Shown: positions 1 to 40,436 of the stretch, piece by piece | Numbering within the stretch: the stretch's first letter is position 1 | Layout of the letters: every line of letters starts with the position of its first letter | Position numbers and translations under genes: made by a program | Origin: Akkermansia muciniphila | GTDB lineage: Bacteria; Verrucomicrobiota; Verrucomicrobiia; Limisphaerales; BJHT01 | Length of the DNA: 40,436 bases | Direction of reading: 5' to 3' | NCBI GenBank assembly: GCA_945861535.1 | Contig: CAMAUZ010000074.1 | Coordinates: forward strand, 1 to 40,436 | The notes under the pieces: model-generated | Seen by the model: the letters and a program-made list of their open reading frames with translations, nothing else | What the model was told of the DNA's origin: nothing | Databases searched by the model: none

Positions 1-479
1 GACAGCATTCTGGCAAGCAAAAACTGAAAGCAAAGACGCAGAAAAACTGGCGAAAAGTTCAAATCGCTCACACCCTGATGTCAACGCACTCCGCTGCGGA
101 CCAATGCGTTACGACAGGCACCTATCACAACATCCGGATGCTACTGATAGCGGGTCATCCTAGCAATTGTCCGAGCCGTCGCCATGGGGTGTAGCCCTAC
201 CAGAATTGATCGGAATGGTTTTCGACGCTGCTCGATGCCGGGAGAATTACTTTCTGTCAGGGTTCACTTGGGCACTTTGCGCGGGTCCGTTTCCGCGCTG
301 GGTTATGCACTGTCGCGTTATTTGACGAGAAAGGGGTTGGTCCGGAATGGCCCTTAGATAAGGAATCACCCCGAGATCATTGGGCATTTCGCAGAGTTGC
401 ATCCACCCGTGCGCCACGGAGGGGATCCCGAAGATTGCCGGTGGATGGCCCGGGCGCAGCTCGACGCTGTCCTCGGCGC
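1..479. other. Intergenic stretch, no supported gene
   Basis: No convincing coding region was found. A small nested hairpin lies at 82-111: the outer arms are caacgca (82-88) and tgcgtta (105-111), and the inner arms are tccgc (90-94) and gcgga (96-100) around a single T. On the minus strand, roughly 247-460 is open and reads like protein (for example GHPPAIFGIPSVAHGWMQL), but it matches no family I recognise and has no clear start. It may be the 3' end of a decayed gene. No tRNA or rRNA signature was seen. Confidence 0.4.
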
Positions 480-577
480 CGCAGGCGTCCGCGCCTGCGA
501 GTTCAGGCGGTGTCTCGCCGCCCGGACCGTTGGCCGGGGCGAGGACGCCCCGTAACTCGCAGCCGCGGACGGCTGCG
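480..577. repeat. Cluster of four consecutive short hairpins (REP-like)
   Basis: Four inverted repeats follow one another. The first pairs 480-487 with 492-499 (8 bp, loop tccg). The second pairs 506-510 with 518-522. The third pairs 536-541 with 546-551 (6 bp, loop agga). The fourth pairs 558-565 with 570-577 (8 bp, loop cgga). The first and fourth loops (tccg and cgga) are reverse complements, so the block looks like two REP-type palindromes in opposite orientation around two smaller hairpins. It lies upstream of the miaE-like gene and could be a repeat insertion or act on its leader. Confidence 0.6.
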
Positions 578-673
578 GTACCAAGGGTGGCGGCCGTGCG
601 CGAATGCGCCCCGGAGCGCGGCGAGGCTGGCTTTGCGCTTGCGACGGCGCGTTGCGGCCCGCCACCATCGCTC

Positions 674-1246
674 ATGCTGCTGTGGCACGAAAAACTCCCG
701 TCGGACTGGCTGTCCAAGGTGCTGGCCCAACTGCCGGCGGTGCTCGTGGACCACGCGCATCTCGAGCGCAAGGCGGCCACCACCGCGCTCAGTCTCGAGA
801 AGTACCGCGACCTGTTTCCACGCGTCGAGGAACTCAACGCCATCGCCATCGAGGAGCTGCAGCACTTCCAGCTCGTGCTGGGTCTGCTCAAACGGCGCGG
901 CATTCCGTTCGCCCAGCCGCACCCCAGCCCGTGGATCACCGGTCTCATGCGCGGCATTCGCAATGGCAGCCGGCCGCAGGTCATTGACCATCTTATCTGC
1001 TGCGCGCTGATCGAGGGCCGGAGCTGTGAGAAATTCCAGCTCCTCGCCCAGGCGCTCGCCGGGCGGGATCCTGAGCTGGCGGCGTTCTACGCGAGTCTGG
1101 TCGAGTCGGAGGGGAATCACTACGCGACCTACCTCCTCATGGCCCGCGCCATCGACGCCGCCGAGGCCGACCGGAGGCTGGACTTCTACCTTGAGCTGGA
1201 TGCCCGGCTCATCGTGCAACCGCACTCGCTGCCGATCCTGCACTGA
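674..1246 (+). CDS. miaE: tRNA-(ms2io6A)-hydroxylase (MiaE family)
   Basis: This 190-residue protein is predicted to be a ferritin-like diiron monooxygenase that hydroxylates the isopentenyl group of ms2i6A37 in tRNA. The expected ligand pattern is visible: E31 in DHAHLERKA, an ExxH motif at E61-H64 (EELQHF), E114 in ALIEGRS, and a second ExxH at E146-H149 (ESEGNHY). The frame is open back to 380, but the extra 98 residues are low-complexity and run through the hairpin cluster. The ATG at 674 gives MLLWHEKLPSDW, which matches MiaE N-termini, so I chose it. No strong ribosome binding site is visible. The gene stands alone, with its stop about 20 bases before a repeat block. The length fits the shorter MiaE forms. 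The family is clear, but the exact start is not. Confidence 0.87.
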   Translation: MLLWHEKLPSDWLSKVLAQLPAVLVDHAHLERKAATTALSLEKYRDLFPRVEELNAIAIEELQHFQLVLGLLKRRGIPFAQPHPSPWITGLMRGIRNGSRPQVIDHLICCALIEGRSCEKFQLLAQALAGRDPELAAFYASLVESEGNHYATYLLMARAIDAAEADRRLDFYLELDARLIVQPHSLPILH

Positions 1247-1266
1247 GGCAGAAAGACCGGGACCGT

Positions 1267-1446
1267 CGGCAGAAAAATGGGGGCAGAAAAATGGGGAGGG
1301 AAGAGGAGTGCGGCGTTCTGGGCGTTTCAGGGCGGGGCGTCTGTGCGGGTAAGGACACCGCGGGACATACGGACGGTGAAGCGGCGTAAACGCCGCGCGT
1401 CTCGCGTGCCAGGAAAGCCAGCGGCCCGGCTCCCATTTTTCTGCCG
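1267..1446. repeat. Inverted-repeat element with tandem cagaaaaatgg units
   Basis: At the left end ggcagaaaaatggg occurs twice head to tail (1268-1281 and 1282-1295). At the right end cccatttttctgccg (1432-1446) is an exact 15-bp reverse complement of 1267-1281. Between the arms is a perfect hairpin, gcggcgt(1381-1387) aa acgccgc(1390-1396). The layout of terminal inverted repeats around about 130 bp of non-coding DNA resembles a miniature transposable element. It fills the gap between the convergent miaE-like and hydrolase genes. Confidence 0.6.
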
Positions 1447-1457
1447 TTGGTTTTCTG

Positions 1458-3545
1458 CTACTTCCCGCCCGCCCGCAGGTGCCGGTCGAGAAATTCGTAC
1501 GCGACCTTCCGCGCATCGTCGGGGAATGAGTGCGGGGCCTTGGGATAATATGCCTCCAGCTTCCCCGCCGCCCCGTGCAGTTCATACACGCCGCGCGCCG
1601 CCGCCAGCACGTCGCGCACGCCGCTCGCGTCGAAGTCAGCGTCCTGCTCCGCCGCGCACGCGAGAAACGCCCGCGGGGCAAAGGCCGCCACCACCTCGGT
1701 GAAATCGAACGGCATCTGCGCCACGTCCGTTCCAAACTCCGTCTTAATGCGCGGCATATAGACCTTGCCGGTCCAGCTCGGCAGGTCGTCCTTGCGAAAG
1801 GTCGTGAAGCCGCAACTCGACACGATCACGCGCAGGCGCGGCTCGAAGACCGCCGTGAACATCGCGTTGTGCCCGCCCAGCGAATGGCCGATCACCCCGA
1901 TCCGTCCCGCGTCCACTTCGGGCAGCGTCTCGAGAAAATCCACCGCGCGCACGTTGTCCCACACCGCCTTCATCGAGCCGCTCGCATAGCCGTGCTTGGG
2001 GTCGAAGTCATACTTGGATTCGCCGAAGCTCGGATAATCCGGGGCGAGCGTGACGTAGCCGCGCTCGGCGAGATGCAGGGCGTATTGCTTCGGGTTGGCG
2101 ACGATGCCAGCGGACTCGGCCTTGCCCGCGCGGGTGGTCTGATGGAGGCAGAGAATGGCGGGAAGTTTGGACTTCGTCGCGGCCTCGGGTAGGAACAGAT
2201 AGGCGGCGACGCGGTCGGTGGCGTCGCTCTGGTAGCTCAGCTTCCGTCGCACCAGCCCGCCTTCCAGCTTCACTTCTTCGAGCACCTTCACATCCAGCGC
2301 CACGCGTCGCGCCGGATTGGGCAACGGCCCCATCACGCGTTCGAGTGCCGCCACGATGTGCCGCCGCCGCGCCGCCCATTGCTCCGGCGACTTCGCGATC
2401 ACACCCGCGCCGCCGCTGTTGCCGCCATCCAGCACGCGCAACAGGTCGAAATGATCCGGATAATTCGGCACCGCTGCCGCCGCCTCAAAACGTCCCACCG
2501 GAAAACCCGCCGCATACGAAATCACGAACACCCCGTCGCCCGTCGCATAGCGCACCTCGTCGCGCCGCTCGAAGTCCGTCTTGCCCGCGCGCACCAGCGC
2601 CTCGGCGCTGTCCGCGCGCAGCCACTTCCCCGCGACGTGCTGCGGAATGAGCGTGCGATTGCCCAGCGAATGGCCCGCCGACGTGAAGATTCGTCCGTCC
2701 ACCATCTCCTTCGTCACCCACACCGGCACGATGTCCAGGCCCGCGCGCTGCATGTTTGCGACCATCTCCCGCCCGTCCTCGAGGCAGGTGTGATCCTCCA
2801 CGCCATGCACCGATACGATGCGCGTGGTCGTGCCCAGCCGCCGCATCTCGGCCAGATGCGCCGGATGTCCGACAAACCGAATCTCCTGCGCGCCCGGCGA
2901 CAGATAGTTCGGGCTAGCCGGATCACGGCTCCAGCGCCCGTTCAAGCCGCCCGCCGCCGGCAGGTTGTACGCCAGCGCGTCGCTCAGTTTCTTCATCCCG
3001 CACATGTCCACCACGCACGCGAACGTTCGCGGCGCGAGCTTGTTCGCCATCAAGGTCACATTGCCGCCGCCCGAGCCGCCCGTGGCGAAAATCCGACCGC
3101 GGGCAAATGGTTTCCCGCCCGTGTCCAGCTCGTGAAATACCAGCCACAATGCCCGCAACGCATCCAATCCCTGCAACCAACCGAAGTCATACGGCTCCGG
3201 CCCCTCGATGGAATCCTTCGGCCCGCTCTGCAAATAGTTCACGCACAGCGCCACCACGTTCAGTTCGCGCGCCAGCGTCCGCGGGTCCGCCGTGCCCGCG
3301 CAATCCGAGCCGCCCCAGTTGTGCAGCGTGAGCATGATCCCCGTGCGCTCGCCGACGCTCGTGCGCGTCCCGCCGGGATAACACACCCGCACCTGCACCG
3401 TCCGCGGCCCCGGCCGTGCCGGCCATTCCTGCGCGGGGATTTCCACCACGCCGTCGCGCTCCGGCAGCCGCGGCCAGACCGCGTCTGCGGCGGCGGCCAA
3501 CGAGGTGAAAAAAGTCAGCAGGAAGAGACAGCGTAGCGTGAGCAT
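1458..3545 (-). CDS. Secreted protein with two alpha/beta-hydrolase domains
   Basis: This is a 695-residue protein with a signal peptide (MLTLRCLFLLTFFTSLAAAA). The N-terminal half (about 40-320) is a hydrolase-like domain of the DUF2920 type, with HNWGGSDCAGT near 73 and a nucleophile-elbow-like GGSGGGN near 155-161. The C-terminal half (about 420-695) resembles dienelactone hydrolase and acetyl-xylan-esterase-like proteins. It has an elbow GHSLGG with S555, an acid candidate D635 in AAEQDAD, and H672 in PKAPHSF, so a full Ser-Asp-His triad can be proposed. A role in removing acyl groups from an extracellular polysaccharide is inferred from the secretion signal and from the esterases and sulfatases elsewhere in the window. 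The gene is convergent with the miaE-like gene and has no visible operon partner. The two-domain fusion is the unusual feature. The substrate is unknown. Confidence 0.8.
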   Translation of the reverse strand: MLTLRCLFLLTFFTSLAAAADAVWPRLPERDGVVEIPAQEWPARPGPRTVQVRVCYPGGTRTSVGERTGIMLTLHNWGGSDCAGTADPRTLARELNVVALCVNYLQSGPKDSIEGPEPYDFGWLQGLDALRALWLVFHELDTGGKPFARGRIFATGGSGGGNVTLMANKLAPRTFACVVDMCGMKKLSDALAYNLPAAGGLNGRWSRDPASPNYLSPGAQEIRFVGHPAHLAEMRRLGTTTRIVSVHGVEDHTCLEDGREMVANMQRAGLDIVPVWVTKEMVDGRIFTSAGHSLGNRTLIPQHVAGKWLRADSAEALVRAGKTDFERRDEVRYATGDGVFVISYAAGFPVGRFEAAAAVPNYPDHFDLLRVLDGGNSGGAGVIAKSPEQWAARRRHIVAALERVMGPLPNPARRVALDVKVLEEVKLEGGLVRRKLSYQSDATDRVAAYLFLPEAATKSKLPAILCLHQTTRAGKAESAGIVANPKQYALHLAERGYVTLAPDYPSFGESKYDFDPKHGYASGSMKAVWDNVRAVDFLETLPEVDAGRIGVIGHSLGGHNAMFTAVFEPRLRVIVSSCGFTTFRKDDLPSWTGKVYMPRIKTEFGTDVAQMPFDFTEVVAAFAPRAFLACAAEQDADFDASGVRDVLAAARGVYELHGAAGKLEAYYPKAPHSFPDDARKVAYEFLDRHLRAGGK

Positions 3546-3633
3546 AAGAGCGGTGATGGTTCGCCGGAGAATCGACAGGACCGCGAAGGGCGCAACTGCA
3601 AATATGACGAAGCCGGTCGTGCCGCAGACTGGT

Positions 3634-3789
3634 AGGGATGCGCTGCCGCGCGGCCGGAACCTTTCCCTCCGCCGACGCGTTCGTCCGCCACCGAGGTCGT
3701 CGCAGGCCTCACGCGCATGGACGGGGAAATTGCAGGGCCGCGGAGCAGCGCGGCCCTACCACGATCCGGCAGGGATGCGCTGCCGCGCG
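3634..3789. repeat. Direct repeat pair flanking a hairpin
   Basis: The 19-mer agggatgcgctgccgcgcg occurs exactly at 3634-3652 and 3771-3789. Between the copies is a 9-bp perfect hairpin, agggccgcg(3734-3742) gagcag cgcggccct(3749-3757). No gene is supported in 3546-4107, which is filled by this block and the inverted-repeat element just downstream of it. Confidence 0.6.
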
Positions 3790-3831
3790 TCTGTAACCCG
3801 CTCCGGCTGGACGCGTCCGCGCGCGGCCCTC

Positions 3832-3987
3832 GTAGCGCAGGTTTCCAAACCTGCTGTGTCGCCGATTTCCAAATCCGCAGCCGCCACGGGGTTTCGGGCG
3901 CGTGCGACCAGCCGAGGCGTTGCGGATGGCCGGACCGTCCGCGGGTTTGGAAACCCGCGATACAGCAGACTTGGAAGTCTGCGCTAC
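3832..3987. repeat. Element with nested terminal palindromes (MITE-like)
   Basis: The left end (3832-3862, starting gtagcgcaggtttccaaacc) and the right end (3957-3987) are imperfect reverse complements over 31 bases. Each end is itself a small palindrome (gcaggtttccaaacctgc on the left, cagacttggaagtctg on the right), and a further palindrome gcgggtttggaaacccgc lies at 3941-3958. Ends that carry their own hairpins inside a long inverted repeat suggest a miniature mobile element or a folded RNA. It lies upstream of the YidB-like gene. Confidence 0.6.
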
Positions 3988-4107
3988 ACGGAGCCAGTGC
4001 GCGGTTGCGTCCCGCCGGCCCCGGTCGCGCCGCAGTTTGACTATCCGGCCGGAGGGGCTTCAATAGGCCTCGCAGTCAGCACTCAGCAACTTCAACCAAC
4101 AAATCTT

Positions 4108-4554
4108 ATGGGACTCTTCGATCAACTGGCCGGTCAGGCACTCGGCGCACTCGGTGGCAGCGGCGGCAGCGGCGGCAGCGGCGGTGGCGGCCAGCATGGG
4201 CAACTCCTCAGCCTCATCACCGGCCTCGTCACGCAACACGGCGGACTCGAAGGGCTGCTCAAACAATTCGCGGCCAAAGGACTCGGCAACCAAGCCGCCT
4301 CGTGGGTCAGCACTGGCCAAAACCTCCCGATCAGCGGCGAACAGATCACCCAGGTATTGGGCGCGGACAAGGTTCAACACCTCGCCCAGCAGGCAGGGCT
4401 GCCGGTTGGCGCGGTCTCATCGGGGCTGGCCGATTTGCTGCCCAAGGTGGTCGATCAACTGACGCCGCAGGGGAGCATCGGCGGGCAGGATGGCATCCAG
4501 GCGGGTCTGCAAAAACTGATGCAAGGCGGGCTGGGCGGATTGCTCGGGCGGTGA
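4108..4554 (+). CDS. YidB/DUF937 family protein
   Basis: This 148-residue protein starts with MGLFDQLAGQALG, which is typical of the YidB (DUF937) family. The open frame extends upstream to 3505, but only through repeats, so the ATG at 4108 is the start. A glycine-serine linker follows at about 18-30. Then comes the family's helical repeat region (GGLEGLLKQFAAKGLGNQAA, then WVSTGQNLPISGEQ and VLGADKVQHLAQQAGL), and the protein ends in a glycine-rich tail, GGLGGLLGR. The biochemical function of the family is not established. No signal peptide is visible, and there is no operon partner. A hairpin 30 bases past the stop may end the transcript. Confidence 0.8.
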   Translation: MGLFDQLAGQALGALGGSGGSGGSGGGGQHGQLLSLITGLVTQHGGLEGLLKQFAAKGLGNQAASWVSTGQNLPISGEQITQVLGADKVQHLAQQAGLPVGAVSSGLADLLPKVVDQLTPQGSIGGQDGIQAGLQKLMQGGLGGLLGR

Positions 4555-4585
4555 GCGGGAAGGCGGGGCGGGGAGACGGCCGCAC

Positions 4586-4603
4586 GCCGATTTTCGAATC
4601 GGC
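4586..4603. terminator. Hairpin with TTCG tetraloop after the YidB-like gene
   Basis: A perfect 7-bp stem, gccgatt(4586-4592) ttcg aatcggc(4597-4603), extends outward to about 11 bp with one mismatch. It starts 32 bases after the stop codon. No T-run follows, so it may equally be a repeat palindrome rather than an intrinsic terminator. Confidence 0.35.
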
Positions 4604-4669
4604 GCGCGGCGGTTCATGGTCGAAATGCGGACCCGCTTGGCGAAGGTCGGCGGCCGAAGTCCCGGCTAC

Positions 4670-4753
4670 CTACGGTTCCCAAGGATTGAAGAGACTAACG
4701 CCGGTGCGGTTCAGGTCCGCTTTGATGCGGGTGGCCCGGGTGCGGTCGCCATG
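4670..4753 (-). pseudogene. Fossil 3' end of a VapC-type PIN toxin gene
   Basis: The minus frame ends in RTGVSLFNPWEP and a TAG stop. The intact PIN toxin at 34610-35026 ends in RTGVSLFNPWEA, and the match runs back through HGDRTRATRIKADLN against HGLTLVTRNTADMA. Upstream, at about 4754-4790, the similarity continues in another frame (LTATAMAT against LIAATALV), so a frameshift is present, and the rest of the gene is missing. It lies just beyond the 3' end of the MFS gene. I read it as a degenerate remnant of a second toxin locus. Confidence 0.65.
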
Positions 4754-4811
4754 GCGGTTGCGGTCAACGGCGGGCGAAGAGTGGTCTGAGGCAGTCCATG
4801 AGTCTGGTCGT

Positions 4812-6062
4812 TTACGCCTCCAAGTCACCAGTGGAAGTGTCCGGCGCGAACCAGATGACGACGAGGCCGAGCGCATAGATCGTGGCGCAGAGCGTGCCAA
4901 CCCGGGCATAATCGCCGCCGAGTGCCGAGAAAAGCAGGCCCGCCAGCAGCACTCCCGCAGCGGTGGCGAAGCGTCCGGAGTTGTAGGCAAGCCCGCTGCC
5001 GGTGGCGCGCACGCGCGTGGGAAACAACTCCGGCAGATAGAGCGCCAGCCAGCCAAAAAAGAGCGTCGAAACCAGCCCCTGCGCAAATACGATAGCGTGA
5101 AACCCCGGTCGCAGCGGAGCCGTGAGCTGAAACATCGCCATCGTCAGCGCCACCGCGCCGAGGCTGATGAGGAAATAACTGCGCCGCCGCCCCAGCCAGG
5201 CCGCAAGCTGCGCCCCGCCGAAGCTGCCGATCACCGCCCCCAGCGCCCACCAGCCCTGGGTCGTCGCCTTGTAGTTGCCATGAGTCGTGCCAGCCACCTG
5301 ATCGGCCCACGGGATCATCCATTTGCTTGCCGACCATGCGCCGATCATCGGGATCGCGCTCACCGCGATGCCCACGAGGGTGAAACGGATCAGCTTCGGC
5401 GAAAACAGCTCCCGCATCGGCGGGGAGGCCGATTTCTCCGCGCCGCGAGAGGCCAGCCAGCGGGGCGATTCGGGCAGCGCCAGCAGGACAAATCCGCCGA
5501 GCAGTGCCGGCGCGCCCGCCAGTTGAAAAATCCAGCGCCACGAATCCGGGGTGATCGGCCACGCGCGGGCCAGTTGCGAAAGGAGGAGAATGCCGGCATT
5601 GAGTCCCGCCATCATCGCGCCGGAGACGAGCGGTCGTTTTGCTCCCGGCCAGGATTCCGACACCAGCGCGATGCCATTCGGCCACAGCCCACCCACGCCG
5701 AGGCCGACGAGAAAACGCAGCACCAGCATTTGCTCCTGCGTTTTCGCCCATGCACCCAGCGCCGCGAAGACGGAATAAAACAAAATGCTCACGCCCATCG
5801 CTTTAGCCCGCCCGATGCGGTCACCAAGGCTCCCCAGCGCGATGCCGCCGATGGCCGCGCCCAGCATCAGCGCAGCCGTGAAGCGCGCGAACCAATCGCC
5901 CCCGAGTGTCGGCGTGAACGCCTCGCCGAGCAGGCTCTTTGATACCGAGAGCGAGGCCACCGGCATCAGGCCCAGCTCCACGCCGTCGAACACCAGTGCC
6001 AGGAACGCCACGACGAGCACCAGCCTTCGTTGTGCAGGAGAAAGTTCGCAGACCTGGCTCAT
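4812..6062 (-). CDS. MFS transporter (sugar-acid/aromatic-acid type)
   Basis: This is a 416-residue integral membrane protein with about twelve hydrophobic segments. The major-facilitator motif A is seen as GSLGDRIGRAKAM near residues 78-89, and the acidic residue in helix 1 (FDGVELGLMP, D26) is of the kind found in acid:proton symporters. The second half has a matching loop, AWLGRRRSY. The start at 6062 (MSQVCELSPAQRR) overlaps the stop of the upstream dehydrogenase gene in an ATGA arrangement, which suggests translational coupling. The likely role is uptake of a small organic or sugar acid handled by that dehydrogenase. The family is certain, but the substrate is an inference from context. 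The frame is open upstream to 6530, but that part lies inside the dehydrogenase gene. Confidence 0.85.
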   Translation of the reverse strand: MSQVCELSPAQRRLVLVVAFLALVFDGVELGLMPVASLSVSKSLLGEAFTPTLGGDWFARFTAALMLGAAIGGIALGSLGDRIGRAKAMGVSILFYSVFAALGAWAKTQEQMLVLRFLVGLGVGGLWPNGIALVSESWPGAKRPLVSGAMMAGLNAGILLLSQLARAWPITPDSWRWIFQLAGAPALLGGFVLLALPESPRWLASRGAEKSASPPMRELFSPKLIRFTLVGIAVSAIPMIGAWSASKWMIPWADQVAGTTHGNYKATTQGWWALGAVIGSFGGAQLAAWLGRRRSYFLISLGAVALTMAMFQLTAPLRPGFHAIVFAQGLVSTLFFGWLALYLPELFPTRVRATGSGLAYNSGRFATAAGVLLAGLLFSALGGDYARVGTLCATIYALGLVVIWFAPDTSTGDLEA

Positions 6063-6925
6063 GACTGCTTCCTCCGGATCACTTCGATGATGGCGCTGTT
6101 GTCCTGCGCGCCGAGTCCCGCCGCCTCCGCTTGCTCCAGCAACTGCCGGTGCGTTTCGGTGAGCGGCAGTTGCAGTCCGCCCGCCTTGCCAGCGTGTTGG
6201 ATCAGCCGTACATCCTTCAGATGCTGCGAAAGCCGCGCCACCGGGCTGAACTCGCGGGTGATCATCTTTTCGCCCTTGCTGTCCATGATCCGGGAATACG
6301 CCGCGCTCGACCGCAGCACCTCCAGCGTTTGTAGAAGATCCAGCCCCACCGCCTCCGCCAGAGCCAGCCCCTCGGCCAGGGCTGCGCGATTGAGTCCGAG
6401 CACCAGATTGGTCACCAGTTTCAGCTTCGCGCCCGTGCCGCTGCTCCCCACATGCATCACCCGGCCACCCAGCGCCCGGAACACCTCGGCACACTGCGCG
6501 TAGTCGGTGGCGCAGCCGCCCACCATGCACAGGGCCTCGCCCCGCCGCACCTGCTCGCTGCTGCCGGAGATCGTCGCATCCAGGTAGGCCACACCGAGAG
6601 ATCGCAGCCGCTGGGCAAACTTCTCCGCGTCGCGCGGCTCACCGGTGCTCGTGTCCAGAATGAAAGTGCCATCACGAAGATGCCCGGTCATTTCCTCCAA
6701 AACGCCCTCCACCACCGCGGAGTCCGGCAAGCTCAGTACCACGCCGCGACAGGAACCCGCCACCAGTGCCACGCTGCTCGCCGCCTCGGCTCCCGAGGCC
6801 GCCAGGTGAGCACCATCCCGATCAAAACCCAGCACGCGAAAACCCGCCGCGAGCAAACGCTCCACAATGGCCGTGCCCATGAGGCCCGTGCCGACGACAC
6901 CGATCGTTTCTCCCGTGGTGAACAT
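6059..6925 (-). CDS. NAD(P)-dependent beta-hydroxyacid dehydrogenase
   Basis: This 288-residue protein belongs to the 3-hydroxyisobutyrate dehydrogenase / tartronate-semialdehyde reductase family. The N-terminal Rossmann motif is VVGTGLMG (about 10-17). The substrate-site motif appears as DATISGS (116-122, usually D-x-P-V-S-G). The catalytic lysine motif GTGAKLKLVTN places K169 and N173 in the G-x-G-x-x-x-K-x-x-N-N pattern, although the usual first Asn is Thr here. The C-terminal all-helical half follows. No signal peptide is visible, so it is cytoplasmic. It is the first gene of a two-gene operon with the MFS transporter, overlapping it by 4 bases. The natural substrate cannot be read from the sequence. 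The slightly altered substrate and NN motifs suggest a divergent member. Confidence 0.85.
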   Translation of the reverse strand: MFTTGETIGVVGTGLMGTAIVERLLAAGFRVLGFDRDGAHLAASGAEAASSVALVAGSCRGVVLSLPDSAVVEGVLEEMTGHLRDGTFILDTSTGEPRDAEKFAQRLRSLGVAYLDATISGSSEQVRRGEALCMVGGCATDYAQCAEVFRALGGRVMHVGSSGTGAKLKLVTNLVLGLNRAALAEGLALAEAVGLDLLQTLEVLRSSAAYSRIMDSKGEKMITREFSPVARLSQHLKDVRLIQHAGKAGGLQLPLTETHRQLLEQAEAAGLGAQDNSAIIEVIRRKQS

Positions 6926-7003
6926 GCGATGTCATCCTGCCGGACGAAGCGCTCCTCGTCCATGCACGAACCGCGGGCAATCATGCGGCTTCTGCCAGCC
7001 CCT

Positions 7004-7147
7004 TCACTCCCGCGGCTCGCGTCGGAATTTCGTGGGACTCCGGCCCGAGGCCCGGCGGAAGAAATGACGGAAAGGGAACTCGCTGGAGAAGTTCAGCCGC
7101 TCGGCGTCTTGCTCGATGGAACGCCGGCGGTTTTCGAGAAGCTGTCG
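7004..7147 (-). pseudogene. Fossil 3' end of an AraC-family regulator
   Basis: A minus-strand frame of 47 codons ending in TGA reads as the second helix-turn-helix of an AraC regulator. It begins RQLLENRRRSIEQDAERLNF and continues FSSEFPFRHFFRRASGRSP, the classic F-x-x-x-F-x-R-x-F-R-R-x-x-G-x-S-P signature. Nothing upstream encodes the rest of the protein. The reading frame stops making sense at about 7150, exactly where a gttcttc-type simple repeat begins. This is a truncated remnant. Confidence 0.7.
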
Positions 7148-7153
7148 GCCTTT

Positions 7154-7170
7154 GTTCTTCGTTCTTCCTC
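7154..7170. repeat. Short gttcttc simple repeat at a fragment junction
   Basis: The sequence gttcttcgttcttcctc separates the AraC fragment from the propeller-gene fragment. The same type of sequence (ggttcttggttcttcg, 13220-13235) lies directly after the stop of the full-length propeller gene. Further copies occur at 21838-21862 and 24368-24466. Confidence 0.5.
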
Positions 7171-7267
7171 ACCTCAGCCCCACCTCGCCCCAGAGGCCCG
7201 GGGTGAGCATGATTTCGCCGGGGATGTCGTCAACGAGGCCGGTGTTTTGGTTGGACCAATAGGAGCG
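7169..7267 (-). pseudogene. Fossil 3' end of an NHL/CBM9-like gene
   Basis: This segment encodes 32 residues and a TGA stop, running from [20 protein letters not shown] to LWGEVGLR. It is nearly identical in DNA and protein to the C-terminus of the 1652-residue gene at 13236-18194 (which ends LWGEVEVK). The similarity stops abruptly at about 7268. It is either the remains of a lost paralogue or a partial duplication of that gene's 3' end. Confidence 0.8.
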
Positions 7268-7426
7268 CACGGCAAGATAGGTGCTGTATTGGCATTGATG
7301 CCGTCAAGCTGCTCCTCCAGGAGAATCGTTTGGTTTTCGAGATTTTCGAGGCGTTCGTGGCGGGCGGCAATGGTCAAAATGGAGTGGCAATCAGGCACTG
7401 AATGCCTGGTATTTGCTTGGCATCTT

Positions 7427-7615
7427 TTACTTGCGCCCGCGTCGCCTGTTGAACCAGCGGCTGAAGCGCTCTTTCACCCCCTTCACAAAGATCGAAAGAT
7501 CGCAGAAGCGCTGCTTGATCGACTCCAACTTCGCCAAAGCCAGAGTGTCCATGCCCAGCCGTCGCAGTTCCCCGAGTTCCTGCTTCAGCACACCGACGAT
7601 TTCCTTGCTGTAGAA
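7427..7615 (-). pseudogene. Unrecognised small coding remnant, frameshifted
   Basis: A minus frame of 62 codons looks protein-like. It starts FYSKEIVGVLKQELGELRRL, includes AKLESIKQRFCDLSIFV, and ends in a basic tail RRRGRK and TAA. Just upstream, at 7616-7645, a plausible continuation (DHARYDPKGER) is in a different frame, and there is no start codon at the head of the segment. I do not recognise the family. It could be the C-terminus of a coiled-coil protein. A neighbouring stretch at about 7290-7370 has heptad-like sequence ([20 protein letters not shown]) and may be another fragment. Nothing intact is supported between 6926 and 7705. Confidence 0.35.
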
Positions 7616-7705
7616 CCCCCGCGTTCCCCCTTCGGATCATACCTTGCGTGATCTATCTCGCTCCGCTCGATTCGACGTCATCCCAAAAGATCTCCCCACC
7701 GCACG

Positions 7706-10180
7706 TCACTGCTTGATGCTCCTCAATTCAGGCTGTGTGGTTGCGGCTTCGATCAAGCGGATGGCATCCTCTACCGCACGCACGCGATCCTTGTTCAACG
7801 ACGATGGGAACTCTCGGCGTTCTGCCTCTCGATTCAGCGAGACGATCAAGTCTTTCAGCGCGGGAATCTGTGGCTTGGCCGCAGCTCCGTAGCCGGTGAT
7901 GATCTTCATGATCTGACCCGTCCGGGTTTCACTGCCATGCCCACCCTGGGTTTTCGCAAGACCGATGGCGGCTGGGATGCCTTCCTTGAAATAATACTTG
8001 GTGAGCGCTTTCAGGCCGGCCATCCGGATCACGTTGTTGAACATGGTGTCCGCCGGGCTTGGGCTCTCGACGGCAGCGAGAATCACCGGCGCGAGGGCGA
8101 TTACGTCAGCCTCGCTGAGCTGGTTTTTGAAGAAATCCTCAAGCGTGGCGCGAGCCATCCCGTCTGGATTCATTGAGACCGAGCGGACGGCATCGTAACG
8201 TAGCTTTGCATCCACTTTGGGGAGTTCATTTTTAAGGGGACCAGAGAAGACGGCGGCGGCCAATTGACCGTGGGCGATTTGCACGGGGTCCGACCATAGG
8301 ATGGGCCACGATGGCTCTGCTGTTAGAACGAGTGCCTTGAGAAGGCCTTCCAGGGCGGGTTTGGCGGTTCCACCTATTTTCCTTATGGCTTCTGCTGCTT
8401 TATAACGCACCCAGCGATCCTGATGGGCGAGTTGGTTCACCAAAACCGGCAGGGCGTCCGGGGTTTTGAGGCGCCCCAGTGTCTCGCAGGCTGCCTGAAT
8501 CTGGTGCGCATCGGCGCCCCCGGCAAGTTTGAGGAGATCAGGAATCATCGTCGTGCCCTCCGGGCGCTTCGACAGTTCCTCCGCAGCCCAACTGCGGACA
8601 ATGGGCGACCAATCGCCGAATGAGGCTACCAGTTCCGCCACAGACATGGCGCGACGGTCGAGATCAAAACTGCCCGACGCGACGGTGGCGGCAGCCTGCT
8701 TCTTGTCGAGCCAGTCCGATGGTTTGGCATCGCGGCCGGTGATGACAAGTTCACGCAAGGGCAGCGCATAGGTGAGGACATAGGTGGCCGCAGGGCTCAA
8801 TCCATAGTAGCCACTCTTTCCAAAGTAGGTGTTATCGTCCGTCTTGCCGGCTCCGTATTGTTCGCCGCCATCGTAAGTGAAAGATCCGTCGGATCGGCGC
8901 ACCAAATCGAAGTGCCATGCGGCCTTGCTAAAAAATGCCGCCGCCGCCTCGGGACCACCAACATTGGCACCGAGAGCACTCCACAAATAGCTGAAGCCTT
9001 GTCCAGTATGGCCATACTCGCGACTGGCGTAGCCGGCAGTCGCCATCCGGGCGAAAAACGCCGTCTCTTCTGGTTTGTTTCCTATGGCGGAAAACATCAC
9101 TGCGGTGATGGAATTCTTGCCGTTGTTCTCGTGATAGGGCCATGGTTCATGCTCGCCGTATGGGATCGCTCCCTTGTCGGTGAAATAGCCGAAAAACCCG
9201 GCAGCACGGCCGATGGCATGGTCGATCTCCGGATGGCTCACCCCGCACTTTTTGGCCAGCACGATGGAGAGATTGGCAGGAAGACCGGCCATGTTCACGG
9301 GACCATAGGGCGGCACAGAGCCGTTGAACTTTCCGTCTTTGGTGAGTGCGGCAAAGCCGTGGCCAAAAGTGCCATACATGCCCTGGCCGCGGGCCAGCGA
9401 GAGGGCGAGATTATCGATGGCAGGCAGCACCTCCATGTCGCGGGTGATCAGGAAATACTCGCAGAGAAAAAGATTCCGATACGCCAACTGCCATGTATTG
9501 CCCCAGACAGGTCCATCAGGCTTCTTGTTTGGGTCCACTTGCAGGGCAGCCAGGCTTCGCGCGAATTCCTGCAATTTCGGCAGATACTCAGGCTTGCCTG
9601 TCGCGAGCAGGGCTAGGCCCTGAATCGACCCCGTCCAGTCTTTGGCCATTGGTTCCTTCTCCAGGACCTTACAAGCCTGATCGAGGATCCGCCCGGATTT
9701 CTCACACTTCCAGGGAGCGGTCCCGCTGTAGGTTCCCATCACAACGAGTTTGATCGAAAGCTCCTGGACTTTTCCGCTGCGGGAAACCGTCAATTTGAGC
9801 ACGCCGCCCCTGGCCTCCGTTTCTGCATTCTGGATGGCCATGGCCATGCTCTTGCGCGCATCATCGGTGAAAGGTTTCCCCTCCGCCCCGAGGATCACGT
9901 CATCCACCTTCACCACACCATCCGCCGGTGAAGCTGCGCCGACGTGGGTGACCAGAATCTGACGACTGGCCAAAGTCGTGCGGCCTTGTGCCGCATCGAG
10001 ATTATTGGCCGCCTTGGTGTAAATCCAGCCACGCAGGCCAGTGGCTCCCAGATTGTAGGTTAGCTTTCGATCCACTGTGGCGGCCTCCTTGGTGAGATCG
10101 GGAGCTTGCGCGTGAAGCGGGTGGGCAATGCCGAATGCGAGTGCGGCCAGCAGGCCGATGGTTGTGATCGATGTTTTCAT
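7706..10180 (-). CDS. Secreted DUF6288 protein with PDZ-like and HEAT repeats
   Basis: This is an 824-residue protein with a clear signal peptide (MKTSITTIGLLAALAFGIAH, probably cleaved after HAQA). The motif YNLGATGLRGWIY near 38-50 is the N-terminal hallmark of the DUF6288 family as I recall it. A PDZ-like segment (about 70-150) contains ILVTHVGAASPADGVVKVDD. The central part is alpha-helical and rich in Trp and Gly (about 170-500), recalling alpha/alpha-toroid folds. HEAT-type repeats (about 520-660) are recognisable in VRSWAAEELSKRPEG and VRYKAAEAIRKIGG. A GTG at 10195 could add five residues, but the ATG at 10180 gives a better signal peptide. The gene starts 24 bases after a SASA esterase stop and is probably co-transcribed. 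The function of the family is unknown. A surface role with the neighbouring carbohydrate esterases is an inference. Confidence 0.8.
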   Translation of the reverse strand: MKTSITTIGLLAALAFGIAHPLHAQAPDLTKEAATVDRKLTYNLGATGLRGWIYTKAANNLDAAQGRTTLASRQILVTHVGAASPADGVVKVDDVILGAEGKPFTDDARKSMAMAIQNAETEARGGVLKLTVSRSGKVQELSIKLVVMGTYSGTAPWKCEKSGRILDQACKVLEKEPMAKDWTGSIQGLALLATGKPEYLPKLQEFARSLAALQVDPNKKPDGPVWGNTWQLAYRNLFLCEYFLITRDMEVLPAIDNLALSLARGQGMYGTFGHGFAALTKDGKFNGSVPPYGPVNMAGLPANLSIVLAKKCGVSHPEIDHAIGRAAGFFGYFTDKGAIPYGEHEPWPYHENNGKNSITAVMFSAIGNKPEETAFFARMATAGYASREYGHTGQGFSYLWSALGANVGGPEAAAAFFSKAAWHFDLVRRSDGSFTYDGGEQYGAGKTDDNTYFGKSGYYGLSPAATYVLTYALPLRELVITGRDAKPSDWLDKKQAAATVASGSFDLDRRAMSVAELVASFGDWSPIVRSWAAEELSKRPEGTTMIPDLLKLAGGADAHQIQAACETLGRLKTPDALPVLVNQLAHQDRWVRYKAAEAIRKIGGTAKPALEGLLKALVLTAEPSWPILWSDPVQIAHGQLAAAVFSGPLKNELPKVDAKLRYDAVRSVSMNPDGMARATLEDFFKNQLSEADVIALAPVILAAVESPSPADTMFNNVIRMAGLKALTKYYFKEGIPAAIGLAKTQGGHGSETRTGQIMKIITGYGAAAKPQIPALKDLIVSLNREAERREFPSSLNKDRVRAVEDAIRLIEAATTQPELRSIKQ

Positions 10181-10204
10181 GATTTTTCTACTCACGTAAA
10201 AGAA

Positions 10205-11110
10205 TTACTTCAACAGGCCCTTCATTCCCTCACCGGCCGCTTCGCCGATAAGAAAATAACTCTCGGCATTGGCGAACCAATGATGTCCATGGGTCGGACA
10301 GGGGGACAGCTCAGCAGGCCGGGCAAAATCGGTGGTCTTGATGAACAAGGCATTCTTGATTTGCTGGGTGCCTTCTTCCTGCGCCTTTCTGAAATCAAAC
10401 ATGTTGCCACTGGTCACCGGTCCGCCGTTACCCAGTTCACCTACCACCACCGGCATGTTCGGCGCTTTGAATTCCTTGCGGAGATCCTTTACCAAGTTGA
10501 CGAGATTTTGCGAATACTCAGCGATCGCCGGTTTCTCACACATGTCGTTCCAGCCCTGCTGCCAGTAAAAACCCGCTATCTCGTATTTCTTATCCCCAAG
10601 TTCAGCCAAGGCCGCGCGAACTTCCTCGACCATCTTGGTGTAATAGGGCCCTACCTGACCGCCGGAACTAGGCGGTCTGAAATCGACGAACAGACTCTTG
10701 CCGCCCCACGCCGTTTTGATCAATAGCACCGGCTCTTTGAAGGTGTCGCCCATGACAAACCCGAACCCAAGCTCGGGACCCATGTGCCGTCTCGATCCGT
10801 CTGCGGCATAACCGGTGTAGCCCACCGTGAGGCCACCCTTCAGAACTTTGTCCCGAACCTTGAATGAGATCTGCACATCGTCCCGGACAACCCATTCCCC
10901 TTTTTCATTCTTGAGCTTCTTCATCTTTTCGGCGCTCTTCGAATTCGCCATCGACCAGGCCAGATTACCCTTGCCGCCATTGTAATCATGATCAACCGAG
11001 CCTTGGCCTTCCATGTTGGATTGCCCGGCGAGGATGAAGACCTTGATCGGCTCGGCAGCGCTGGCAGCGCAGAAGAGTGCGGCGATGATTAGTGTGACCA
11101 AGGATTTCAT
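10205..11110 (-). CDS. Secreted SASA-type carbohydrate esterase, short form
   Basis: This 301-residue protein has a signal peptide (MKSLVTLIIAALFCAASAAE) and one SASA (sialate O-acetylesterase/SGNH) domain. Visible SGNH blocks are FILAGQSNMEGQG with the nucleophile S31, KTAWGGKSL with the oxyanion glycine, GFYWQQGWND, and the C-terminal PTHGHHW with H277 as the probable catalytic histidine. The predicted activity is removal of acetyl groups from glycans outside the cell. The frame is open upstream to 11290, but the ATG at 11110 begins the signal peptide. The domain is shared with the longer gene just upstream, 107 bases away. A DUF6288 gene follows after 24 bases. The three probably form one transcript. 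Confidence 0.85.
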   Translation of the reverse strand: MKSLVTLIIAALFCAASAAEPIKVFILAGQSNMEGQGSVDHDYNGGKGNLAWSMANSKSAEKMKKLKNEKGEWVVRDDVQISFKVRDKVLKGGLTVGYTGYAADGSRRHMGPELGFGFVMGDTFKEPVLLIKTAWGGKSLFVDFRPPSSGGQVGPYYTKMVEEVRAALAELGDKKYEIAGFYWQQGWNDMCEKPAIAEYSQNLVNLVKDLRKEFKAPNMPVVVGELGNGGPVTSGNMFDFRKAQEEGTQQIKNALFIKTTDFARPAELSPCPTHGHHWFANAESYFLIGEAAGEGMKGLLK

Positions 11111-11217
11111 ACGGGCTGAGATAAAGTGATGTTTTATGGTTGTTTGCTGACGGATTGCTAGGGAATTACTTCTGGGATAAAACTCGTTGAGAGAGCCAGT
11201 GGCCGGAGCGAAGGAGG

Positions 11218-13005
11218 TTATTTCTGTAAAGCCACCAAGGCCTCGGCAAATGCCTTGCCCATCTGCGCGAAAATCTTCGCACTGCCCCAATAGTGGTAAC
11301 CGCCATTGGAAGCGCCTTTGAGGCCCTCTCTGTCTTTGGGCGAGAGGATTTCCTCCAACGCCAGGTCTAGCTTCTCCTGCTCGGCTTTGGTGATACCCTC
11401 AATCCGCACATCGATCGCGCTATAATGTTCCGGGGAGTTAAGATCATATTGGTCATTGGCATAGACCGCCAAGACGTTCTTCCCCTTCTTCAAATGTTTG
11501 ATCTGTGCTTCTTTGAGGACAAGGGAACCGTATTGCGGCTTGTCCTGCCACCAGATGTAGGTGTGAATCTTTTGGCCGTTCAAATAGATGTGGAATCCTT
11601 GTCTTGCTAAAATCGCGAGACGATACGAATCGCAGTTGAGGTCTTCGACCTCAAACGTTGTGCGCATCAGCAGGAATTCACCTTTGCCCCATGTGGAGGG
11701 GAATTTGTCCAAGGTGATTCCGCTGTGTTTCCAGACGCCCTTTCCGATGGGTGCCTTGCCGGATGTCCATTTGCTGTCATCGAAGTCGGGCATATACCAG
11801 TTCTGCATCCCGGCTGGCAGCGTGATGTCGCGAAACCGCCTAGCATCATACTTTTCCATCTTGTCCTTCTTCTCCGTGGGATCGATCGTCACGAAGCTCC
11901 AGGTCCGCTCCTCCGGAAGCGGTTTGCCAACCGGCCTCCAGTAGTTCTCCCATTTCCAATCCCTGTCGAAAGTGCCGTCCTTTTTCAATGTGTGCGCCGT
12001 ATTGACGATATTGTTATACTCGCCCTGCTTGGGCATTGCGGCGGCGATGGCATGATCCCAGAACGGGGCGGTATCCACAGCCACCACGTTGCCCTTGAAC
12101 TCGGGCATGTCGGCCGGTGCGGCCATGGCCTTGCGGAAATTCACATTCTTCTCACCGTCAACACCCAGCACGCCGATCACGAAGGGCATCTTCGGGGCCG
12201 AAAGATCTTTGCGTAAATCCCGGATGAAGTGTGCCAGCAGGCGCGAGTATTCGTCGTATTTTCCAAGTTGGTCGGGGCCGGGATAAGTCGTCCCATCGAC
12301 CAGGTCGTTGAAACCCTGAAGCCAGACAAAGCCGGCCAGTTCAAAGCCAGCTTTCTCGTCATATTCCGGACAAACTCGCTTGGGATCTGCCAGCACCTTT
12401 TTCACATGTTCGATCATCATTCGGTAGAACACACCCGAGGCGGCATCCTTTTTATCCTGCCACGCTTTCCGATCCGCGAGTTTGGGAACCCCGTGGGCGC
12501 CTTGGGGATATTTGTCCCACACTTCCTGGATCGCCTTGGGCAGCTTGTATTTCCCGGCACTGGGTGGACGGAACTCGGTGTTGAGTGATCTGCCGCCCCA
12601 GGCGGTCTTGATAATCAGAATGGGCTCCTTCACCGCTTTCTCCATATAGATTCCAAAGGTGAACTCGGGACCGATCTTGCCGCCAATCTTGGTGGGGTTA
12701 TTTCCCCGTTCACCAAAGCCGGCGGTCAACTTGCCCAGGCCCTCGCCATTCGCACTGCCATCATAAGGGCCGGTCAAATATGACATCCAGACCCTGTCAC
12801 ATACCCGTGGAGTTCCATCGGGATTGCGCATCTCCTTGAAAATGGGTGCCGTCAGCGGATCCTTACCGATGTAGTCAAAAGTGCTGATCGCCGCATGCCC
12901 CTCCATGTTGGATTGGCCCGCCAGGATAAAAACCTTCAGCGGCTTTGCTTCCAATCCGCCGGCGGCGAGGAGGGCGATGGTGAGGAGTGTGATGGTGCGT
13001 TTCAT
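11218..13005 (-). CDS. SASA-type esterase with an inserted beta-sandwich domain
   Basis: This 595-residue protein has a signal peptide (MKRTITLLTIALLAAGGLEA). The SGNH core starts with FILAGQSNMEG (nucleophile S32), then KTAWGGRSL, then GFVWLQGFNDLVDG. The last SGNH block, with the catalytic histidine, normally follows within about 60 residues. Here it is delayed to the very C-terminus (GGYHYWGSAKIFAQMG, H571). The roughly 200 residues in between form a second domain. Its features (DFDDSKWTSGKAPIG, LLMRTTFEVED, FHIYLNGQKIHTY, VYANDQYD) resemble the jelly-roll, galactose-binding-like modules found in beta-galactosidases. The intervening domain probably binds carbohydrate. It is the longer paralogue of the downstream esterase. 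The activity on acetylated glycans is inferred from the family. Confidence 0.85.
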   Translation of the reverse strand: MKRTITLLTIALLAAGGLEAKPLKVFILAGQSNMEGHAAISTFDYIGKDPLTAPIFKEMRNPDGTPRVCDRVWMSYLTGPYDGSANGEGLGKLTAGFGERGNNPTKIGGKIGPEFTFGIYMEKAVKEPILIIKTAWGGRSLNTEFRPPSAGKYKLPKAIQEVWDKYPQGAHGVPKLADRKAWQDKKDAASGVFYRMMIEHVKKVLADPKRVCPEYDEKAGFELAGFVWLQGFNDLVDGTTYPGPDQLGKYDEYSRLLAHFIRDLRKDLSAPKMPFVIGVLGVDGEKNVNFRKAMAAPADMPEFKGNVVAVDTAPFWDHAIAAAMPKQGEYNNIVNTAHTLKKDGTFDRDWKWENYWRPVGKPLPEERTWSFVTIDPTEKKDKMEKYDARRFRDITLPAGMQNWYMPDFDDSKWTSGKAPIGKGVWKHSGITLDKFPSTWGKGEFLLMRTTFEVEDLNCDSYRLAILARQGFHIYLNGQKIHTYIWWQDKPQYGSLVLKEAQIKHLKKGKNVLAVYANDQYDLNSPEHYSAIDVRIEGITKAEQEKLDLALEEILSPKDREGLKGASNGGYHYWGSAKIFAQMGKAFAEALVALQK

Positions 13006-13219
13006 AGTTTTTCCCTTTGGAGGTCTTCAGTGAGGATTGGGACGGCGTAAGTATCTCGCAATATGTGTAAGGCGATCCGCGGGGAGCGCGATGATTATTT
13101 ATTTTTCAACTGGCCCGAACTGTGAACAGGCCCCGGTGCATGGTTCACGGTTCACGGCGCTCGACCAACTCCGCAAATCGGGCTGCACAAATGGGATGTC
13201 GAGCGGCACATGCCCTTAT

Positions 13220-13235
13220 GGTTCTTGGTTCTTCG
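13220..13235. repeat. ggttcttggttcttcg simple repeat
   Basis: This sits immediately beyond the stop codon of the large propeller gene, as a similar repeat does beside that gene's fossil copy at 7154-7170. The remaining 13006-13219 spacer holds a small direct repeat (ggttcacggttcacgg, about 13142-13157) and no gene that I can support. Confidence 0.5.
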
Positions 13236-16200
13236 TCACTTCACTTCCACCTCACCCCAGAGGCTCGGGGTGAGCATGATTTCGCCGGGGATGTCGTCCA
13301 CGAGGCCGGTGTTTTGGTTGGACCAATAGGAGCGCAGGTTGGTGTCGGTGCCGGCGGCGTCGCCGAAGGTTACGCCGAAGTCGGCGCGGAGTTTTTGGCC
13401 GGCGGACAGGGTGAGGCCCAGGTCGGCGAGCGGGAGGGCGGCGGTGACGGTGTAGCCGTTGGCGTCGGTTTTCACGGTGATCTTGGCGCCGGGGATTTGG
13501 CGCACGTCGTCCACTTTGGCGCCGCGCCAGGGGCTGGTGAATTCGATGGGGTTTTTGCCGCCGGGTTGGCGATGCTCGTAAAGCACGGCGATGGCTTTGC
13601 CTTCGTGCGGGGCGATGAGCAGGCGCTTGTCGCCGGGGACGGGGTCGCGGCGCTTCGGATCGGCTTTCGGGTCGCAGGCGAATTGGAAATCGACCGTGTC
13701 GCCGGTGGCGAAGAGCTTGGTCCAGTCGCGGCCGTTGTTCACCCAGGGCGAGGAGTCCTGCACTTTCCAGGTGAGATGCAGATGCGTGGCATCGGCGCGG
13801 AGATCGAGCTGGGTTTTGAACTTGCCGCTTTTGTCCCAGGTGATTGCGCCGGGGATGGTGGCTTCACGGGATGGCTGTTTCGCGGCGGCGGCTCGCAGGC
13901 TTTGACGCTCGGCTGCGGCGATCTGGGCGGGGGTAACTGCCAGTTTGCCGCTCTGGCGTTTCAAGGTGCGGAGCCCTTCGAGTTCATAGATGCGATAAGG
14001 TCCGTGGCCGATCTGCACGAGGTAACGACCCGTTTTCGCATCGCGACCGAAGCTGCCGCCGAAGATCTCGCCGCCGAGTCGATACTCGTTTTTTAAATAG
14101 CTCACGCGCACATCCACGAAGGCTTCATCGAGATAGAAGCCATCCGTGCTCAGCAGGAAGCAGCGACCGTGATTGCCGTTCAGGAAGACCACGTCTGACA
14201 TGTCATCGAGCGGGGCGATGCCGAGGAAGGCCATCGCGCCCTGCATCACGCCGGGCTCGGGCAGCGGGGCAGTGTGCGAGCCATGCACGTCGCTCCACTG
14301 GTTCGGGTAGCGCCAAAGATGACGACCATCGGCGGCGTAGGCGTTCATTTCGGGGTCGGAGTTGAAAAGGAAACGTCCGGCGCGGTCGCGCACCGTGGCG
14401 ACTCCGTTGCGCTTGTAGCCGGGGGTGAGACTCACGGGCATGGCAGCGGCGATGGCTTCATCGAGCGTCGGATAGTCGGGCACGCCGTTGGCCAGCATTC
14501 CCTTCGGCTTGATGGCGGCGACTTTGACCTGCTTCTTCTCGGCCACGGGCATGTAGAAAGTGAGCGAGTGCTGCAGATGACCCCACGCGCCGCCACCGTA
14601 GTCGATCTGGTCGCCGCAGAAATCGAACTCCGCCTGCTGCGCCTCGCCATCGCCATTGCGGTCCACCCACAGCACGCCCATGCCGCGCTGCGACCACGGC
14701 TTGCCCTCGCCCTTTTTGCCGGACTTCTCGCCCGCGCGTTTTTCCGGCCACTTCGCGTAGAAGGCGTCGATGTAGGCCTGCGGCGGACGCCAGTTGAAGG
14801 CATACGCGAAGTGATGCGTGCCCGCTGTGGCGGCGATGTCCTTCACGGTGCCATCGGGCAGCACTTCGCTGATGAGCGCAATCTTCCCGCGCGTGCTCAC
14901 AAACGTGCGGCCTGCCTCGCGGAACCACGCATAGCTGTGCGGCTCGTAGTGGCCGAGATGGCCTTCATCGAGGCTGATCACGTGCGTGGGCCGCGCGGTT
15001 TTCTTCTCGATGTCCACGTCCCAGAAACATCCCAGCCCGATCCAGCGGCGCGGGTTCTCCGGATCAAAGCCGCTGCCATCACCGCCGTAATGCGGCATGC
15101 CGAACTTCTCGATCACGACCTCGTTTTTGCCGAGATCCCACGCGAGCACACGCTTCGGGTTCCAGCGCTTCTCCGTGACCCACAGCTTGCCATCCGGCCC
15201 GAAGACAAGCCCGGTGGGATTCACCATGCGCTGCGGATCATACGCGCCACGATACGGGCCGCCCGCTTTGCCGATCACGGCCAGTGCTTTGCCCTCGGAT
15301 GAAAAACGACGCACCTGATGCGCTGCGGCATCGCTGATTAAGATGTCGCCATTCGGAGCCAGGGTGAGGCCGCTGATGTCGCTGTGCTTGATGAGCAGCT
15401 TTTGATCGCGCACCCGCACCACGCCGGCATCCGTAGCGGCAAACAACTCTTTCCCGGCGCTGAGATGCCGCACGCCTGCGAGCGGGATTTTTTCGAGCGA
15501 CTGACCGGAAGCCGCATCGAGCACGAACACGCACTTCTTATCCCGCGAGCCGACGTAGAGCCGGCCATTCATCACCGCGATGCCGCCGAGATTGAATGCC
15601 TTCAAATCACTCTGCGGCCCGACCTCCATCGTATCCACCGTGATGGCGCGTTCCTTGCCCGGCCACTCGGCGAGCTTGCCGGTGGTGACGTCATAGCGGG
15701 TCACGGTGACCGTCCACGTCGCTTTCCAATCCGCTTTGCTGACATCGGGCCGACCGCCCCAGGCGAACCCATCTTGCGCGCAGTAAAGATACTGCGAGTC
15801 CGCAGCGATGGCGTCGTGCTGGATGCCGAAGCCGTGCTGATGCTCGTAGCCTTGCGCGAACTTGCCGTCGTTGTTCAGCGCGACCAGCGCCCAACCGCCC
15901 TCGGTGACCGGCGCGGCAAAAAACACCCGCTCACCATTTGCCGCCGCCGCGTGCAGCGTGCTGTGATTCGGCCCCCAAGGCCCCGTCGTCGGCTCGTCGC
16001 CATTCGCGAAGTTCATGAGGTAGCGCGGGCGGATGCCTTCATGCGTCGCCGCACGCCATGCGTAGCGGCCCGGTGCCACGAGCTTCCCCGTCTCGTCGAG
16101 TCCATCCCAGACCACGTCGTGCTTCCCCGCCGTGAAGGCGCGGCCCGAGACGAGATTGCGCACTCGCTCGCCCTTTTCGTTTTCAATGACAACGCTCGCC

Positions 16201-18194
16201 TTGCCTTCCTGCGGCTGCTCGAAGCTCAAGTGAATTTCCTGCTGACGCGCCGCCACCGCCTCGCGATGCGACGCCAGATCAAACTCCGCCCACGCAGCCG
16301 GATCGTCATTGAATGCCGCGTGCAGGGCCCGGTGATCGGTGAAGCCAAAACGCTCCCGCTGGCCTTCGTGCTCGAGCGCGATGGCGATGCGCAGTTTCTT
16401 CAAAGCCCCTTTCGGCAGCGACACCCGCGCCGCATTGGCCGTCACGGCTTTTTCGCCATTGAAGACGCCGATGCGCACCTGCCTGGCTGGCGTCTTCACC
16501 GTCACCGCGCTGTCCGTGACTTCGATTTCCATCGGAATGCCGCCCGCCCGCTCCGAGAGCAGCTTGGCGGCTTGAGGTGCCTCGGCGAGTTCCAGCTTCA
16601 CCAGCCGCTGTTTGCCCATTTCATGCACGATCACCCGCGAACCCGCGATGGCGACATGCGCGGGCGAATCGAGGCCCGTGTAGCGCACCGGAGCTGCGTT
16701 CATCGAATCATACACCCACACCGCGCCCGCCTTCGGATCGCTCACGACGAGCTTTTTGCCATCGCTGTGGATGTAAACCGCGCCGCCATGCTGCGTGAGA
16801 CGTTGCACTTCCTTCCAGCCGCGTTCGAAGACCACGATGGCATCCGCATCCGCCGCGAGCAGTTTGTTTTCAAACCACGCCAGGCTCGTGCAGGCCTTCA
16901 GACCCGGCAGCGTGATGGACTTCGGCTGGCCGCTTTGCTGGCCGCCTTCATTCACGGGAATCTCAAAGGCCGCGCCACTCGGTGTCGTCACGATCATCGT
17001 GCGATCCATCCAGGCCGCGCCGCTGATGTCGTCCGGCATGCTGAAGTCCTTCACGCCCGGCGTTTCCTGATGCGAGAGGCCGTTTTCATCAATGATCGGC
17101 CCACGGGCGAGCTGGACGTAGCTGTAGTGCTTTTTCAGCACGCAGAGCGTCTTGCCGCCGAGCACGACGGGCTGCGCGCAGATGGATGGCTCCAGATCGC
17201 CGAGGGTGTGCGGCGTGTGTGGCTCATCCTGCCAGCGCCAGCTTCCGCGCGAGGTCCAGATGTTCCCATTCGCGTCCAGCGCCAATGCTTTGAGCCCCAG
17301 CAGCCCGCCGATACGCCGCACGACATCGAAGCGGTTTTCTTTCTCATTCCACTGCACAAACTGGATCACGCCGCCCATGCCCGACACCGCAAAGAGGCCA
17401 TCCCGCAGCTTCACCATGCCCCGGCCATTGGTGAGATCATTGCTCTCGGGCAAGTAGCCGATGAACGTGCCCGACGCTCCGCCCAGAACCACGCCCGGAT
17501 CAGGCTCGAAGGCGTCATTGAAGCGGTTGATCGTGCTGTGATGGGTGTGCGAGAACCAATGGCGCCCGACCTTCTGCGGACGCTCGCCTTGGAAGCCTTT
17601 CGGGAAACCCTCCTTCAACGTGCTGCCCTGCCACGCAAAGACCTTGCCCTCGCCAAAGCCAAAGAGCGTGCCGTCCGCCTCGACATGCAGCGACCGAATC
17701 TGCGCACCCGGCTGCATCATCGCGGTGCGTTCGCCGGTAGCGGGATCGAGTGAGAACAGCGACTCTTTTTCCAATCCGACGACCCGCCCGCCGACCGCAC
17801 TGGAGGCCAGCACATCCACCTCGCCCTTCAAGCGTGTCGGCTTCGTCCCCGGCGCTGCTTGAATCGGCAGCGTGTAAAGAACCTTCTTGAGCTTCAGCAC
17901 GAGCAGATCACCCACGCGCGTCAGTTGATCGTTCCCGCGTCCATCACCCTCTGGAATCTCAAAGCTCGCGAGCAGCCGTCCATCCAGCGCATAGCGATTC
18001 AGCCGCGTGGAGCCACCGCGCTCCCACAGCGCCCCCGCATCATCGAGCACCGGCCCGATCCCCGCCGCGAGCTTGCCCGCAAAGACCGCCTGCGAGTCAT
18101 CCGAATTCCCCAGCGTGCCCGCAAAACGGAGTTCCGCGGCATGCAGCGTGGACAATGATGTGAGAAGGAGAGCGGTGAGGAATGTGAGTTTCAT
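13236..18194 (-). CDS. Large secreted NHL-propeller protein with CBM9-like C-terminus
   Basis: This is a 1652-residue protein with a signal peptide ([19 protein letters not shown]). Residues of about 25-590 form WD/PQQ-like propeller repeats. A FlgD-like Ig fold follows at about 640-720 ([20 protein letters not shown], then [17 protein letters not shown]). A second, NHL-type propeller comes next, with blades such as [20 protein letters not shown] and [20 protein letters not shown]. One EF-hand-like loop is present ([13 protein letters not shown]). The C-terminal 200 residues resemble CBM9/DOMON-type sugar-binding sandwiches. No catalytic motif is evident, so a structural or polysaccharide-binding surface role is most likely. 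The upstream extension to 18266 lacks a signal peptide and was rejected. The gene is 75 bases downstream of a sulfatase. A second relative (35866-38721) and a fossil 3' end (7169-7267) are in the window. Confidence 0.8.
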
Positions 18195-18269
18195 GTGGTT
18201 GACACTCTGTCGTTGCAAACGTAGTTCGGTTCCGGCGCATCGGCGGCTTGGAGGATCGCGCTGCACTGC

Positions 18270-19790
18270 TTACTTCTTTGCCCTCTTTCCCTGCTTCGCA
18301 GGAGCGGTTTCCTCAGTCGCATGGTATTGCGCGCGCAGTCGCGTGAGTTCCGCCTGGAGCTTGGTGACATCGGCGGCGTAGGCCGCATCGGTGAAGACGT
18401 TGCGCATTTGCTGCGGATCCTTTTTCAAATCAAATAGCTCCCATTCTTTCGTGTCCGGAAAGTGGGCGAGCGTGAACTGCTCCGCGCGCAATCCGTAATG
18501 GACGGGCACTCCGTGGCCGGTGTCGTAGTAGTGGTAGTAAACGCTCTTCCGCCAGTCAGCGGGCGTCGCGCCTTTGAGCACCGGAACGAACGACTTCCCG
18601 TGCAGCCCATCCGGCGTCTTGCCTCCCGTGAGCTCCATGAACGCCGGCGCGTAATCAATGTTCTGGATGAACTCCGCAAAGCGCGTCCCCGGTTTCACCA
18701 CGCCCGGCCAGCGGATGATGAAGGGCATGTGCAGCGACTCTTCGTAGATCCAGCGTTTGTCGAACCACCCGTGTTCGCCCATGAAAAAACCCTGATCCGA
18801 CGAGTAAATCACGATCGTTTTCTCGCTGAGGCCCGCCTTTTTCAGCGCTTCATCGATCCGCCCCACGCTCTCGTCCACCGCACGGATGCAGCGCAGGTAG
18901 TCCTTCAAATACTCCTGATACTTCCAGCGAACGAGGTCGCGCCCCTCCGGCTTCCGCTTCGCGAAATCCGCATTCCGCGCCGCATATCGTGGGTCCTTTG
19001 CAAACTGCTCACCGACCTTCAGGTCCGAGGCCATCGCCATGTGGCGGTCAATCTCCATTTTCTGATTTCGCGCCCCCGAGCCACGGTTCTCGTAGTTGTC
19101 GAAAAGCGTTTCCGGCTCCGGAATCTCGGTCCCGTCCAGCCAGGTCGCGAATCGAACGGGCGGAATCCAATTCCGATGCGGCGCCTTGTGCTGCACTGCG
19201 AGGAAGAACGGCTTCGATTGGTCGCGCTTCTCAAGCCACGCGAGCGAGACATCGGTGATCACGTCGGTCGTGTAGCCTTCATAGGCCTCCGCGCCATTGG
19301 CTGAGCTCAACCTGGGATTTTCATACGGCCCCTGTCCCTGCAGCACGCTCCAGGTCTCATACTCCGGCTTCGACGCGAGATGCCACTTTCCAAACACGGC
19401 CGCCTGATACCCCGCCTCGCCCAGTGCCTTCGGAAACGACCACACACCGGGTGTGATTCCCTGGGTCAAAGTCCGCACGCCATTCGCGTGGCCGTGCAGC
19501 CCCGTGAGAATCGCCGCGCGGCTTGGCGAACACAGCGAGTTTGCGCAAAAGCTGTTCACGAAAACGCCGCCTTCCGCAGCGAGCTTGTCAATGTTCGGAG
19601 TGATCGCGTGCTTCTTGCAAAACTCGGACAACCGCGACTCATACGCCCCGATGGTCTGGATCGAGTGATCGTCCGAGAAAATGAAAACGATGTTCGGCTT
19701 GCGTGGCGAGTCGGCGGCGTGGACGAACGATCCGAATGGGATCACCAGGGAGACGACAATTCGGAGGATCGATGTGAGAATGGAACTCAT
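18270..19790 (-). CDS. Secreted sulfatase, formylglycine type (family S1)
   Basis: This is a 506-residue protein with a signal peptide (MSSILTSILRIVVSLVIPFG, then SFVHAAD). The metal-binding start of the alkaline-phosphatase-like fold is IVFIFSDDHS (D40, D41). The maturation motif is C87-S-P-S-R (LCSPSRAAILTG), so C87 should be converted to formylglycine by an FGE-type enzyme. GKWHL follows, and the C-terminal subdomain contains YSSDQGFFMGEHGW. The pattern DDHSIQTIGAY with HANGVRTL recalls glucosamine-6-sulfatase-like S1 subfamilies, but I would not assign a substrate. The tail is lysine-rich (AKQGKRAKK). The upstream frame to 19934 lacks a signal peptide, so the ATG at 19790 was taken. No maturation enzyme is encoded in the window. 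Confidence 0.9.
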   Translation of the reverse strand: MSSILTSILRIVVSLVIPFGSFVHAADSPRKPNIVFIFSDDHSIQTIGAYESRLSEFCKKHAITPNIDKLAAEGGVFVNSFCANSLCSPSRAAILTGLHGHANGVRTLTQGITPGVWSFPKALGEAGYQAAVFGKWHLASKPEYETWSVLQGQGPYENPRLSSANGAEAYEGYTTDVITDVSLAWLEKRDQSKPFFLAVQHKAPHRNWIPPVRFATWLDGTEIPEPETLFDNYENRGSGARNQKMEIDRHMAMASDLKVGEQFAKDPRYAARNADFAKRKPEGRDLVRWKYQEYLKDYLRCIRAVDESVGRIDEALKKAGLSEKTIVIYSSDQGFFMGEHGWFDKRWIYEESLHMPFIIRWPGVVKPGTRFAEFIQNIDYAPAFMELTGGKTPDGLHGKSFVPVLKGATPADWRKSVYYHYYDTGHGVPVHYGLRAEQFTLAHFPDTKEWELFDLKKDPQQMRNVFTDAAYAADVTKLQAELTRLRAQYHATEETAPAKQGKRAKK

Positions 19791-19967
19791 GGTTTCAGGA
19801 TGAGGTTGCGGGTCTTGTTTCGAGTGTCTTTTGCCAAGGAGCTCATTGACTGGCTTTGCGCTTCCTCTTCGGTTTGGTTTCGGTCCCGCCTTCGCCGCCT
19901 TTGGCCTCGCGAATTCACAGAGCAAGTGCAACACGGGAGAGTCTGGAACGAGTCTGTCTCCACCGTT

Positions 19968-21596
19968 TCATTTGAACTTTTCCATCCACGCGATCTGCGG
20001 CCACGGACCCTCGGCGTTTTTCTGTGGCGCGCCCGGCGTGCTGCGCCCGCGCTCGATCAGCTCGCGCATCGCGCGGCCGAGGCGCTGCACGATCTCGGGG
20101 TGCGCGGCGGCGAGGTTCTTCGTCTCCGCGGGATCGGCGGCGAGGTCGTAGAGCTGGAAGGGCGGAAGTTTCGAGAGATCGGCGCGCTCGGCCTTGAGCC
20201 ATTGCGTGGGGTTCGCCGTCGGCGGACTCCAGCCGCCGGAGCCGGGGTAGAGAATCAGCTTCCATTTCCCCTCGCGGATCGCGAACTGGCCGTCGGCGCT
20301 GTGGTTCACGAGCGGCGCGGAACGCGGCGCATTTTTTCCGCGCAGCAGCGAGAGGAAGCTCACGCTGTCCTCGGCCGCGTCGTCGGGAATCTTGGCACCG
20401 AGGATCTCCGCGCAGGTCGCAAAAAGATCGAGCTGGCCGACGGTGACGTCGCAGCGCGTGCCGGCCTGCGCCACGCCGGGCCAGCGGGCGAGAAACGGCA
20501 CGCGGTGCCCGCCCTCGAAGACATCGGCCTTGCAACCACGGTAGCCGGCGCTCGGGTCGTGCCCGATTTTCGTGAGGCCATCGAGGCCGCCGGGCGGCGC
20601 GAAGCCGTTGTCGGCGGTGAAAATCACGAGCGTGTTTTTCGCCATGCCGTGCCGATCGAGCGCGTCGAGGATGCGGCCGATGTCGGCGTCCACTTGCGCG
20701 ACGAAATCGCCGTAGGGCGTCGTCTTCGTCGCGCCGTCGAATTTTCCCGTCGGCAGCACCGGCGTGTGCGGCGACGCGAGCGGCACGTAGAGGAAGAATG
20801 GCTTCCCATCGCGCGCCGCGGCACGCTGCTCGAGGAACGCGAGGCTCTCGTCGGTGAAGCGTGTCTGCACGTCGTCCATCTTGAAGTCGTCGGCGATCGG
20901 GCCGCCGCGCCAGAGCTTGGGCGCGGGGCTGTCGCCGATGGTGCCGGTGGGCACGCGGGTCGCGCGGTCGTCGCGCAGCCAAACGTAGGGCGGCATGTCG
21001 AGCGAGGCACTGATGCCGAAGAACCGGTCGAAGCCATGCGCGAGCGGGCCGGCGGAGAAGGGCTTCGCGAAATCGACCGCCTCGGCCTGCGGGCCGGTCT
21101 TCGCCCAATCGAGGCCGAGGTGCCACTTACCCACGACCGCGGTGGTGTAGCCGTGCTGGCGGAGAAACGCGGGCAGTGTGAGGCGGCCTGGCTCGATGAG
21201 CGCGGGACTGTAGCCTTGGAGCACGCCGCGTTTCATCTTCGAGCGCCACGAGTAGCGCCCGGTCAGAAACGTGTAGCGGCTCGGCGTGCAGACGCCGGAC
21301 GCCGAATGTGCATCGGTGAACGTGATCCCTTCGCGCGCGAGGCGATCGAGGTACGGCGTTTTCCACGCGGACTTCGGGTTGAGCGCGGAGACGTCGCCCA
21401 CGCCCATGTCGTCGGCGAGAATGAAGAGGATGTTGGGATTCTGCGCAGGCGCGGCGGCGACGAGCGCAGATGCGGCGGCGAGAGCGGCTACCGCGCTTCT
21501 TCCGAAGCGGGCTAACCTTCGGCCGATCGATTTGATGCAGCCCGCCTCAGAAGAGGCGGAACGAAAGTTCCCAGTGCGGTCGGATGCGATTTTCAT
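19968..21596 (-). CDS. Secreted arylsulfatase-like protein (family S1)
   Basis: This is a 542-residue protein. Its sulfatase features are ILFILADDMG (D62, D63), the formylglycine motif C103-T-P-S-R (GVCTPSRYTFLTGRYSW), GKWHLG, and the C-terminal FTADNGFAPPGG. The C-terminal region (KWKLILYPGSGGW, QLYDLAADPAETKNL) is also typical. The signal peptide (ARFGRSAVAALAAASALVAA) is preceded by an unusually long n-region of about 27 residues, partly encoded by a short palindrome (21542-21559). The true start may therefore lie elsewhere, but no later in-frame ATG, GTG or TTG precedes the hydrophobic core. Its strongly GC-rich third codon positions differ from those of the neighbouring sulfatase, which suggests a different history. 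The substrate is unknown. Confidence 0.87.
   Translation of the reverse strand: MKIASDRTGNFRSASSEAGCIKSIGRRLARFGRSAVAALAAASALVAAAPAQNPNILFILADDMGVGDVSALNPKSAWKTPYLDRLAREGITFTDAHSASGVCTPSRYTFLTGRYSWRSKMKRGVLQGYSPALIEPGRLTLPAFLRQHGYTTAVVGKWHLGLDWAKTGPQAEAVDFAKPFSAGPLAHGFDRFFGISASLDMPPYVWLRDDRATRVPTGTIGDSPAPKLWRGGPIADDFKMDDVQTRFTDESLAFLEQRAAARDGKPFFLYVPLASPHTPVLPTGKFDGATKTTPYGDFVAQVDADIGRILDALDRHGMAKNTLVIFTADNGFAPPGGLDGLTKIGHDPSAGYRGCKADVFEGGHRVPFLARWPGVAQAGTRCDVTVGQLDLFATCAEILGAKIPDDAAEDSVSFLSLLRGKNAPRSAPLVNHSADGQFAIREGKWKLILYPGSGGWSPPTANPTQWLKAERADLSKLPPFQLYDLAADPAETKNLAAAHPEIVQRLGRAMRELIERGRSTPGAPQKNAEGPWPQIAWMEKFK
21542..21559. repeat. Palindrome inside the second sulfatase's leader
   Basis: A perfect 7-bp stem, ccgcctc(21542-21548) agaa gaggcgg(21553-21559), overlaps codons 13-18 of the annotated sulfatase. 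It looks like an intergenic repeat that has been read through as coding, or it may hold a translation-control hairpin. Confidence 0.45.
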
Positions 21597-21778
21597 GTCA
21601 GGAAACGGTACTGCAAATTGCTTTCACGGTGAAGGCCGTTGCAAGAGCCGGTGGCCGGACCGGTGTCGGGGAGTGAGGGGGCTGACTCCTTTTCCCCCAG
21701 CGACGCGGAATCAGCGTCACAATCTGCCCGTTTGATTCGGGGGATGACAGCATCTGTCGCTAGCATGTAGTCATTACA

Positions 21779-21802
21779 CCGGAAAAGTGGCCGGAAAAGT
21801 TT
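21779..21802. repeat. Tandem ccggaaaagt repeat
   Basis: ccggaaaagtgg (21779-21790) is followed directly by ccggaaaagttt (21791-21802). The design, two A-rich units in tandem, is like the ggcagaaaaatggg pair at 1268-1295 and the ggtaaaagat pairs at 25824-25890. It lies in the 280-base gap between the sulfatase and the first paralogue of the unknown triplet. A gttcttggttctt-type repeat (reverse strand) is nearby at 21838-21862. No gene is supported in this gap. Confidence 0.45.
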
Positions 21803-21876
21803 CGGACATTGCCCTCGCGCTGCCTTCGGCACTTCGTCAAAGAACCAAGAACCAGGAAGCAGGAACGGCGAAGCCA

Positions 21877-23133
21877 TCAGTATTTCGGAAAGATGGCCGG
21901 GGTCGGGAAGCGGTCTTCGATGCTGTCTCCGATGTATTCTTCGCGGGGCACCTGGGCCTGGGGCCAGGCAGTGGGGCGGACGCGGACGACGCGGGTGGGG
22001 CGGATGCCCTCGATGATGAGGTCGGTCTCGAAGCGGATCTGGATGCCGCTGCTGCCTAGCGGAGCTTCGCCGGGGAGTTTGATGACGTCGAGGATGGTGC
22101 CCTTGGAGGCCATGTGCGCGGGGCCGTAGGCGCCGTGCGTGTGTTTCAAGGTGTTCGCGACCGCATTCATCAGGGCGGAACTGCCTTTTTGGAAACTGGC
22201 GTAGAGGGAGGCGTCCATGCCGCCGAACAAGGTTGCGGTCACGGTGGCGCGGCCGAACTTGCCATACTCGACGGTGTCGATCCATGCGGGCATCCAGCGG
22301 CTGCGGATGAAGGCCTTGTGCGTTTCGGTCTGGTTCCTGGCGGAGCGCTGCATCGCAGCTTCGTCGAGCCAGATGTCCGAGATGTGGAAGCGGGTGAAGA
22401 TGCCATCCGGCGTGGGCTTCCAGGTGATGCCGAGCAGGACGGACTGGCCGCCGAGGGGTTTTTTCCCGTCCGCGGGCCAGGCACCTTCAGCGATGAGTTC
22501 GTCGATGCCGAGGCGTTCCCGGCCGCGCCAGATGCGCGTGGCGGCGTCGAAGGTCATTTTTTCTTCGGTCGCCTTGCTGTCGCCGCCTTGCTTCGGTTCG
22601 CGGGTGGCGATGATCATGCCGTCGCGGTTTTTGACGTCCACTTCCTTGAGCTTCCAGACCAAGCCCTCACACTGGCAGTGGCTGGGCTCGTCTTCGAGAA
22701 GCAGGACGTGGTTCTCGGCGGGTGCGATGCCGGCACCGCGGTTGTGGTTCGCGTCCTTCTTCCTGCTATCGACCGGCAGCACCGGCACGGCGGAGATTTT
22801 CGGGTCGGGCGGGAGAAAAGCCCGGACGTGCATCACGGTGCCGAGCGGGATGTCCCGCAGATCTGCCGGTGCGCCGTGATAACGCACGATGCCGTAGGGC
22901 AACATGGCGAAGGGGTGCGGGTCATTTCTGAAAAACATGCCCGATCCCTGCACGCGGATGCTGCCACGGCGGTTGGCGTGATCCACGAAGATGAGTTCAC
23001 CGCGGTAGGAGAGCGCTTTTTCCAACGGTGGGAACTTTCCGGCTTCGGGGCGGAAGGGTTCGTCGGCAGCATTGGCGGCGCAGCAAGCAAGAAGGAGGAA
23101 CGAACAGCCAAGAATAAGACGTGAGCGTTGCAT
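21877..23133 (-). CDS. Secreted protein of unknown function, triplet member 3
   Basis: This is a 418-residue protein whose family I do not recognise. The N-terminus (MQRSRLILGCSFLLLACCAA) is either a signal peptide cleaved after ANA or, because of LLAC, a lipoprotein signal. Landmarks shared with the two genes upstream are FRPEAGKFPPLEKA after the signal, FVDHANRRGSIRVQG, IVRYHGAPADLRDIPLGT, AFLPPDP, LLLEDEPSHC, RIWRGRERLG, WMPAWIDTVEYGKFGRATVT, FGGMDASLYA, GSSGIQIRFETDLIIEGIRP, and the exact end RFPTPAIFPKY. The upstream frame to 23385 is the antisense-biased overlap with the next gene, so it was rejected. The gene starts 25 bases after the middle copy's stop. No catalytic motif could be named. 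A beta-rich extracellular role is an inference. Confidence 0.8.
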   Translation of the reverse strand: MQRSRLILGCSFLLLACCAANAADEPFRPEAGKFPPLEKALSYRGELIFVDHANRRGSIRVQGSGMFFRNDPHPFAMLPYGIVRYHGAPADLRDIPLGTVMHVRAFLPPDPKISAVPVLPVDSRKKDANHNRGAGIAPAENHVLLLEDEPSHCQCEGLVWKLKEVDVKNRDGMIIATREPKQGGDSKATEEKMTFDAATRIWRGRERLGIDELIAEGAWPADGKKPLGGQSVLLGITWKPTPDGIFTRFHISDIWLDEAAMQRSARNQTETHKAFIRSRWMPAWIDTVEYGKFGRATVTATLFGGMDASLYASFQKGSSALMNAVANTLKHTHGAYGPAHMASKGTILDVIKLPGEAPLGSSGIQIRFETDLIIEGIRPTRVVRVRPTAWPQAQVPREEYIGDSIEDRFPTPAIFPKY

Positions 23134-23158
23134 AGGACGGGCAGGAGCGTGATGCGGA

Positions 23159-24487
23159 TTAGTATTTCGGAAAGATGGCCGGGGTGGGAAAGCGCTCGGC
23201 GAGGTTGCTGTTGTCGAACTCCTCGCGGGGGATTTGCATCTTGGGCCAGCTTTCCGGGCGGACACGGACAACTCTCGCGGGGCGGATGCCTTCGATGATG
23301 AGGTCGGTCTCGAACTGGATCTGGATGCCGCTGCTGCCCACGGGGATTTCTCCGCCTGCCTTGGTGACGGCAACGATCTTGCCATTAGCGGCGATGTGCC
23401 CGGGGCCGTAGTGGCCGGCGGCGTGCTTCAAGGTGCTCTCGGATCCGTTGATTTGTGCCTGGACGTCTTTTTTGAAGTCGGCGTAAAGGGAAGCATCCAT
23501 GCCGCCGAACAGCGTCGCGGTGACGGTGGCGCGCCCGAACTTGCCATACTCGACGGCGTCCACCCAGGCGGGCATCCAGCGGCTGCGGATGAAGGCTTTG
23601 TGCGTCTCGGTCTGAAATTGCGCGGCGTTTTCGATGGCGGCGGCGTCCAGCCAGATGTCTGAGATGTGAAACTGGGTGAAAGCGCCATTCAGCCCATCCC
23701 CGGGTGCGGGCCTCCAAGTGATCCCGAGCAGGACGGACTGGCCACCGAGACTTTTCTTTCCGAGGGCGGGCCACGCTCCTTCGGCGACCAGGTTCGCAAC
23801 TCCGATGCGCTCGCGTCCGCGCCAGATGCGGGTCCCGGCGTCGAACGTCAGCTTCTCCTCGTCAACTTTGCCGGCTCCGCCTGCCTTCAGTTCGCGGCTG
23901 GCGATGATGGTTCCTTTGTGGTTGTTGAATTCCACTTCTTTGAGCTTCCAGGTTTTGCCCATGCGCAGGCAGTGACTAGGCTCGTCCTCGAGGAGGAGGG
24001 CGTGGTTCTCGGCGGGGAAGATGCCAGTGCCGCGATAATGGCCGGCGTCCTTCGCCTTGCTATCAACCGGCAATACCGGAACGACCGACGTCTTCGGGTC
24101 CGGCGGGAGGAAGGCGCAGACGTGCAGCACGGTGCCGAGCGGGATGTCGCGCAGGTCCGCCGGTGCGCCCTGATAACGCACGACGCCATACGGCAGCAGG
24201 GCGAAGGGATGCGGGTCATTGCGGTAAAACTTGCCCGTCCCCTGCACGCGGATGCTGCCACGGCGGTTGGCGTGATCCACGAAGATGAGTTCGCCCCGGT
24301 AGGCGTGCGCTTTTTCCAACGGCGGGAACTTTCCGGCTTCGGGGCGGAAGACGTCGGTTGTTTGTGCTTGGTTCTTCGTTCTTGGTTCTTTGTTGGCGGC
24401 GTTGGCAGGGGCCGCGAGCATGCAAACAAGGACCGCCAGCCAAGGACCGACCAGGAACCAAGAACCTGGGACAAGGGGCTGCTTCAT
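23159..24487 (-). CDS. Secreted protein of unknown function, triplet member 2
   Basis: This is a 442-residue middle copy of the tandem triplet, closely similar to the third member throughout (FRPEAGKFPPLEKA to RFPTPAIFPKY). Its signal region is unusual. MKQPLVPGSWFLVGPWLAVL and the following NKEPRTKNQAQTTD are encoded by inverted copies of the gttcttggttctt simple repeat found elsewhere in the window. The repeat has therefore been taken into the coding sequence on both sides of the hydrophobic core. Other landmarks are FVDHANRRGSIRVQG, LLLEDEPSHCLR, RIWRGRERIG and FGGMDASLYADF. The spacing is 25 bases to both neighbours in the triplet, so one transcript is likely. The function is unknown. Confidence 0.8.
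   Translation of the reverse strand: MKQPLVPGSWFLVGPWLAVLVCMLAAPANAANKEPRTKNQAQTTDVFRPEAGKFPPLEKAHAYRGELIFVDHANRRGSIRVQGTGKFYRNDPHPFALLPYGVVRYQGAPADLRDIPLGTVLHVCAFLPPDPKTSVVPVLPVDSKAKDAGHYRGTGIFPAENHALLLEDEPSHCLRMGKTWKLKEVEFNNHKGTIIASRELKAGGAGKVDEEKLTFDAGTRIWRGRERIGVANLVAEGAWPALGKKSLGGQSVLLGITWRPAPGDGLNGAFTQFHISDIWLDAAAIENAAQFQTETHKAFIRSRWMPAWVDAVEYGKFGRATVTATLFGGMDASLYADFKKDVQAQINGSESTLKHAAGHYGPGHIAANGKIVAVTKAGGEIPVGSSGIQIQFETDLIIEGIRPARVVRVRPESWPKMQIPREEFDNSNLAERFPTPAIFPKY
24368..24466. repeat. Inverted pair of gttcttggttctt repeats within a signal-peptide coding region
   Basis: ttggttcttcgttcttggtt and following bases (24368-24392) and ggaaccaagaacc (about 24453-24465) are inverted copies of one simple repeat. 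They flank the codons for the hydrophobic core of the middle triplet gene's signal peptide. Confidence 0.5.
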
Positions 24488-24512
24488 AGTGTGAGCACGA
24501 GAGCGGTGAGCA

Positions 24513-25781
24513 TCAGTATTTCGGAAAGATGGCCGGGGTCGGGAAGCGATCATCGAGCGTGGAGCGATGATCCATGAGGTATTCCTCCCGGGGCGCGGAC
24601 ACATGGGGCCAACTGGCGGGACGGACACGCACGACTCTTCCGGGGCGAATAGCCTCGATGACGAGGTCGGTCTCAAAGCGGATTTGGATGCCGCTGCTTC
24701 CCAGCGGGGGCGCTCCCGCTTTCTTGGTTACATCGAGGATGCTGCCTTTCGAGCCGATGTGCGAGGAACTGACGATGCTGGACCAAGGCTTCAAGGTGTT
24801 CTCTGCCGAGGCCATGACGCCTTGCTCCCCTTTTTTGAAATCCGCGTAGAGGGATTCATCCATGCCGCCGAAAAGCGTCGCGGTCACCGTCGCGCGGCCG
24901 AATTTCCCATACTCGACGGCATCCACCCAGGCGGGCATCAGGCGCGTGCGGATGAGAGACTTGTGCAGGCCTGTCTGATGGCTGGTGGAGCGCTGCATCG
25001 CGGTTTCATCCAGCCAGAGATCCGTGATGTGAAACTGATTCTCCACCCGGTTTTCCCACGTGCCCGCCGGCAGCCAGGTGAGCCCGAGCAGGACGGGTTG
25101 GCCACCGAGCGATTTCTTTCCCACGGCCGGCCATGCACCCTCGGCGATCAGGTCGGCGAGCCCGAGGCACTCGCGACCACGCCAGATGCGGGTGCCTGCA
25201 TCCAGGGTCATGGTTTGCTCGGATGCCTTGCCGTCTCCGCCGGCCTTTGGTTCGAGCGTGGCGATGATCTTCGTCTGGTTTTTCTGGAGATCCACTTCCT
25301 TCAGTTTCCAAACCTTGCGCTCGCGCAGGCAGTGGCTGGGCTCGTCTTCGAGCAAGATGACGTGGTTCTCGGCGGGCTGCTCCACCGTGGGTTTCTGGAC
25401 GACCGGCACGGAGGACATCGCCGGGTCCGGCGGGAGAAAGGCGCGGACATGCAGCATGGTGCCGAGCGGGATGTTCCTCAGGTCCGCAGGCGCGCCGTGA
25501 TAGCGGACGATGCCATAGGGCAGCATGGCGAAGGGTTGCGGAAGATGTTGGAAGAACACTTCGCTACCGCCTTGCACGCGGATGCTGCCACGGCGGTTGA
25601 CGTGATCCACGAAGACGAGTTCGCCCCGGTAGGAGTGCGCTTTTTCCAAAGGCGGGAACTTGCCCGCTTCAGGGCGAAAGGGCTGCTCGGCGGCGATTGC
25701 GGGGAGGTAAAGTCCAATGCTCAGCGCAACGAGCCAGCGGCGCAATGGAGTGATGAAGCGATGGATAATTCGCAGGAACAT
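24513..25781 (-). CDS. Secreted protein of unknown function, triplet member 1
   Basis: This is the 422-residue first gene of the tandem triplet in transcription order. The signal peptide is RRWLVALSIGLYLPAIAA. It shares FRPEAGKFPPLEKA, FVDHVNRRGSIRVQGG, IVRYHGAPADLRNIPLGT, AFLPPDP, ILLEDEPSHCLR, RIWRGRECLG, LMPAWVDAVEYGKFGRATVT, GSSGIQIRFETDLVIEAIRP and RFPTPAIFPKY with the other two. It is the most divergent copy, with a shorter middle (PVVQKPTVEQPAEN in place of the SRKKDAN-type segment). The ATG at 25781 lies in a repeat-dense leader that holds two A-rich tandem repeats and a large inverted repeat. Cysteine in EDEPSHC is conserved in all three copies. I cannot name a function. Confidence 0.8.
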   Translation of the reverse strand: MFLRIIHRFITPLRRWLVALSIGLYLPAIAAEQPFRPEAGKFPPLEKAHSYRGELVFVDHVNRRGSIRVQGGSEVFFQHLPQPFAMLPYGIVRYHGAPADLRNIPLGTMLHVRAFLPPDPAMSSVPVVQKPTVEQPAENHVILLEDEPSHCLRERKVWKLKEVDLQKNQTKIIATLEPKAGGDGKASEQTMTLDAGTRIWRGRECLGLADLIAEGAWPAVGKKSLGGQPVLLGLTWLPAGTWENRVENQFHITDLWLDETAMQRSTSHQTGLHKSLIRTRLMPAWVDAVEYGKFGRATVTATLFGGMDESLYADFKKGEQGVMASAENTLKPWSSIVSSSHIGSKGSILDVTKKAGAPPLGSSGIQIRFETDLVIEAIRPGRVVRVRPASWPHVSAPREEYLMDHRSTLDDRFPTPAIFPKY

Positions 25782-25785
25782 TTTC

Positions 25786-25892
25786 GACAGAAGAATGGGG
25801 ACAGCAGAATGAACCGTGAGGGGCTGGTAAAAGATGGTGGGTAAAAGATTCGGGAAACTGTTTTCATTTTCTACCCAGAATCTTTTACCAGC
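25786..25892. repeat. Leader repeat block: A-rich tandem pairs forming a large hairpin
   Basis: gacagaagaatggggacagcagaatga (25786-25812, two imperfect units) is followed by ctggtaaaagatggtgggta and on to 25850, a tandem of ggtaaaagat units. Across a roughly 20-base gap lies the inverted arm ending gaatcttttaccag (about 25878-25891), which on the minus strand is again a tandem pair (ggtaaaagattctgggtaga). The whole can fold into a long hairpin directly upstream of the first triplet gene and after the DUF1552 stop. Apart from this element, 25782-25976 holds no gene. Confidence 0.6.
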
Positions 25893-25976
25893 TTCAGTGT
25901 CGGACGTGACGGACTCGTGTCGGGCTGGAGCTGCGGAGAATTGCTTCCCATCACTCCAGCAATCCTGTCGGCCGCC

Positions 25977-27350
25977 TCACACCGTGAGCATCTTGTTGCT
26001 GTCGCCAAACTTCTCGGTCTCCACGCCCATGCGCTGGGCCATGAGGAGCAGGAGATTGCTCATGTGGGCGTCGATGTTCACGGGGCGGCTGCAAAGCTGG
26101 TAGTGCGCGGTGGTGAGCGCTCCGTCTGCGCCGAGCGCGTAGCCTTGGAAGCCTGCGGCCGACTTGTTCAAGTCGAGGTGGCTGCCATGCTTCAAGCCGA
26201 GGTCCGAGCCGCCAGCGAGCACGAGCGGCAGGTTGGCGTTGCCGTGGCTGTGCCCGTAGCACATGCCGCTGCCGAAGAGGGCCATCGTCGAGCCCAGGAG
26301 CGGCTTGCCATTGAGGTCCTTGGTTTCCGAGAGCCGGGTGAGGAAGTAGCTGAATTGCTCGATGGCAAAGGTGTCGTAGTTGGTGAGCTTCTCCATGTAA
26401 CCGGCATCACCGCCGTGATGGCTGAGCTGATGGCGCGACTCGGTGATGCCAATCTCGGGAATGGAAAAGGCGTCTCCTTCGCCGCCGAGGCTGAAGGTGG
26501 CCACGCGGGTCACATCCGTCTGGAAGGCGAGCACCATGAGGTCATAGACCGTGCGGAAATATTCGCCCGCCATCGTTTGAGCGACATCGCGGTTGGTGCG
26601 CTTGCGGTCGGCGTCGGCGACGGCGGGCAACGGCGTGTCGAGCCACGCATCGGCGCGTCGAGTGCGAATCTCCGCCTCACGCACGGAGGTGAGGTATTGT
26701 TCCATGCGGCCTTTGTCCGCCACGCCCATTTTCTGCTCCAACCGGCGCACTTCGGCGAGGTTGGCGTCCAGCACGCTGCCCTTGCGGCGCAAGGCCCGCC
26801 GCTGGACTAGCTTGCCGCCTTTCGGTTCCTCGAACAGGGAGGCGAAGATCTCGCTGCACCGCCGCAGTGCGGGCAAGCGCACGCCATCCGCGGTCCAAGC
26901 GAGGGAATCTCCCGTGAGGGCAACTTCCATCGAGGGGTAACGCGTATGTGGCGCGGTGAGCTCGGCCATCCTCTGGTCCACCGAGATGGTGTTGCGATCC
27001 GACGGGCCGAGCCTGCCCCCGGTCAGCCAGACGGAAATGCAGTTGTGATGGTGGCCGAGCGCGCCGGGATGATGCAGCCCGCTGATGGGCGTGATGACCT
27101 CGCGGTGCTTTTCCAGCGGCTTGAGCGACCGGGAGAACTGGTAATCCTTGCCCGGCTTGGTGATCTGGTAGTTGAGCGAATGGACGCCATTGGCGAGGTA
27201 GATAAAGGCGCTGCGCTTGGGCGTGGCGGTGGCTTTCTCGGCTGCGCGGAGTGGCACCATGCATTCGAGCATCGGCAGCGCAACAAGGCTGCCCATGGCA
27301 CGGAGGGCGTGGCGGCGGTTGATGAGCCAGGATTGGGATTGGAGGTTCAT
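25977..27350 (-). CDS. DUF1552 family protein with twin-arginine signal
   Basis: This 457-residue protein belongs to DUF1552, a family abundant in Planctomycetota and Verrucomicrobiota and related to DUF1501 and alkaline-phosphatase-like folds. The N-terminus ([20 protein letters not shown]) carries an RR pair and hydrophobic core, so Tat export is likely. Family landmarks are [40 protein letters not shown], the HQLSHHGGD motif, [20 protein letters not shown], and [15 protein letters not shown] near the end. The frame is open to 27437 through a repeat palindrome, which would add [16 protein letters not shown]. The ATG at 27350 precedes the Tat signal and was preferred. DUF1552 genes commonly sit beside DUF1592-type cytochrome genes. 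Here that partner is separated from it by the GxxExxY unit. The function is unknown. Confidence 0.88.
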
Positions 27351-27384
27351 AGAGGTGCTTGGTTCGTTGTTTTGGTGTTCATTA

Positions 27385-27477
27385 TTTCCAGCAGATTCAG
27401 GGAGGCCAGCAGATTGGTTTTTGAGTTTGGCATTCATTCAATAAATAATCTGCTGGCCTTCCTGAATCGGCTGGAAA
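27385..27477. repeat. 93-bp palindrome A at the 3' end of the GxxExxY gene
   Basis: Arms 27385-27415 and 27447-27477 are 31 bp long with two mismatches, around a 31-nt loop (27416-27446). The arm core is gattcagggaggccagcaga. The minus-strand reading of the right arm encodes the last residues of the GxxExxY protein (PIQEGQQIIY). Its stop codon (27438-27440) and a new ATG (27437) both lie in the loop. The left arm would encode QSAGLPES. It has the same architecture as palindrome B. Confidence 0.9.
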
Positions 27478-28295
27478 CCTTTCTTTCTCGGGTGTTGGAC
27501 AAAGCTGAAATCAGCGGTGGTCTTGCCGAAATGGAGGATGATGCCCCACTCGAGGTTGAGCCAGCGGAGGTGGGTTTGGAGTATGGCGCGGTCGGTCGCG
27601 GTGATGCCGTCGGTGAGGGCTGTGACAAACAAGGCGCAGGTGTTGTTGATGACAAGACTGGACATCGTGATGTGCGCATGACTGAGCACCGTGGCAGTTG
27701 GATTGAGATGAACATTGTGACCGGCGGCTTGGATTGCGGCCCTGACCAAGCCCTTCCAAGTAGTCTGCCGATAGCCAAGACCTATTTCGTTCAAACATTC
27801 GCTGACAGCTTGAATGATGGTTGCAGCCAGTGCGGGTTCCGAGACGAATCCCGGTGGTGTGGTCTCAGGGAGATTCGCCGAGTGAGAGCGATACAACAAC
27901 CGCTTCCACATCAGGCTTTGCTTGCCGAAGTCCACCAGCAGACTGGTCCGAAGCCGCCAGAATTTGCAGTAGCTGAACAACTGGACCAAGTGTTCCGCAG
28001 CGAATGCTCCCTGGAGGCATTTCAACTCTGGGATGAAATGGTCCTCGATGACAAAATCGGGTTCAAAGGTATCCGCCACAATCCCGCGGTAAACCAACTC
28101 CCGCCTCGGCTTGGAAAGATGTGAAATACCAGCCGCCGTGAGAGTCGCGACAAGCTCTTGGTGATAAATCTCCTCGTCGAGTCCCGGCCCAACCGATGAA
28201 TGGACCTTCATAGCATGCCCGATGAAGGCATGGGTAATGGGATCTCCCTCAGATTCAGGGAGGCCAGCAGATTGGGTTTTGGATTCGAACTTCAC
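27438..28295 (-). CDS. GxxExxY protein with two PD-(D/E)XK-like domains
   Basis: This 285-residue protein has two copies of the GxxExxY domain, a predicted PD-(D/E)XK nuclease-like fold. The first domain is complete: G38-L-D-E41-E-I-Y44 in SVGPGLDEEIYHQEL, then D80 in FEPDFVIEDH, the E90-L-K92 motif, and LLVDFGKQSL. The second (about 155-270) is degenerate: GLGYRQTTWKGLV replaces the signature and no ExK is seen, but ILHFGKTTADFSFVQHPRK is retained. The start is a GTG in the loop of palindrome B. The later ATG at 28211 would remove THAFIGHA, which belongs to the domain, so I kept the GTG. Both termini (QSAGLPES at the start, PIQEGQQIIY at the end) are encoded by palindrome arms. The gene is inserted between a DUF1592 gene and its usual DUF1552 partner. 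The cellular role of the family is not established. Confidence 0.85.
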   Translation of the reverse strand: MKFESKTQSAGLPESEGDPITHAFIGHAMKVHSSVGPGLDEEIYHQELVATLTAAGISHLSKPRRELVYRGIVADTFEPDFVIEDHFIPELKCLQGAFAAEHLVQLFSYCKFWRLRTSLLVDFGKQSLMWKRLLYRSHSANLPETTPPGFVSEPALAATIIQAVSECLNEIGLGYRQTTWKGLVRAAIQAAGHNVHLNPTATVLSHAHITMSSLVINNTCALFVTALTDGITATDRAILQTHLRWLNLEWGIILHFGKTTADFSFVQHPRKKGFQPIQEGQQIIY

Positions 28296-28335
28296 TCTGA
28301 AAATAATCTGTTGGCCTCCCTGAATCTGAGGGAGA
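28243..28335. repeat. 93-bp palindrome B at the 5' end of the GxxExxY gene
   Basis: Arms 28243-28273 and 28305-28335 are 31 bp long with one mismatch, around a 31-nt loop (28274-28304) that contains the GTG start (28293-28295) of the GxxExxY gene. The arm core gattcagggaggccagcaga is identical to that of palindrome A. The palindrome begins 9 bases past the stop of the DUF1592-type gene. In the minus frame the upstream arm reads [10 protein letters not shown], which parallels PIQEGQQIIY in palindrome A. Confidence 0.92.
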
Positions 28336-28344
28336 CCTCATTCA

Positions 28345-30795
<2,451 letters not shown>

Positions 30796-30991
30796 GATGG
30801 TTGGAATGATATTCAGGCTGGTGGATTCGAGGTGTTCTTCCCGATCGCGCGGACGCGGGACAGCTCAGTCAAAGTGCGCCTCCCGCCAACATCGGTTGCG
30901 TGCGGACGAAGGTGGCTTCGCCTACAGCCGCTGGCGGCCAAGTGCTCCCGAAGGCGGCGACCGAAAGAATGAAACTGGCACGCATGTCAGA

Positions 30992-32359
30992 TCAAGCCAG
31001 CACGCCCTTCACCACATCGCCATGCACATCGGTGAGGCGGAAGTCGCGGCCGGAGTGGCGGAAGGTGAGGCGTTCGTGGTCGAGGCCCAGACAATGAAGA
31101 ATCGTCGCGTGCAGGTCGTGCAGATGAACCTTGTTCTCCACCGCTTCGTAGCCGTGCTCGTCGGTCTTGCCGTAGGCCAGGCCCGCGCGCGTGCCGCCGC
31201 CGGCGAGCCAGGTGGTGAAGCCCTTGTTGTTGTGGCCGCGCCCGTCCTGCGTCGGGTCATCGGGCGTGCGGCCAAACTCGCCGGACCAGACGACCAGCGT
31301 GTCGTCGAGCAGGCCGCGCTGGGCGAGGTCGGTGAGCAGGCCGGTGATGGGCTTGTCAATTTGCGTGCAAGCCTTGGGCATGAGCGTCGAGACGAAGCCG
31401 TGGTGGTCCCAGTCTTCGTGGGTGATCTCGATGAAGCGCACGCCCGCCTCGGCCAACCGCCGCGCGAGCAGGCATTGCCGCCCGAAGTCATCCGTGAGCA
31501 GGCCGTTGCCGATGCCATAAAGCGCCTGCGTGACCGGGCTTTCGCCGGACAAGTCCAGCACGCGGGGCAGCTCGCTTTGCATGCGGAAGGCGAGTTCAAA
31601 GGACTCAATGACGCCTTCCAGCCGGCCGTCGTGGACCTGCGCGCGGGCTGTTTCCTGGTTCATCGTTTGCAGCAGGTCGAGCTGGCGGCGCTGGCTGTCC
31701 GCAGTCAGACGGGGGCTGGTGAGGTTGCCCACGGTGGCGCGGGCAATTGGCTTCCCGGAGTCGCCGATGCGCGTGGCCGCAAAGGACGCGGGCAGAAACG
31801 AGCTGCTGTAATAGCGGCTGCCGCCCAGCGCGGAGAGCGGGTTCAGCGCGACGAAGCCCGGCAGGTTGCGGTTCTCCGTGCCGAGTCCGTAGGCGATCCA
31901 CGAGCCCATCGAGGGACGGATGAACTGGAAGCTGCCGGTGTGCAACTGCTCCAGCGCCTGCGGATGGTTTTCGTTGTCCGTGTGCATCGAGTGAATCATG
32001 CACAACCGGTCCGCCTGCGTGGCGAGGTGCGGGAAAAGCGAGGACAGCGACAACCCGCTCTGCCCGTGCTGCGTGAACTTCCACTGGCTGCCGAAGAGCC
32101 TGGCCTTCGGGTTGCGGCCGGGCTTGAGGTTGTCGGTGTTGAGCTGCGGCTTGTGGTCGAAGGTCTCGATGTGTGAGGGCCCGCCGCGCATGCACAGGAA
32201 GATGACGCGCTTGGCGCGCGGAGCAAAGTGCGGAGCCTTCGGCGCGAGCGGGCTGGCGGCAGCCGACTCCTCAGCGCAAAGGCCGGCGAGTGCGAGGTAG
32301 CCGAAGCCGCCGCTGACGGTTTGCAGCCACTGGCGGCGGGAGGAAGGCGAGGGATTCAT
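30992..32359 (-). CDS. DUF1501 family protein with twin-arginine signal
   Basis: This is a 455-residue protein. The ATG at 32359 gives a Tat-type N-terminus (NPSSSRRQ-like: R8, R9, then WLQTVSGGFGYLALAGLC). The open frame upstream lies inside the next gene and was rejected. DUF1501 landmarks are VIFLCMRGGPSHIETFDHKP, IHSMHTDNENHPQALEQLHT, GSWIAYGLGTENRNLPGFV, EITHEDWDHHG, VVWSGEFGRTPD, GRGHNNKGFTTWLAGGG, and HDLHATILHCLGLDHERL, with metal-ligand-like His and Asp residues as in the alkaline phosphatase superfamily. The start is 4 bases after the stop of the DUF1553 gene, the standard pairing for these families. The function is unknown. Export and a cofactor- or metal-dependent role with the paired cytochrome are inferred. 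Confidence 0.9.
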   Translation of the reverse strand: MNPSPSSRRQWLQTVSGGFGYLALAGLCAEESAAASPLAPKAPHFAPRAKRVIFLCMRGGPSHIETFDHKPQLNTDNLKPGRNPKARLFGSQWKFTQHGQSGLSLSSLFPHLATQADRLCMIHSMHTDNENHPQALEQLHTGSFQFIRPSMGSWIAYGLGTENRNLPGFVALNPLSALGGSRYYSSSFLPASFAATRIGDSGKPIARATVGNLTSPRLTADSQRRQLDLLQTMNQETARAQVHDGRLEGVIESFELAFRMQSELPRVLDLSGESPVTQALYGIGNGLLTDDFGRQCLLARRLAEAGVRFIEITHEDWDHHGFVSTLMPKACTQIDKPITGLLTDLAQRGLLDDTLVVWSGEFGRTPDDPTQDGRGHNNKGFTTWLAGGGTRAGLAYGKTDEHGYEAVENKVHLHDLHATILHCLGLDHERLTFRHSGRDFRLTDVHGDVVKGVLA

Positions 32360-32363
32360 CGGG

Positions 32364-34622
32364 TCAAAAGGAAAAGCGGAACTCCGAGCTGGCCAGCAGC
32401 ACCTGCGCGAGCGAGGTCCACTGTTCCAGCCGAAGAGCCTCGGCGGAAAGCGGCGTCTTCGGCGTGACCAACTGCGCTTCCGGCTGCACCAAGTAGCCGA
32501 GAAAGCGCTCACGCTCGATGGCAGTCGGCGGGCGCGATAACGTGCGGCGGAAGAGTTTTTCCAGCGGTTCGGCATCGCCTGCGGACGCACCGGCCAGCAC
32601 GCCGGATGCAAGGTGCCGCGCTTGAGCCAGCACCCACGGGCTGTTCATCAGGAACGATGCTTGGGCGGGCACCACCGTCTCATCGCGCGCACCCAGCGCC
32701 ATGCTCGGCTCGGCAAAGTCGAACAGTTTCAGCAGCTCTGGCAGCACGCCGCGCACCACGGGCAGGTAAACGGCGCGGTGCCGGTGGACCATCTGCGTCG
32801 GCACCAACTGCGGATTGAAGGAAAACATCTCGTGCGCCTTGAACAGCGGCAGGTCCGCGACCATCGAGCCGGCGCGGGGACGCGGGTCGAGCTGTCCGCT
32901 CACGGCGAGCACGGCATCATGGAAAACCTCGGCTTCGAGCGCGCGGGGGCGCTTGCGCCAGAGGAGGACATTCTCCGGGTCGCGCTCCTGGTTTGCCGCA
33001 TCCACCGCACTCCCGAGCTGGTAAACCCGGCTCAACACCAGCGAGCGGATGAGCTTCTTCGTGGACCAGCCGTCCGCAACGAACTGCGCGGCGAGATGGT
33101 CCAGCAGCTCGGGATGCGAGGGCCGTGCGCCGTTCCAGCCGAAGTCGTCCGGCGTCGTGACCAGCCCGCGCCCGAAGAGATGCTGCCAGACGCGGTTCAC
33201 GGCCACCCGGGCGGTGAGCGGGTTGGCCGGATGCGCCAGCCAGTCGGCGAGTTGCCGCCGCCCGCTTTCGCCTTCCGCGATGGGCGCAAGGCCGGGCACT
33301 TGAATCACCTGCGGCAATCCACGCGGCACTGCCTCGCCGAGGTTTTCGATAGTGCCACGGATGTGGATGCGCGAGTCTTCGGGCTTGGCCGCCTCGCGTG
33401 CCGCGAGCGCGAACGCCGGCTGGGGCGGGAAGTTCGTTTCGAGATTGAGGACCGTGCCTTCGAGCGTCTTGATTTTCGCATCCCACTCCTTGATGACCAC
33501 TGCCATCTTCGCGATGTCGGCCTCGATTTTCACCGCGTCCGCCGCGGGCTTTTTGAGCTGGGTTTTGGCGTCGGCGACATTGCGGACGATGCGGTAACGG
33601 CTGGAGCGCGCGTCGTTGCGTTCCTGCACGCGGGTGGCGAGTTCCTTCAAATGCTGGGCCGCCTTGGGAGCGAGCTCGGCGGCGGCGGAGCCGATGGCTT
33701 GCAGCTCGGAATCGTTTACGCACTTGATGCCCATCGGGCCCCGGCCGTAGAGCGGCTGCGTGCTGCGCAGGATGCCGGCCAGCGCGTAGTAATCGCGCGT
33801 CGGCACCGGATCGAACTTGTGGTCGTGGCAGCGCGCGCAGGCGATGGACAGTCCGAGGAACGACCGCCCGATGACTTCAATCTGCTCGTCAATCACGTCC
33901 ATGCGGAACAGCTCGCGCTTGGTCTCCTCCAATGCCTTCGCGCCCAGCGCCAGAAAGCCCGTGGCCACGATGCGCGCGTCGCGCTCCGCTCCCGAGCCCG
34001 GCAGCAGATCGCCGGCAACTTGCTCCCGGATGAACTGGTCGTAAGGCAGGTCGCGGTTGAACGCGCCGATGACCCAGTCACGGTAACGCCATGCGTGTTG
34101 CCAGGTCATGTTGCGGGCCTTGCCGTTGGACTCGGCGTAGCGCGCCAGGTCCAGCCAGTGCCGGCCCCAGCGGTCGCCGAAGTGTGGCGAGGCGAGCAGT
34201 TTGTCCACCAGAACGGCGACGGGGGATCGGTGCTGGCCGGTGGAGGAGCAGGCCCGGACAAAGGCCTCAACTTCCTCGGACGTTGGCGGCAAGCCGGTGA
34301 GGTCGTGATGCAGTCGGCGAACAAGCGTGCGCGGATCGGCAGCCGGAACGGGCCTCAACCCCTGCTCCTCCAGCTTCACGAGGACAAAGCGGTCCACAGA
34401 AGAACGCAGCCACGCCGCGTCCTTCACGGCGGGCACCGGCGGCGATTTCACCGGCTGGAAGGCCCAGAAAGAGCCGGCGTTTTCGAGGGTCAGGCGGCGG
34501 GGAGCTTCGGCGGTAGCCGCCTTGGCCCCGGCGAACGCCAAGCAACTCGCGACCACACCCAGGAGCAAGCAGGCTAAACGGCGTAATCGGCGGACAATGG
34601 TAGATTGGTTCACGCCTCCCAT
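32364..34622 (-). CDS. Secreted DUF1549/DUF1553 cytochrome-like protein
   Basis: This is a 752-residue protein with a signal peptide (RRLACLLLGVVASCLAFAGA). DUF1549 (about 70-290) contains LHHDLTGLPPTSEEVEAFV, HFGDRWGRHWLDLARYAES, and a haem-type C262-A-R-C265-H266 (ACARCHDHKFDPVPTRDYYA). A coiled-coil-like stretch (about 310-400) follows. DUF1553 comes next, with LADWLAHPANPLTARVAVNR, WQHLFGRGLVTTPDDFG, HPELLDHLA and KKLIRSLVLSRVYQ. The separate N-terminal PSCyt1 haem domain seen in many family members is missing. The ATG at 34622 overlaps the end of the vapC-like gene by 13 bases, and a GTG at 34613 is also possible. It is paired with DUF1501 downstream (4-base gap). The role is unknown, but co-export with the Tat partner is likely. 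Confidence 0.9.
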   Translation of the reverse strand: MGGVNQSTIVRRLRRLACLLLGVVASCLAFAGAKAATAEAPRRLTLENAGSFWAFQPVKSPPVPAVKDAAWLRSSVDRFVLVKLEEQGLRPVPAADPRTLVRRLHHDLTGLPPTSEEVEAFVRACSSTGQHRSPVAVLVDKLLASPHFGDRWGRHWLDLARYAESNGKARNMTWQHAWRYRDWVIGAFNRDLPYDQFIREQVAGDLLPGSGAERDARIVATGFLALGAKALEETKRELFRMDVIDEQIEVIGRSFLGLSIACARCHDHKFDPVPTRDYYALAGILRSTQPLYGRGPMGIKCVNDSELQAIGSAAAELAPKAAQHLKELATRVQERNDARSSRYRIVRNVADAKTQLKKPAADAVKIEADIAKMAVVIKEWDAKIKTLEGTVLNLETNFPPQPAFALAAREAAKPEDSRIHIRGTIENLGEAVPRGLPQVIQVPGLAPIAEGESGRRQLADWLAHPANPLTARVAVNRVWQHLFGRGLVTTPDDFGWNGARPSHPELLDHLAAQFVADGWSTKKLIRSLVLSRVYQLGSAVDAANQERDPENVLLWRKRPRALEAEVFHDAVLAVSGQLDPRPRAGSMVADLPLFKAHEMFSFNPQLVPTQMVHRHRAVYLPVVRGVLPELLKLFDFAEPSMALGARDETVVPAQASFLMNSPWVLAQARHLASGVLAGASAGDAEPLEKLFRRTLSRPPTAIERERFLGYLVQPEAQLVTPKTPLSAEALRLEQWTSLAQVLLASSEFRFSF

Positions 34623-35026
34623 GGGTTGAACAAACTCACGCCGGTGCGCGCCATGTCTGCTGTGTTGCGGGTGACAAGGGTGAGACCGTGGACCAAGGCC
34701 GTCGCGGCGATGAGGCTGTCCACTGTCGGCAACGGCTGCTCCCAATGCGCGGATAACAGGTTGCCCCACCCGATGCCGACCCGGTCATCCACCGGCACAA
34801 CTCGGCCGGCAAACCGCTGGCGCAGGTCGTTGTTGATCCAGGTCAGCAAGCTGCGCCGCTTTGGGCCTTCCGGCAGGTGTGCGGCTCCGCTTTGCAGTTC
34901 GCCGAGGGTGATGGCGCTCAGGAACAACTCGGACTCCGGCTGCGCGTCGAGCCAGTCCATCACCTTGCGATTCGGCGTCCGCTGGTGGGACTCCGAAATC
35001 ACGTTGGTGTCCAGCAACCAGCTCAC
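34610..35026 (-). CDS. VapC-type PIN-domain toxin (FitB-like)
   Basis: This 138-residue PIN-domain protein is the toxin of a type II toxin-antitoxin pair. The PIN acidic residues are D6 (LLDTNVISE), E43 (TLGELQSGA) and D103 (TVDSLIAATAL), followed by TRNTADM with N121 and D124. This is the Mg-binding active site of an endoribonuclease. The start overlaps the antitoxin gene by 4 bases (ATGA). The stop lies inside the beginning of the DUF1553 gene, so toxin and cytochrome genes are physically chained. The C-terminus RTGVSLFNPWEA is matched by a fossil copy at 4670-4753. The RNA target cannot be predicted. Confidence 0.9.
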   Translation of the reverse strand: MSWLLDTNVISESHQRTPNRKVMDWLDAQPESELFLSAITLGELQSGAAHLPEGPKRRSLLTWINNDLRQRFAGRVVPVDDRVGIGWGNLLSAHWEQPLPTVDSLIAATALVHGLTLVTRNTADMARTGVSLFNPWEA

Positions 35027-35274
35027 AGCTTCACCTCGCGTGGGCAGTCACGGACGCGTTCGAGGTTGATACCCGAGCCTTTCAGCGGTGACTCGGCGAA
35101 GAACTCGGACAGCTTCTCTTTCGGCTTGGTGGCCTTCTTGAACTCCTTCATTGCGACGACCACGACCGTCGGTTTGCCATGGCGCGTGATAGTCTGCGGC
35201 CCCTTGGTCAACGCATCCTCCACGACGAGACTCAACTGGTTCTTGGCCTCCTGCAATTGCCACGTGTTTTTCAA
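35023..35274 (-). CDS. Phd/YefM-type antitoxin
   Basis: This is an 83-residue protein. I chose the TTG at 35274 because it gives MKNTWQLQEAKNQLSLVVED when read from the initiator, the usual N-terminus of Phd/YefM antitoxins. An ATG at 35337 would add 21 residues without family similarity, and they derive from the remnant upstream. The N-terminal dimerisation and DNA-binding half contains TRHGKPTVVVVAMKEFKK. The C-terminal part (KLSEFFAESPLKGSGINLER) is the toxin-neutralising tail. It is expected to bind the adjacent PIN toxin and repress its own promoter. Confidence 0.85.
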   Translation of the reverse strand: MKNTWQLQEAKNQLSLVVEDALTKGPQTITRHGKPTVVVVAMKEFKKATKPKEKLSEFFAESPLKGSGINLERVRDCPREVKL

Positions 35275-35283
35275 GCGGGGACG

Positions 35284-35389
35284 GTTGCCCAGGGATTCTG
35301 GCCTGTCTAGCCAGAATTCCAAAGCGCTTGATGGCATCCTCCGCCTGCGCTGTGTCCCAGGCGATCAGCAGACATCCGACCACGAGCAT
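35284..35389 (-). pseudogene. Possible 5' remnant of a secreted protein gene
   Basis: A minus-strand ATG at 35389 opens a frame that reads like a signal peptide with a cleavage site, MLVVGCLLIAWDTAQA followed by EDAIKRFGILARQARIPG. It then runs out of frame into the antitoxin gene. A purine-rich agggacg precedes the ATG. It looks like a gene truncated where the toxin-antitoxin module begins. The family is unknown. Confidence 0.35.
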
Positions 35390-35460
35390 CGTCCCTGCTA
35401 GGAATTTGCTTTCGCGCCCGCCCCACCGGAAACGGTCAGACCGGGGATCGGCGTCGGGGA

Positions 35461-35735
35461 GTGCGCATCAGCAAACCGAGACCGAAGGGAGCCACGGAGT
35501 AGCCATGGGAGGCACCCGGAAAAAGGAAGAACCGTTGGTGGGAAATGCAGAGATGACACTGAGCATCGCAACGCGTCCATCGAACAGCAACGGGTAGCAA
35601 TTGCGGGCGGAGAAGGCCGGCGCAAGCCGGTGTTCCTTGGCGAGTCTTCCACCGGAAGAACCGGATGCGGGAAATCTGCACGTCCGGGTCTGTGAGGGAG
35701 CCAGCGGGTAACCGCTGGCTCTACTCGGCGCTGGC
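35461..35735 (+). ncRNA. Truncated group II intron-like RNA, 5' part
   Basis: The segment begins with GTGCG (35461-35465), the 5' boundary consensus of group II introns. Near 35654-35690 it has a motif resembling those in introns just before the ORF-bearing domain IV, gaaccggatgcgggaaatct then gcacgtccgggtctgtgagg. This can fold as ccgga-tgc/gca-tccgg with an A-rich loop. A perfect 10-bp stem with a GTAA tetraloop (35698-35707 with 35712-35721) follows, then tactcgg. No reverse transcriptase follows, and the 275 bases are too few for complete domains I-III, so this is a degraded fragment. The 130 bases after it contain no gene that I can support. On the minus strand they read RRSLWLPVGVPLALVGFGFH, which is signal-peptide-like but has no start. 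Confidence 0.5.
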
Positions 35736-35865
35736 AAGACTGTGAAAGCCAAACCCCACCAAGGCCAGCGGCACGCCGACAGGCAGCCAGAGCGAACGCC
35801 GCAAATGCAAACGGGGTCGAAAAACGAGATAGCGAGGAGAAGCCCGGCCCTCCCGACGCGCACTG

Positions 35866-38721
35866 TCAGGGCTTCTTGCGAGGTGTGTCGAACAGGTCGT
35901 CCAGGGGTGAAGGCTTGTTTGAGGGGTCGAGGATGTTGGGCATGCCCCGCTCATCGGCGGGGCCGGCGAAGCGCACATGGCCCCAGAGCTGCGGGTCCAG
36001 ACGCGCCTCGGTCGGTTCGTCCGCCACGCCCGTCGCCATTGGGTTGGGCCAATACGCCCGGCTGCGCGTCGTGAACCCGTCGTCCGTGGACAATACCCCC
36101 CAGTCCATCTTGAGCACCTGGCCCGGCGCGGGCGCGAGACCGAGGTCCTTCAGCGGGATGGCGGCTTCGATGGTGTAGCGGTCGCCGTCCTCCTGCACGG
36201 CGATGACGGCGGCATCGAGAATCTTCACCTGGTCGAACACCGTCGTGCCGCCGGCGGGGGTGCTGGTCTCCCAGCGCCCGGCTTTTGGCGCATTCGGCGC
36301 GACCGGGCGGTAGAGCACGGCGATCGGCCTGCCTTTGGCGCGGGTCACGAGGATCCGGATGTCTCCGGCCTCGGGTGCCTTGCGGCCGGGCGTGGCATCC
36401 GCCCGCGTGCCGAGTTGCACGTCCACGGCCGCGCCGGTCTTGAAGTAGCGATGGAAATCGTCGCCGCCGTTCGTGAAGGCTCCGCGCTTCTCGACGGTCC
36501 AGCCGAGGAACAGCCTGTCGGCGTTGTAGCGCATGCCAAAGTTTGCCCAGTCGCCGATGCGGGTCACGGCGGGCCATTCGCGCTCGTTCATGCGCCCGTC
36601 GAGCACGGGCGCGCCCTGCGGGCACTCCTGCACTGGCACCCGCGCGAAGAGGTCGCGTTGAAACCGCTGGGCCTCCCACTCGCGGGTCCGGCGCAGCATC
36701 TCCGGCGTGACGGTCAGTTCCACCTCCCCGCGCCGGATGCGTTCGAGGCCCTGGACTTCCATCACGCTGATCCACATGCCGCCCATCACCACATAGAACT
36801 TGCCGTCCGCGGCCTGGGTGAAGAAGTAATGGAAGTGTTCCTGCCCGGCGGTGATGTTCTCCATCTTCGTGCCGCGCGCGTGCTCGGCCGGCCAGCCCTT
36901 CACCCGCGGATCGCTCTGGTGCAGGGTCACGTGTCCGGCCAACAGGCCGTCGGCCGTCCACAGGTTCCACTGGCCGTTGTTGGCGGCGATGACGAAAATG
37001 TCGCCGAGATCCCCCTGGACCTTGCCGAAACCGGCGATGCCGAATTGCAGGTCCACGCGGCCCGGCTGCCACGGCGGCACGTTCAGGCCGTCCATGCCGT
37101 GGGTGGCCCGATAGAACCAGAGCGTGCGGCCCTGGGGGTCAACGACCTCGTTGACACCGGAGCCGGCGCGCTGGCCGAAGCGGAAGTGGTTGCCGTTGGG
37201 CATGTGGTAACCCGCTTTGAACGGCATGGGGCGCAGTTCGTAGAACGGCGTGCCATCGGGTAGGAACTCCTTCACTTCGTAGCGTGCGGTGCCCGCCCAG
37301 AACCCGAGCTTCGCATCGGCCCGCCCGAGCTGCACAGCCTCGTTCTTCTGCTTAGGGGTCAGCACCGTCTCCGCAACCTGCACCTCGCCGTCGCCGTTGC
37401 GGTCAGCCCAGATGAAGGAGAAGCCGCCCAACGGCTTGCCGCCTGTCGCCTGCAGAAACTCCGGTTGCTGCAGGTACGGGAAGGCACCCGCGTCGCCCAC
37501 CGCCGCCGCCAGGCGCAGCCTCTTGGCTTTCTCGTCGTAGGCACAGACCACCTGGAACGGGCTCGTGTCGATGTGGTTCAGCGGAACGGTGACCAGATAC
37601 CGCCGCCCGTCCACCATGATCGCCTCGACCTTGACGCGGATGACTCTCGAACCATAAGGGCTGGCTTCATCGCGCCCTTTCGAGGACATCACGCTGTCGA
37701 GGCGGGTCTTGCCGGTCTCCCAGTCGAGATGGAAGCGCAGGTCCTGATAGTACAGGCGCGACTGGTCGTAGGGATCGAGAGTGCCACCGCCGCCGTAGGT
37801 GGTGTTGCCGAGGAAGTCTTGCACGAAGGCGCCATCCTGGCGGAAGTGGGCCACGCGGCGCGGGTTGTCATGCGGATACACGGCGTACAGGTCGCCGTTG
37901 CCGCTGGCGGCCAGGGCGCAGGCCTCGTCGATCACCGTCGGATCGTAGGGCCCGGGCTTCCGCGGCCCGGGCGTGCCGATGCTGCGCAGGTACTTGCCGC
38001 TCTCGTCGTAAACCCGGACCTGGCGGCGGTCGTCGGCCTGATCCCACACGTAGCATTGGCCCGCCGGATCGAAGGCAACGGGACTCAGCCAACCCGGCTT
38101 CTTCAAGTCTGTGACAAACGGCGCGGGCTTGGCGGGATCGTCGCCAATGCGCATGAGCTGGTTGTCGACAAACCCGAAGAGGGCGCCGTCCTTGTGCCGG
38201 AACGCGATGCCGCCGGTGATGGCGGAGGGCTTCTCGGACAGCAGCTTGCCGCTCGTCGCGTCAAACACGGCCAGCCGCTGGTGGACGATCGTGTCGACCG
38301 GTACATCACCCCCGAGCGGACGCAGCGCGGCGACGCCGTAGATGCGGCAGCGGCTGAGCTCGACGTTCCTCCCACCCCGGTCGCGTCGGATGCCCTCCGG
38401 GTATCCGGCCGCCTCGCCCCACTGCTTCACCACGCGCAGGCGCACGGCCTTCGTGTTCACGTCCTTGCCGAAATCCACCGTCCCGTCCAGGTAGAGCGCA
38501 TCGCCGTTGTTGCCCGCGTCGGGCTGATAGAAGTTGCGGCGCTTCTGGCGGTACTCGGCGACCGTCTCCCAACCGTTCGTGCCGGTCAGCTCCGCCGCCT
38601 CGCGGAGCGCGCGGCGGAGTTGAACGACCCGTCGGGCCTCATCGTGCTCGGCGAAATACAATTCCAAGCCGGCGAACTCGATGCTGCCAAAGCCAACTGG
38701 ACGAAGGCCTCGAAGCTTCAC
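35866..38721 (-). CDS. NHL-propeller/CBM9-like protein, 5' end missing
   Basis: About 950 residues remain of a relative of the 1652-residue gene. An N-terminal segment (ALYLDGTVDFGKDVNTKAVR) is followed by propeller blades (VAFDPAGQCYVWDQADDRRQ, LAASGNGDLYAVYPHDNPRR), an EF-hand-like loop (WADRNGDGEVQVAETVL), and a CBM9/DOMON-like C-terminal domain (APVLDGRMNEREWPAV, AAVDVQLGTRADATPG, YTIEAAIPLKDLGLA, SRAYWPNPMATGVADEP). There is no signal peptide. The frame runs on to 38865, but beyond about 38700 it is antisense to the peptidase gene. The GTG at 38721 is only a nominal start. I read it as a gene whose 5' end was lost in a rearrangement, so it may not be expressed. Confidence 0.7.
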   Translation of the reverse strand: MKLRGLRPVGFGSIEFAGLELYFAEHDEARRVVQLRRALREAAELTGTNGWETVAEYRQKRRNFYQPDAGNNGDALYLDGTVDFGKDVNTKAVRLRVVKQWGEAAGYPEGIRRDRGGRNVELSRCRIYGVAALRPLGGDVPVDTIVHQRLAVFDATSGKLLSEKPSAITGGIAFRHKDGALFGFVDNQLMRIGDDPAKPAPFVTDLKKPGWLSPVAFDPAGQCYVWDQADDRRQVRVYDESGKYLRSIGTPGPRKPGPYDPTVIDEACALAASGNGDLYAVYPHDNPRRVAHFRQDGAFVQDFLGNTTYGGGGTLDPYDQSRLYYQDLRFHLDWETGKTRLDSVMSSKGRDEASPYGSRVIRVKVEAIMVDGRRYLVTVPLNHIDTSPFQVVCAYDEKAKRLRLAAAVGDAGAFPYLQQPEFLQATGGKPLGGFSFIWADRNGDGEVQVAETVLTPKQKNEAVQLGRADAKLGFWAGTARYEVKEFLPDGTPFYELRPMPFKAGYHMPNGNHFRFGQRAGSGVNEVVDPQGRTLWFYRATHGMDGLNVPPWQPGRVDLQFGIAGFGKVQGDLGDIFVIAANNGQWNLWTADGLLAGHVTLHQSDPRVKGWPAEHARGTKMENITAGQEHFHYFFTQAADGKFYVVMGGMWISVMEVQGLERIRRGEVELTVTPEMLRRTREWEAQRFQRDLFARVPVQECPQGAPVLDGRMNEREWPAVTRIGDWANFGMRYNADRLFLGWTVEKRGAFTNGGDDFHRYFKTGAAVDVQLGTRADATPGRKAPEAGDIRILVTRAKGRPIAVLYRPVAPNAPKAGRWETSTPAGGTTVFDQVKILDAAVIAVQEDGDRYTIEAAIPLKDLGLAPAPGQVLKMDWGVLSTDDGFTTRSRAYWPNPMATGVADEPTEARLDPQLWGHVRFAGPADERGMPNILDPSNKPSPLDDLFDTPRKKP

Positions 38722-39357
38722 CCAACCACTGCCACCGGCCATCCCGCGCAGCCGTCCGGCAACGCCTCCGCGCAGCAGGGTGCCGACCTCCTGAAGCTCG
38801 TCCCATACCGCCAGCGCAAGAGCGAGCCGGGCAAGTTCGCCTTCGTGCAGATGCCGCACATACACCAGGGCTACAACAACTGCGGCTCCACCGCCTGCGC
38901 CACCTTCGCGCGTTTTCAGGGCAGCAAGCTCGGCGGCTGGGATTTCAAAAAGCTCTGTCCCTCACCGCTCGGCACCGGCACCGACTGGTGGCACCTGCTG
39001 GATGCCTCCTCGAAAATCGGCCAGGAGTGGAAGCTCGTCACTTACCCGCCCGACGACGATGGCTTCGACAAGGCGACCGCCATGCTGAAGGCCGAACTTG
39101 ATGCCGGCCGTTCCGTCGTCGTGGACTTCAAATACATCGGCCCGCAATACCCCGGCGGCTTCGCCGGTCACACGCTCAGCGTCTGTGGCTACATCGCGGC
39201 GGAGAATCTCTACATCCTTTGCAACCCCGCCGTCGCCACGCCCGGTCTGCAACTCATCACCGCCGCCGACCTAAAGAACTTCTGGCGCTCAGACTACTAC
39301 GGCTCACGCGCCAAGGCAGTGCTTTCACGGCCGGCGTTCGTGATCGTGACTCGATGA
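38674..39357 (+). CDS. Papain-like C39-type peptidase domain, 5' end missing
   Basis: About 227 residues remain of a cysteine-peptidase-like protein (Peptidase_C39_2 type). The catalytic order Gln-Cys-His-Asn is visible: HQGYNNCGSTACATF (Gln and Cys), GFAGHTLSVCGY (His), YILCNPAVATP (Asn). A linker rich in Ser, Gly and Gln (GNASAQQGADLLKLVPYRQR) precedes the domain. Before that, GELDAAKANWTKASKLHP looks like the end of a TPR helix pair. No usable in-frame start codon is found at the head, and the frame to the left is antisense to the propeller gene. The gene is therefore truncated, with the break somewhere within about 38600-38740. Whether it is expressed is doubtful. Confidence 0.7.
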   Translation, partial: ELDAAKANWTKASKLHPTTATGHPAQPSGNASAQQGADLLKLVPYRQRKSEPGKFAFVQMPHIHQGYNNCGSTACATFARFQGSKLGGWDFKKLCPSPLGTGTDWWHLLDASSKIGQEWKLVTYPPDDDGFDKATAMLKAELDAGRSVVVDFKYIGPQYPGGFAGHTLSVCGYIAAENLYILCNPAVATPGLQLITAADLKNFWRSDYYGSRAKAVLSRPAFVIVTR

Positions 39358-39563
39358 ATTCACGCTTTGCCTGATCAACGGGTTGCCGGCGGTGTTGACC
39401 CGGCCCGTGGATTCAGTGTCGGCCGGGTTCAAGCAGCTTTGCAGAGGCAGCTTCCCCTCCGCGTCCGGAAACGCACAGGTGGGGCCAGCGGCGGAGTGCC
39501 ATTCCTAATGGAGTCATACCATTTCGGAATGAAAACGGTGGAATGGTTCGGAGCGCTCTGGCT
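39358..39563. other. Non-coding spacer after the peptidase fragment
   Basis: No gene is supported. A partial hairpin occurs at 39501-39530 (attcc taatgg ... ccat ttc ggaat), a type of small palindrome. The spacer continues through the repeat block at 39564-39686. The rest, 39687-39878, shows no gene or clear structure. Confidence 0.4.
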
Positions 39564-39686
39564 CCCTCTCCCTTCATCGGATGAGGGGAGAGGGTTGGGG
39601 TGAGGGGTGTTCGCACGTCGCTGACCGACCGCACCCCTCATCCGGCCTACGGCCACCTTCTCCCCTCCTCCGCGGAAGGGAGAAGG
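39564..39686. repeat. Symmetric repeat with three hairpins (gggagagg type)
   Basis: The first hairpin pairs ccctctccc (39564-39572) with gggagaggg (39586-39594) around a 13-nt loop. A middle inverted pair is tgaggggt (39601-39608) with acccctca (39633-39640). The third pairs ccttctccc (39656-39664) with gggagaagg (39678-39686), again with a 13-nt loop. The whole is roughly two-fold symmetric. Similar ccctctcccc-type intergenic repeats are widespread in bacteria. Confidence 0.6.
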
Positions 39687-39878
39687 CTCGCGGCGTGGGT
39701 CGCGGGGACATTCCACCGATTGTCATTGGGACTTGGTATCAGTCTTGAGCGTGGCTGCTGGTGGCGGGACAGCAGCTCAGAACGTCCTCTCGTAGCTGAC
39801 CTTCTTTGGATTTCACCCAAACCGAATGATTGCGGCTGAAGACCACCATACCCGCACCAACTGGGCGTGGCGGCCCCC

Positions 39879-39907
39879 TTGACACCCCCCCGGGGGCTCG
39901 CTAGCTT
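39879..39907 (+). promoter_or_regulatory. Sigma70-like promoter of the prepilin-type gene
   Basis: A perfect -35 box TTGACA (39879-39884), a 17-base spacer of C and G runs, and a weaker -10 box TAGCTT (39902-39907) lie just before the ATG at 39917. If transcription starts at the usual distance, the message would begin at about the start codon and be nearly leaderless. This fits the lack of a Shine-Dalgarno site. Confidence 0.5.
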
Positions 39908-39916
39908 CAGCCCATC

Positions 39917-40436
39917 ATGCGTCCCCCGATTTCTCTTGCCTCTGCACGATCCCCAGCGATCCGGGCGGCATTCACCTTGATCGAATTGCTCGTGGTGATC
40001 GCCATCATCGCCATTCTCGCGGGGATGTTGCTGCCGGCACTCAGCAAAGCGAAGTCCAAGGCCGTACAGACCAAGTGTTCCTCCAACGTGCGGCAGGCTG
40101 GAATGGCGATGCGGTTGTATGCCGACGACCACGATGGCGTCCACCCCGTCACCACTGGCTGGGTGGATTTTGGCGGGCAAACGGGGGTGAACTTGCCCGG
40201 CGCGGTTCCCTATTCCGCCAACGCCAACTTGGTGGCGGAGACGAACCGACCGCTCAACCGTTACGCGGGTTCGGCGGCGGTGTTCGGCTGCCCCGGCGAC
40301 AAGGGGTCCGCGGAGAAGAACGTGGCGAACGCGTTTCAATCCGCAGGCACCAGCTATTTTCTCAACTTCGGCAACCAGGGCTTTCGCAGCAAGCATATCA
40401 CTGCCAACACGACGGCCCGGACCATCCGCTCCTCCG
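39917..40436 (+). CDS. Prepilin-type N-terminal cleavage/methylation protein, partial
   Basis: This is the 5' 173 codons of a type IV pilin-like or type II secretion pseudopilin-like protein, cut by the window end. The class III signal is [20 protein letters not shown]. Cleavage is expected between A18 and F19, with the conserved Glu at +5 (E23). The -1 residue is Ala rather than the classical Gly, a form common in this phylum. After the helix come [12 protein letters not shown], then [18 protein letters not shown] and VFGCPGDKG, as in the large verrucomicrobial and planctomycete family of such proteins (DUF1559-like). These are usually numerous per genome and their roles are mostly unknown. 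Confidence 0.88.

Follow-up and report, generated by a model that had tools for sequence, protein, structure and literature searches.

A GxxExxY nuclease gene set between palindromes as a candidate mobile unit at a DUF1592-DUF1552 gene junction

A GxxExxY gene of a verrucomicrobial genome was found between two large palindromes, at a gene junction that is empty in many other genomes. Bracketing by repeats is a property of most GxxExxY genes tested, not of one odd locus, and the preliminary description of this DNA did not contain this result. In this study, we believed that the gene and its repeats form a mobile unit bounded by palindromes, and that the encoded nuclease acts on the palindrome of its unit, and we gave this reading a probability of roughly 0.58. 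The DNA analysed (the window) is a stretch of 40,436 nucleotides of Akkermansia muciniphila (GCA_945861535.1), and is one entire contig (C74) of a 7.94-Mb genome in 169 contigs.

The unit and its neighbours are read on the minus strand. The order is a DUF1592-type gene (28345..30795, minus strand), palindrome B (28243..28335), the GxxExxY gene (27438..28295, minus strand), palindrome A (27385..27477), and a DUF1552 gene (25977..27437, minus strand, the open frame as listed, with a conserved start near 27350). The DUF1592-type gene forms the upstream side of the insertion site and the DUF1552 gene the downstream side. The GxxExxY gene encodes 285 amino acids and matches the family profiles TIGR04256 and PF13366 with 98.7 and 94.3 bits (cut-offs 35 and 22), respectively.

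The preliminary description had reported two palindromes of equal geometry around one GxxExxY gene, and the same coordinates, arms, loops and mismatches were obtained when they were measured again. The arms of palindrome B (28243-28273 and 28305-28335) are 31 nt each, with a loop of 31 nt and 1 mismatch. The arms of palindrome A (27385-27415 and 27447-27477) are also 31 nt each, with a loop of 31 nt and 2 mismatches, and A and B are 79% identical over 97 nt. Rereading of the sequence placed the start codon in the loop of B and the stop codon in the loop of A, as had been described. The start codon is GTG in the window and ATG at the equivalent place in seven same-site orthologues (by eye), and palindrome B has counterparts at the same site in other genomes. 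The palindrome scores were 23 for A and 27 for B, and no score above 14 occurred in five first-order Markov resamplings of the window. Folded as single-stranded DNA, A and B gave z values of -10.1 to -10.8, and none of 200 shuffles was as stable on either strand. Both palindromes are well beyond chance and fold strongly. In a set of 33 window-type palindromes (30 distinct), 32 compensatory cells were counted at 6 of the 27 arm pairs, against a shuffle mean of 20.7 and with 0 of 1000 shuffles reaching this count, which is not a strict probability since the sequences are related.

The window arms also encode the two ends of the gene product, QSAGLPES at the N-terminus and PIQEGQQIIY at the C-terminus, in agreement with the preliminary description. 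The palindromes might matter through the protein tails that they encode. In favour of this, nine of the 11 closest relatives (the window, L177-L181, L184, L249 and L250) have QSAGLPES or a variant of it in frame. Against it, the N-terminal peptide was not in frame in L182, L183 and all eight of the more distant window-type proteins read, and in L182 the frame into the GxxExxY domain opens only after the N-terminal arm. The window and L180 share one reading frame through the C-terminal arm, L181 and L182 use another (ADSGRPTD), and the tail is absent in seven of the 11 (L177-L179, L183, L184, L249 and L250). MPI-type genes begin after the palindrome (by eye), and the structure model gave both arm-encoded ends, residues 1-16 and 272-285, as disordered. 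The coding overlap was taken as mostly incidental, a functional role for the arm-encoded peptides is weakly supported at best, and we considered it extremely improbable that the palindromes matter in this way. At L182, near 4000, the conserved ATG in the upstream palindrome loop is out of frame with the domain, through a sequence error or a shifted start.

The DUF1592 and DUF1552 genes had been said to adjoin normally. The junction was read at 36 DUF1552 genes, 30 of them among the matches listed from 384 genomes of the class and 6 at named-genome loci. In this sample, 18 of the 36 junctions were empty, with 16-77 nt between the genes. Nine were filled by a window-type unit of 898-1212 nt, seven carried a four-helix-bundle gene (in L246, the DUF1592 gene was not reached), one contained an isolated palindrome of a different type, and in one there was an unrelated frame of 425 aa. 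Empty and filled junctions were found in related genomes, where the preliminary description had proposed to look for them. In the genus g178, the junction is filled in G424 and G540 and empty, with 35-36 nt, in G420 and G629. In L250, the remnants on both sides of the unit sum to about the length of an empty junction, which indicates clean insertion a few nucleotides after the stop codon. No event of excision, circle formation or transposition was seen, and the difference between empty and filled junctions could in part be precise loss. Target duplication was sought by eye at the outer edges of seven same-site units; 4-5-nt coincidences occurred in some and nothing was consistent, the empty sites being too diverged. 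One of the 18 empty junctions (L253, among the matches listed) contains a short run of AACCAAGAAC-type repeat. The 425-aa frame (L242, gap 135-1497) had no Pfam match, and no palindrome with a score of at least 12 was found there.

A comparable site exists outside the phylum. In Sphingomonas parapaucimobilis, a unit lies between fabD and fabG, and its inverted repeat starts 8 nt past the fabD stop codon; in S. paeninsulae, at the site without the unit, about 30 nt lead from the fabD stop to a fabG-like start. The titles of 16 of the 17 named contigs with a window-type protein give Verrucomicrobia or one of its genera or families, and the title of the other gives Pirellulaceae. A scan of viral contigs found no viral carriage of the window-type protein. 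The Pirellulaceae-titled contig (L181, Planctomycetes) has a window-type unit that is 76% identical, with extra repeats and another gene context, and may reflect interphylum transfer or a binning error.

Bracketing was measured by comparing 300 nt on each side of a gene. A gene was counted as bracketed when the local match of the upstream flank exceeded 15 with the reverse-complemented downstream flank or 19 with the downstream flank itself, and both thresholds were chosen to lie close to the 99th percentile of a control set of 346 genes, drawn from 40 chunks, 21 of which are from this genome. The results showed that 62 of 71 GxxExxY genes, which are not independent loci, were bracketed, against 7 of the 346 controls. 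The window and L177, L178, L179, L180, L182 and L183 are one site in seven genomes. Among the controls, 2 of 150 size-matched genes and 1 of 81 genes at least 60 nt from their called neighbours passed, and 3.1% passed when the flanks of different GxxExxY genes were paired. The bracketed fraction was 25/29 for short genes, 15/16 for long MPI-type genes and 22/26 for window-type genes, seven of these 26 being the same site in different genomes (Fisher P < 1e-19 in each class). The short class consisted of 30 loci from a family search of 116 genomes, minus one with a short flank. The MPI-type class consisted of 16 full-length matches, with the fragments L094, L128 and L129 unused, and 17 of the window-type loci were picked from the listing by match length. 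One of 72 loci (L074) was dropped for a flank below 100 nt, and the plus strand was used for L068, whose strand was undecidable. Nine of the 71 genes were below the threshold. Plasmid-borne GxxExxY genes outside the phylum were bracketed in six of eight cases (Bacteroides, Gemmatirosa, Bernardetia, Sphingomonas, Prevotella and Fusobacteria), and those of Treponema and Persicobacter failed the test. Three of the four RAYT-like loci tested, from nine in this genome, were bracketed in the same test; since these are a known bracketed case, the test sees what it should.

This genome has six GxxExxY genes (C74, which is the window, C13, C2, C77, C112 and C38). All are bracketed, each by a different repeat. 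Two short genes (C112 and C38) had been scored as lacking a palindrome under strict detection (score at least 14, loop at most 60 nt), and the comparison of flank with flank overturned this. Most short GxxExxY genes look bare by palindrome score, yet they are bracketed when the flanks are compared. Palindromes with a score of at least 16 were found in none of their upstream flanks and four of their downstream flanks, and in 24 of 29 the upstream flank matches the reverse-complemented downstream flank, so that these genes mostly have the form of one palindrome. The C13 gene, too, has a DUF1552 gene on one side, and on the other a PSCyt1/DUF1587 gene of the kind that contains DUF1592. The C2 gene (L039, G000:C2, ~2067) is apparently frameshifted with repeats kept on both sides, which may be a decaying unit or an assembly error.

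The anatomy of the repeats varies even at the site of the window. L183 has one arm on each side, so that a single palindrome holds the gene in its loop. In L179 and L250, the upstream palindrome is complete and the downstream side has a single arm. Two full palindromes are present in each of the window, L177, L178 and L180. In 40 of 57 arms, tandem units exceeded the 95th percentile of shuffles of the same arm, and the period was 8-9 or 14-18 in 38 of these 40. The repeats were compared with the proteins at 57 of 65 loci with an arm (74 looked at), the 8 named-genome loci being left out. Repeat similarity grew with protein identity (Mantel r 0.367, reached in 0 of 2000 permutations), and pairs from the same genome were hardly more similar in their repeats than other pairs (0.231 vs 0.223). 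The data indicate that the palindrome goes more with its unit than with the background of the genome. In L166 and L168, window-type palindromes are repeated several times beside the gene, like a REP array.

The preliminary description had proposed to search the host genome for the palindrome with and without GxxExxY genes. A DNA search of the genome with the window palindrome gave 42 matches in 17 places, namely two in the window and 15 others, and the palindrome is thus not confined to the window. The 15 dispersed copies are gene-less, because all six PF13366 genes of this genome lie elsewhere. Thirteen of them were read, and all 13 are full palindromes of 64-68 nt, with 27-nt arms and 10-14 nt between the arms, vs 33 nt between the 27-nt arms of gene-flanking window-type palindromes. 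Most of the 13 are embedded in a longer common repeat (by eye), which weakens their reading as bare mobile palindromes. With their different spacing and the longer repeat, the gene-less copies are tied to the window nuclease by sequence family only. The palindrome family was present in 3 of 58 genomes searched: this genome, one of the same genus with 4 matches, and a third with 1 weak match.

Gene-less repeats of other GxxExxY loci also occur. A gene-less GGTAAAAGATG-type palindrome lies in the window at 25823..25892, and the same type surrounds the C2 and C13 genes of this genome. At 1267..1446 of the window, there is a gene-less GGCAGAAAAATGG-type repeat as found around MPI-type genes, in which two units are separated by ~130 nt from one inverted unit on the opposite side. 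Gene-less C38-type palindromes (CACTAACC units) were found in 420 kb of stretches of this genome, together with palindromes of the GGCAAAGGAATGG type, which flanks the GxxExxY genes L127 and L124 in relatives. In the same 420 kb (L214-L233 and L194), ~55 strong palindromes were seen, which belong to many different families; some start with GTAG in the manner of REPs, and others are of types such as GGTAGGGCGCGTCTGTCC and GGAGCGCGGCTGTGTCC. A lone GACAGAAGAATGG-type arm is present at 25786 of the window, a type seen around the GxxExxY gene L125 of the same-genus genome.

Taken with presence and absence at one junction, the dispersed gene-less palindromes uphold part of the earlier suggestion of a mobile unit; the movement itself we infer from patterns of presence and absence only. 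The resemblance to REP palindromes and their RAYT genes, also suggested earlier, held for the layout, with gene-flanking palindromes that recur without a gene. It did not hold for the enzyme or the tag, as there is no Y1 domain and no GTAG/CGTC tag. REPtrons with TnpAREP are likewise one-gene units between palindromes whose family is also dispersed gene-less. REP sequences and RAYTs are described as co-varying, and the repeats and proteins of the GxxExxY units are alike in this. Unlike REPtrons, the units here encode a PF13366 PD-(D/E)XK protein, not a Y1/HUH enzyme, their arms are ~27-31 nt and often made of tandem 8-18-nt units, and often a single palindrome encloses the gene in its loop. 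Of 33 window-type palindromes, one had GTAG or CGTC at a distance of up to 12 nt, and chance alone would give ~13%. Membership in the REP/RAYT system was ruled out by the missing tag and the missing Y1 HUH domain. PMC3733652 deals with palindromes of a GTAG and a CGTC type. It reports RAYTs that have GTAG repeats or other inverted repeats on their flanks, and CGTC repeats that have no transposase of their own. TnpAREP and the part played by GTAG are defined in PMC8266576.

The palindromes could still be REP-like sequences moved by the RAYT (Y1) transposases of the genome, with the GxxExxY genes as caught passengers. The genome has nine Y1_Tnp matches and many other palindromes, some starting with GTAG, which would suit such a process. 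The tag frequency is below chance, however, and when 4 of the 9 RAYT-like loci were scanned for seven repeat motifs, one weak match was obtained, three of those four being bracketed by other repeats. Passengers would also not be expected to show co-variation of repeat and protein or bracketing of 62 of 71 genes. We therefore considered this explanation improbable.

The protein is predicted to be a PD-(D/E)XK nuclease from the conserved catalytic residues in its first domain and from a fold model, which is in line with the PD-(D/E)XK-like protein of the preliminary description. Pfam gave only PF13366 (PDDEXK_3) in 15 of 15 members; no DDE-type transposase domain was among these matches. The catalytic residues D80, E90 and K92 (Asp and Glu-x-Lys), with E41 and Q105, were invariant in 9/9 and then in 15/15 aligned members. 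The structure model, made with a 15-sequence alignment, had a mean pLDDT of 84.5 and a pTM of 0.81 and showed two domains with the same order of elements. The N-terminal domain with the invariant residues was placed by alignment and model at residues 19-132 (27900..28241, minus strand). A second domain of like fold was modelled at residues 154-267 (27495..27836, minus strand), and the acidic residues matching those of the first domain look lost there (alignment, by eye). The nearest solved folds were PD-(D/E)XK nucleases, such as the Cas4-like SSO0001 (Z 9.9) and Hjc (Z 5.2-6.3), a Z below 8 being weak evidence alone. For the C-terminal domain, several structural rows were PD-(D/E)XK enzymes, such as Hjc 1gef (Z 6.3). 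Sequence comparison with solved structures found none at E 0.1, and Foldseek gave no match at E 0.001 or better, so that Pfam, the conserved residues and VIA-align rows, most of them with middling Z values, are what supports the assigned fold.

The dN/dS ratio was 0.11-0.19 for the whole gene and 0.10-0.24 for the second domain, and the first domain had the lower value in 5 of 6 pairs. Such purifying selection indicates that the protein is kept functional, the apparently inactive half included. This selection, and the use of the same junction in nine unit-carrying genomes (among the matches listed), would also be expected of a host-kept nuclease for addiction, defence or housekeeping, with the palindromes as its operator or binding sites. 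The protein had no match in the defence library PADLOC, the gene is both present and absent in one genus, and the repeats differ from gene to gene in one genome; we considered a host-kept nuclease very improbable.

We believed instead that the unit is made up of two parts, a GxxExxY PD-(D/E)XK nuclease and the palindromic repeat that goes with it, and that both would insert together between genes. The window unit would have inserted a few nucleotides after the stop codon. The simplest form may be one palindrome with the gene in its loop, and the window may hold an expanded form with a full palindrome at each end. The nuclease probably drives the pattern of presence and absence by recognising or mobilising the palindromes. 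It would recognise its own palindrome when this is extruded or single-stranded, as a hairpin or cruciform, and cut there, and repair or replication would then take the unit, or a lone palindrome in trans, to another location. Dimeric PD-(D/E)XK resolvases have four-way junctions as their substrate, and extrusion turns a palindrome into such a junction. Archaeal Hjc, which shares the fold of the window protein with other PD-(D/E)XK nucleases, is a dimer that acts on four-way junctions, the shape of an extruded palindrome. Unlike Hjc, the window protein fuses two domains, one with a seemingly lost active site, and its structural scores are middling. Short GxxExxY proteins may act as dimers, and the window protein may be a built-in pseudo-dimer, in which one domain would cut and the degenerate second domain would hold the other half-site. 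Transposons with terminal inverted repeats and MITEs are similar in having inverted repeats around one gene and short gene-less versions. The units here differ from them in the lack of a DDE transposase and of a consistent target duplication, and in gene-less arms that are nearly adjacent.

Genes of another kind share this layout. In this genome, all eight genes of PF05635, the family of the 23S rRNA intervening-sequence protein, that lie outside rRNA (L040-L047) are bracketed by inverted tandem-unit repeats. This kindred bracketing of four-helix-bundle genes was absent from the preliminary description. PF05635 was also found in all seven four-helix-bundle genes at the DUF1592-DUF1552 junction (L236, L237, L238, L246, L251, L252 and L254, among the matches listed), of which 3/7 passed the bracket threshold and the others had weaker repeats by eye. 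Genes of PF05635 outside rRNA thus use the same junction and the same kind of bracket as the window unit. Because four-helix-bundle genes without a nuclease are bracketed alike, the nuclease may not define such units. The 23S rRNA intervening sequences with S23p (PF05635) resemble the window unit in having a gene in the loop of a long hairpin and a sporadic distribution. They differ in that the window unit is between protein genes, not in rRNA, and encodes a nuclease, not a four-helix bundle.

The orientation of the units also bears on an RNA-level reading. Among neighbours within 600 nt, 53 of 66 upstream genes (controls 94 of 154, P 0.005) and 54 of 66 downstream genes (controls 90 of 155, P 0.0007) shared the strand of the unit, with crude gene calls and with L068 left out. 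In the six annotated plasmid records of eight, both neighbours were co-oriented with the unit in 6/6. This sense orientation and the kinship in layout keep in play the view that the unit is an operon version of a ribosomal intervening sequence, that is, an RNA hairpin cut by RNase III or by the encoded protein, with the gene as cargo of the loop. PD-(D/E)XK enzymes act mostly on DNA, which was counted against this view, and most structural rows were DNA nucleases, though tRNA-splicing endonucleases appeared among them. The sense orientation may also reflect only selection against damage to operons. An Rfam search over 27300-28450 gave no match at the gathering score and only sub-threshold hairpin look-alikes. 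A precedent is given in PMC4990558, where the intervening sequence of Coxiella is a stem-loop with a gene inside, cut by RNase III and of unsettled origin. We held the RNA hairpin reading, in which the element spreads by some other route such as recombination or copying from RNA, to be rather unlikely, though it deserves some weight.

The palindrome-bounded unit with its own nuclease can be extended to the whole family. GxxExxY proteins may be the mobilising enzymes of a widespread, unrecognised kind of mobile DNA, made of tandem-unit palindromes with the nuclease gene in the loop and attacked as hairpin or cruciform. Lone copies would then account for many scattered short repeats of environmental bacteria, and the ribosomal intervening sequences would form a sister lineage whose protein is a four-helix bundle. 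This extension is tentative, and we rated it somewhat below an even chance. The literature search, which covered few subscription journals and no preprints and is no proof of novelty, found no paper tying GxxExxY, PF13366 or TIGR04256 to repeats and none on the role of the family. A single mention of GxxExxY was found in passages of PMC8934634, beside a reverse transcriptase. Should every GxxExxY nuclease serve a palindrome of its own, one explanation would cover both the family and palindromic repeats without a known mover, such as the CGTC repeats of PMC3733652. A specificity code between protein and repeat would then exist that is testable in vitro. The insertion site shared with four-helix-bundle units would also offer a handle on the origin and mobility of ribosomal intervening sequences.

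Beside the unit, at 21877-25781 of the window, three successive homologous minus-strand genes of ~420-505 aa have long stretches in common (FRPEAGKFPPLEKA...) and form a local gene family.
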